Assembly (NCBI GenBank): GCA_015490795.1 | Contig: WFXD01000095.1 | Coordinates: forward strand, 1-44,175 | Origin: Gammaproteobacteria bacterium | GTDB taxonomy: Bacteria > Pseudomonadota > Gammaproteobacteria > Chromatiales > Chromatiaceae | Direction of reading: 5' to 3' | DNA length: 44,175 nt | Shown here: positions 1-44,175 of the stretch, piece after piece | How positions within the stretch are numbered: the first letter of the stretch is position 1 | Layout of the letters: each line of letters opens with the position of its first letter | The notes under the pieces: model-generated | Told to the model about the DNA's origin: nothing | The model's input: only the letters and a program-made list of their open reading frames with translations | Databases searched by the model: none | Position numbers and translations under genes: made by a program

Positions 1-2
1 CA

Positions 3-155
3 AGGAGTTGCAACGCAGGCATGCGCCTCCGCAAACGTGCAATCCGCCCCGTAGCGAAGTTCACCTACTGGGTGAACAGGCTGAAAGCACAAAATATCAA
101 GCTCATCAATATGTTGGTATACCCTCAAAGCGGTCAACTGCGGATTCTAGGTTAA
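3..155 (+). CDS. Possible C-terminal tail of an unidentified protein cut by the window edge
   Basis: An open frame enters from the left edge and ends with TAA at 153-155, giving about 50 residues. The segment is basic at first and then mixed hydrophobic, ending in QLRILG. I do not recognise a family. It points towards the leftward operon whose last visible gene ends at 185, so the two would converge with about 30 bases between them. It could be the end of a real gene or a chance open frame; the sequence to the left decides. Confidence 0.25.
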   Translation, partial: RSCNAGMRLRKRAIRPVAKFTYWVNRLKAQNIKLINMLVYPQSGQLRILG

Positions 156-184
156 ACCGAACGCAATCCAAACGAGCGGAATAG

Positions 185-907
185 TCAGGTAACCCGGCCC
201 AGCATCCGCTGGTTTCCAGTGAGTCGCGCCCAGTTTTTTCCAACCACAAACCAGTGGATATAGGCTGCCTCTATCAGCAACTTCCACAATATTGCGGCAT
301 TGATGGTCAACACAGGCTCAGCTGCACAGAGGACATGCTCTATGTTAAGGCTATTGGCAATCAACCGGCAGCGCGCCAAATGGTAACGGCTGGAGATCAG
401 GATCACCTGATCAATCTGCTCTCTTTGCAACATCTGCCTCGCATTCTGCAAATTATCGAGCGTATTTTGTGACTGCTCTTCAAGGCGGATATTGTACTGT
501 TCAGGCAGACCATGCTGTTGAAGATAGAGAAGACCAGACTCCGCTTCGCTTGGAGCACCTGCCGATGTAGCGCCGCCCAGCAGCAGCACCAGGCATTCAG
601 GCTGCTCATGAATAAGTTGCATGGCCCTCTTCAGGCGCAATCGATATTCATCATCGATTGATCCATTCACCAATCTTTTACCAAAAACAAAGCAGCCGCT
701 ACAGGAGTCAGCATCTCCCGGAGTATTGCGTGCAATTCGCAGGACATGGAGACAGGTAAGAAGGAGAGGGATCGCAGCGGTTAATACGATAACCAAAAGG
801 GAGAGCAGAAGTGTCCAGAGGCTATCCCAATCAACGGCACCCAGCCCAGGATCAAAGCGCATTGGCTTTGTGAATATGGGGCAGGAGGTCTCCCCTGCCC
901 CAGACAT
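185..907 (-). CDS. YdcF/SanA-like DUF218 family membrane protein
   Basis: This 240-residue protein has one strong hydrophobic segment at about residues 28-54, followed by a DUF218-type domain at about 70-225. Seen in the domain are the LLLGGAT strand-turn, an acidic residue-rich helix, the SQNTLDN segment and ILISSRYHLAR, the usual conserved blocks of YdcF, SanA and ElyC. Members of the family act in envelope integrity and polysaccharide or undecaprenyl-phosphate related steps, but the reaction is not settled. It is the last visible gene of a leftward operon, 9 bases after the lipoprotein gene. The start at 907 has an AGGG-type ribosome site; an alternative start is Met16. A GC-rich hairpin lies just inside the coding region. 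Confidence 0.85.
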   Translation of the reverse strand: MSGAGETSCPIFTKPMRFDPGLGAVDWDSLWTLLLSLLVIVLTAAIPLLLTCLHVLRIARNTPGDADSCSGCFVFGKRLVNGSIDDEYRLRLKRAMQLIHEQPECLVLLLGGATSAGAPSEAESGLLYLQQHGLPEQYNIRLEEQSQNTLDNLQNARQMLQREQIDQVILISSRYHLARCRLIANSLNIEHVLCAAEPVLTINAAILWKLLIEAAYIHWFVVGKNWARLTGNQRMLGRVT

Positions 908-916
908 TACACCCTG

Positions 917-1327
917 TTATAACATCGCCAGATTGGACTGGATGGCGCGATCCAGATTTTGAATCCAGCCGTTGTAATTCTTGTGGATCTCCCCCTTCTC
1001 CGGGTTGTAATTCAGTTCATTGCTGGTGCTGTAAAGCAGGCTGTAGCCCTCTTTTGAATAAGGGATAGTGATCTTTGCCATATGCTTGCGCAGGTGCAGT
1101 GTACCCACCAGCTTGCCCGGCTCCGACTCCTTGATCTGCCAACCCAAAGCGGCACCTGCTCTGATAATCGCCTTCTTCACATCTGCGGCCGAATAAGCCT
1201 TGATATCTACATTCACCGGCGCATCCGTGACGTTATAGATTGGTGCAGTCCTGCAACCAGCAAAGAGCAGTGTAACCATGAGCATTAAGACAATAGCAAG
1301 TTGTTTTAAATATCGTTTTTTCATCAT
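917..1327 (-). CDS. Small lipoprotein of unknown function
   Basis: This 136-residue protein starts with a basic n-region, a hydrophobic stretch and the lipobox LFAGC, with the acylated Cys at about residue 25, so it should be anchored in a membrane as a lipoprotein. The mature part has an alpha/beta look (AADVKKAIIRAG, then KLVGTLHLRKH, then IPYSKEGYSLLY) and ends in a helix. I recognise it only as a conserved small lipoprotein type in gammaproteobacteria; no function can be given. The start codon is supported by AAGGAG a few bases upstream. It lies 47 bases after the glycosyltransferase gene and 9 bases before the YdcF-like gene, so all are probably one transcript. Confidence 0.8.
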   Translation of the reverse strand: MMKKRYLKQLAIVLMLMVTLLFAGCRTAPIYNVTDAPVNVDIKAYSAADVKKAIIRAGAALGWQIKESEPGKLVGTLHLRKHMAKITIPYSKEGYSLLYSTSNELNYNPEKGEIHKNYNGWIQNLDRAIQSNLAML

Positions 1328-1374
1328 GTTTCTCCTTTCGTTATCGGATTCAATCTAAAAAGCAGAAGTGCTCT

Positions 1375-2127
1375 CTACAAATTTCCTCGTGGATCAGCCA
1401 GGATGCCCAATGCTCTTAGCAAGCCCGGCAGATAGCCTCCCCGCTTAAACAGCTGCCAGGCAATCATCAAAACAATGCGCGATGTATCGCCAAAGGGTCG
1501 GTAGTGGCTCTCTCTTCGATCCGGCAGATAGATAGACTCAACTGGAACCACGACACTATAGAAGCCCCGCCTGGCAGCTTCAATAAAAATCTTGCTTTCA
1601 AAGACAAACCCTTCAGCACTACAGTTGGCCAGCGCAACGCTCTCCAGCAAGGCTGCCGGGTAGAGGCGGAAACCAGACTGCGAATCAACAACGGGATAAC
1701 CCGAAGCCCAGGAGACCCAGAAATCAGCAAACTTATTGGCAAACAAGCGTAGCGGGGGGGCCGCCTCACGGTTGATCAGACGTGCTGCAACAATGATGGT
1801 ATCAGGGTTATCTGTAGCCGCAGCCAAAAGCCGGGGGATCTCCTCCGGCGCATGTTGCCCATCACCATCCAGCGTAATAACCGCTCTGCACCCTTGTTGC
1901 AGGGCATGTTGAAAGCCGTGCTGTAGCGAGGCGGCCTTGCCCCTGTTTTGACTGCTTTTCAATACCGTGACATCAAGTCCAGACAGCTCATCACAGGTTG
2001 CATCAGTCGAGCCATCATCCACAACAATCACCTGCTCTACCTGTGGCAGAACACGTTTAACCAGTGCGCGAATAGTGGCCTCTTCATTAAAGGCCGGAAT
2101 AACAACAGCACATTCAGATGGACTCAT
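1375..2127 (-). CDS. Family 2 glycosyltransferase
   Basis: This 250-residue protein is a GT-A fold glycosyltransferase similar to dolichyl-phosphate mannose synthase-like enzymes. It begins with VVIPAFNEE (residues 8-16), then VVDDGSTD (35-42) for nucleotide-sugar binding, TLDGDGQH (85-92) carrying the metal-binding DxD, and the DSQSGFRLYP block typical of this subgroup. No membrane segments are evident apart from a mildly hydrophobic C-terminal helix, so it should act on the cytoplasmic side, moving a sugar to a lipid or similar acceptor. Its ATG directly follows the TGA of the SDR gene, so the two are translationally coupled. GT2 proteins of this type sit beside FabG-like reductases in aryl polyene and xanthomonadin loci, which suggests, but does not prove, a lipid or polyene-linked product. 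Confidence 0.88.
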   Translation of the reverse strand: MSPSECAVVIPAFNEEATIRALVKRVLPQVEQVIVVDDGSTDATCDELSGLDVTVLKSSQNRGKAASLQHGFQHALQQGCRAVITLDGDGQHAPEEIPRLLAAATDNPDTIIVAARLINREAAPPLRLFANKFADFWVSWASGYPVVDSQSGFRLYPAALLESVALANCSAEGFVFESKIFIEAARRGFYSVVVPVESIYLPDRRESHYRPFGDTSRIVLMIAWQLFKRGGYLPGLLRALGILADPRGNL

Positions 2128-2847
2128 TCAGCACATTGCTCCATTAATCGAAATCACCTGGGCCGATATATAGCCTGACTCATCCGAGGCAAGAAAACTG
2201 ACCAGTGAGGCCACCTCGTCAGGTTGCCCGGCTCGTTTCATTGGCACCATCTGCTTGATCATTGCGCTATCAAAACTCGCCTCTGACATACTGCCATGAA
2301 CAATACCAGGAGCAACCACATTGACCGTAACGCCTCTGGAAGCCAGCTCTATCGCCAACGAACGCGAGGCACCATGCAGACCGGATTTAGCCGCCGCATA
2401 GTTGGCCTGCCCCCGATTACCCATCACCCCGGCAACCGATGAAAGGCTAATGATACGCCCCCAGCGGGTGCGCATCATCGGCAGCAGCAGTGGCTGAGTC
2501 ACATTGAAAAAACCGTTCAGCGATACATCGATCACCCGCCGCCACTGCTCCCGGCTCATGCCAGCCAGCGGTGCATCATCATGGATACCTGCATTATTGA
2601 CCAGGACCTGGATCGGCCCTCTCTCCAGCAACCCCTGTAGTGCCTGCTCTGCCGCCGCCCCATCCACCACATCAAACTGCACGCTTTGTGCAGACCCGCC
2701 TGAAGCATTGATCTCAGCTGCAACCTCCTCAGCACGAGCCAGATTGCTGTTGGCATGCACAATAACGTGCTGGCCATCGGCCGCCAGGCGGCGGCAGATG
2801 GCTGAACCAATATCACCGCTTCCACCTGTTACCAGTGCTCTTTTCAA
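2128..2847 (-). CDS. FabG-like short-chain dehydrogenase/reductase (3-oxoacyl-ACP reductase type)
   Basis: This is a classical SDR of 239 residues when started at the TTG at 2845-2847. That start has GGAGG 7 bases upstream and places the NAD(P)-binding TGGSGDIG at residues 7-14. Other active-site parts are NNAG (84-87), Asn111, a Ser at about 137, Tyr150 and Lys154. The protein should reduce a 3-oxoacyl thioester or a similar carbonyl in the cytoplasm. The frame stays open upstream to 2976, but that extension would run through tRNA-Leu and has no ribosome site, so I reject it. The region after the catalytic Tyr (VMGNRGQANY, then MVPMKRAGQP, then ISAQVISING) resembles the FabG-type reductases of aryl polyene clusters. 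It is the first gene of the operon with the glycosyltransferase. Confidence 0.9.
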   Translation of the reverse strand: MKRALVTGGSGDIGSAICRRLAADGQHVIVHANSNLARAEEVAAEINASGGSAQSVQFDVVDGAAAEQALQGLLERGPIQVLVNNAGIHDDAPLAGMSREQWRRVIDVSLNGFFNVTQPLLLPMMRTRWGRIISLSSVAGVMGNRGQANYAAAKSGLHGASRSLAIELASRGVTVNVVAPGIVHGSMSEASFDSAMIKQMVPMKRAGQPDEVASLVSFLASDESGYISAQVISINGAMC

Positions 2848-2872
2848 ATGAGATCCTCCGGTTGAACCAAGT

Positions 2873-2900
2873 TGACAACCCATTGATGCCCCGGTAAAGT
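2873..2900 (+). promoter_or_regulatory. Candidate sigma-70 promoter for tRNA-Leu
   Basis: TTGACA at 2873-2878 and TAAAGT at 2895-2900 are 16 bases apart. The tRNA starts about 50 bases downstream. The elements lie just upstream of the leftward SDR gene, so this short region would carry divergent promoters. This is a consensus match only. Confidence 0.35.
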
Positions 2901-2950
2901 CCACCAGCTCATCGGGTTGCTGTGCTTCTGTTGCGGCATCACTTTCCTCT

Positions 2951-3037
2951 GCCGAGGTGGTGAAATTGGTAGACACGCTAGCTTCAGGTGCTAGTGAGCT
3001 TTGGCTCGTGGAGGTTCAAGTCCTCTCCTCGGCACCA
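2951..3037 (+). tRNA. tRNA-Leu (anticodon CAG)
   Basis: The sequence folds as a class II tRNA. The 7-bp acceptor stem GCCGAGG/CCTCGGC is followed by discriminator A and an encoded CCA (3035-3037). The D arm contains AATTGGTAGAC, and the anticodon stem CTAGC/GCTAG encloses TTCAGGT with CAG at 2985-2987. The long variable arm is typical of Leu, and the T arm carries GTTCAAGTC. It reads CUG codons. The closely following terminator suggests it is transcribed alone. Its 3' end is a common target for integrating elements, and the downstream sequence looks like a scar of such an event. Confidence 0.97.
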
Positions 3038-3076
3038 TTTTGAAAGACCATCACAGACCACCAGAAGCCACGAAAG

Positions 3077-3099
3077 GCACTGTTTTTACAGTGCTTTTT
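3077..3099 (+). terminator. Rho-independent terminator of tRNA-Leu
   Basis: A perfect 6-bp stem GCACTG/CAGTGC (3077-3082 with 3089-3094) closes a 6-base loop and is followed by five T residues (3095-3099). It lies 40 bases after the tRNA 3' end. Confidence 0.8.
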
Positions 3100-3112
3100 A
3101 TGCCCGCAATTC

Positions 3113-3166
3113 TATTCCATTGTCTCTCGTTGTCCACGATAGTCCCAAAAATGGAGTACGTATGGA
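3113..3166 (+). other. Probable integration scar downstream of tRNA-Leu
   Basis: After the tRNA terminator the sequence carries spaced TCCATTGTC, TTGTCCA, TAGTCCC and TGGAGTA motifs and then ATGGAG. From memory, closely similar strings lie between tRNA genes and P4-type integrase genes of genomic islands, where they act as arm or accessory sites. No integrase frame follows. A remnant of a lost or eroded element is the simplest reading. Between this and the repeat at 3231 I see no gene. Confidence 0.4.
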
Positions 3167-3230
3167 GCGCAGATTGGTGTTTTTACTTGTAAAAGCGCAC
3201 ATAATGTTCACAATTCATGATCCTCTAGGG

Positions 3231-3375
3231 GTCTGTCGGACTTAAGTGGATTGTAGTGAGGGAGTGGCAAATATTCCCGGTTTTGAGGCGCATAGTGGGC
3301 CTACGCAACGAAAAACCGGGGATATCTGAGCCGCTCTCCCGCTTCCGCAGCCAGTTCATCCTAAGCCCGACAGGC
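3231..3375. repeat. 145-bp imperfect palindrome, MITE-like
   Basis: Two arms of about 70 bases are imperfect inverted copies. The left end GTCTGTCGGACTTA matches the inverted right end TAAGCCCGACAGGC at most positions, and an inner block ATATTCCCGGTTTT (3271-3284) matches AAAACCGGGGATAT (3312-3325). The tip is a small hairpin around 3289-3305. There is no coding capacity. This fits a non-autonomous miniature inverted-repeat element or a large hairpin-forming intergenic repeat. I saw no second copy in the window. Confidence 0.65.
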
Positions 3376-3397
3376 TCCTGGGATCAAGAGAGTCATT

Positions 3398-3577
3398 ATG
3401 CAGGGCACCCGCATTGACCGCTTTTACATAGCCCACTCGCAGGGGCTTTCATATATCGACTTCAGGCAAATTACGGCACAGAGCAATCTGAGATCCTGCC
3501 TGCTGCACTGCCACACCGATGAGACCTTTATTCGCAAGCGGCTGAGAATTTTGCAGCAGCAAGATTACAGGCATTAG
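3398..3577 (+). CDS. Short orphan ORF, 59 codons, unknown
   Basis: An ATG at 3398 opens a 59-residue frame ending in TAG at 3575-3577. The product is basic and has IDRFYIAHSQG near the start and a C-terminal helix with FIRKRLRILQQQ. The start and end faintly recall a LytTR DNA-binding domain with its middle missing, but this is too weak to name. The ribosome site (AAGAGAG) is poor. It sits between the palindromic repeat and the convergent histidine kinase gene, so it may be a gene fragment left by rearrangement. Confidence 0.3.
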   Translation: MQGTRIDRFYIAHSQGLSYIDFRQITAQSNLRSCLLHCHTDETFIRKRLRILQQQDYRH

Positions 3578-3600
3578 AGAGTATTGGATGCTTGGATGAA

Positions 3601-5001
3601 TCACTGTTTTTTGGTGCGCCTGTCTGTGGCAGGCAGGCTGACCCTGAATTGAGTGCAGGTTTTGTCAGAAGTGGCCACAATCTTTCCGCCGTGGCTCTTG
3701 ACGATTGATTTGACAATGGCCAGCCCCAGCCCTGCCCCTTCACCACTCTGCTGCCGTGATGGATCGGTGCGGTAGAAGCGGTCAAAAATCCTGGCGATCT
3801 GTTCGGCCGGGAGAGGTGCGCCGGGATTCTGCACGGCAATATGTACACGGCTTCCGGCACTGCCGAGTTGCACATTCACCGTGCTGCCTGCCGGGGTATG
3901 GCGGATGGCGTTGGAGAGCAGGTTGCCGAGGGCGCGGCGTAACATAAGGCGGTCGCCCTGAATATGGGCAGCACCCTTCAGTGCCAGTGATACACGGCGC
4001 TCTTCCGCCCAGGCCTCGTAATAATCGAACAGGCTGCGTACCTCGTTTTCCAGATCAACATCCTCTGCGTTGGGCGGATGCAGGCCGTTGTCGGCCTTGG
4101 CCAGAAAGAGCATGTCATCAATCATCTGCGCCATGCGTTCGTACTCTTCCATGTTGGAGTAGAGAATTTCCCGGTACTCCTCCATGCTGCGCACCTGGGA
4201 GAGAGTGACCTGGCTCTGGGTCATCAGGTTGGTAACCGGGGTGCGCAGCTCATGGGCAATATCGGCAGAGAAGTTGGAGATCCGGTTGAACGCCTCTTCC
4301 ATACGCTGCAGGAGTTCATTGAACGACAGCGCCAGTTCGGTAAGTTCAGCCGGAACGGCTCCGGGATCGAGGCGGGTGTTCAGCTCGTTGGCGCTGATCC
4401 TGCTGATCTGGTCAACGATGTGGTGCAGTGGGCGATGGCCATGCCGCACCGCTATCCACCCCATCAACCCCATGACCACAATGCCACCGATGACCATAAT
4501 CCAGAGTGTACGGCGAAACTCATGGAGAAAGTGCAGGTAGTGGTCGGTGATGACGGCGATGATGACGGTATAATCCGCACCGCTTTTCCCTGCAACCTGT
4601 TGAACGAGGGCGCTGTAGTTGTGCCTGCTGTCGCTCCACTGCTGTATGCCGTCTGGCGCAAGTTGATCGGGGGAGAGTGCCGGCATCAGGGAGAGATCCG
4701 GCCCGGGGCTGCTATATATCAGTCTCCCTGCGGCATCACTGATATGCAGCAGGGCACCATGATGACCCACCAGGATGTCATCGAGACGCTGCTTGATCTG
4801 CGCCAGATCAGAGTCAGCCTGTAGCTGGGAGAGGGACTCCTCCACCGCTTGGGTGACAACCTTGATCTCATGGAGGTCTTCCGAGCTGAAGTGGTTTTTG
4901 AGGGCCTGCTCAACAATCCAGCCGAAGGCCAGCAACCCGACCATGGCTGCAATGGTAAACAGCAGGGTCAGTCGCAGGGTCAGTGATGGGGGGCGTTTCA
5001 T
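3601..5001 (-). CDS. Heavy-metal-type sensor histidine kinase (CusS-like)
   Basis: This is a 466-residue membrane kinase. The first membrane helix is at about residues 9-30, a periplasmic sensor of about 130 residues follows, the second helix is at about 165-186, and a HAMP segment comes next. The HisKA box has the phosphoacceptor His250 in DIAHELRTP, followed by an N box (NLLSNAIRH), the FDRFYR motif and the GEGAGLGLAIVKS G box. The helix following the His carries a MEEYERM segment, as in CusS-type copper/silver kinases. It should autophosphorylate and pass phosphate to the response regulator directly upstream; the stop of that gene abuts this ATG. The sensed ligand is not visible; metal sensing is inferred from the family. 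Confidence 0.92.
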   Translation of the reverse strand: MKRPPSLTLRLTLLFTIAAMVGLLAFGWIVEQALKNHFSSEDLHEIKVVTQAVEESLSQLQADSDLAQIKQRLDDILVGHHGALLHISDAAGRLIYSSPGPDLSLMPALSPDQLAPDGIQQWSDSRHNYSALVQQVAGKSGADYTVIIAVITDHYLHFLHEFRRTLWIMVIGGIVVMGLMGWIAVRHGHRPLHHIVDQISRISANELNTRLDPGAVPAELTELALSFNELLQRMEEAFNRISNFSADIAHELRTPVTNLMTQSQVTLSQVRSMEEYREILYSNMEEYERMAQMIDDMLFLAKADNGLHPPNAEDVDLENEVRSLFDYYEAWAEERRVSLALKGAAHIQGDRLMLRRALGNLLSNAIRHTPAGSTVNVQLGSAGSRVHIAVQNPGAPLPAEQIARIFDRFYRTDPSRQQSGEGAGLGLAIVKSIVKSHGGKIVATSDKTCTQFRVSLPATDRRTKKQ

Positions 5002-5676
5002 CTATGGCAGATCAATCATGTAGCCCATGCCACGCACCGTCTGGATCAGCTTGAGATCAAAACCATTATCAATCTTCATGCGCAGGCGGCGTATCGCAAC
5101 ATCAATGACATTGGTGTCGCTGTCAAAATTCATATCCCAGACCTGCGAGGCAATCAGGGAGCGTGGCAGCACCTCACCTTGACGGCGTACCAGCAGCTCC
5201 AGCAGGGTAAACTCCTTGGCCGTAAGGCGGATGCACCGGCCACCCCGGCTGGCGCGATGGCGGGCCAGATCCAGCTCCAGGTCGCCGATACCCAGCTTCA
5301 GCTCGGCAGCGGGGCTTGCGCCACGCCGCAGCAGGGTGCGGACACGCGCCAGCAATTCAGCGAAGGCGAAGGGTTTGACAAGATAATCATCCGCTCCCAA
5401 CTCCAGCCCCTTAACCCGGTCATCGACACTGTCACGGGCGGTGAGGAACAGCACGGGCAGCTCTCTGCCGGCCTCGCGCAGCGATTTCAGGATCTGCCAG
5501 CCGTCCAGATCCGGCAGCATCACATCAAGGATGAGCAGATCATAGCGCTCGGTCATGGCCAGATGGTGGCCATCCAGCCCGTTATGGGCCAGATCGACGA
5601 TAAACCCGGCCTCACTCAGCCCCCGCCGGAGATATTCACCTGTCTTGACCTCATCTTCAGCAATCAAAAGTTTCAC
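5002..5676 (-). CDS. OmpR-family response regulator (CusR/CopR-like)
   Basis: With the GTG start at 5676 the protein has 224 residues, close to the usual length of CusR. It has an acidic pocket (Glu7, Asp8), phosphoacceptor Asp51 in [10 protein letters not shown] and Lys101 in LVKPF, followed by a winged-helix DNA-binding domain at about 128-222 with [12 protein letters not shown] and VRGMGYM. The frame stays open to an ATG at 5766, but the usual N-terminus of the family begins at VKLLIAEDE; an ATG eight codons upstream is also possible. The gene is divergent from the porin operon and lies beside two palindromes that may be its binding sites. It is translationally coupled to the kinase. Confidence 0.92.
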
Positions 5677-5747
5677 TGCATGCCCATAGTCTGCCCGCAT
5701 GGTGAAGAAGTTAACCCACGCTACCTGCCATAAAGATGACAGCAGGG

Positions 5748-5761
5748 TTACAAAATTGTAA
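5748..5761. promoter_or_regulatory. Candidate CusR/CopR-type operator
   Basis: TTACAA-AA-TTGTAA is a palindrome of two 6-base arms around 2 bases. It lies between the divergent response regulator and porin genes. Heavy-metal response regulators of the CusR/CopR group bind short A/T-rich inverted repeats of this kind, so autoregulation and porin control are likely. Confidence 0.55.
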
Positions 5762-5768
5762 TGCATCC

Positions 5769-5782
5769 GTCACCCTGGTGAC
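5769..5782. promoter_or_regulatory. Second palindrome in the divergent control region
   Basis: GTCACC-CT-GGTGAC is a perfect inverted repeat of two 6-base arms, 7 bases beyond the A/T-rich operator. It could be a second regulator site or a small RNA hairpin. No partner can be named. Confidence 0.35.
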
Positions 5783-5898
5783 AGCTTCCCTCCATTACAT
5801 TGCCTAAATCGTAGATTCAGTAGGGTTATTAATGATTTTACGGTAATACACCGCAGCGATAAGACGGTCCTTGCATGACACGACTGGAGGAAAGATAG

Positions 5899-7182
5899 AT
5901 GAAACATCCTGGTAGATTAACCCGGCACGCACTGGCTGTCGCCATGGCGCTGGCCTTGCCCATGACCGCTTCGGCAGATGTGGGCTACAACGAACTTAAA
6001 AAAACAGTGCAACAGTTGCAAAAGCAGCTGCAGCAGGTGCAACAGATTCTAAAACAACAAGAGGCCAAGGTTAAAGAGTTCGAAGAGAACACCGTTACCC
6101 GAGCCGAGGCAAAGGCGCTGGAGGGCGAGATAAATGCGGCCTCTGAATGGAAAGACCCCAATCTCATATTTCACATAGCAGGTTATGCGGATGTTGGCTA
6201 TGTTGATGGAGGTAACGGTGGAAATAACAAGGATGGCAGCTTCAGGGTGGGAGGATTTGCCCCCATCATTCATGCCCAGTACAAAGATCTGATACTGTTG
6301 CAGACTGAACTGGAGTTTCAGCTCAACGATGATGGATCAACCAAGGTTGGCCTGGGATACATGAACATCAACTGGTTCGCAAACGATTATGTAGCGCTTG
6401 GAGCAGGCAAGTTCCTGAGCCCAATCGGTCAGTTCAGACAAAATCTGCACCCCTCCTGGATCAACAAGCTGCCCTCTGCACCCCCCGGTTTTGGACATGA
6501 TGGTGCTGCACCTATATATGAAGTCGGCCTGCAGGCGCGGGGTGGATTCCCGATAGGGAGCCTGCGCAGCAATTATGCTGTTTATGTGGGCAATGGCCCT
6601 ACATTGAAGATGGAGCTGGAAGATGGCGCATTTGGACTCGATGGCATTGATGCCGAGGGTATAGGTGCGGATGCAGATGGTGAGAAGGTCTGGGGCGGGC
6701 GCTTTGGGATACTGCCCGTGGCCGGGCTGGAGATCGGCATATCTGCGGCTACCGGCAAGGCCACCGCAACCCTGAATGAAACCACAGGCAGCACACTGAG
6801 CAACCAGCAGGCGCGTGACTATGATGTACTCGGGTTTGATGGTGTATGGAAATACAGATCACTAATGCTGCGCGGTGAATATATAGAGAGCGAGGTTGGC
6901 AGAGCCACAACCGGGAGCACCGCTTCAGCAGGTGCCAAATGGGAAACATGGTACACCCAGGCATCCTACCTGGTTCCAAGCACTAAATTTGAGGGGGTGC
7001 TCCGTTATACCGACTATGACTCACCGCATAAAAGCAAGGATCAGCAACAGTGGACACTGGGTCTGAACTATCTGTTTGCCAGTAATGTTATCGGCAAGCT
7101 CGCCTATGAGTCGAATGATGGGATGAATGGCAAGCCCAGCGATGATGATCGCTGGTTGTTCCAAATGGCCTACGGCTTCTAG
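5899..7182 (+). CDS. Outer-membrane porin with N-terminal coiled coil
   Basis: This 427-residue protein has a signal peptide ending at about residue 27 (TASA-D). A coiled coil with regular Leu/Gln heptads follows at about 30-70, then a beta-barrel of alternating strands from about residue 90 that ends in the terminal FQMAYGF, with the final Phe needed for barrel assembly. It should form a trimeric or monomeric channel in the outer membrane; the substrate is unknown. GGAGGAAAG lies 5-6 bases before the ATG. A dihaem cytochrome gene follows 15 bases later, so the channel and the redox protein are probably made together under the adjacent two-component system. The barrel resembles phosphate-selective OprO/OprP-like or general porins, and I cannot choose between them. 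Confidence 0.88.
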   Translation: MKHPGRLTRHALAVAMALALPMTASADVGYNELKKTVQQLQKQLQQVQQILKQQEAKVKEFEENTVTRAEAKALEGEINAASEWKDPNLIFHIAGYADVGYVDGGNGGNNKDGSFRVGGFAPIIHAQYKDLILLQTELEFQLNDDGSTKVGLGYMNINWFANDYVALGAGKFLSPIGQFRQNLHPSWINKLPSAPPGFGHDGAAPIYEVGLQARGGFPIGSLRSNYAVYVGNGPTLKMELEDGAFGLDGIDAEGIGADADGEKVWGGRFGILPVAGLEIGISAATGKATATLNETTGSTLSNQQARDYDVLGFDGVWKYRSLMLRGEYIESEVGRATTGSTASAGAKWETWYTQASYLVPSTKFEGVLRYTDYDSPHKSKDQQQWTLGLNYLFASNVIGKLAYESNDGMNGKPSDDDRWLFQMAYGF

Positions 7183-7197
7183 AGGAGGAGAATTCCA

Positions 7198-7794
7198 ATG
7201 AATCTATCTTTGTGTTCAAAAGCAGGCTTAGCGGCCACAATTCTGACACTTTCCAGCCTGCTGCTGCCGCTATCCGGCACTGCAGCTGAAGGTGATTTCA
7301 GTGCAGGAGCCATGGTCTGGTCTGAAAACTGTGGTCGTTGCCATAACATACGTGACCCACTGGATCTGCGCGATGACGACTGGAAAACAGCGATATTCCA
7401 CATGCGTCTGCGTGCGGGTCTGACCGGGCAGGAGGCGCGCGATGTGCTGGCCTTCCTAGTGGCATCCAACAAGCCGGCTCGCAAAAGTATTATTGCTGCA
7501 AAGGCTTCGACCTCATCAGGCAGCGGCAAGCTGGATGGCCAGGCGATATATAACAAAACCTGCATCGCCTGCCACGGTGGCAATGGCAAAGGCCTGCTGC
7601 CTGGCGTACCGGACTTCACCGATCCCAAGGGGCGTCTCTCTCAAAATGATGAGGTACTGATCAAGCACATTACAGAAGGTTTCCAGACCCCCGGATCACC
7701 TATGGCCATGCCGGCCAAAGGGGGTAATGCGGATCTGATGGCCGGAGATGTCAGAGCAGTACTGGCTTATATACGTAAACAGTTTGGTAACTGA
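7198..7794 (+). CDS. Periplasmic dihaem c-type cytochrome
   Basis: This 198-residue protein has a signal peptide cleaved near residue 30. Two haem-binding motifs are present: CGRCH (Cys45, Cys48, His49) and CIACH (Cys122, Cys125, His126), each in a class I cytochrome c-like domain. Candidate sixth ligands are the Met in FHMRLRAG (about 69) and Met residues in PMAMPAKGG near 177-181. A flexible Ser/Gly-rich linker at about 100-110 joins the domains. It should carry electrons in the periplasm. It is co-transcribed with the porin upstream (15-base gap, GAGGAGAA ribosome site). The pairing suggests a periplasmic redox step on a compound that enters through the porin, but the substrate is unknown. 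Confidence 0.93.
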   Translation: MNLSLCSKAGLAATILTLSSLLLPLSGTAAEGDFSAGAMVWSENCGRCHNIRDPLDLRDDDWKTAIFHMRLRAGLTGQEARDVLAFLVASNKPARKSIIAAKASTSSGSGKLDGQAIYNKTCIACHGGNGKGLLPGVPDFTDPKGRLSQNDEVLIKHITEGFQTPGSPMAMPAKGGNADLMAGDVRAVLAYIRKQFGN

Positions 7795-7879
7795 TCCCCT
7801 GCTGTTTAAGGAGAAAACGGCGCAAGGACGCGCACCCTTCAGCTAATAGCGCAACAAAAAATTGAAAATTGACCTGGAA

Positions 7880-8584
7880 CTAGCGGCAGATTACGGCAGC
7901 GCGGGATGCTGTGGTTGTAAGCGATTGTTTATATGCCGCTACATAATCCATGACACTGCCGGCGGTTACCTTAAGTGTGGGTGAACTATCCATTCCTGCA
8001 CTTTGCAGCCCCTTGGCCGTCCAGTTGTTACAGGTGTTCATTAAGCTGAAAAGGCCCACGGCCGAATAAAACTGACTGTTACCATAGATCCCGCGCTGAA
8101 GCGGTAATATTTCACCTTTTCTGTTTTTGAGAAAACTGTTTGAGATATAGCGGATCAGTGAGGAGAGGTCAGCCGCGCTGAGGCACAATGCTATAACCTC
8201 ACTGTTCGGGAAATATTCATGCACCTTTTCAGGCACGGCAACCGCATGAATGACCGACTCTGTTGGCCATAGGATGGCTTTTAGAGCCAGCCCTGTCGAG
8301 GGCTCTTCTGCCTGGTAGAACGCCCTGTCGCCCCAGCCAAACTCAATATAAGGGGTGTCACCAAACCGTGCTCTTAACGGATGAAGCTGATCCTGGATCT
8401 GCCGGGATGGCACAACAAGCCCGGTATGCCAGCCATGGCTTACCACATAGATCTCTTCCCCCCTCTCTACCGCTATCTCTTCAACAGGTTTAACGGCATG
8501 CGATTTTGATGCGCAGGCAGGCAGCAAAAAAGGGATAAGGATTAAAGCTATTTTATTGTATGCCCGGCGTTTAAGGTTAAACAT
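7880..8584 (-). CDS. DUF2459 (TIGR02117) family lipoprotein
   Basis: This 234-residue protein has a lipobox (LPAC, Cys at about 24). The domain that follows has the conserved blocks of DUF2459: VVSHGWHTGLVVP, then EFGWGDRAFY, and later NTCNNWTAKGL. The conserved His and Cys/Asn residues and the NlpC/P60-like layout of HGWHTG and CNNW suggest a cysteine-peptidase-like fold, which is an inference. The biological role is not known. It is transcribed with the alpha/beta hydrolase gene 5 bases upstream. The last 15 residues are divergent from what I expect of the family. The gene converges with the cytochrome gene; the 85 bases between them show no clear terminator. Confidence 0.85.
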   Translation of the reverse strand: MFNLKRRAYNKIALILIPFLLPACASKSHAVKPVEEIAVERGEEIYVVSHGWHTGLVVPSRQIQDQLHPLRARFGDTPYIEFGWGDRAFYQAEEPSTGLALKAILWPTESVIHAVAVPEKVHEYFPNSEVIALCLSAADLSSLIRYISNSFLKNRKGEILPLQRGIYGNSQFYSAVGLFSLMNTCNNWTAKGLQSAGMDSSPTLKVTAGSVMDYVAAYKQSLTTTASRAAVICR

Positions 8585-8589
8585 TTTAC

Positions 8590-9414
8590 TTATCGGTTTG
8601 CTGTCTGCCTGATAAAACCGGCGATTGCTGACCAGTATGCCTGTCCGTAATCTGCTTGCAGGTTATTATGCCCCGCTCCCTCTATTGTTATAAACTGCTT
8701 TTTAGTCTGAGCACTGTCAAATAGCTGTCTGCCCATTGAAAAGGGGATGACACGATCATCTGTTCCATGAATAACGAGCAGTGGAACCTTTACCTCTTTT
8801 ATCCTGGTTACATTATCAAAAGCATCGCCAGCCAGTGGAGAGAGAAACCCCAGCCCCACGGCCTTTGCATGCGCCTTGGCACTGGTCAGTGGCGTTACAA
8901 GGATCAGCCCCCCTATCGCTCTGTTTTTAGCACTGTTGATTGCTACAGTAGTCCCTATTGAGCGCCCAAAAATAATGATCTCGCTTTGAGGGAATCCCAG
9001 CACTTCCGTGGCATAGTCAAAAACGGCCTCACCATCCTGGTATATCCCCTCCTCACTGGGTGCGCCTCCACTCTTTCCATAACCACGGTAGCTCACTCCC
9101 ATGACGTTTATTCCAAACCGTTGGAGTTGAAGCAGATCAGGGATTCTATGGTAGATATTGCCCGCATTACCGTGAAAATAGATCAGCACCCTGCCGGAGC
9201 CGGTTGAGGGGAGATAAAGCAGTTGAATCCTTACCCGGTCCTCCGTGTCGATAAACCGCTCTTCAACACCAGGAGGCAGGCTGTTTTTTGATAACAGATC
9301 CACACGATCTGGATAAAATGCCAGTTGGTTAATGATGAACTTGCATCCGTACATTGTCGTTCCAAGCAGGGCTATCAATATGATGGGCAGGAGTTTTCTC
9401 ATATCCATCCTCAT
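8590..9414 (-). CDS. Alpha/beta hydrolase, BEM46/ABHD13-like, membrane-anchored
   Basis: This 274-residue serine hydrolase has an N-terminal hydrophobic segment (about 7-24) ending at a Cys that could be a weak lipobox. The oxyanion-hole strand is LIYFHGNAGN. The nucleophile elbow is GRSIGT, the acid Asp is in HGTDDRVIP and the His is in GAGHNNL, so the triad is complete. Substrates of this family are poorly known; small esters or lipids are usual. Several Met codons (1, 3, 5) could start it; the AGGA inside the first codons favours Met5. It forms a two-gene unit with the DUF2459 gene 5 bases downstream. Confidence 0.87.
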   Translation of the reverse strand: MRMDMRKLLPIILIALLGTTMYGCKFIINQLAFYPDRVDLLSKNSLPPGVEERFIDTEDRVRIQLLYLPSTGSGRVLIYFHGNAGNIYHRIPDLLQLQRFGINVMGVSYRGYGKSGGAPSEEGIYQDGEAVFDYATEVLGFPQSEIIIFGRSIGTTVAINSAKNRAIGGLILVTPLTSAKAHAKAVGLGFLSPLAGDAFDNVTRIKEVKVPLLVIHGTDDRVIPFSMGRQLFDSAQTKKQFITIEGAGHNNLQADYGQAYWSAIAGFIRQTANR

Positions 9415-9439
9415 GGCGAGAGATGAGGCATGCGTGATG

Positions 9440-10828
9440 TTATGCAGACGGAATCAGCCGCCGTACCTTGAATCTGCGCCCTTTGATTTTGCCCTCAGAG
9501 AGCTGCTTCAGCGCCTTTTTGCGAATGGTGCGATCAATGGCAACATAGGCGATGCGATCAAAGATATCAATCTTGCCCACCTTGTTGCCTGGTATGCCAC
9601 CCTCGCCCGTGAGTGCGCCGAGGATATCGCCGGGGCGGACTTTATCCTTGCGACCACCGTCGATGCAGAAGGTGACCATCGGTGAGCGCAGTTTAAAACC
9701 CGCCTCAATCTCAGGGGTTTTCAGGGTCTCTACCGCTATTGAGCAGGCGAGATACTCCTCCAGCGCATTGACCCGGCAGGCTTCGGAGGCAATGAAAAGG
9801 CTCAGTGCAACCCCCTTTTTACCGGCACGGCCGGTGCGGCCAATGCGGTGGATATGCACCTCCGGATCACGTGAGAGTTCAAAGTTGATCACCGCCTGCA
9901 GATCTTTGATATCCAACCCACGGGCGGCAACATCGGTGGCAACCAGTATGGGGCAGCTTTTGTTGGCGAACATCACCAGCACCTGATTCCGCTCTCTCTG
10001 ATCCAGATCGCCATGCAGGGAGAGCGCCTCGAAGCCTCGCTGTTGCAGCTTATCTGCAACCTCCTGGCACTGCTGACGGGTGTTGCAGAAAACCACGGTC
10101 GATTCCGGTCTGTGTTGCGCCAGCAGGGCGGCCACTGTGTTGACCCGCTGCCCCTTCTGCACCTCGTAGAAGTGCTGTTTGATATGGCGGTCACTGTGGG
10201 TGGCATCAACCGTTACCACCACCGGATCACGCTGAAACCGGCCGCTCATCCCCTCGATGGCATCGGGGTAGGTGGCGGAGAAGAGCAGGGTCTGCCGACC
10301 GATCGGCGTATGGTCGATAATGGTTGCGATCTCGTCGCAGAAGCCCATGTCGAGCATCCGGTCTGCCTCATCCAGCACCAGGGTTTCGATGTGGCGCAGA
10401 TCAAGGGTCCCTTTTTGCAGGTGCTTCAGTATCCGCCCTGGTGTGCCCACCGCAATGTGTGCACTGTGTTCCAGTGACCCGACCTGTGGCCCAAAGGGCT
10501 GGCCACCGCAGAGGCTGACCAGTTTGATATTGGGCATGCAGCGCGCCAGCCGTCGAATCTCCTTGCCTACCTGGTCGGCCAGCTCACGGGTGGGGCAGAG
10601 CACCAGCGCCTGGATTCTGTATTGGGCCACATTCAGTCTGTCGAGCAGCCCGATGCCAAAGGCGGCTGTTTTGCCACTGCCGGTCTTTGCCTGGGCGATC
10701 AGATCCCTGCCCTGTAGCAGTGAGGGCAGAGCGGCTGCCTGGATCGGGGTCATCTTCCGGTAATCCAGCGATTCGAGATTGGCCAGCATCTCGGGCGTTA
10801 GTGGCAGGGTTGAAAAATCTGTGGTCAC
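9440..10828 (-). CDS. dbpA: ATP-dependent RNA helicase DbpA
   Basis: This 462-residue DEAD-box helicase starts at a GTG with AAGG about 8 bases upstream. It has the Q motif (MTPIQAAALP), Walker A AKTGSGKT, PTREL, GTPGR, DEAD in LVLDEADRML, SAT and HRIGRTGRAGKKG. The C-terminal domain (about 385-462) is the DbpA RNA-binding domain that recognises hairpin 92 of 23S rRNA in the known enzyme. It should act in the cytoplasm in assembly of the large ribosomal subunit. Length and motif order match the family. It appears to be a single-gene unit. Confidence 0.96.
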   Translation of the reverse strand: MTTDFSTLPLTPEMLANLESLDYRKMTPIQAAALPSLLQGRDLIAQAKTGSGKTAAFGIGLLDRLNVAQYRIQALVLCPTRELADQVGKEIRRLARCMPNIKLVSLCGGQPFGPQVGSLEHSAHIAVGTPGRILKHLQKGTLDLRHIETLVLDEADRMLDMGFCDEIATIIDHTPIGRQTLLFSATYPDAIEGMSGRFQRDPVVVTVDATHSDRHIKQHFYEVQKGQRVNTVAALLAQHRPESTVVFCNTRQQCQEVADKLQQRGFEALSLHGDLDQRERNQVLVMFANKSCPILVATDVAARGLDIKDLQAVINFELSRDPEVHIHRIGRTGRAGKKGVALSLFIASEACRVNALEEYLACSIAVETLKTPEIEAGFKLRSPMVTFCIDGGRKDKVRPGDILGALTGEGGIPGNKVGKIDIFDRIAYVAIDRTIRKKALKQLSEGKIKGRRFKVRRLIPSA

Positions 10829-11053
10829 AGAGAGGCCTTTTTATCCTGGAAAACCGGGCAGACAGTGTTGCATGTTGCTGTTCATAATCCCAGAAAAACC
10901 GTTGATTGCCGACAATATGTTGCCTGCCATGTTTCAAGATCGGCAATTTATTGCCGCCCAGACAAAATCCGGCATCCAGCAGCTCTCCACTAATCCATTG
11001 TTTTGAACATACTTATATATTCCAGCCAGGCCGCCATGCCCTTCAGGCTTTGC
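10829..11053. other. Intergenic region between dbpA and the FlgP/FlgT-type genes
   Basis: This stretch has no credible coding frame. The promoter of leftward dbpA must lie near its left end. A GATCGGCAATTTATTGCCGCC segment can form a short stem (CGGCAAT/ATTGCCG, about 10931-10950). Nothing else stands out until the candidate sigma-54 promoter. Confidence 0.5.
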
Positions 11054-11069
11054 TGGCATGTTAAATGCA
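11054..11069 (+). promoter_or_regulatory. Candidate sigma-54 (RpoN) promoter
   Basis: TGGCATGTTAAATGCA matches the sigma-54 consensus with GG at 11055-11056 and GC at 11067-11068, exactly 10 bases apart. It lies about 60 bases before the lipoprotein start. RpoN control is usual for polar-flagellum middle genes, which fits the FlgP and FlgT calls downstream. Confidence 0.5.
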
Positions 11070-11130
11070 GTGTGTTTTGGCGATGACCATTTACAGTCAA
11101 AATAAACCGGCGTCAGGAGAGGACAGTTCC

Positions 11131-11838
11131 ATGATCAGATTAGGTATATGTGCATTAAGCATATTTTTATTGACGGCCTGTTTTGAGCAGCGATTAGCCG
11201 TCAAGCTGAAACAGGGTGAGCCTGTATCCAAGGTTACCGTGGTGCGCACCTATCAGCCGGCACAGCAACATAAGGCAGCCAAAGAGAAGGCGCCGCCCAA
11301 AGCAGCGCTGAAAACCCTCAAGGCTGTCGGCTACGGTGTGGAATCTGATTACATGAATTATCCCCCTCCAAGAAAGCGCCTGCTGGCCATTAGAGCCGCA
11401 AAGGTTGATGCCTATCGCAACCTGGCAGAGATGCTCTATGGCACACGCATCACCGGCATGACCACGGTAAGGGATGCGGCAATAGAGAGCGACCGTTTTC
11501 GCGCCTATATTGATGCCGTGGTGCGCGGTGCTCAACTGCTGGCCTTAACGCCAAAAGGTGATGGCATCTATGAAGCCGAGCTGGAGTTGAAGATCAATGA
11601 AAACCTGTACCACTGCTTTGCAAGCCTTACCCCGGACTGCATTGGACAGCTCAACGCCGAGCAAGAGCGTGAGCACCAGGCCGATGCTGAAGAGCCGCCG
11701 CGTGAAAATATCGAAATAACCATTGAGAGTGGCACAGGCAGTAACTGCAACAGCTGCACCACCATAGCCCCGGCCCGTGGCTGCGCGAATGGTTGCAGTA
11801 GCGGCACCGCACCGGAAGTGGTCTACCATAAAAACTAA
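11131..11838 (+). CDS. LPP20-family lipoprotein, FlgP-like
   Basis: This 235-residue protein has a lipobox LTAC (Cys17). The LPP20 domain is at about 70-175, with AIRAAKVDAYRNLAE, then YGTRITGMTTV and VVRGAQLLALTPKGDG. FlgP of Vibrio and Campylobacter has this domain and builds an outer-membrane-associated flagellar disk, and the next gene is FlgT. The start at 11131 has AGGAGAGGA upstream; an earlier in-frame start at 11065 would fall inside the promoter. The C-terminal 35 residues are unusual and carry four Cys (206, 209, 218, 222) in CxxC and CxxxC spacing, which I do not know from FlgP. It may form disulfides or bind metal. Confidence 0.8.
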   Translation: MIRLGICALSIFLLTACFEQRLAVKLKQGEPVSKVTVVRTYQPAQQHKAAKEKAPPKAALKTLKAVGYGVESDYMNYPPPRKRLLAIRAAKVDAYRNLAEMLYGTRITGMTTVRDAAIESDRFRAYIDAVVRGAQLLALTPKGDGIYEAELELKINENLYHCFASLTPDCIGQLNAEQEREHQADAEEPPRENIEITIESGTGSNCNSCTTIAPARGCANGCSSGTAPEVVYHKN

Positions 11839-11859
11839 CGTGCTGAACAGCGTGCCGTC

Positions 11860-13134
11860 ATGCGTCATTTTATCCTGCTAACCGCCAGCCTTCTCTGCCT
11901 CTGTAGTACACCTGTTTTTGCAGCGACGATCGAGGCAAGAGGCAGTGCGGTCATCCGCAACGGTGATATCGGATCAGCACGTCTGACGGCCTATCAAAAT
12001 GCCCTGCGTCAGGCATCAATGATGCAGAATGCGAAGGTCAACTCCACCTATGCCACAGGGTTGGGAAGCAATATTATTGACAGCATCCAGGTGCGCTCAT
12101 CCAGCCATCTCTCCAGAGCAGATATTATTGATGAACATATCGCCAATGGCATCATAACGCTGCTTATCAGTGTAGCTATCGAAGAGCGTTCCAGCAGCTG
12201 TGGGGGGTTCGATAACAACAGCTTTAGAAGAAAGGTTGCCGCTGTCTACTTTCCACTGCTGGATGCAACCCAGGTTGGGACGAATGACTATCATGGCTTT
12301 CAACGCGGCATCCCCACCGAGCTGCTGCAAAGGCTGAGCGCCAGTGGTGACTTTCTGGTTCGTGATGCCAGCAATCAATCACTGCATCATGATCCGCTGA
12401 ATGCCACATCAATTGCCAGCAACGGCAACAAGATTCGCCCCCTCGTTAATACGCTACAGGATGATCTGGGCATCCAGTATGTCATCTCTGGCGTGATACG
12501 CGACCTGGGTCATGAGCTTCCACCCAGCTTTAGAGTGACGCGCAACTTTGAGCTGTTTGATACTGAATGGAACCCGCTCGGGGTCAGCTTTAAACCCAGC
12601 TGGCGGGGCATTGAAAACGAGCTTGGACTCAAGTGGCAGCCCAACGAACGTAACATTGAGGTTGAGTTTTTTATCCATGATGCCTACACCGGCGAGCTGC
12701 TGGCCCGCCATCGGCATGCAAAGGTGGTAAAGGGCTATATCAAGCCGGATCAGCCGGTGCGTTTTGGCACCTATGCCTTTTACAATGACCCCTATGGAGA
12801 GGCCTTTGGTGAGATGCTGGACAGGGAGGTGATGGCCATCCGGCAGCTGCTCTCCTGCCGGGAGTTTAGCGTAAAGGTATTGGGGGAAGATGAAAATTAT
12901 CTATACATTGATATGGGAAGGGACACGCGCATAAAAAAGGGCGACACCATCACGCTGTACAAGAGTGCGCGGCAGGGGCCGGTATTTGGTGTTGATGGCG
13001 GAAGCTACCAGTTTTCTGAACCCAGCGTTACCGCCAATGTTATTCGTGTCTATGCGGGCTATTCAGCCGTTCAACTAAAAGAGAAGCAGAGCCAGGTGAT
13101 GTTTCAGCCGGGTGAATATATCAGTGTAAATTAA
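11860..13134 (+). CDS. flgT: Flagellar assembly protein T (FlgT)-like, H-ring component
   Basis: This 424-residue protein has a signal peptide cleaved near residue 21 (VFA-A). The N-terminal domain (TIEARGSAVIRNGDIGSARL, then AYQNALRQA) is FlgT-N like. The middle domain, with VAAVYFPLLD and VISGVIRDLG, resembles a TolB-N-like fold, and the C-terminal domain has the FEFFIHDAYTGELL-like and IKKGDTITLYK segments of FlgT. In Vibrio, FlgT forms the H ring around the basal body and supports recruitment of the stator. Here it lies 21 bases after the FlgP-like gene, and the pair is likely one transcript. The rest of the flagellar genes are not in the window. Confidence 0.85.
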   Translation: MRHFILLTASLLCLCSTPVFAATIEARGSAVIRNGDIGSARLTAYQNALRQASMMQNAKVNSTYATGLGSNIIDSIQVRSSSHLSRADIIDEHIANGIITLLISVAIEERSSSCGGFDNNSFRRKVAAVYFPLLDATQVGTNDYHGFQRGIPTELLQRLSASGDFLVRDASNQSLHHDPLNATSIASNGNKIRPLVNTLQDDLGIQYVISGVIRDLGHELPPSFRVTRNFELFDTEWNPLGVSFKPSWRGIENELGLKWQPNERNIEVEFFIHDAYTGELLARHRHAKVVKGYIKPDQPVRFGTYAFYNDPYGEAFGEMLDREVMAIRQLLSCREFSVKVLGEDENYLYIDMGRDTRIKKGDTITLYKSARQGPVFGVDGGSYQFSEPSVTANVIRVYAGYSAVQLKEKQSQVMFQPGEYISVN

Positions 13135-13182
13135 ATTGCAGGTGCATACTTGGCGTTATATAAAATTCAAGAGATTGTGACT

Positions 13183-13440
13183 ATGAAAAAACTGACCCCC
13201 CTCTTTTCTATCTGTCTGCTATCGACATTGATCATCCCTGTTGAATCTGCAAGCGCGGATATCTACAAGGATATTGCGGCGCTTAAAAAGCAGACAAAAA
13301 AACAGCGGGGTGATATTAAACTGCTCAAGCTGCGCCTTGATAAACTGGAGCAGCTTGTAAGTAATAATGCGGCAGCTTTAAAACGCAGTGCAGACAAACC
13401 TGCACCGGCAGTGAAAAGCGGCATAATCACCTACCCTTGA
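13183..13440 (+). CDS. Small secreted coiled-coil protein
   Basis: Starting at ATG 13183 the protein has 85 residues, with a signal peptide ending near residue 24 (SASA). A Lys/Leu-rich heptad helix of about 35 residues follows (DIAALKKQTK, then KLLKLRLDKLEQLV) and the tail is flexible. It should form a periplasmic coiled coil. It follows flgT by 48 bases on the same strand, so it may be a flagellar accessory protein, but I recognise no family. An upstream in-frame Met at 13150 would break the signal peptide and is rejected. Confidence 0.7.
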   Translation: MKKLTPLFSICLLSTLIIPVESASADIYKDIAALKKQTKKQRGDIKLLKLRLDKLEQLVSNNAAALKRSADKPAPAVKSGIITYP

Positions 13441-13459
13441 GCTGGCATTAATCACAGCA

Positions 13460-14884
13460 TCAGTGGTGAATGCGGTCATCTTCTATCACAGCGCGGCGGC
13501 TGCGATAGTGGAAGCGCCGGGTTGTCTCATCCAACACCCATGCCGACTCCAGCAGCTGATTCAGTAGCCGCGTACGGTCTGACAGGCATCGGCTCGCCTG
13601 CACAATCCCGATTGCACTTGCGCCTAAAAAGTGTAACGACTGCTGAAGCGTGGCTCCGCTGTCGGTTTCAATTCTGCTGCTCTCAAATGTCATCCAGGGG
13701 GGCATGGTCAGCTGCACGCCATCCAGATCCCTGTTTACAGTAAATGAATTTGCACTCAGCAGTTTCGATGTGGAGTAGAGCGGCAGGTCGCCCGCATACC
13801 AAAATGCAAGCTGTGGCTTTAGCATGCGGCCAAGTCGCTGATCAACCAGCATGACAATAAACTCGATATCCTGCCGTCGCCGGGGGCTGAACCTTACCGG
13901 GTGGCCAAGCAGGGACTCCATCTCTTTGTGCCGATGCGTTGATTCAGAGAGCTGCAACGCCTCTTTCAACAGATCAGAAAAATCGGTCTGTGTTGCATTG
14001 ATGACATACGCATCCAGATGACCACCATGCGCTTCCCAGCGATCCAGCAGTGCAGCGGCCATCCGTTCGCTCCAGGGATGCGCCTCGGTATAGAGCAGCA
14101 TCCCCTGCCTGTGGCCCTCTTCAGCCGCCAGGTCGGCAATGGCATAGGCCTCATCTTCCGGGCGTAGCGCCATTTGAAACAGCAGCGGCGTCGTGGGCGT
14201 ATCCATTGGCAGATAGTTCAGTGCCAATACCGGCAGCGCCGGCCGGCTCAAAGCAAACTGCTCGACCCGCGCTCGCTCCAGTGGCCCGATAATACAATCG
14301 AAACCACCGGGTATGCGGCTCTCTTTTTTCAAGCTGCCACTCTGCATCAGCCCGATGCTGTCGATAACCGTGATGTTGACTCCATCGCTCTCTGCAACCG
14401 AGCTCATGCCCTCCAGTATTATGTGAGAGAGCGCCGCTGTTTCACCTTGCAACGGCAGCAGTATTCCCACATTCAATCCCTGCCGCCCAGGGGGGGCAAA
14501 CAGTTCAGGAAATAATATAACGGCAGGGTGCTCCCTGTGGCCTGTATGCCACGCCCTGATCGCTGCCGCCGCAGCTGGCTCGGTACAGTTTTCCTGGTCA
14601 ATAGCCTGGATAAGCTCCAGCCAGCCGCCAAAAAGAGCCAGCCGCTCCGGGTTGTCAATATCGACGCCGGCAACAGTGGCCAGCGAGATAAGCCGGCTGC
14701 GAAAATCAGGGTGACAATAACCCTTTTGCTCTACGGTTGGGTTTGCTGAATAGCTGCTGTTGGATTGCCATATCAGCGACTGGGGTGGCCCTTGCTCCGC
14801 AAAGGCCGGCTGTATCGAAAGCCATAGCATCAGGCTGCCGAACAGCAGCGGGTATCTGTCGCCATAATGTATGCACGCTGCCAT
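13460..14884 (-). CDS. LppC/LpoA-like periplasmic binding-fold protein
   Basis: This 474-residue protein has a signal peptide near residues 12-29 (AFA-E) and no lipobox. The segment from about 135 onward resembles the LppC domain of LpoA, the activator of penicillin-binding protein 1A: NVGILLPLQGETAAL, then DCIIGPLERARVEQF, LPVLALNYLP and LAAEEGHRQGMLLYTEAHPWSERM, and near the end a block with LAFWYAGDLPLYSTSKL. Compared with LpoA it lacks the long N-terminal TPR-like domain and the lipid anchor. A role in peptidoglycan synthesis is possible; a solute sensor role is equally possible because it follows the GGDEF/EAL gene by 29 bases on the same strand. Confidence 0.75.
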   Translation of the reverse strand: MAACIHYGDRYPLLFGSLMLWLSIQPAFAEQGPPQSLIWQSNSSYSANPTVEQKGYCHPDFRSRLISLATVAGVDIDNPERLALFGGWLELIQAIDQENCTEPAAAAAIRAWHTGHREHPAVILFPELFAPPGRQGLNVGILLPLQGETAALSHIILEGMSSVAESDGVNITVIDSIGLMQSGSLKKESRIPGGFDCIIGPLERARVEQFALSRPALPVLALNYLPMDTPTTPLLFQMALRPEDEAYAIADLAAEEGHRQGMLLYTEAHPWSERMAAALLDRWEAHGGHLDAYVINATQTDFSDLLKEALQLSESTHRHKEMESLLGHPVRFSPRRRQDIEFIVMLVDQRLGRMLKPQLAFWYAGDLPLYSTSKLLSANSFTVNRDLDGVQLTMPPWMTFESSRIETDSGATLQQSLHFLGASAIGIVQASRCLSDRTRLLNQLLESAWVLDETTRRFHYRSRRAVIEDDRIHH

Positions 14885-14913
14885 CTGAAATATGGAAATG
14901 CCAGATAAAGGGG

Positions 14914-17900
14914 TTATTTTACTGATTTGGCTGCTGTTTTTTCACAGGTTAGCAAGAGCTCGTTGAACTCGTCGGCGGGCAGTGGGCGGCTAAAGTAGTA
15001 ACCCTGGTAGGTTGCACACCCCTTGTTGGACAGGTACCCCAATTCTGCCGCTGTCTCCACCCCCTCAGCAACAACCTCAAGGCAGAGGTTGCCTGCCATG
15101 ACGATAATGGTGTCCACGATAGTGGCTTTACTGAGGTCGCCGGTAATATCACGCACAAAGGAGCGGTCAATTTTGAGCTTGTTCAAAGGGAGCTTTTTGA
15201 GGTAGATGAGCGAGGAGTAGCCGGTGCCAAAATCATCTATGGAAAAATGAACCCCAAGATCACGCAGCGTCTGCATCTTTACGATGGTCTCATCTACATT
15301 GCTGATCAACATGCTTTCGGTCAGCTCCAGCTCCAGGCTGCTTGGATCGGCGCCTGTCTCCTCCAGAATGCCTTTGACCTGATCGACAAAGCCACTCTGA
15401 TGAAACTCTTTGGGGCTGACGTTGACCGCCAGCCGCCTCAGTGGCATCTCGTTCTCTGCATCCTGCCACGCTTTTAATTGTGTACAGGCACGGTATAAAA
15501 CCCATCGGCCTATCTCCAGGATGAGGTCGGTCTCTTCAGCTATCGGGATAAATTTGTCCGGCGGGATGATCCCATCTTCCGGATGGATCCAGCGTACCAG
15601 ACACTCGGCCCCTATAATGCTGCCATCCGCCTCCACCTGGGGTTGGTAATATAGCGTCAGCTGCTCCTGCTGGATGGCGGTACGCAGGTTGTTCTCTACG
15701 GTGAGCCGTTCGGTGGCGGCCACCTGCATGCCGGGCATGTAGAATTGAAAGGTGTTGCGCCCACGATCCTTGGCGCGGTACATGGCCAGATCCGCCTGCT
15801 GCATGATCTCGTCTGCATCCTCCTTCCCCAGCGGGAAGATGGTGACACCCATGCTGGCGGTAGTAATCAGTGCATGGCCGCAGGTATGGCATGGCGTCTT
15901 TAACACCCTCTGCACCTTTTTTATGATGGCCTGTGTCTCATTCAGCGCAGCATCAGGATCATCGCCCATTTCGGAGAGGAGAATGACAAATTCATCTCCC
16001 CCGATACGGGCCACGGTATCCCCTTCCCGGAGGTTTGATGTCAAGCAGCGCGCCACATGTCGCAATATATCTTCACCGGCGCTGTGCCCCAGGGAGTCAT
16101 TGATGACCTTGAAGTTATCCAGATCCAGAAACAGCAGTGCCCCCAGGTGCCCCCGCCGTTTGGAGCGGGCAATCTCCATCTCCAGCTGGCTATGCAGCAG
16201 CCTGCGGTTGGGCAGGTCGGTGAGCGCATCGTAATAGGCTTGATAGGCGATCTTTTTCTCGGCCTGTTTGCGCTCGGTTATATTGCGGGCCAGTGAGATG
16301 ATGAGCCAGCTTCCATCCCGCTGCTGAAGGGCGCTCAGCCTTACCTCAACAGGGAATTGGGTGCCATCCTTGCACTCGTGTACGGTTGCCGCCTCCCCTT
16401 TTTTATCCTCAGTGTTGATGATTTCATAAAAGTGGGATTGCAGCTTGGCACGAGAAAACTCGGGTTCAATATCCTGCGGCCCCATGCCCAGCAGCTCATC
16501 CCGCTCATACCCCATGCAGGCCAAAACAGTCTGGTTGAAATCAACAAAACGCATGCTCTCTGGATTGATAAGAAAGATACAGTCACTGGAGGTATCCAGC
16601 GCCATGCGAAAGCGCAGGCGCTCCTCCTCTGCTATCTTGCGCTCGGTAATATCCTCGCTGACCGAAACAAAATGGGTAATGGTTCCATCCGCTGCTTTAA
16701 TGGCAGATATGGAGATAAATTCCCAGTAGAGGTCGCCGTTTTTCTTCCGGTTAAGCAGCGTACCCTGCCATTTATTACCGGCGGTGATGGTCTGCCACAG
16801 GTCCTGGTAGAGATCTTTTGGCATCTGGCCAGAGTTTAGAATGCGCGGATTCTGGCCAATGACCTGATCGCTCTGATAGCCGCTGTCTTCACAAAACCTG
16901 GGGTTCACATACTCAATCGTGCCTTGCGGGTCGGTGATTATTACAGCAGCCGGGCTTTGCTCTACGGCGCAGGAGAGCTTTTGAAGTTCACTCTCGCGCA
17001 GCTGTATGGTCTGCGCCATGGTGTCGAATGAGAGCGCCAGAAACCCCAGCTCATCCTTGCGGGTGATAGCGGGTGACGGGTTGTAGTCACCACTCCTCAG
17101 CGCCTCAATCTGGCTGACCAGATTGGAGATGGGCTTGGAGACCGTATGGCGCAGAAAAAAGAGCCCGAAGGGAAGAAAGCCGATGCCCGCCAGTATCAGC
17201 ACCCAGAGGGCAGCCTGGCGGAAGGCCGCCAACTCGGATGCCAGCTTTGTCTTCTCCACGCCAAAGGTGAATGCAGCCTGCTCGCCATCTTCCAGCGGGT
17301 AGCGCAGGGTGCCTAGAAAATAGTCGCTGTGCGGGATGGAGCGCCACTGGGCATTATTTTGGCTGATCGCGCTTGCAGCAGGTGCGCTCCAGAGGCTATT
17401 CAGGGTGTCACCGGCATACGCTGTGCCGAGCTGAATGCCATCCTTCAGCGAGAGCGTGAAGGCCAGGTGGGTCTGCTGGGCGATGCTTTTGACAAAGCTG
17501 TGGTCCAGGGCATTGGCCATTCTCAGTATGCCGATAAACTGGCGGGAGCCGTCGGGGTAAAGGCGCATTATGGGTGTATGTACCTCAAGGGTGATCCCGT
17601 GGTCAGCCCGGTGTATATGGGCGTAGGTATGTGACTCCGTCTCTGCCTGGCGGGACTCTGCGAGAGAGGCCGGTATGGCATCAAGCTGCTTGTAGCCGCC
17701 CTTGTGCTCCCGGGTGATCAATGCGACGGGTTTGCCGTTGCGGTAGGAGATGTAGCCTGTCCCGGATTGAGCCTGTTTATCGGAGAGATAGAAGCTGATC
17801 GGCCTTAGCTCTGCGTCATAGATGGCAATCAGATCCAGCCCGTTTCGCTGGGCCTGCCTGGCCAGCTCCTCCCCCAGCGTCTGCTTTTCCGGGTCAAAGA

Positions 17901-18189
17901 CAAGCGGCTGGTAGTTTTGGATATCCTGATAGTTGTGGATCATGCTGGTGGAGGCCACGATATCCGGGCGCTCCACCAGAAATCTGCTGCTCTCCAGCAG
18001 GTAGTCTCTGCGGCTCTCCAGCCACTCGGAGAGGGTGTTGAAGCCGCGCTGAATACGCTGCTGGGCACGATCCTTATGCAGGTTGGTGACCAGCTGGTCA
18101 AATATACCACCTACCAGGAGAAGAGAGAGCAGAACGGAACCAAACCAGAACAGCAGTAGTTTATGGTTGAGCTTCAGTGAAAATTTCAT
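14914..18189 (-). CDS. Membrane PAS-PAS-GGDEF-EAL cyclic-di-GMP enzyme
   Basis: This 1091-residue protein has a membrane helix at about 10-30 and a large periplasmic sensor, probably dCache-like, at about 35-310. A second helix at about 325-348 and a HAMP segment follow. Next come PAS 1 (about 400-520, with [13 protein letters not shown]), PAS 2 (about 525-650), GGDEF (about 655-820) and EAL (about 835-1085). The GGDEF motif is intact and has the RxxD inhibitory site five residues before it (REGDTVARI). In the EAL domain the signature reads ECLVRW instead of EALLRW, but the metal-site motifs [17 protein letters not shown] and EGVET are present. Both synthesis and breakdown of c-di-GMP are therefore possible. 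The gene starts 3 bases after a periplasmic binding protein, its likely sensory partner. Confidence 0.94.
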
Positions 18190-18192
18190 ATT

Positions 18193-19146
18193 CTAAAACA
18201 GGGGTTCCAGCTGCTCCACGTTGTCAGGCGTCACCATGATAGAGTCGAGGACGATATCTTTCGGTATCGGCTCCCCCCGCAGAATCTTGATGATATTCTC
18301 GGCCCCCTCGCGGCCGCCGGTGGGGTAGGTGAAGCTGATCTCCTGCTCTCCGGCACGAATGGCTCTGCGCGCCTCGGAGATATAGTCGATCCCTATAACC
18401 GGGATGCTGCGCGGGTCAATCCCGGCCCGTTTCAACGCCATACGGGCGCCATGGGCCATGCTGTCACTCTGGGCATAGATGGCGTCAAACGGAATGCCCG
18501 CCTCCAGCACCTCCTCCATGGCGCGGATCGCATCGTTGCGTAGATAGTTGGCGGTTTTTTCGGCGACGATCTCCAGGCCGCCCTGCCGGGAGATCTCCTC
18601 CCGGAAGCCCCGTGTCCGGTTGATTGTGGTTGAGGCGGTGGGAATCCCTTTCAGCATCAGGACCCTCCCCCGGTTGGCCAGCCGCTGCCGGAGATAACGG
18701 GCGGCCTGCCGGCCAATGGCCAGATCATCTGCCCCGATAAAGAGTGTGTAATCCTGGCTCTCGATGCGCCGGGTCAGCAGTATAACCGGAAGGCCCTGGC
18801 GATAGGCCTGAGCGATAACGGGTGTCAGCGCCTTGCTGTCACGCGGGCTGGTGACCAGCAGGTCGATGCCCTGCATGACCAGGTTCTCAATATCCAGAAT
18901 CTGCTGGGCGGTCTGCCCCTGGGCATCGGTGTAGATGAAGTGGATAGATGGATGCTGGCTCAGCGCCTGTTGAAGTTCTCGAACCTGAGCGGTGCGCCAG
19001 TCGTTGCTCAGGGTATCCTGAGCAAATCCCACCACATAGGTGTGCTGGTCAGCAGCAAAAGCCGCCCCCTGAGTCAGCCAGGCAATCATGATTGCCAGTA
19101 TGATGCTTGGTCGATCTCCGGGCCTGGGGCTGCTCTCTGTGCTCAT
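18193..19146 (-). CDS. Periplasmic sugar-type substrate-binding protein, orphan
   Basis: This 317-residue protein has a signal peptide ending near residue 32 (AFA-A), followed by a Peripla_BP_4/RbsB-like two-lobed fold: VVGFAQDTLSNDWR, then DLLVTSPRDSKALTPVI, LFIGADDLAIGRQAARYL, AIYAQSDSMAHGARMAL and VIGIDYISEA. It should bind a small solute in the periplasm. No ABC ATPase or permease lies nearby; the gene is directly upstream of the PAS/GGDEF/EAL gene (3-base gap). That arrangement suggests that the loaded binding protein docks on the periplasmic sensor domain to control c-di-GMP, as in LuxPQ-type or CHASE-linked pairs. This role is an inference from order alone. Confidence 0.88.
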   Translation of the reverse strand: MSTESSPRPGDRPSIILAIMIAWLTQGAAFAADQHTYVVGFAQDTLSNDWRTAQVRELQQALSQHPSIHFIYTDAQGQTAQQILDIENLVMQGIDLLVTSPRDSKALTPVIAQAYRQGLPVILLTRRIESQDYTLFIGADDLAIGRQAARYLRQRLANRGRVLMLKGIPTASTTINRTRGFREEISRQGGLEIVAEKTANYLRNDAIRAMEEVLEAGIPFDAIYAQSDSMAHGARMALKRAGIDPRSIPVIGIDYISEARRAIRAGEQEISFTYPTGGREGAENIIKILRGEPIPKDIVLDSIMVTPDNVEQLEPLF

Positions 19147-19443
19147 GCCTTTGTTGCAGGGTTGTTGTGCATTAGCAGATATTCTAGTTTAATCCGGTCG
19201 CAACTGTTCGGCTCACCCCTGAAATCTGCCATTTATGTCCGCACGCCGGGTATTTTTACAATAAAAAAAATGATTATTTGCCTTTGTAAGCACATACTTT
19301 TCGCCTTGCCTAAAGCGCCTGCTGCCGGTGAACCACTGGATTTCAGGGACGATCTGAACCGTTACAGCCTCCTAGGGTTACAAATCCGGGCAAAGGCGTG
19401 AAAACGGCACCGCCCCCAATCTGATAACAAACCTGGACAGACA
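19147..19443. other. Divergent intergenic region before ttcA
   Basis: About 300 bases separate the binding protein and ttcA. It contains an A-rich run (about 19261-19270) and no frame or tRNA that I can support. Promoters for both directions must lie here; I cannot place them with confidence. Confidence 0.4.
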
Positions 19444-20250
19444 ATGCAGCAGCCTGAAAAAGTGACCGAGAGAACATCGACCAACTTCAATCGCCTGAAA
19501 AAACGTCTGGAACGGCAGGTCGGCAAGGCCATTGGTGATTTCAATATGATCGAAGAGGGCGACACCGTACTGGCCTGCCTCAGTGGCGGCAAAGACTCCT
19601 ACACCATGCTGGATATTCTGCTCAACCTGCAAAAGCGGGCGCCAATTGATTTCCGCATCATCGCCATGAACCTGGATCAGAAGCAGCCGCTCTTTCCCGG
19701 GCATGTATTGCCGGGTTATCTCAGCAGACTGGGCATTGAGTACCACATCATCGAAGAGGATACCTACTCGATTGTCAAAGAGAAGGTGCCAGAGGGGAAG
19801 ACCACCTGCTCCATGTGCTCCCGGCTGCGCCGGGGGGTGATCTACCGGGTGGCCAAAGAGCTGGGGGCCAACAAGGTGGCGCTGGGGCACCATCGGGATG
19901 ACATGGTGCAGACGCTGTTTCTGAACATGTTCTTTGGCGGCAAGCTGAAGGGGATGCCCCCCAAGCTGCGCACCGATGATGGTGAGCTGGTGGTGATCCG
20001 CCCGCTGGCCTACTGCCACGAAAACGAGATCATCCGCTATGCCAACCGGCGGGAGTTTCCGCTTATCCCCTGCAACCTCTGCGGCACACAGGAGAACCTG
20101 CAACGCCAGAATATCAAACAGATGCTGCTGGAGTGGGAGAAGGAGTACCCCGGCCGCACCGAGACCATCTTCCGCGCCATGCAGCATGTTGTCCCGTCAC
20201 ACCTGGCAGACAGCGAGCTGTTTGATTTTTCTGGGCTCAGAGCGCTGTAG
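19444..20250 (+). CDS. ttcA: tRNA 2-thiocytidine(32) synthetase TtcA
   Basis: This 268-residue enzyme carries the PP-loop SGGKDS (47-52) for ATP-dependent adenylation, the CSMC pair (Cys122, Cys125) and Cys210 in PCNLC. In the known enzyme these ligate a [4Fe-4S] cluster that takes part in thiolation of C32 of certain tRNAs. [10 protein letters not shown] is also conserved. The length matches the family. The stop TAG is directly followed by the ATG of yqiA, so the two genes are coupled. The ribosome site is weak (GGACAG). Confidence 0.96.
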
Positions 20251-20877
20251 ATGATCCTCTACCTCCACGGGCTTAACAGTGCAGGCACCGCCGGCAAGGC
20301 GCTCACCCTGCGTGAGGCGCTGGCCCCGGTTCCGGTTATCAGCCCCACCTATCCGGCGCATCGACCCCGGCAGGCGGTGGCGCAGCTGAGCCAGCTGATC
20401 CGAAAGCAGATCAACCAGACAACAAAACTAATGATCATCGGCAGCTCGATGGGCGGGTTTTATGGCCAGTATCTGGCGCGCCAGTTTCCGGTTTATCACT
20501 TGATGATGATCAACCCGGCGCTCAAACCCTGGGAGTTTTTGCAGCAACGCGAAGGGGAGCACCAGAACTTCGTCACCGGCGAGCGCTACTGGCTAACGGC
20601 AGAGGATATTCAGCAGAGCCGCGATTATGAGATCAAAAAGGTAAACGACGGTCTGCCGACCACGCTATTTCTGGACAGGGGCGACGAGACGATTGACTAT
20701 CGGGTGGCGGCGGATCTCTATCGTGACGCCGGGGAGCTGCTGATCTTTGAAGGGGGCGACCACCGTTTTCAACACATGAAAGAGGCGATTGCACATATCC
20801 AGGGCGCTATCCTGCCAGCCGTCCAAAGATGCGAAACCCCGCCACATAGGTGCCGACAGCCGAGCCAAGCGTACTGA
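20251..20877 (+). CDS. yqiA: YqiA/YcfP-family esterase (UPF0227)
   Basis: This 208-residue alpha/beta hydrolase has YLHGLNSA as the oxyanion-hole strand, the nucleophile Ser in GSSMGG, an Asp in FLDRGDETID and the His in GGDHRFQH, so the triad is complete. YqiA from E. coli hydrolyses short acyl-CoA or aryl esters. It is coupled to ttcA. The last 24 residues overlap antisense with the end of the TraB-like gene and are unlike the family; the family core ends near residue 190. Confidence 0.9.
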   Translation: MILYLHGLNSAGTAGKALTLREALAPVPVISPTYPAHRPRQAVAQLSQLIRKQINQTTKLMIIGSSMGGFYGQYLARQFPVYHLMMINPALKPWEFLQQREGEHQNFVTGERYWLTAEDIQQSRDYEIKKVNDGLPTTLFLDRGDETIDYRVAADLYRDAGELLIFEGGDHRFQHMKEAIAHIQGAILPAVQRCETPPHRCRQPSQAY

Positions 20878-22000
20878 GGATAAAGACCAGCAGCACGCGC
20901 GAGACCCGGTTGCTCCACCACCCTTTGATATGCGCGGTATCCTTGCGCAGCCGGGTAAAATCGCCAACCTCGGGTTTGCGCAGATAGATCTCGGCCGCTG
21001 CCGTCACCATGCCGGCGCCAATGGTGGGGTTGAGCGAGGTGAGTGGTGCCGCCAGGAAGGCGGTCGCCACCGTCAGCGGATGGGCCGCAGCAATTATGGC
21101 GCCCAGGGCCGAGAGGCCACCGTTGATCAGCACCCAGTCGGAGACAAGCTGCCAGCCCAGCTCCGGGCTGCGCGAGAAGCCGATGCCGAAGCCGACCAGG
21201 ATCAGCGCCACGATAAGCCAGGGGATCAGCTTGGGCCAGCGGCTTGGTTCAGGCATCTGCTCCAGCCTTTCGATCTCTTCAGCGGGGTGGACGATCCCGG
21301 CCTCCAGATAGCCCTGGATTCCCTTGAGATGCCCCGCACCGACAACCGCCAGCACATTCTCATGCCCGTTGCGCAGCACCTCTTCCAGCAGGCGAGCGGC
21401 CATGTATTGATCCCGCTCGTCGATCAGCGGCAGGTAGAGCGCCTCCTGCTCATCGGCAAACTGGGCAAAGGTGGTCTCCAGGATATCCCCCTGTTTGAGG
21501 CGCTCGATCTCCTCCTCAGAGACCTTTTCGTGGGAGATGACGCTGGCAATCAGCCCGCTGAAGAGTGCAAACCGCTGCCACCAGGGGACATTGTGAGAGA
21601 CCCGTTTGAGGGTGACGCCGATCTCCCGGTCGATCAGCAGTATCGGGCGGTGGCTATCCTGTGCCGCCTTGATCGCCGCGCGCTGCTCGGCCCCCGGCTC
21701 AATACCAAGCTGCTCGGCCATGCGCTGCTGAAAGGCGCCCAGCGCCAGACTGGCAATCACCATCAGCACCTTCTTCTCGCGCATGACCCGGAACAGATCC
21801 ATGCGGGCGAGTGAGTCGGGATCAATCAGCGAGTTAAAGCGGCTGGGGCACAGCTCGACCGCCACAGCATCATACTCATCCGTAGCCAGCAGCTCCCTGA
21901 CCTTCTCTGCGCTGGCGCGTGAAACATGGGCGGTACCCAACAGGGTGATGCGGCTGTTTCCTATCTGGATATCGACTACGGGTTCCTGGTCATCACTCAT
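20807..22000 (-). CDS. TraB/GumN family membrane protein
   Basis: This 397-residue protein has an N-terminal TraB/GumN domain (about 10-240) with LLGTAHVS, VAVELCPSRF and VVGAGHLKGI, carrying the conserved GxxH motifs proposed to act as a metalloprotease-like centre. A C-terminal membrane part has about four helices (from about 258, with GFGIGFSRS, then GAIIAAAHPLTVATAF and a final helix at 370-390). The E. faecalis homologue shuts down pheromone activity; in proteobacteria the role is unknown. It converges with yqiA and overlaps it by 71 bases. Confidence 0.9.
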   Translation of the reverse strand: MSDDQEPVVDIQIGNSRITLLGTAHVSRASAEKVRELLATDEYDAVAVELCPSRFNSLIDPDSLARMDLFRVMREKKVLMVIASLALGAFQQRMAEQLGIEPGAEQRAAIKAAQDSHRPILLIDREIGVTLKRVSHNVPWWQRFALFSGLIASVISHEKVSEEEIERLKQGDILETTFAQFADEQEALYLPLIDERDQYMAARLLEEVLRNGHENVLAVVGAGHLKGIQGYLEAGIVHPAEEIERLEQMPEPSRWPKLIPWLIVALILVGFGIGFSRSPELGWQLVSDWVLINGGLSALGAIIAAAHPLTVATAFLAAPLTSLNPTIGAGMVTAAAEIYLRKPEVGDFTRLRKDTAHIKGWWSNRVSRVLLVFILSTLGSAVGTYVAGFRIFGRLAG

Positions 22001-22176
22001 GGTTCTGGCGCGGCTTTTTGAATTTGGGTTTGATAAAAAGGGACATGATAGCAGGATGCAGGGTGCTTCTGTGATCTAATAGGCGATTGCAGGGTGAAAC
22101 CCCCGCTCTGCTTGACGCCGCCCCGGATGGGTGCCATAACATGCGCCATACTCCTTCTCTTAACCGGGAAATACCA

Positions 22177-22626
22177 ATGTCAAGCTCTTTTGTCCGTCAT
22201 CTCACCCTGCTTTTGGTGGCCATGTTGCTTGCGGGCTGCCAGACCATTGAGTCCAAAAACCGGCAGGCATCACTCGAAAAGGTGCTGCATGCGTATGAAA
22301 CCGCTATACGCTGGAGCTATATCCGCCATGCCTACAACCTGATGCGCCCTGAGCGGGTCAAGGAGATTGGAATCCCCCAGGGGCTGGAGAATATCAAGGT
22401 GACCCGCTACGAGGTTCTGGCGCCAGCGGTCAGCAATCCAAAGAGCAATACCGCAACGCAGGTGGCGCTTATCAACTATGTCGAGAAGGACCGGCAGCAG
22501 GAGAAGAGCCTTACAGACCACCAGCTGTGGGAGTATGACAGCCAGGCAAAGCGCTGGTATCTGATCAGCGATATTCCGGCTTTTGTGGTTCGGCCCAGGA
22601 TGCGGGCCATGCCACCGAGCCAATAG
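22177..22626 (+). CDS. Small conserved lipoprotein
   Basis: Starting at ATG 22177 the protein has 149 residues and a clear lipobox (LLAGC, Cys at about 21). The mature part has a helical ETAIRWSYIRHAYN block and beta strands with QVALINYVEKD and WEYDSQAKRWYLISD. It resembles a conserved gammaproteobacterial lipoprotein of unknown function. An in-frame start 30 codons upstream would put 30 non-hydrophobic residues before the signal and is rejected. The exporter gene follows on the same strand after 10 bases. Confidence 0.82.
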   Translation: MSSSFVRHLTLLLVAMLLAGCQTIESKNRQASLEKVLHAYETAIRWSYIRHAYNLMRPERVKEIGIPQGLENIKVTRYEVLAPAVSNPKSNTATQVALINYVEKDRQQEKSLTDHQLWEYDSQAKRWYLISDIPAFVVRPRMRAMPPSQ

Positions 22627-22636
22627 GTCAGCACGG

Positions 22637-23692
22637 ATGCGCCATCCGCAAAAATTCCCCTCGTCGGCCACCTTTATGGTCACTGCCGCTGCCTTTGTGA
22701 TCCTGGTGGCGGGCCTGCGCGAGGCGCAATCCCTGCTGGTGCCTTTTCTGCTCTCCGCCTTTATCGCCATCATTGCCATGCCGCCGCTGGTCTTCCTGCA
22801 ACACCGGCACATCCCGAAAGGGGTGGCGCTTACGCTGGTCGTTGGCAGCGTGGTGGGCGTCGGCATGCTGATGGGGGCACTGGTGGGCAGTGCGGTGGAT
22901 GACTTCTCTGCACAGCTGCCCACCTATCAGGTCAAACTCGATGTGCAGACGGCAAACCTCCTGAGCTGGCTGGCCGGGATGGGCATCGAGGTCTCCCGCG
23001 AGGTGGTCAACAGCCTGCTCGATCCGGCCAAGGCGATGAAGATGGCGGCGCAAGGGCTGAATACCCTTGGCGGGCTGCTCACCAATGCCTTTCTGATCCT
23101 GCTTACCGTCATCTTTATTCTGCTTGAGGCCTCCAGTTTTCCAACCAAGCTGCACCTGATCTTCGATAACCCGGAGCGCTCCTTCGGCCAGCTTGAGCGG
23201 TTTATCGACAATATCAAACGCTACATGGCGATCAAGACCGGCACCAGCCTGCTGACGGGCATGGTGGTTGCCGCCTGGCTCTGGGCGGTCGGCGTCGACT
23301 ACCCCGTACTCTGGGGCACGCTGGCCTTTCTGCTCAACTATGTGCCCAATATCGGCTCCATTATCGCCGCCATCCCGGCGCTGCTGCTGGCACTGGTTCA
23401 GCTTGGCCCCGGTGCGGCGCTCTGGTCTGGCCTTGGCTATCTGGTGGTGAACAGCCTGGTGGGCAATGTCATCGAACCCCGCTTCATGGGGCGTGGCCTG
23501 GGGCTGTCAACCCTGGTGGTCTTCCTCTCACTGGTATTTTGGGGCTGGGTGCTTGGCCCGGTAGGGATGTTCCTCTCCGTGCCACTGACCATGACCCTCA
23601 AGATAGCACTGGACAGCAGCGAAGAGACCCGCTGGATAGCTATCCTGCTAGGCCCTGAGGTGAATGAAACCAAGGCCGGCAACCAGCATTAG
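22637..23692 (+). CDS. AI-2E/PerM family membrane exporter
   Basis: This 351-residue protein has about eight membrane helices. The central soluble segment (about 75-135) lies between the first pair of helices and the rest. The family blocks are IAIIAMPPL, TNAFLILLTVIFILLE, GVDYPVLWGTLAFLLNYVPNIGS and NVIEPRFMGRGLGLS, which match the PerM/TqsA/YdiK family. The substrate is unknown; in some members autoinducer-2 or Na+ export is reported. The ATG at 22637 lies 10 bases after the lipoprotein stop. An upstream in-frame start overlaps that gene and has no ribosome site. Confidence 0.92.
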   Translation: MRHPQKFPSSATFMVTAAAFVILVAGLREAQSLLVPFLLSAFIAIIAMPPLVFLQHRHIPKGVALTLVVGSVVGVGMLMGALVGSAVDDFSAQLPTYQVKLDVQTANLLSWLAGMGIEVSREVVNSLLDPAKAMKMAAQGLNTLGGLLTNAFLILLTVIFILLEASSFPTKLHLIFDNPERSFGQLERFIDNIKRYMAIKTGTSLLTGMVVAAWLWAVGVDYPVLWGTLAFLLNYVPNIGSIIAAIPALLLALVQLGPGAALWSGLGYLVVNSLVGNVIEPRFMGRGLGLSTLVVFLSLVFWGWVLGPVGMFLSVPLTMTLKIALDSSEETRWIAILLGPEVNETKAGNQH

Positions 23693-23784
23693 GCCTTATC
23701 TCCCCATACCGTTATTGGTGTAAAATCCAACCCGCTCTGGCTGGAGAGCAGTCAACACTCTCTTCCTACTTGAAAGGTAATGAC

Positions 23785-24462
23785 ATGAATATGGCCGATA
23801 ATGGCTTGCAGAACGACCTCTACAGAGAGGCTGCCCCGAAAAAGAGAAAAGCGAGCCCTCTTCCCAAGATTATCGTAATGCTGACGCTGGCTGGGGTCGT
23901 TGGCTTCTACCTCTTTTCCGACAACGAGTCTGCCAGGATCATCAACATGCCGGAAGGGGCCGCCCCGGCATCCAGCGTTATCCAGCCCACCCCTGCATCG
24001 GAATCAGCGCCGCAGGCCAAAGCCCCGGTTGCCACTCCGTCAGAGGCCCGGTCGGCCATACAGCCCAGAGAGAAGCCCGGCGATTTGGCCAGGGCGCTGA
24101 TTGCCGGAGTCAGGGCGAAAAAAGGGCCGGCCGACCTGAAACGGATTATGGAGTCAGCCGATGGGTTCAGAGCAAAGGGGATGCAGGCAGATGCCTACCT
24201 GCTCTACTTCTTTGCCGCCAGGCGGGGAGAGAGCCGTGCGGCACAGGTGTTGGCAAAGATGCATGACCCGGCCTATCACTCAGCGCAGGAGAGCATACTG
24301 GATCAGCCCGACCTGGTGCAGGCCTATAAGTGGTACCGGCAGGCGGCCAGAGGTGGCCAGCCCTCTGCCCAGAGAGCGCTGAACAGCTTCCGCGCCCAGG
24401 TGGAGCAGCTGGCAGCGGCTGGTGACAGAGAGGCAAAACAGCTGTATCTACAGTGGCAATAG
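23785..24462 (+). CDS. Membrane-anchored protein with Sel1/TPR-like helices
   Basis: This 225-residue protein has a cytoplasmic basic segment, one membrane helix at about 33-50, and a Pro/Ala-rich linker at about 60-105 that should span part of the periplasm. The helical region at about 110-225 is Sel1-like (AKGMQADAYLLYFFAARRGE, then LVQAYKWYRQAARGG). The start at 23785 has AAAGG upstream. It lies 13 bases before the VWA gene, making it the first gene of the VWA-ABC block. I know no named family; a scaffold or adaptor role is an inference from Sel1-type repeats. Confidence 0.78.
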   Translation: MNMADNGLQNDLYREAAPKKRKASPLPKIIVMLTLAGVVGFYLFSDNESARIINMPEGAAPASSVIQPTPASESAPQAKAPVATPSEARSAIQPREKPGDLARALIAGVRAKKGPADLKRIMESADGFRAKGMQADAYLLYFFAARRGESRAAQVLAKMHDPAYHSAQESILDQPDLVQAYKWYRQAARGGQPSAQRALNSFRAQVEQLAAAGDREAKQLYLQWQ

Positions 24463-24475
24463 GGGGGAGCGGATC

Positions 24476-26524
24476 ATGACCGATAGACGAACAGCGCTCA
24501 CTGCGGCATTGACCCTGATGATACTCTTCGGCGGAACCCTGCCCGCCTGGGCCGAGCGGCAGAAGCCGCTATTGATGCCGGGCAAGAGCACGCTCTACCA
24601 GCGCGTTCTGGCAAGGCCGGGGGCCATGCTGCACATCTCGGCAGGCTCCGCCCATGCGCTGCGCGAGATCAAACCCTTCAGCGTCTTCTATCTCTACGGT
24701 GAGCGCCAGATTGGCACCGAGAAGTGGATCAAGGTCGGCACCGACAGCCACGGCAACACCCAGGGGTGGGTGAAGAAAAAGCAGCTGATCCCCTGGAATC
24801 AGGTGCTTACCGTGGCCTTCCGCAACCCGGCCACGCAGAACCGGGTGCTGCTGTTCAAGGATCGGGAGGGGCTGAAAAAGCTGATTCAATCCAATGACCA
24901 GGCGGCCTACCAGCAGCTCTACCAACGGGCAGTAGCCGGGACACTGGACAAGGATTCACCCGTCATCGCCATCCAGCCCGAACGCCATGTCGATATTCAG
25001 GAGGATTTCTATCTGGTGCCTATCCAGCAGCATGAGGATATCTACCTGGGCAGCGAACAGGCAATGATGCTACAGGTCACCACTGTGCCACTGAAGGAGG
25101 CGCCACCCCCTGCGGCGCAAAAGCCGGTGGAGCAGAGCGCCGCCACCCCCGAAAAGAGGCCGCCACAAAGAGCCAGGCGCTTTCGCTCCGGCCTGGTCTT
25201 TGTCACCGACGCCACCAACTCGATGGGGCCCTATATCGACCGCACCCGCGAGGCGGTGCGCAAGGTCTACCGCGCCATCGACCAGGCCGGGCTAAAGGAT
25301 GAGGTCAGCTTCGGCCTGGTCGCCTATCGGGACAACCTCGGCGCCTCGCCCGACCTGGAGTATCTTGCACGCACCTTCGTCCCGCTCAAAGAGGGGACAG
25401 ACGCCAGCGCCTTCTTTCAGGGTGCCGCAGCCCTCACCCCGGCAAAGGTCTCAAGCCAGGACTTTATCGAGGATGCCTACGCCGGCATCAAGCGCGCCAT
25501 CAATGAGCTGGAGAGCGGCGATTATGCCGCGCGCTACGTGGTGCTGATCACCGATGCGGGGGCGCGCTCTGCTGATGACCCGCTCAGCAGCACCGGGCTG
25601 AGTGAGGATGAGCTGAGGGCGCTGGCGCTGGAGAAGGGGGTCTCCATCTGGGTGCTGCACCTGCGAACCCCCATAGGCCGCCCCAACCATGCCGCTGCTG
25701 CCCGGCAGTACCGGGCCATCTCCCAATATCCCGGCATTGGCGACTTCTACTACGGCGTCAAGATGGGCCGGGTGCAGGAGTTTGGCCGGGTGCTGGATGC
25801 GCTGGCCTCGCAGATCACCAGGCAGGTGCGCTCCGTGGTCGAGATGGAGCGGGCCAGGGCGCCCAGACCCGAGCCGGAGCTTGCCCCGGAGCCACTGCTG
25901 AATGAAGCGCCGGCAGCAGTGGACAACCAGCTGGCCGAGTTCCAGCAGAAGGTGGCAAAGCTGGGCTACGCCCTGCGCATGCGCTACCTGCAAGGCAGCC
26001 AGGGCGGGGCCGTGCCAGAGGTCTTCGACGCCTGGCTGGTGGATCGTGATTTTCAAAACCCAGCGCGCTCAACGCTGGATGTGCGCGTGCTGCTGACACG
26101 CAACCAGCTGAGCGATCTGCAATATGTGCTGAAGCAGGTGTTGATTGCCGCCGAGGACGGGCTGCTCTCACCGCGCAACTTTCTCAATGACCTGAAGAGC
26201 CTCTCTGCCACGCTGAGCCGCGACCCCGGCGAGATGCAGGGCAGCACCAGCGCCACCAGCGCGGCTGGCAGCAATCTGGCCGACCTGGGCTACATGCGTG
26301 AATACATTGAAGATCTGCCCTACACCGGCGAGGTGATGAACCTCTCACTGGAGAACTGGGCAGACTGGCCCGCCAGGCGCCAGCTAAAATTCACCCACCG
26401 GCTGGAGCGCAAGATCAGCTACTATCAGGCGCTGCACGACCACACCGACCTCTGGATCTCACTGGATGGCGGCCCGATAACCGGCGACTCCGTCTTCCCC
26501 GTCGCCCTGGAGATGCTGCCCTGA
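24476..26524 (+). CDS. Periplasmic VWA protein resembling the C-terminal region of T6SS kinase PpkA
   Basis: This 682-residue protein has a signal peptide ending near residue 26 (AWA-E). An SH3-like region lies at about 30-200 (TEKWIKVGTD, then QGWVKKKQL) and a Pro-rich linker at 205-235. The VWA domain at about 238-455 has the MIDAS-like D245-x-T-x-S249 in VTDATNSMGPYIDRTRE, then FGLVAYRDN, EDAYAGI, VVLITDAGAR, STGLSEDELR and HLRTP. A C-terminal helical region at about 480-682 has no family that I know. The VWA blocks match the extracytoplasmic VWA of PpkA, the Thr kinase of the TagQRST type VI system, but no kinase domain or membrane helix is present. GGGGAG precedes the ATG. Confidence 0.85.
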   Translation: MTDRRTALTAALTLMILFGGTLPAWAERQKPLLMPGKSTLYQRVLARPGAMLHISAGSAHALREIKPFSVFYLYGERQIGTEKWIKVGTDSHGNTQGWVKKKQLIPWNQVLTVAFRNPATQNRVLLFKDREGLKKLIQSNDQAAYQQLYQRAVAGTLDKDSPVIAIQPERHVDIQEDFYLVPIQQHEDIYLGSEQAMMLQVTTVPLKEAPPPAAQKPVEQSAATPEKRPPQRARRFRSGLVFVTDATNSMGPYIDRTREAVRKVYRAIDQAGLKDEVSFGLVAYRDNLGASPDLEYLARTFVPLKEGTDASAFFQGAAALTPAKVSSQDFIEDAYAGIKRAINELESGDYAARYVVLITDAGARSADDPLSSTGLSEDELRALALEKGVSIWVLHLRTPIGRPNHAAAARQYRAISQYPGIGDFYYGVKMGRVQEFGRVLDALASQITRQVRSVVEMERARAPRPEPELAPEPLLNEAPAAVDNQLAEFQQKVAKLGYALRMRYLQGSQGGAVPEVFDAWLVDRDFQNPARSTLDVRVLLTRNQLSDLQYVLKQVLIAAEDGLLSPRNFLNDLKSLSATLSRDPGEMQGSTSATSAAGSNLADLGYMREYIEDLPYTGEVMNLSLENWADWPARRQLKFTHRLERKISYYQALHDHTDLWISLDGGPITGDSVFPVALEMLP

Positions 26525-26574
26525 AGTATGCGGCCACCCAGATACCGAGTGGAAGCCTGACCGGAGACGAACAG

Positions 26575-27300
26575 GTGCTCATCTATCACCTGCGCGATCT
26601 GGTGATGACCCGCATGGCAGAAGGGGTCGAGTTTCGCCTCACCGTTCCCAGCCTGCAGATCTCCCTGGGCGAAAAGATCGCGCTGATCGGCCACAGCGGC
26701 TGCGGCAAAAGCACCCTGCTGGATATTCTGGCAATGATCCTGCGCCCCACCGGGGTCGGCGCATTCCGCTTCCGCCCGGAAAAGGAGGCGCCGCCTCTCG
26801 ATGTGGCAAAGGCCTGGTCGCAGCGGGATCTCAACTTTATGGGTGATTTGCGCAAGCACCGCATCGGCTACGTCATGCAGACCGGCGGGCTGCTCCCCTA
26901 TCTGACCGTGCGCGACAACATCAACCTCTCGCGCCAGCTGCTGGGGATGCCGGACGATGGCTCGGTCGAGGAGCTGGCAAAAAACCTGGGGATCGAGCGC
27001 CATCTCGGCAAACGCCCCGAGCTGCTGTCGACCGGAGAGCGGCAGCGAGTCGCCATCGGCCGGGCGCTGGCGCACCACCCCTCCATTGTCATTGCAGATG
27101 AACCCACCGCCTCGCTCGACCCCATCGCCGCCCGCAGGATCATGGCGCTGTTTGTCGAGCTGGTGGAGGAGATGCGCATCACCGTCATTATCGCCAGCCA
27201 CGACTGGGGTCACATCAAACAGCTGGGGCTGCGCCGGCTGGCGCACCGCACCAGCCAGAACAGCGCCGGCACCGTGACCGAAACCAGGGTTACAGGATGA
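26575..27300 (+). CDS. TagT/LolD-like ABC transporter ATPase
   Basis: This 241-residue ATP-binding subunit starts at a GTG with GGAG 8 bases upstream. It has Walker A GHSGCGKS (39-46), the Q loop at MQTGGLLPYL, the signature LSTGERQR (151-158), Walker B IVIADEPTASLD (171-182) and the switch His209 in ASHDW. It should energise the FtsX-like permease encoded next; the ATG of that gene overlaps this stop (ATGA). LolD, MacB and TagT are the closest types; the VWA neighbour favours TagT. The frame is open upstream into the VWA gene but has no better start. Confidence 0.9.
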   Translation: MLIYHLRDLVMTRMAEGVEFRLTVPSLQISLGEKIALIGHSGCGKSTLLDILAMILRPTGVGAFRFRPEKEAPPLDVAKAWSQRDLNFMGDLRKHRIGYVMQTGGLLPYLTVRDNINLSRQLLGMPDDGSVEELAKNLGIERHLGKRPELLSTGERQRVAIGRALAHHPSIVIADEPTASLDPIAARRIMALFVELVEEMRITVIIASHDWGHIKQLGLRRLAHRTSQNSAGTVTETRVTG

Positions 27301-28520
27301 GCAGCCCCATCCGAAAGATGCGCAACATCTTCAGACTGGCGCTGACCGACTATTTTTACGAGTGGCAGATCTCCAGCTGCTTCATCCTGGCGCTGGCCGC
27401 CGTGCTGGCGCCCATGATGATCCTCTTCGCCCTCAAGTTCGGCATCATCGGCAGCATGATGGAGCAGCTGATCGAAGACCCGCGCAACCGGGAGATCCGC
27501 CCGGTGGGGAGCGGCCACTATGACCCGGCATGGTTTCGCACCGTGCGGGCCAAACCCGAGGTGGCCTTCGTCATCCCGCGCACCCGAAGCCTGGCCGCCA
27601 CCATGCAGCTCAAAAGCAGCAGCGCCCCGCGCATCATCCCCACGGAGCTGATTCCAACCGCAGCCGGCGAGCCGCTGTTTCACAACAACATCACTGTACC
27701 CACCGGGCTACGGCAGATTGTGCTCTCTGAACCTGCTGCCAGAAAACTCAAGGTTGGCGTGGGTGACCGGGTCGATGGCAGCCTGAACCGCCGCCACAAC
27801 GGCCAGAGCGAGCGGGTGCATGTTGAGCTGACCGTGGTCGGCATCACGCCCCTTGCCGCATTTGCACGCGATGGTGCCTTTGTGCCGCTGGATCTTGTTG
27901 TCGCCACAGAGGATTTTCTCGATGGCCGTGCTGTCCCGCCGCTGGGCTGGCAGGGTGATCCGCCGCTTGCGGACGAGCGCAGCTTCCCCGGCTTCCGGCT
28001 CTATGCCAGCACCATCGACCACGTTGCCGCACTGCGCGATGGTCTGGCCGCCAGTGGCATCGAGGTGCGAACCCGCGCTGCCGACATCGACATTGTGCAG
28101 ACCATGGAGCAGCGATTGAGCGCCGTCTTCTGGTTTGTTGCCATTATTGGCCTGACCGGCTTCTCCCTCTCGCTGGGAGCCAATCTGTGGGCCAATGTGG
28201 ATCGAAAAAAGAGGGAGCTGAGCGTGTTGCGGCTGGTGGGGTTCCGCACATCGGATATTGTCTGGTTCCCGGTGCTGCAAGCGCTGCTGACCGGGGTGCT
28301 GGGCTGGCTGTTGGCCAGCCTGATCTACCTGGGCGTGGAGGCCAGCATCAACCGCATGCTGATCACCCAGGCAGAGGATGACAGCCCCATCTGCCGGCTG
28401 CTGCCGATACATTTTGAGATCGCCCTGGCATTTACCGTTGGCGCAGCTGTTCTGGCCGCAGCGCTTGGTGGTTTCCGGGCCGCACGCATCCAGCCCTCGG
28501 ATGGCCTGAGAGAGATCTGA
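27297..28520 (+). CDS. TagS/LolC-like FtsX-fold ABC permease
   Basis: This 407-residue inner-membrane protein has the MacB/FtsX layout. One helix is at about 27-50, a large periplasmic domain at about 52-270 and three further helices at about 277-298, 323-345 and 375-395. The cytoplasmic loop RKKRELSVLRLVGF after helix 2 and the RAARIQPSDGLREI end are typical. Such permeases do not pass solutes; they couple ATP use to movement of a periplasmic domain, to pull lipoproteins out of the membrane (LolCDE) or to signal. Only one permease gene is present, so a homodimer is likely. The stop overlaps the next ATG (TGATG). Confidence 0.9.
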   Translation: MSSPIRKMRNIFRLALTDYFYEWQISSCFILALAAVLAPMMILFALKFGIIGSMMEQLIEDPRNREIRPVGSGHYDPAWFRTVRAKPEVAFVIPRTRSLAATMQLKSSSAPRIIPTELIPTAAGEPLFHNNITVPTGLRQIVLSEPAARKLKVGVGDRVDGSLNRRHNGQSERVHVELTVVGITPLAAFARDGAFVPLDLVVATEDFLDGRAVPPLGWQGDPPLADERSFPGFRLYASTIDHVAALRDGLAASGIEVRTRAADIDIVQTMEQRLSAVFWFVAIIGLTGFSLSLGANLWANVDRKKRELSVLRLVGFRTSDIVWFPVLQALLTGVLGWLLASLIYLGVEASINRMLITQAEDDSPICRLLPIHFEIALAFTVGAAVLAAALGGFRAARIQPSDGLREI

Positions 28521-29167
28521 TGGGCACCTGGACCGGAAAGGGCATAGCGGCAGGCGTGCTCGGGATCGCTGTTTTCTCTATGGTTGGCGCGCTGCTGCTG
28601 ATGGATGCGCCACAAAAACCCCCACTCAAACAGACCGCTGAGGTTAAGCGCTCATCCTACCGGTCAAAGATTGTGCCGGTTGAAGAGGCCAGACCCATCA
28701 CAACAAAGGCGGCTGCTGTAACTACGGGGGTAAAAGCCCCGGCTCAGCTGTCCGGGGCCGATCCGGCAGTCAATGAGATGGCCAGAAAAAAAACCCCCGC
28801 ACTGTTAAAACTGGAGGAGCGCACATCAATAGGCACGGTAAAAAACGGCAGCTCCAGAGTCAAAGCGGTGGTGCCACAGATAACCACGCTGAAGTTAAAA
28901 AAGGCGACCACGTTTACATCGACAGGCGCTCTGCATAGCGCCTGGGCCATTCAATTGGAAGATTTTAGTGACAGTGAAAAGGCCACCCGTTTGAGAGACC
29001 GGCTGCAAAGTGCGGGCTTTGCCTCTTTCATTGAGACAGAGGAGGTTGATGGCCATGCCATGAGCCGCGTCTATGTTGGCCCGGAAAAAACCCGGCATGC
29101 GGCAAAAGAGGTTTTGGCGCAGCTGCAAAAAAGGCAGGGCATTAAAGGAACCGTAGTGGCGTATTAG
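28520..29167 (+). CDS. Membrane-anchored SPOR-domain-like protein
   Basis: This 215-residue protein has one N-terminal membrane helix (about 8-28) and a long Lys/Ala/Thr-rich linker (about 30-130). The C-terminal SPOR-like fold is at about 140-212: AWAIQLEDFSD, then RLRDRLQSAGFASFIE and SRVYVGPEKTRHAAKEVLAQL. SPOR domains bind denuded glycan strands of peptidoglycan, mostly at the division site. Its translational coupling to the permease suggests that the VWA-ABC complex contacts or senses the cell wall. The linker is long enough to reach into the peptidoglycan layer. Confidence 0.83.
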   Translation: MGTWTGKGIAAGVLGIAVFSMVGALLLMDAPQKPPLKQTAEVKRSSYRSKIVPVEEARPITTKAAAVTTGVKAPAQLSGADPAVNEMARKKTPALLKLEERTSIGTVKNGSSRVKAVVPQITTLKLKKATTFTSTGALHSAWAIQLEDFSDSEKATRLRDRLQSAGFASFIETEEVDGHAMSRVYVGPEKTRHAAKEVLAQLQKRQGIKGTVVAY

Positions 29168-29260
29168 GGGTTCTCGCTACGGCGCAACTGCCTTTTCCAG
29201 GATGACTGTAATGTATTGAGATACGATACCATTATCAATTGATGAAATGGGCAATAAATA

Positions 29261-32200
29261 GTGGGTAAGCTGCTAAAAATCAAAGGATTTATCCCCTTTA
29301 TCCTGATTATCTTCCTGAATGCCTTTGTTGATCTGGGGCATAAGGTTTTGATCCAGAACACCATCTTCAAGATCTACGATGGCCAGTTCCAGATCATACT
29401 GACAGCCGTTGTAAACGGATTGATCCTGCTCCCGTTTGTGCTGCTCTTTAGTCCGGCCGGGTTTTTTTCTGACCGTTACCGCAAGCCGCTGATTATGAAG
29501 ATCTCCGCGGCATGTGCGGTGGCGCTGACACTACTGATCACACTCTCTTACTATAATGGCTGGTTCCAGTTTGCCTTTGCCATGACCTTTCTGCTGGCGG
29601 TGCAGAGCGCCTTTTACTCCCCGGCAAAATATGGCTATATCAAAGAGCTGGCAGGCAAGGGGCAGTTGACCGCCGCCAATGCCTTGGTGCAGGCACTGAC
29701 GATCACCGCCATCCTTTCGGGCATATTTCTCTTCTCCATATTGTTTGAGCACCATCTGGCCGGCGTTCCCTACAGCAATGAGGCCGAGCTGATTCAGGCC
29801 TTTGCCCCCATTGGCTGGCTGCTGGTGGGTTGCGCCCTGTTGGAGTTTGGGGCGACCCTGCTGCTGCCATCCGGCGGGCTGGAACAGCCAGGGCTTCGCT
29901 TCGATTTTAAGCAGTATACAACCGGCCACTATCTTCGAGATAACTTTGGCCGCCTCATGGCAAACCGGGTGATCTGGCTCTCAATCATCGGGCTCTCACT
30001 CTTCTGGGGCATCGCCCAGGTGGTGCTGGCCGCCTTCCCGGCCTTTGCCAAAGAGACATTGGGTGAGACCAACACGGTTGTCATCCAGGGGCTTCTGGCC
30101 TGTAATGGCCTGGGCATTATTCTGGGTTCCGTGCTGGCAGGCAGCGCATCACGCGGGCATATCGAAACCGGCCTGATTCCGCTTGGTGCGCTGGGTATTG
30201 TTACAGCACTGTTATTGATCCCGCATGCCACATCGGCCATCCTGCTGGGGCTGCTTTTTATCGGGCTGGGCACGGCGGGCGGCATCTTCATTGTGCCACT
30301 CAATGCCCTGATCCAGTTTCATGCCAGGGATGAGCAGCTGGGGGTGATACTGGCAGGCAACAACTGGGTGCAGAATGTTGTCATGCTTGGCTTTTTAAGC
30401 CTGACAGTGCTCTTTGCCATCTACGGTCTCAGCAGTGTGGGGCTCTTCTACCTGCTGGCTGTTGTTGGTGTGATCGGTGCCTGCTATACGGTCTGTCAGC
30501 TGCCGCAATCGCTGGTGCGATTCCTCATCCGCAGCATCATCAGCAGCCGCTACAATATCCAGGTTTTGGGGTTTAACAATCTGCCCGGTCAGGGCGCTGT
30601 GCTGATGCTGGGAAACCACATCAGCTGGCTCGACTGGGCCATTATCCAGATTGCCTGCCCACGCCCGGTACGCTTTGTGATGCACCGTGGAATCTACCAG
30701 CGCTGGTATCTAAAATGGTTTTTGGATGCCTTCGGGGTGGTGCCCATTGCCGCCGGACACAGCAAGGCCGCACTCAAACAGATCAATGAGCTGCTGAAAA
30801 AAGGCGAGGCCGTCTGTCTCTTCCCCGAAGGATCCATCAGCCGCAACGGCCAGCTCGGCACCCTTAAGCCCGGTTATGAGCGTACAGTGGAGGGGGTCGA
30901 CGGGGTTATTCTGCCCTTCTATCTGCGAGGGCTTTGGGGCAGCCGCTTCTCACGCTCCAGTGAAAAACTGCAAGAGAACCGCAGCAGCCGCAGGCGGCGG
31001 GATGTCATCGTGGCCTTTGGCAGGCCACTGGCTATGCATACAGCTGCGCATGAGCTGAAGCAGCATCTGTTTGATCTCTCCATCGACGCCTGGGATGAGT
31101 ACACCAAAACCCTCGACCCCATCCCGCTGGCCTGGATACGCACCGCCAGACAGGTGGGGCGCAATAGCGCTATCGCAGAGACAGGCTCCGCTGCTGTGCT
31201 CTCTGGTTATGGCGTGCTGACCGCTGTCCTCGCCTTTTCACGCCTGATCCAGGGGCGCAGCCCAGAGCAGAATATCGGCCTGCTGTTGCCCACCAGCATG
31301 GCAGGCCTGATCATCAACATGGCCACCCTGCTGCTGGGAAAAACCGGGGTCAATCTGAACTACACGGCCAACCCGCAGGCACTGCTTGCCGCAATCGATG
31401 CCGCAGAGATCAAGAGCATCTACAGCTCCAGGCGCTTGCTTAAAAAGCTACAGCAGCGCGGCATGGAGCTGGATGAGCTGCTCAGCGGGGTAGCGGTGCA
31501 CTATCTGGAGGATATGAAGGATGAGATCAGCACCACCCGCAAAATCTCATACATGACCCTGTCGGCCATCCTGCCCGCCGGGCTGCTCTATCGGCTGTTT
31601 GGAGTGCGGTGCGATATTGAACAGCCTGCCGCCATCCTCTTCTCGAGTGGCAGCGAAGGCAGCCCCAAAGGCATCATGCTGAGTCACCGCAACATCATGG
31701 CCAATATCAAACAGGTATCGGATGTGCTGGACAGACGGGATGACGATGTGGTCATGGCCACGCTGCCCCTGTTCCATGCCTTTGGCCTTACGGTGACCGG
31801 GCTGATGCCGCTGGTTGAGGGGATACCGGCCATTCTGCACCCCGACCCAACCGATGCGCTGGCGATATCAAAGGCCGTGGCTAAAAACAGTGCGACGATA
31901 TTTTGTGGAACCTCTACCTTTTTGCGGCTGTTTAACCGCAACAGCCACATCCATCCATTGATGCTGGACTCCCTGCGGCTGGTCATCGCCGGTGCAGAGC
32001 GACTCAACCCCGAGGTGCGGGATGGCTTCAAATTAAAGTTCAACAAAGAGATCTACGAAGGCTATGGCGCAACGGAAACCACCCCGGTTGCCAGCGTCAA
32101 CGTACCTGACCGGATCGCCCCGGATGACTGGTCGATACAGCTTGGCAACAAGCCGGGAACCGTTGGCATGCCACTGCCCGGTGGCAGCTTTCGCATCGTT

Positions 32201-32710
32201 GACCCGCTGACACTGGAAACCTGTCCAGTTGGTGAAGATGGACTCATTCTGTTTGGTGGCACCCAGATCATGCTGGGCTACCTCAATGATCCAGAGAGAA
32301 CCAGAGAGGCTGTTATTGAGCTGGATGGCAGGCGCTGGTACAAAACGGGCGATAAAGGGCATCTGGACAGGGATGGCTTTTTGGTAATCGTGGATCGCTA
32401 CTCCCGCTTTGCAAAGATAGGCGGAGAGATGGTCAGCCTCGGAGCCGTTGAGACCGCCATCAGCAAACAGCTGCCGGAAGGGGTGGAGATACTGGCAACC
32501 CAAATTCCCGACGGAACGCGAGGTGAAAAGATTGTACTGCTGGTGGCAGGTGAGGTGGCGAGCGATGAGATCAAGGCGCTGATTGAGCAATCGGAACTCA
32601 GCCCGCTCATGCGCCCTGCAATGCTGCTGAAAGTAGATGAGATTCCCAAACTCGGCAGCGGGAAAAGTGACTTTGGCCGGGCCAGGCAGATTGCACAGGA
32701 GGCCCGGTAA
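29261..32710 (+). CDS. LplT-PlsC-acyl-ACP synthetase fusion (Aas-type phospholipid repair)
   Basis: This 1149-residue protein joins three parts. Residues 1-420 are an LplT-like major facilitator with about 12 helices. Residues 430-630 are a PlsC acyltransferase with GNHISWLDW (NHx4D at about 450) and FPEGSISRNG (about 522). Residues 660-1149 are an AMP-forming acyl synthetase with SSGSEGSPKG (about 794), YGATETTPV and YKTGDKGHLDRDGF. LplT imports lysophospholipids and Aas re-acylates them at the inner face of the membrane, so this fusion should do both. The start is GTG at 29261 with a weak ribosome site. The gene is 93 bases after the SPOR gene and overlaps the amidohydrolase gene (TAATG). 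Confidence 0.93.
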   Translation: MGKLLKIKGFIPFILIIFLNAFVDLGHKVLIQNTIFKIYDGQFQIILTAVVNGLILLPFVLLFSPAGFFSDRYRKPLIMKISAACAVALTLLITLSYYNGWFQFAFAMTFLLAVQSAFYSPAKYGYIKELAGKGQLTAANALVQALTITAILSGIFLFSILFEHHLAGVPYSNEAELIQAFAPIGWLLVGCALLEFGATLLLPSGGLEQPGLRFDFKQYTTGHYLRDNFGRLMANRVIWLSIIGLSLFWGIAQVVLAAFPAFAKETLGETNTVVIQGLLACNGLGIILGSVLAGSASRGHIETGLIPLGALGIVTALLLIPHATSAILLGLLFIGLGTAGGIFIVPLNALIQFHARDEQLGVILAGNNWVQNVVMLGFLSLTVLFAIYGLSSVGLFYLLAVVGVIGACYTVCQLPQSLVRFLIRSIISSRYNIQVLGFNNLPGQGAVLMLGNHISWLDWAIIQIACPRPVRFVMHRGIYQRWYLKWFLDAFGVVPIAAGHSKAALKQINELLKKGEAVCLFPEGSISRNGQLGTLKPGYERTVEGVDGVILPFYLRGLWGSRFSRSSEKLQENRSSRRRRDVIVAFGRPLAMHTAAHELKQHLFDLSIDAWDEYTKTLDPIPLAWIRTARQVGRNSAIAETGSAAVLSGYGVLTAVLAFSRLIQGRSPEQNIGLLLPTSMAGLIINMATLLLGKTGVNLNYTANPQALLAAIDAAEIKSIYSSRRLLKKLQQRGMELDELLSGVAVHYLEDMKDEISTTRKISYMTLSAILPAGLLYRLFGVRCDIEQPAAILFSSGSEGSPKGIMLSHRNIMANIKQVSDVLDRRDDDVVMATLPLFHAFGLTVTGLMPLVEGIPAILHPDPTDALAISKAVAKNSATIFCGTSTFLRLFNRNSHIHPLMLDSLRLVIAGAERLNPEVRDGFKLKFNKEIYEGYGATETTPVASVNVPDRIAPDDWSIQLGNKPGTVGMPLPGGSFRIVDPLTLETCPVGEDGLILFGGTQIMLGYLNDPERTREAVIELDGRRWYKTGDKGHLDRDGFLVIVDRYSRFAKIGGEMVSLGAVETAISKQLPEGVEILATQIPDGTRGEKIVLLVAGEVASDEIKALIEQSELSPLMRPAMLLKVDEIPKLGSGKSDFGRARQIAQEAR

Positions 32711-33699
32711 TGCGCACTGTGGATATCCACAGTCACCTTCTGAACCCGGATGTCAGATTCGATCGCCTGTATGACAAAATCACCATCCGTTTTTTTGCCA
32801 AAAAACTGGGGGTTGATCCGGCGCAATTGCAGCGTGACCCTTATGGCACCTTTGTCACATCCATGGCAAAAAATATCGCCCAGTCTGAATATCTGGAGAG
32901 GGCCTGCATCTTTGGCGTGGACAGCCGCCTGGACAGAGCGGGCAGAGAGATTGACAGAGACAGCACCATCTGCGCAATGACCCGCAGTGTGGTTGAGGTT
33001 GCAGCCCGCTACCCGAATCTGTTCATCCCCTTTATGTCGATCAATCCGCGGCGGCGCAATGCGCTGGATCTTATTGATGAATATGTTGGGCAAGGCTGCC
33101 GGGGGGCAAAATTTCTACAGAACTACTGGCGGGTTGATCTCAATGACCGATGCTTTGTTCCCTATTATGAAAAACTGAAATCACACGACCTGCCACTGAT
33201 CATACATATAGGTAGCGAATACAGTATTGATTCTGATGTGCGCTATGAGAGAGCCGATATGCTCAGGCTGCCGCTGGAGACGGGGCTGACCGTGATTGCC
33301 GCACACATGGGGCTGGGGCGCATCAGTCACAAGCTGCGTTTTTGGCGAAACCTGAGCAGAAACCCCAAAACCTTTGATGAGGACTATTTCACCCTGCTGG
33401 GCATGCTGCAAAGTTACGCCAATCTGTATGCCGACATCTCTGCCATACTTGTACCGCTCCGGGCCAGGGCGCTTCGGCATCTGTCACAACAGCAGGAGAT
33501 TCACCACAAACTGCTGTTTGGCACGGACTATCCTGTTCCTTTTACCATTCGCTTTAATACCCACGACCTCTCATCAGCAGAGAGCCGTCGTATCGATGCC
33601 ATCAGCAACCCTTTTGATCGCTATGCCCAAACGATACTGGCCTACTTTCCAGAGGAGAACCCGCTCTATACCAACTACAAAAAAATCCTGTCGGGTTAA
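32710..33699 (+). CDS. Amidohydrolase-2 family metal-dependent hydrolase
   Basis: This 329-residue TIM-barrel hydrolase has DIHSHL (His7, His9), GAKF with a conserved Lys, His in IIHIGSEY, His in AAHMGLG and the Asp in LFGTDYPVPF, the metal and catalytic set of the Amidohydro_2 family. It should be cytoplasmic because no signal peptide is visible. Its start overlaps the stop of the phospholipid repair fusion, which suggests a related substrate, perhaps a breakdown product of lipid head groups; this is an inference. It converges with the next gene after 4 bases. Confidence 0.88.
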   Translation: MRTVDIHSHLLNPDVRFDRLYDKITIRFFAKKLGVDPAQLQRDPYGTFVTSMAKNIAQSEYLERACIFGVDSRLDRAGREIDRDSTICAMTRSVVEVAARYPNLFIPFMSINPRRRNALDLIDEYVGQGCRGAKFLQNYWRVDLNDRCFVPYYEKLKSHDLPLIIHIGSEYSIDSDVRYERADMLRLPLETGLTVIAAHMGLGRISHKLRFWRNLSRNPKTFDEDYFTLLGMLQSYANLYADISAILVPLRARALRHLSQQQEIHHKLLFGTDYPVPFTIRFNTHDLSSAESRRIDAISNPFDRYAQTILAYFPEENPLYTNYKKILSG

Positions 33700-33703
33700 A
33701 GCA

Positions 33704-34294
33704 TCAATTGCGTATCAGCTCCCAGCGCTCTTCTATAGCCAGGTAGCCATTGATGTATCTGCTGAGCCTGTAAGTCAGGTTTGATTGACCATACGTTACG
33801 CTGTGTATTATCTCGGTAAGGGGCCGATACTTCTCGTTTGTCTTTGAGCGGAACTTCTCTATTACCTCAAAGCCATCGGGTATGATGGATGCCGACTGCT
33901 CCGCCAGATTGCTGAAGAGCACCAGGTTATCAGTAAACCTCATATTATCTTCCTTGATATATTTTTCTGTGGTGATCTGTAGTGCGCCAGATGCGTCGAT
34001 AGCCATGTTTGCAGTGAGGCTGAGCGTTCTGTTTTCAACCACGGGATTGTCATCCGGCCCTATGCATTGAAACAGTGTGCCTTTGCCTCTCCAGTGGCCG
34101 ACCATTTTTTTTGCTATCGCGATGATGGCCTTTCTCTCTTTGGGCGTTAGCGGCACAACATCCAGATCATAATATTGATCACCCTGCGAGATAAGGTTGG
34201 GTGAGCGCTCATAGCAGGAGGCTGCAATGCTGATATTACTGATCAGCAGCGCGCTCAACAGCATGGCGATTCCAGTGTGATTGCTGCGTATCAT
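33704..34294 (-). CDS. Secreted protein of unknown function
   Basis: Started at ATG 34294, with GGGGAG 7 bases upstream, the protein has 196 residues and a signal peptide ending near residue 24 (IAA). The mature part has a helix (LTPKERKAIIAIAKKM), then beta strands (HWRGKGTLFQCIGPDD, then ENRTLSLTANMAI) and pattern suggesting a lipocalin-like beta fold; no family is recognised. An in-frame start 26 codons upstream puts a polar stretch before the signal and is rejected. It is downstream of, and possibly transcribed with, the ion channel gene after a 49-base gap. Confidence 0.75.
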   Translation of the reverse strand: MIRSNHTGIAMLLSALLISNISIAASCYERSPNLISQGDQYYDLDVVPLTPKERKAIIAIAKKMVGHWRGKGTLFQCIGPDDNPVVENRTLSLTANMAIDASGALQITTEKYIKEDNMRFTDNLVLFSNLAEQSASIIPDGFEVIEKFRSKTNEKYRPLTEIIHSVTYGQSNLTYRLSRYINGYLAIEERWELIRN

Positions 34295-34343
34295 ACCCAG
34301 GCTCCCCGATTTTGATGCTATGGTAACAGCCAAGTATAGCTGT

Positions 34344-35207
34344 TCAGGGTCGATCTGGCGGCCGCTTTTCACCGTTCTGCCGGCTCTCCTGCAGATTGAT
34401 CAGCAGTGCCTCCATTCTCTCCAGCCGCTGCTCCATCTGCTCTGTATGCTCTCGAATCCAGTGCACCTCTCCCGCCTCGCCTTCACCGCTCTCACGGTCG
34501 AACTGCTCATGCTCGCGCTGCAATACCTCAAGCACGATACCAATCATCATATTCAGAAAAACGAAGGCGACGATAAATATAAAGGTCAGATAGAAGATCC
34601 AGCTAAAGGGGTAGACCTCCATCGTCTCATACATCACATCGGTCCAATCCTCGAAGGTCGCCACCCGGAACAGTGTCAGCATGGAGATGGTGATGTTGCC
34701 CCACAGCTCGGTATTGATATTGCCGAAGAAGATGCTGCCCATCGCGGCATAGATGTAAAAGAAGATAAACATCAGCAGCGAGACATAACCCATGCGGGGG
34801 ATGGCCTTGACAAAGGCGTTCAGCAGCACCCGCAGCTCAGGGATGATAGAGACCAGACGCAGCACGCGAAAGATGCGCAGCAGCCGCCCCAGCAGCGCCA
34901 TCTCGGACTCATCCACCGGGATCAGGCTGGCGGTGACGATGATGAAGTCAAAGATATTCCACCCTTTGCTGAAGAATTTTTTGAAGCTGTGGTCGGCAAT
35001 CATGCGGATGATGATTTCAGCCAGAAAGATGAGGGTGATGCCGGTATCCAGAACCCTGAAGATAAAGGCAATCTGGGGGTTGATGGCATAGGTTTTGGCG
35101 CCAATCACCAGGGCAGATATGACAATGATGGCGATAACAAAGGTCTCAAAGGTTTTGTTCTCGCGGATGGCGATAAAGCGTTGTTGTAGTGCGGCGGTAT
35201 TGATCAT
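34344..35207 (-). CDS. Bacterial voltage-gated cation channel (BacNav-like)
   Basis: This 287-residue protein has six helices with voltage sensor and pore: S1 about 21-40, S2 51-70, S3 83-97, S4 about 104-134, S5 139-161, pore loop 172-194 and S6 202-230. S4 has Arg108, 111, 114 and 117 at every third place. The C-terminal coiled coil is at about 247-275. It should assemble as a tetramer. The selectivity filter reads T184-F-E-D-W-T-D190. In NavAb numbering the D at the second acidic place and at the end correspond to positions that, when changed to Asp, give the calcium-selective CavAb. Sodium or calcium selectivity is therefore open. It is separated from hisG by a palindromic repeat. Confidence 0.93.
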   Translation of the reverse strand: MINTAALQQRFIAIRENKTFETFVIAIIVISALVIGAKTYAINPQIAFIFRVLDTGITLIFLAEIIIRMIADHSFKKFFSKGWNIFDFIIVTASLIPVDESEMALLGRLLRIFRVLRLVSIIPELRVLLNAFVKAIPRMGYVSLLMFIFFYIYAAMGSIFFGNINTELWGNITISMLTLFRVATFEDWTDVMYETMEVYPFSWIFYLTFIFIVAFVFLNMMIGIVLEVLQREHEQFDRESGEGEAGEVHWIREHTEQMEQRLERMEALLINLQESRQNGEKRPPDRP

Positions 35208-35233
35208 GGGAGAAGATAGAGTATGGTGATAGA

Positions 35234-35308
35234 TTGAACCTGGAAAAATCAGTTGAGCCTGCTTTAAACGTCTAATGCACTCAATCTACAGGATTTTTCC
35301 AGGTTGAA
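35234..35308. repeat. 75-bp palindromic repeat between hisG and the channel gene
   Basis: Left arm 35234-35250 and right arm 35292-35308 are inverted copies with one mismatch, and an inner TTGAG/CTCAA pair lengthens the stem. It ends 3 bases before the hisG stop. A 22-base block at 35239-35260 recurs with one change at 43340-43361. This is a small MITE-like or REP-like element that may also end the hisG transcript. Confidence 0.65.
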
Positions 35309-35311
35309 GGG

Positions 35312-36184
35312 TCAGGCCATCTTGCGCAGTTCGTACTCCAGGATGCCCTCTGCACCCAGCGCCTTGAGCTGAGGGATCAGGCTGCGTGTAATGCCGCTGT
35401 CAACCACGGTCTCGATCGCCAGCCACTGCTGATCGTACAGATGGCTGACGGTCGGTGCATGCAGGCTGGGCAGGATGGCGACGATCTCCTCCAGCCTCTC
35501 CTGCGGTGCATTCAGCTTCAGCGCCACCTTGCGCCGCGCCATCAGCGCCGATTGCAGCATCAGCGCAATCTGTTCGATCTTCGCCTTTTTTGCCGGGTCG
35601 GCCAGCGCCGCCTGGTTGGTGATAAGGCGTGTCTCGGTGTGCAGCAGGTCGCAGACAATGCGCAGCCCGTGCGCCTTGATGGTGCTGCCGGTCTCGGTGA
35701 TCTCGACCACCGCATCGACCAGCCCCTCAACCACCTTGGCCTCGGTCGCACCCCAGGAGAACTCCACCTCGGCATCGATGCCGCGCTCGGCCAGATAGCG
35801 CCTGGTAAAGCCCACCAGCTCGGTGGAGATCTTCTTGCCTTGCAGATCCTCAACCGACTGGATCGGGGAGTCCTGCGGCACCACCAGCACCCAGCGGCAG
35901 GGCTGATCCGAGCTTTTGGAGTAGACCAGCTCGCTGATCTCGACCACATCGGCCTCGGTCTCCAGTATCCAGTCGTGGCCGGTCAGCCCCAGATCGAGGG
36001 TGCCGTTGGCGACATAGGGGGCCATCTCCTGAGAGCGCACCAGGGCACAGCTGATCTCGGGGTCGTTGATGCTGGGAAAGTAGTTGCGCGAGCGCAGCTG
36101 TATCTCCCACCCGGCCTGTGCAAAAAGTGAGAGGGTGGCCTTTTCCAGGCTCCCTTTGGGAATGCCTAATTTGAGTTGTGACAT
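35312..36184 (-). CDS. hisG: ATP phosphoribosyltransferase, long form (HisG)
   Basis: This 290-residue enzyme catalyses the first step of histidine synthesis, joining ATP and PRPP. It has the start LGIPKGSLEKAT, GLTGHDWI, GKKISTELVGFTRRYL, the PRPP site DAVVEITETGSTI and the C-terminal HisG_C regulatory domain at about 215-290. That domain makes it the long form, which is feedback-inhibited by histidine and needs no HisZ. No other his gene is in the window. It lies 20 bases after the SH3 gene and is the last gene of the prlC unit. It ends in a palindromic repeat. Confidence 0.95.
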   Translation of the reverse strand: MSQLKLGIPKGSLEKATLSLFAQAGWEIQLRSRNYFPSINDPEISCALVRSQEMAPYVANGTLDLGLTGHDWILETEADVVEISELVYSKSSDQPCRWVLVVPQDSPIQSVEDLQGKKISTELVGFTRRYLAERGIDAEVEFSWGATEAKVVEGLVDAVVEITETGSTIKAHGLRIVCDLLHTETRLITNQAALADPAKKAKIEQIALMLQSALMARRKVALKLNAPQERLEEIVAILPSLHAPTVSHLYDQQWLAIETVVDSGITRSLIPQLKALGAEGILEYELRKMA

Positions 36185-36204
36185 GGTTGAACCTGTGTTG
36201 GTGA

Positions 36205-36789
36205 TCAGAGCCTGAGCCCGCCAAGGCGCTTGCGCAGGCGATAGTTTCGAAAGACGATACCGCTGATAAAGCCGAGCAGGAGCAGCAGCCCCGCTGCGGG
36301 CAGCAGCCAGAGTGGCAGTGCCGACAGGCGCTGCTTGTCGGCCAGTCTGGACTCAGCCTCATACAGCGACTGGGTCAGCCGGTTGACCTGCTGCTCTGCC
36401 TCGGCCAGCCTTTTCTCTGTTGCGGTTCGGTCCGGGGATGTTTTGTTGCGCTGCTCCAGCGCGGCCTCTGCCTGTTGCAGCTTGTGGCGCAGCTCGCCCG
36501 CTGTGGCCTGTAGCTCCAGCAGCATCACCTGGGCGGGCCTCTCTTCAGAGATGAAGCGGCTCTCGACCCACCCCTCGCTACGGTTGGGCAGGCGTATCCG
36601 GGTGAAGTTTCCCGCTGTTTTCAGCAGCTCCACCGGCGTACCACTCGGCAGAACCTGGAGGGGGTTGGCGCTGGCCTGCGGCTTTTCATACACCCCGGCC
36701 AGCAGCTTGTCCGTGATATAGGCGGCTGAAAGCGGTGATGAGAGTAGCAGCAGCAACAGCCCCGCAATAAGGTGAGATTTTTGTAACAT
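36205..36789 (-). CDS. YgiM-like SH3-domain membrane protein (TIGR04211 type)
   Basis: This 194-residue protein has a signal peptide (about 1-22). An SH3b domain at about 25-85 (YITDKLLAGVYEKP, then LPSGTPVELLK and RSEGWVESRFI) is followed by a coiled coil at about 88-152 and a C-terminal membrane helix at about 160-178 with a basic tail (RNYRLRKRLGGLRL). This order matches YgiM and TIGR04211 proteins. The SH3 domain lies in the periplasm on a coiled stalk. The function is unknown; cell-wall contact is likely. It is 5 bases after prlC and 20 before hisG, all leftward. Confidence 0.88.
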   Translation of the reverse strand: MLQKSHLIAGLLLLLLSSPLSAAYITDKLLAGVYEKPQASANPLQVLPSGTPVELLKTAGNFTRIRLPNRSEGWVESRFISEERPAQVMLLELQATAGELRHKLQQAEAALEQRNKTSPDRTATEKRLAEAEQQVNRLTQSLYEAESRLADKQRLSALPLWLLPAAGLLLLLGFISGIVFRNYRLRKRLGGLRL

Positions 36790-36794
36790 CAGGA

Positions 36795-38828
36795 TTATCC
36801 GGTGATACCACAGTGGCGCAGCAGCGCATCCACCCTGGGCGGCCTGCCCCGAAAAGCGATGAACAGATCGGCTGCATCCTGTGCGCCGCCCTTTTCCAGG
36901 ATATTGCGCAGAAAGGACTCTCCGCTGGCGGCATCAAAGATACCATTCTCTTCAAACAGGGAGAAGGCGTCAGCAGAGAGCACCTCAGCCCACTTGTAGC
37001 TGTAGTAGCCTGCGCCATACCCCCCGGCGAAGATGTGCGAAAAGCCGTGGGCAAACCGGTTGAAGGCGGGTGGTTTGATCACCGCAACCTGCTCCCGGAC
37101 CTGTTCCAGAATCTCATAGATGCGCCCACCCTTTTCCGGGGCATACTCCAGGTGGATGCGGAAGTCGAACAGGCTGAACTCCAGCTGGCGCACCATCTGC
37201 ATGGCAGACTGGAAGTTCCTGGCGCTGTACATCTTCTGATAGAGCGCATCAGGCAGCGGCTCACCGCTCTCGACATGGCCGGAGATCAGGTTCAGCGCCT
37301 CCCGCTCCCAGCACCAGTTCTCCAGAAACTGGCTGGGCAGCTCCACGGCATCCCAGGCGACACCGTTGATGCCGGAGACAGCGCGATAGTCGACGCGGGT
37401 CAGCAGGTGGTGCAGGCCGTGGCCAAATTCGTGGAACAGGGTCTCTACCTCGCTGTGGGTGAAGAGTGCCGGCTGGTCACCCACCGGCGGTGAGAAGTTG
37501 CAGGTGAGGTAGGCGACCGGGTTCTGCTGCCTGTTGGGGGTGACCATGCGCCCCACATAGTCATCCATCCAGGCGCCACCGCGCTTGTTGCGACGGGCGT
37601 AGAGGTCAAGATAGAACTGGCCGCGCAGCTCCCCATCCCGATCCCTGATCTCAAAAAAGCGCACATCGGGGTGCCAGCAGTCGACCCCCTTCACCTCGTG
37701 GATCTGGATGCCAAAGAGCCGCTTTACCACAGCAAACAGGCCGGGGATGACGCGGCTTTCGGGGAAGTAGGGTTTCAACTCCTCCTGGGTGAAGGCATAG
37801 CGCTGCTGGCGCAGCTTTTCGGAGTAGTAGCCGATGTCCCAGGCCTCCAGCTGCTCCACGGCGTGAGCCTCTTTGGCGAAGCTGCGCAGCTCATCCAGCT
37901 CCTGCTCTGCCTGGGCGTGGGAGCGTTGTGCCAGATCCGTGAGAAAGCCGATCACCTCATCGGTGGAGCGGGCCATTTTGGTGGCCAGTGAGCGCTCGGC
38001 ATAGTTATCGAAGCCGAGCAGGTTGGCCAGTTCGTGACGCAGTGCCAGCAGCTCTTCCATAATCTTGCTGTTGTCCCACCGGCCTGCATCCGGCCCCTGG
38101 TCGGAGGCGCGGGTGGCATAGGCCTGGTAGAGCTCATGGCGCAGCTCGCGGTCGTCGGCGTAGTTCATGACCGGCATGTAGGAGGGGAGGTCCAGGGTCA
38201 GCATCCACCCCTCTTCTCCCCGCTGTTGCGCGATCTGTCTGGCCAGGCCGAGGGCGGAGTCAGGCAGCCCGCTGAGCGCTCTCTCATCGGTAATCAGCTT
38301 GCTCCAGGCGTTGCTGGCATCCAGCAGATTGTCGCTGAACTGGCTGGTGAGCTGGGAGATGCGCTGACTGACCGCTTTATAACGCGCCTTCTGCCCGGGC
38401 GGCAGGTCGACGCCGGAGAGGTGAAAATCACGCAGTGCATGCTCCAGCACCTTCTGCTGGGCAGCGTCGAGATCGGCGCTCTGTGCAGCCACGGCCTGGT
38501 AGGCGGCAAACAGCGCCTCGTTCTGCCCCATCTCAGTGGCATATTCACTCAGCTTCGGCAGGCAGGCGTTGTAGGCTTCACGCAGCTCATCGCTGTTGAT
38601 CACCGCGTTTAGATGGCTCACCGGCGACCAGGCGCGCCCCAGTTTGTCATCCTCCAGATCCAGCGGCTCGACCAGACTCTGCCAGGTGGGCGGCTGCTTG
38701 CTCTCCAGCACGGATTGAACCAGTGCACGCCCCTCTGCCAGCAGTTGATCAATGGCAGGTTCGACATGTTCCGGCTTGATTCTGGAGAAGGGCGGCAGGC
38801 CAGAGAGATTTAGCAGTGGATTGTCCAT
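36795..38828 (-). CDS. prlC: Oligopeptidase A (PrlC)
   Basis: This 677-residue M3-family zinc metallopeptidase has the HEFGH zinc motif at about residue 466 and the downstream Glu in WDAVELPSQFLENW. The N-terminus (NPLLNLSGLPPFSRIKPEHVEPAI) and YGAGYYSYKWAEVL near the C-terminus are family blocks. It cleaves short peptides, including signal peptide fragments, in the cytoplasm. Length matches the E. coli enzyme. It is the first gene of the leftward prlC-SH3-hisG unit. The ribosome site before the ATG is weak. Confidence 0.96.
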   Translation of the reverse strand: MDNPLLNLSGLPPFSRIKPEHVEPAIDQLLAEGRALVQSVLESKQPPTWQSLVEPLDLEDDKLGRAWSPVSHLNAVINSDELREAYNACLPKLSEYATEMGQNEALFAAYQAVAAQSADLDAAQQKVLEHALRDFHLSGVDLPPGQKARYKAVSQRISQLTSQFSDNLLDASNAWSKLITDERALSGLPDSALGLARQIAQQRGEEGWMLTLDLPSYMPVMNYADDRELRHELYQAYATRASDQGPDAGRWDNSKIMEELLALRHELANLLGFDNYAERSLATKMARSTDEVIGFLTDLAQRSHAQAEQELDELRSFAKEAHAVEQLEAWDIGYYSEKLRQQRYAFTQEELKPYFPESRVIPGLFAVVKRLFGIQIHEVKGVDCWHPDVRFFEIRDRDGELRGQFYLDLYARRNKRGGAWMDDYVGRMVTPNRQQNPVAYLTCNFSPPVGDQPALFTHSEVETLFHEFGHGLHHLLTRVDYRAVSGINGVAWDAVELPSQFLENWCWEREALNLISGHVESGEPLPDALYQKMYSARNFQSAMQMVRQLEFSLFDFRIHLEYAPEKGGRIYEILEQVREQVAVIKPPAFNRFAHGFSHIFAGGYGAGYYSYKWAEVLSADAFSLFEENGIFDAASGESFLRNILEKGGAQDAADLFIAFRGRPPRVDALLRHCGITG

Positions 38829-39035
38829 AGGGCAGATCAGTCAGCTGAAAAGGCGAATAGTATCATCATGCCGGGCGGGGTTCAGTGTGAAATATGCCCA
38901 AGCCTGTTGGCGCTGATCTCTCCAACATCCTTGTTGATCACTGACAGCCTTGCAAGCACCTCAGCCGACCTGGCAAAAACTGCATCAACATGATTTGGCA
39001 TCTTTACCCTGAGGGTGCAGGTTTTTCACTCCAGT
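38829..39035. other. Intergenic region between prlC and the iron operon
   Basis: No credible frame is present. It should hold the promoter of leftward prlC. I see no clear terminator or repeat here. Confidence 0.4.
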
Positions 39036-39064
39036 TTGACATCGTTAATGCAAATCATTATCAT
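39036..39064 (+). promoter_or_regulatory. Sigma-70 promoter of the iron operon
   Basis: A perfect TTGACA (39036-39041) and TATCAT (39059-39064) are 17 bases apart, which is the ideal spacing. The Fur box covers the -10 element. Transcription would begin near 39071, leaving about 90 bases before the first possible start codon. Confidence 0.75.
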
Positions 39065-39071
39065 TCGCATT
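39047..39071. promoter_or_regulatory. Fur box
   Basis: The 25-base site has outer arms AATGC/GCATT and a core AAATCATTATCATTC that matches the ATCATTATC half-sites of the Fur consensus. It overlaps the -10 of the promoter, so iron-loaded Fur should block initiation and the operon should be on under iron limitation. Confidence 0.8.
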
Positions 39072-39161
39072 GCATCGCAGTCAGCCATCCATGCCTCCCG
39101 GTAAAGGTAGCCAGCCAGCAGCATTTTTTGGTTTGGGCACTTTTGCCGTGGAGGTTTTTTT

Positions 39162-39233
39162 ATGGCTGAAAAAGTTTTACTGGCGATGCGAACGTCCCTT
39201 TTTAATATGTTGGAATGTAGGAGAAGAATCTAA
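39162..39233 (+). CDS. Possible 23-residue leader ORF coupled to the P19-type gene
   Basis: ATG at 39162 has GGAGG 7 bases upstream, a better ribosome site than most genes in this window. The 23-codon frame ends in TAA at 39231-39233, whose last base is the first base of the next ATG (TAATG). The product begins MAEKVLLAM and ends in CRRRI. It contains no family motif. It may drive translational coupling of the operon or be a small protein. Confidence 0.4.
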   Translation: MAEKVLLAMRTSLFNMLECRRRI

Positions 39234-39799
39234 TGCAAAAATCCAAGAAACCGGCCCTTGCCGCCCTCACCGCCGGCCTGATATTGCTCTCGGTAGCGGG
39301 GGCTGCAACCGCTGTGGAATATCCCATCGGTGTACCTGAACAGCGCTACGGAATGGAGATCGCAGCAGTCTACTTGCAGCCGATACGTATGGAGCCTGAG
39401 GGCATGATGCGGTCGGCCGAAGAGTCAGATGTGCATATCGAGGCCGATATTCGCGCCCTGGATATCAACCCTAATGGTTTTGAGGAAGGTGCGTGGGTTC
39501 CCTATTTGCACGTCAAATATGAGGTGACAAAAAAGGACTCCGGCGAGACCATCAGCGGCGATTTTATGCCCATGGTGGCCAATGACGGCCCCCACTACGG
39601 TGACAACATCAAACTCATGGGGCCAGGCAAATACCATGTCAGGTACACGATCTACCCACCCAGCGCCAAGGAGAACCCAACCGGCCACAAATTTGGTCGC
39701 CACACCGACCGCCTGACCGGCGTACGGCCATGGTTCAAAACCTTCTCTGTGGAGTATGAATTCATATATGCCGGTATCGGTAAGCGAGGGGGGTACTGA
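39233..39799 (+). CDS. P19/FtrA/FetP-type periplasmic iron-binding protein
   Basis: This 188-residue protein has a signal peptide ending near residue 27 (TAVEYPIG). The Fe2+ transport domain has MEIAAVYLQPI, then WVPYLHVKYEV, and the metal-site block FMPMVANDGPHYG with Met and His ligands, followed by GKYHVRYTIYPP and a final RPWFKTFSVEYEF. P19 proteins (Campylobacter P19, UPEC FetP, Brucella FtrA) bind Cu and Fe in the periplasm and help ferrous iron uptake. The Fur box upstream agrees. AGGAGAAG precedes the ATG. It is followed by a porin gene after 2 bases. Confidence 0.93.
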   Translation: MQKSKKPALAALTAGLILLSVAGAATAVEYPIGVPEQRYGMEIAAVYLQPIRMEPEGMMRSAEESDVHIEADIRALDINPNGFEEGAWVPYLHVKYEVTKKDSGETISGDFMPMVANDGPHYGDNIKLMGPGKYHVRYTIYPPSAKENPTGHKFGRHTDRLTGVRPWFKTFSVEYEFIYAGIGKRGGY

Positions 39800-39801
39800 G
39801 T

Positions 39802-41247
39802 ATGGGCCTGTTTGAACGAAGGGGGGCTGGAGCCTTTCTTCTGGCTGCTCTGGCGCTGGGGATGGTGGCTCCTGCCGTCCTGGCGGAGGAGACCCTGAAT
39901 GCCAAAATCCTGCACCGGCTGGAAGCCATGGAGAGGCGTATCGCAAGGCTTGAGGCTGAGAAGGCGGCGTTGCAACGCTCTCTGGAAGCGCCTCACATTA
40001 GCGCTGAGGAGCCTCAGGTCGCTGCACGGCTCAAGGCGGTGGAGTCGCAGGTCAATAGCTATCGCCAGGCGGCCAGAACCGTGGATTCGCTGGAGGGCAT
40101 CCGTGCCGAAGCGGGGTTTACCATGATGGCACAAGCGCGTACCGACACGGACAACACGGTCAATAGTGATGCTGAACTCAACTATCGCGCCGATGCCACG
40201 GTCAGCCTGCCGGCGGGCAGCCTGGGCAGTGCCGAAGGCTTCCTGTTTGCCCACTTCCGCATGGGTCAGGGTCTGGGCCTGGAGAATCCTGGCTGGGCCT
40301 TCTCCTCGCTCAACTCGACCAGTTTCCAGCGCCCTGGCTCTGAGACCTCAGACAGCACCGTGCTGCTGGCCGAGGCCTGGTATCAGCTTGACATACCTCT
40401 GCCGCTGGGCGGCAACCCGGACCGGTCGCGCCGGCACATCGAGTTCAATGTGGGCAAGATAGATCCCTTTGTCTTCTTCGACCAGAATGCCATTGCCGAC
40501 GATGAGACCCGTGGCTTCGTAAACCAGTCCTTTGTGAATAATCCGTTACTGGATGTGGGTGGTGATGTGGGCGTGGATGAGTTCGGCTACTCGCCGGGGC
40601 TGCGATTCGCCTACATCGACGATTTTTACAGGCCGGTTAGTTACGGTGTCTCGCTCGGTGTGTTTGGTACGGGTCAGGGCGCAAGCTTTACGGACTCCTT
40701 TGACTCACCATTCATAATCGCCCAGGCCGAGACAGGGCAGCGGTTCTTTGGCGGGCTGGCCGGCAACTACCGCCTGTATGGCTGGCGTAATGGTCGCGGG
40801 CAGGATTTTGATGGCACAACGGGTGTCCACAGTGGTGTGGGGCTCAGTCTCGACCAGCAGGTTGATGACTACACGACACTGTTCATGCGCTATGGAGCCC
40901 AGATAGAGGGCAACGTGACCTTCGACCAGGCACTGACCCTCGGAGCCGAGTTTGGCGGCAGCTATTGGGGAAGAGGCGCCGACGCTTTGGGCATTGCGCT
41001 CGGCTGGCTGAACACTTCAGATGAGTTTCAGCGTGAATCACGCACCGTCGATGCCGATGCCGATGGAGTCCCCGACTACGGCTATCGTGCCAGTGGCAAT
41101 GAGCTGGTGGCAGAGATCTACTACCGCTATCGGCTGAACAACCAGTTCGAGTTGTCACCCAACCTTCAACATATACGCAATCCAGGCGGCAATCGTTCAG
41201 CCTCTGGTGTAACCGCTTTTGGTCTGCGGACACAGTGGAATTTTTAG
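39802..41247 (+). CDS. OprB-like outer-membrane porin with coiled coil
   Basis: This 481-residue protein has a signal peptide ending near residue 29 (VLA-E). A coiled coil with Leu/Glu/Arg heptads lies at about 33-95. A 16-strand-type barrel follows from about residue 105 and ends in LRTQWNF with the terminal Phe. The barrel blocks (GLENPGWAFSSLNSTSF, then FNVGKIDPFVFFDQNAIA) match the carbohydrate-selective OprB family. A DADADGVPDYG loop near residue 415 looks like a calcium-binding acidic loop. Its place between P19-type and polyferredoxin genes behind a Fur box suggests passage of iron or an iron complex, not sugar. Confidence 0.88.
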   Translation: MGLFERRGAGAFLLAALALGMVAPAVLAEETLNAKILHRLEAMERRIARLEAEKAALQRSLEAPHISAEEPQVAARLKAVESQVNSYRQAARTVDSLEGIRAEAGFTMMAQARTDTDNTVNSDAELNYRADATVSLPAGSLGSAEGFLFAHFRMGQGLGLENPGWAFSSLNSTSFQRPGSETSDSTVLLAEAWYQLDIPLPLGGNPDRSRRHIEFNVGKIDPFVFFDQNAIADDETRGFVNQSFVNNPLLDVGGDVGVDEFGYSPGLRFAYIDDFYRPVSYGVSLGVFGTGQGASFTDSFDSPFIIAQAETGQRFFGGLAGNYRLYGWRNGRGQDFDGTTGVHSGVGLSLDQQVDDYTTLFMRYGAQIEGNVTFDQALTLGAEFGGSYWGRGADALGIALGWLNTSDEFQRESRTVDADADGVPDYGYRASGNELVAEIYYRYRLNNQFELSPNLQHIRNPGGNRSASGVTAFGLRTQWNF

Positions 41248-41270
41248 TGCCTGGATAGTAGGAGTAAAAG

Positions 41271-42668
41271 ATGAATGAACTGGCAACAAAGAGTGGATAT
41301 GCACCGGGAACAGGTCCATGGCTGGCAGCACTGGGAGACTGGATGCAGCGCCAGCGGCGCACCATTCAGACCACCCAGTGGATTGTCGTAGGGCTTTTTC
41401 TGGTACTGCTCATCTGGCCGGCGTTCCTGCCTTTGCCGCAGGAGTATGTCCATTTCTATGAGAACCTGATCCTGCTGGCCCAATTTATTTTCTGGGGAAT
41501 CTGGTGGCCATTTGTGATGCTGAGCATGATGCTGATGGGGCGTGTCTGGTGCGGCGTGTTCTGTCCGGAAGGTGCATTGTCGGAGTGGGCAAGCCGCCAT
41601 GGCCGGGGGGGTGCCATACCGGCATGGATGCAGTGGGAGGGGTGGCCTTTTGCTGCCTTTGTGCTGATAACACTCTATGGCCAGTTGATCAGTGTCTATG
41701 AATACCCCAAGGCAGCGCTTCTGGTACTGGGTGGTTCTACGGTTGTGGCCATGCTGGTCGGCTTTTTCTATGGTAAAGGCAAGCGGGTCTGGTGTCGGCA
41801 TCTATGCCCTGCCAATGGCGTATTTGCGCTGCTGTCACGCCTTGCCCCGGTTCATTTTCAGGTAGACAGGGAGAGGTGGGAGCAGGCTCCGCCCCGCACC
41901 CCGGCGGTTGACTGCGCGCCGCTGGTCAATATCCGCACCATGACCGGCAGCAGCGCCTGTCATATGTGCGGCCGTTGCAGCGGGCACCGCGATGCCGTAA
42001 CCCTGACCGCCCGCTCTCCAAACCGGGAGATCCTCTCACTGCAGGAGGCGGATCTCTCGCGGTGGGAGGTGCGGCTGCTGATATTTGGCATGCTGGGGCT
42101 TGCTACTGGCGCCTTCCAATGGTCGGCTTCACCCTGGTTCGTTACCCTCAAGCAGGGGCTGGCTGAATGGCTGATCGAGCTTGATATCTTCTGGCCGCTG
42201 CAATCCAATGCACCCTGGTGGGTGCTGACGCACTATCCTGAAACCAATGACCTCTTCAGCTGGCTGGATGGCGCCGCCATCCTGCTCTATATCGGCATCA
42301 CCACCCTGCTGATCGGCGGGACTATCCTGCTGGCCCTGCGGCTGGCAGGCTGGGTGCTCGGGCAGCGGGAGATGCCGTGGCGACTTGCCTATGGTCTGAC
42401 ACCGCTGGCCGGAATCAGCGTATTCCTGGGGCTTTCCGCGCTGACAGTGGGCATGCTCAAGGCAGAGCGGCTTGAGCTTGGATGGGTGGGAGATCTGCGT
42501 ATCGCCCTGCTGATTGTGGCGGTACTCTGGAGTGGACAGCTCATCTGGCGCATACTGGCGGCTCTTGAAGGGGTCTCCGCCTGGCGGCAATGGGTTGCCT
42601 GGTTTGTCACCATGGCAGGCACAGCTGTCGTTGTGCTCTCCTGGACGCAGATGTTCTTCATGTGGTGA
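41271..42668 (+). CDS. FtrD/NosR-like membrane polyferredoxin
   Basis: This 465-residue protein has about ten membrane helices. Two Cys motifs at helix ends (WCGVFCPEG with Cys94 and Cys98, and WCRHLCPANG with Cys175 and Cys179) recall NapH and NosR. A cytoplasmic loop has Cys215 and CHMCGRC (Cys230, 233, 236) followed by SGHRDAVTL. The usual fourth Cys of a 4Fe-4S motif is absent after CGRC, so Cys215 may supply it. FtrD proteins have this layout and are thought to feed electrons to ferrous iron uptake. The C-terminal half (about 265-465) is hydrophobic. It is preceded by a porin and lacks a neighbouring FTR1 permease. Confidence 0.88.
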   Translation: MNELATKSGYAPGTGPWLAALGDWMQRQRRTIQTTQWIVVGLFLVLLIWPAFLPLPQEYVHFYENLILLAQFIFWGIWWPFVMLSMMLMGRVWCGVFCPEGALSEWASRHGRGGAIPAWMQWEGWPFAAFVLITLYGQLISVYEYPKAALLVLGGSTVVAMLVGFFYGKGKRVWCRHLCPANGVFALLSRLAPVHFQVDRERWEQAPPRTPAVDCAPLVNIRTMTGSSACHMCGRCSGHRDAVTLTARSPNREILSLQEADLSRWEVRLLIFGMLGLATGAFQWSASPWFVTLKQGLAEWLIELDIFWPLQSNAPWWVLTHYPETNDLFSWLDGAAILLYIGITTLLIGGTILLALRLAGWVLGQREMPWRLAYGLTPLAGISVFLGLSALTVGMLKAERLELGWVGDLRIALLIVAVLWSGQLIWRILAALEGVSAWRQWVAWFVTMAGTAVVVLSWTQMFFMW

Positions 42669-42811
42669 GGTCCGGGTTTTTGTGGTATCTGCAATAATAT
42701 GCAGCCTGGGCTTGGCCTTGCCGCTCTCTTGCATCCGCTGCTGGCCGGCTCAAAAAAGGTTGAAAATTACCGGAATGCAGTTTTGCTGTGTTTCAATCTC
42801 TGGGAGAAGAA

Positions 42812-43357
42812 GTGAATAATATCCGAACATTTGAAGGCATGACCCCCGTTGTTGCAGAGGATGCCTGGGTGGATGAGGCCGCCGTGGTGATTGGTGATGT
42901 ACAGATTGGCAGAGGCTCTTCCATCTGGCCCGGCGTGGTGATACGTGGTGATATTCATCGCATCCGCATCGGTGAGCGCACCAGCATCCAGGATGGCTCA
43001 GTGGTGCATGTCACCCATGCCAGCCAGTTCGTGCCGGATGGATACTCGACCACAGTGGGCAGTGATATCACGGTAGGACACAATGTCACCCTGCACGGCT
43101 GTGAGATCAGGGACAGATGCCTGATCGGCATGGGTTCCATCGTGCTGGATGGCGCTGTTGTGGAGTCAGAAGTTATTGTTGGGGCAGGCAGCCTGGTGCC
43201 GGGCGGCAAGGTGCTGGAGGGCGGCTATCTGTACCTTGGCTCGCCGGTCAAACAGATCCGCAAGCTGACTGGGAAGGAGATAGCCTTTTTTGAGTACTCT
43301 GCCCAGCGCTACCAGGAGCTGGGGCAGCGGTATCTTAAACCTAGAAAAATCAGTTGA
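42812..43357 (+). CDS. Gamma-class carbonic anhydrase family protein (YrdA-like)
   Basis: This 181-residue left-handed beta-helix protein starts at GTG 42812, with GGGAGAAG 3-8 bases upstream; an earlier GTG eight codons before is less well supported. It has hexapeptide repeats (VVIGDVQIGRGSSIWPG, then VIRGDIHRIRIG), zinc-site His in VVHVTH and ITVGHNVTLHG and GSPVKQIRKLTGKEIA near the end. YrdA-type members often lack carbonic anhydrase activity. The final residues PRKIS and the stop lie within a repeat unit. It is followed by a terminator hairpin. Confidence 0.92.
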   Translation: MNNIRTFEGMTPVVAEDAWVDEAAVVIGDVQIGRGSSIWPGVVIRGDIHRIRIGERTSIQDGSVVHVTHASQFVPDGYSTTVGSDITVGHNVTLHGCEIRDRCLIGMGSIVLDGAVVESEVIVGAGSLVPGGKVLEGGYLYLGSPVKQIRKLTGKEIAFFEYSAQRYQELGQRYLKPRKIS

Positions 43358-43361
43358 GCCT
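43340..43361. repeat. Second copy of the 22-base repeat, at the end of the carbonic anhydrase gene
   Basis: This block is identical to 35239-35260 apart from one base. It covers the last five sense codons and the TGA stop of the gamma carbonic anhydrase gene and runs into the terminator stem. Confidence 0.7.
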
Positions 43362-43396
43362 AAGAAGAGCAGTGGATTTTAACCGCCCTTCTTAGG
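43359..43396. terminator. Bidirectional terminator-type hairpin between convergent genes
   Basis: CCTAAGAAG (43359-43367) pairs perfectly with CTTCTTAGG (43388-43396) and inner bases extend the pairing. It lies between the rightward carbonic anhydrase gene and the leftward oxidoreductase gene, with no long T run. Confidence 0.55.
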
Positions 43397-43423
43397 GTTG
43401 CGGCGGCTCCCTCTGCCAATGCG

Positions 43424-44175
43424 CTACAAAAGCACCTTTTCAATCCCCCCTCTACGGGCTTTGTCGATAAATACCTTTTGCCACTCTTCCCCCAGGTAGG
43501 CCCTGGCCAGCTCTACCACCAGAAAGCCGGCCTCCATCCCGGTTTCGTCGGCATAGCGGGAGAGTCCTTGCTGGCAGGCGGGGCAGGAGGTGAGCAGTTT
43601 CATCGTGCCGCCGCCCAGCTGTTCCATCCCCTTTTTCAGCTCTTCTGATTTACGAAAACGTATCTGGCGGGAGATGTCCGGGCGGGTGGTGCCAAGGGTG
43701 CCGGCCTCGCCGCAGCAGCGGTCGCTCAACACCACTTCAGCGCCCATCAGGCGGCTGGCCACCTCCAGTGGATCTTTGTGTTTCATCGGGCTGTGGCAGG
43801 GGTCGTGGAAGAGGAAGCGCTGGCCGCTGTCCTCACCCAGGGTGACCCCTTTTTCGAGCAGGTATTCGTGGATATCCATGAGCCGGCAGCCGGGGAAGAT
43901 CTTCTCAAACTCATAGGTCAGCAGCTGATCCATGCAGGTGCCGCAGGAGAGCACCACGGTTTTGATGTCCATGTAGTTGAGGGTGTTGGCGATGCGGTGG
44001 AAGAGCACCCGGTTTTCGGTGGAGATGCGGTGCCCCACGCCGTGCTGTCCGACCGAGATCTGTGGATAGCCGCAGCAGAGGTAGCCGGGAGGCAGCACGG
44101 TCTCGGCACCGATCTCGTAGAGCATCGCCAGTGTGGCCATGGAGATGTCACTGAAGAGGCGCTCGGAGCCACAGC
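43424..44175 (-). CDS. C-terminal part of a large FAD/Fe-S oxidoreductase (DUF3683/YdiJ-like), cut by the window edge
   Basis: The frame is open to the right edge, so about 250 residues of the C-terminus are visible. They contain two Cys-rich (CCG) domains: LPPGYLCCGYP with VLSCGTCMDQ, and FHDPCHSP with DRCCGEAGTLG and TSCPACQQG. These domains bind special Fe-S centres in GlpC, HdrB and lactate oxidase subunits. The blocks ANTLNYMDIKTVV and KIFPGCRLMDIHEYLLEKG match the long FAD/FMN-binding oxidoreductases with DUF3683 that I know from beta- and gammaproteobacteria, which oxidise D-2-hydroxy acids. The FAD part would lie to the right. Confidence 0.82.
   Translation of the reverse strand, partial: CGSERLFSDISMATLAMLYEIGAETVLPPGYLCCGYPQISVGQHGVGHRISTENRVLFHRIANTLNYMDIKTVVLSCGTCMDQLLTYEFEKIFPGCRLMDIHEYLLEKGVTLGEDSGQRFLFHDPCHSPMKHKDPLEVASRLMGAEVVLSDRCCGEAGTLGTTRPDISRQIRFRKSEELKKGMEQLGGGTMKLLTSCPACQQGLSRYADETGMEAGFLVVELARAYLGEEWQKVFIDKARRGGIEKVLL

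Follow-up and report, generated by a model that had tools for sequence, protein, structure and literature searches.

Four genes of the window encode an X-VWA-T-S module, which we interpret, at a probability of about 0.5, as a vertically maintained inner-membrane machine for ATP-driven envelope sensing or actuation with a periplasmic output. The window is the whole stretch of DNA that was analysed (44,175 nucleotides), and it makes up the entire contig C95 of a 2.76 Mb genome (MAG) that is 98.85% complete. The closest described system is the TagQRST-PpkA pathway of P. aeruginosa, which responds to outer-membrane damage (PMC11881912); a VWA domain has been noted in the extracellular region of PpkA (PMC3224232).

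Gene layout, conserved unit and distribution

Five genes are packed on the plus strand (Table 1), and all of the frames listed by the sequence-only reading (Sel1-type, SH3-VWA, ATPase, permease and SPOR) are present. The spacing is 13 bp between X and the VWA gene and 50 bp between the VWA and ATPase genes, and the ATPase and permease genes overlap by 4 bp and the permease and SPOR genes by 1 bp. Since the frames stay uninterrupted in dozens of relatives (identity 52-92%), they are real genes. Pfam matches were obtained for ABC_tran (E = 2.4e-26), FtsX (4.6e-12) and SPOR (1.9e-14), and those for VWA_2 (1.3e-3) and Sel1 (9e-3) lie under the Pfam curated cut-offs; no NCBIfam equivalog was found for any of the five proteins. 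On the 3' side of the SPOR gene, at 29261-33699, a fused LplT-acyltransferase-acyl-ACP ligase gene (1,149 aa) and an amidohydrolase gene overlap head to tail, and this neighbourhood is not kept in relatives.

Table 1. Features of the module in the window
Feature	Position	Strand	Basis or remark
X: bitopic membrane protein, 225 aa	23785..24462	+	Sel1-like periplasmic domain
Periplasmic SH3-like/VWA protein, 682 aa	24476..26524	+	homology with the extracytoplasmic region of PpkA across residues 28-682
VWA domain inside the 682-aa protein, residues about 238-440	25187..25795	+	
T: TagT/LolD-like ABC ATPase, 241 aa	26575..27300	+	ABC_tran match, motifs
S: TagS-like FtsX-fold (type VII) permease, 407 aa	27297..28520	+	FtsX match, model
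SPOR-domain membrane protein, 215 aa, accessory	28520..29167	+	SPOR match

A relative of the VWA protein is present in 124 of the 195 genomes of the window's order, and 74 of the 195 carry the window's own type (type A, called at about 51% identity or more), so the stand-alone state is not rare. Among the named relatives are Sedimenticola, Ca. Thiodiazotropha, symbionts of tubeworms and Olavius, and Methylomonas-assigned MAGs, and a class-wide sample added several further families. Across 83 type-A loci, X lies upstream of the VWA gene in 72 of 75 cases and T and S directly follow it in 64 of 68; the three type-A loci lacking X are AAA-VWA fusions. TagR, TagQ, Srf, kinase, PppA and TssM genes occur in none of the 83. 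The SPOR gene was found in the window, L057 and L059 only; L058, which belongs to the same genus, lacks it, and so do other genera. In the neighbourhood survey, the order VWA-ATPase-permease-SPOR named by the sequence-only reading thus holds for VWA-T-S but not for SPOR, which was rejected as a core component on account of its restriction to part of one genus; the conserved unit is X-VWA-T-S.

The genes flanking type-A modules are clade-specific (a housekeeping operon in one subclade, GGDEF-EAL on the 5' side in Ca. Thiodiazotropha and, for the window, LplT-Aas) and none is widely shared. In L121 (4168-13260) and about 14 similar loci, all of one subclade, the module sits inside lnt-leuS-lptE(like)-[module]-holA-proA-nadD, where lptE is assigned mainly by position, with a weak NCBIfam match. 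A membrane GGDEF-EAL gene stands just 5' of X in L100 (4455-6695) and other Ca. Thiodiazotropha loci. A distant module in L092 (1-20000; about 30% identity) has two tandem VWA proteins, and the related loci L091 and L093 have a protein of about 2,100 aa upstream.

No TssC and no TssM/IcmF were found in the window's own genome at its 98.85% completeness, and kinase, TagR, TagQ and T6SS genes are missing from the locus, so the stand-alone character described earlier is confirmed, and the PpkA-type kinase and T6SS cluster that might have lain just outside the window has no TssC or TssM counterpart in this genome. TssC is present in 29 of 74 type-A genomes and in 48 of 121 others (odds ratio 0.98, p = 1.0), and type A therefore occurs independently of the T6SS; dependence on a T6SS is ruled out by the whole-genome search together with this co-occurrence test. 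A search of the genome for TagR returned nothing beyond generic FGE-sulfatase domain proteins, which are TagR-like at the domain level only, and TagQ was found neither at the window locus nor in the 83 type-A relatives. SrfB and SrfC are missing at the locus, and SrfB has no match in the own genome, where the model also matched no control genome and does match the SrfB of L016. Anti-phage defence was considered and rejected, since the PADLOC matches were limited to generic ones for ATPases and kinases, with none for X, VWA or S.

Homology to PpkA loci and exchangeable heads

In a search of 299 genomes across the phylum, ten near-full-length relatives of the VWA protein were found besides the query, four with an N-terminal kinase and six kinase-less. 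The window protein aligns via residues 28-682 (start at 28/29) with the PpkA-type frames at 36-39% identity (E = 5e-116 to 2e-104), and other VWA proteins align only across a short VWA stretch, with E around 1e-5. The kinase-fused relatives have open frames of 1,017-1,189 aa, and their four genes adjoin TssM, TagF and the PP2C phosphatase PppA and are followed by T, S and TagR, which is the PpkA locus; the TssM of L022 scores 1,363 bits to TIGR03348. The likeness to the extracytoplasmic VWA of PpkA proposed in the sequence-only reading therefore extends from end to end, and the grouping with PpkA VWA domains, on which that reading had staked its claim beforehand, is what was found. The window protein has no kinase domain; it has an N-terminal signal peptide (PAWA-ER, by inspection), no further TM segment, a VWA domain with a DxTxS MIDAS and a conserved C-terminal domain with the terminus LP. 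Nearly all family members end in LP or MP (26489-26521 in the window), and the invariance of the last proline suggests that the C-terminus may be functional. Its AlphaFold model (mean pLDDT 81) matches integrin I-domains and VWF A-domains, and a sequence search of solved structures returned no homologue.

The ABC pair corresponds to TagT and TagS, as had been suggested, by homology and by the VWA-T-S order shared with PpkA loci. Compared with the pairs beside PpkA, the ATPase is 46% and the permease 40-43% identical, and the gene order is the same. In T, the Walker A, signature, Walker B and H-loop motifs are all intact, and it appears to be a competent ATPase of the LolD type. S has four TM segments around a large LolE/MacB-like periplasmic domain, and its AlphaFold model (mean pLDDT 86) matches LolCDE, MacB, YtrF, BceAB and FtsEX, which are type VII ABC transporters, the best matches being lipoprotein-bound LolCDE and MacB. 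The predicted fold and topology of S agree with a type VII mechanotransmission ABC. Membership in LolCDE was rejected (LolD 120 bits against a cut-off of 308, lolCE 21 against 362, with genuine LolC/E elsewhere in the genome), as was membership in FtsEX (FtsE 118 against 265, FtsX 13 against 255).

X consists of a cytosolic tail of about 24 aa, one TM helix, a linker and a periplasmic Sel1-like domain, in which an insert follows the pattern DP...(P/A)(D/N/S)xxxAxxWY; the window protein is the headless form of the kinase-X and AAA-X proteins. In the frames of 131 loci, the type-A X profile matches the proteins in the position that corresponds to X, both kinases (E = 3e-22 to 3e-15) and X proteins of the Srf type (6e-28 to 4e-4), as well as the TagR-like protein of L085; unrelated proteins gave nothing below 0.3, and three column-shuffled profiles gave nothing below 0.2. 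Because the profile also gives 41 bits with an unrelated classical Sel1 protein encoded in the own genome, the similarity is partly a generic Sel1 repeat signal. Of 110 X proteins, 90 carry the insert motif, as does 1 of about 9,500 other frames; the Sel1 control lacks it. In kinase-X loci, a kinase-TM-Sel1 protein lies immediately 5' of the secreted VWA, which is followed by T, S and TagR. Of the proposal that Sel1 and SPOR proteins take the place of the missing kinase and its partners, the Sel1 part holds, the X domain being homologous to the C-terminal part of this kinase-TM-Sel1 protein at the same position; SPOR as a core part does not. In L085 (5250-6923), a TagR-like FGE-sulfatase protein with a C-terminal X-type Sel1 domain adjoins an X-VWA-T-S set.

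The cytosolic heads move between X and VWA. The X of L147 has an AAA_22 head, and in L150, L152 and L162, which lack X, VWA itself bears a homologous AAA_22 head as a fusion (E = 1e-37 and 9e-26 between the heads of L147 X and L162/L150 VWA). PpkA has the same arrangement as the AAA-VWA fusion, but with a kinase head. Since two unrelated head types each occur on X or on VWA according to lineage, we treat X and VWA as partners; on these comparisons X-VWA is a predicted platform across the inner membrane with exchangeable cytosolic heads, and T-S is its constant companion. The AAA_22 heads (L147:6212-7975; L150:6813-9920; L162:2340-5507) are ExeA/XrtA-associated-like, and T and S are divergently transcribed in L150, L152 and L162.

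In trees of concatenated VWA, T and S (FastTree and IQ-TREE, with the root placed on the most distant group), the type-A modules form one clade with the AAA-headed members nested within it (FastTree 1.00; SH-aLRT 100), apart from the PpkA-, SrfBC- and kinase-X-linked modules. The AAA-headed modules (L147; L162/L150) are sisters. PpkA and kinase-X each form a clade, and the tree leaves the backbone order relative to Srf and type A unresolved. The description of the module as an ancestor or spin-off of the T6SS sensor is thus unsupported, with type A a clade of its own and the basal order unresolved. As TagR occurs in every other group, type A most likely lost it.

Proposed mechanism and competing explanations

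In the proposed mechanism, ATP hydrolysis by T would make the periplasmic domain of S pass through a conformational cycle, and this movement may act on a VWA-X assembly that senses or reshapes the state of the outer membrane or wall. Because the window X is headless and the window VWA has no cytosolic part, the output of type A would most likely stay in the periplasm, as an actuator or a reset. The optional SPOR protein could direct this output to septal peptidoglycan in the window's genus. Triggering of assembly in P. aeruginosa needs TagQ and TagR, and the part that TagS/TagT play there is only a modulatory one (PMC6657622), so a form without TagQ and TagR may sense something else.

The structural matches also suit a different task, in which T-S would extract or export a lipoprotein or lipid in the manner of LolCDE/MacB, with VWA-X serving it as receptor or chaperone in the periplasm. 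The permease model is nearest to lipoprotein-bound LolCDE and MacB, the ATPase is nearest to the LolD/FtsE profiles, and one subclade has the module directly 3' of an LptE-like lipoprotein gene. However, another locus of the own genome encodes a genuine LolC/E permease, the kinase and AAA+ heads of related modules suit signalling better than transport, and no conserved substrate gene lies nearby, so substrate handling is unlikely. Those same heads, borne by homologous X and VWA proteins, would fit inward signalling in trans, with the short tail of X or T-S recruiting a cytosolic kinase or other output protein encoded elsewhere; the own genome does encode a soluble Ser/Thr kinase-PP2C pair on contig C68 (L177:2417-4224). 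This pair, however, adjoins rph- and rdgB-like genes unlinked to the module, its kinase is only 23-26% identical to the X-kinase heads, and the tail of X, besides being short, shows no conservation within type A, all of which make recruitment in trans rather improbable.

Homology and synteny with PpkA-TagT-TagS would be expected, too, if the module were the relic of a lost T6SS regulatory locus. Type A is, however, its own clade, intact in many genera, and its presence is not tied to TssC; a relic is therefore very hard to credit. The vertically maintained machine with periplasmic output is the reading that we prefer. More broadly, and tentatively, TagT-TagS-VWA may be a general envelope machine with an X/VWA platform to which alternative cytosolic outputs can be fitted, be it a kinase, an AAA+ ATPase, Srf proteins or no output at all. 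The T6SS damage sensor would then be one specialised branch, and the headless branch of the window would perform an ATP-driven task wholly within the periplasm.

Significance and comparison with known systems

TagT-TagS-VWA modules occur in many gammaproteobacterial families and some Alphaproteobacteria, often without a T6SS. TagQRST has been stated to be restricted to Pseudomonas (PMC6082577, 2018), and for T, S and VWA our survey disagrees. SrfABC with TagQRST-PpkA neighbourhoods lacking a T6SS were reported earlier in host-associated Deltaproteobacteria (PMC3608642, 2013). In the open-access literature searched, we found neither the headless X-VWA-T-S module nor exchangeable heads described. 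The T6SS sensor is thus one member of a larger family in which lineages differ by exchange of the output part, and a common, unstudied envelope system can now be named for chemosynthetic symbionts and their relatives (Ca. Thiodiazotropha, tubeworm and Olavius symbionts). A headless X with VWA, T and S is a natural system that isolates the question of what TagS/TagT contribute to T6SS activation, and because kinase and AAA+ heads are exchanged between X and VWA, the way in which the sensor spans the inner membrane can be cast as a physical model open to test.

The window shares with the PpkA-TagT-TagS-TagR-TagQ pathway of the Pseudomonas H1-T6SS the homologous SH3-VWA region and the VWA-ATPase-permease order. 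It differs in lacking the kinase head, TagR, TagQ and T6SS genes, in having X, and in a VWA protein that has a signal peptide where PpkA has a TM anchor. Kinase-X modules (L079, L080, L083, L084 and L086) likewise have the X periplasmic domain directly 5' of a VWA with a signal peptide, and T and S behind it; unlike the window, they carry a Ser/Thr kinase head on X, TagR after the module and, in several, a TagQ-like protein. Srf-type loci (e.g. L016, L018, L168 and L174) combine SrfB and SrfC (Pfam E = 0) with an X-like protein, after which come VWA, T, S, TagR and lipoproteins. They resemble the window in the kinase-less VWA, T, S and the X-like protein with a Sel1 domain, whereas the window lacks SrfB, SrfC, TagR, TagQ and the cytosolic domain of about 190 aa of Srf-type X. 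Finally, LolCDE, MacB and FtsEX have the permease fold and ATPase family of the window T-S pair in common with it; however, they lack VWA and X partners, and the window pair falls below the curated cut-offs for LolD, LolC/E and FtsE/X.
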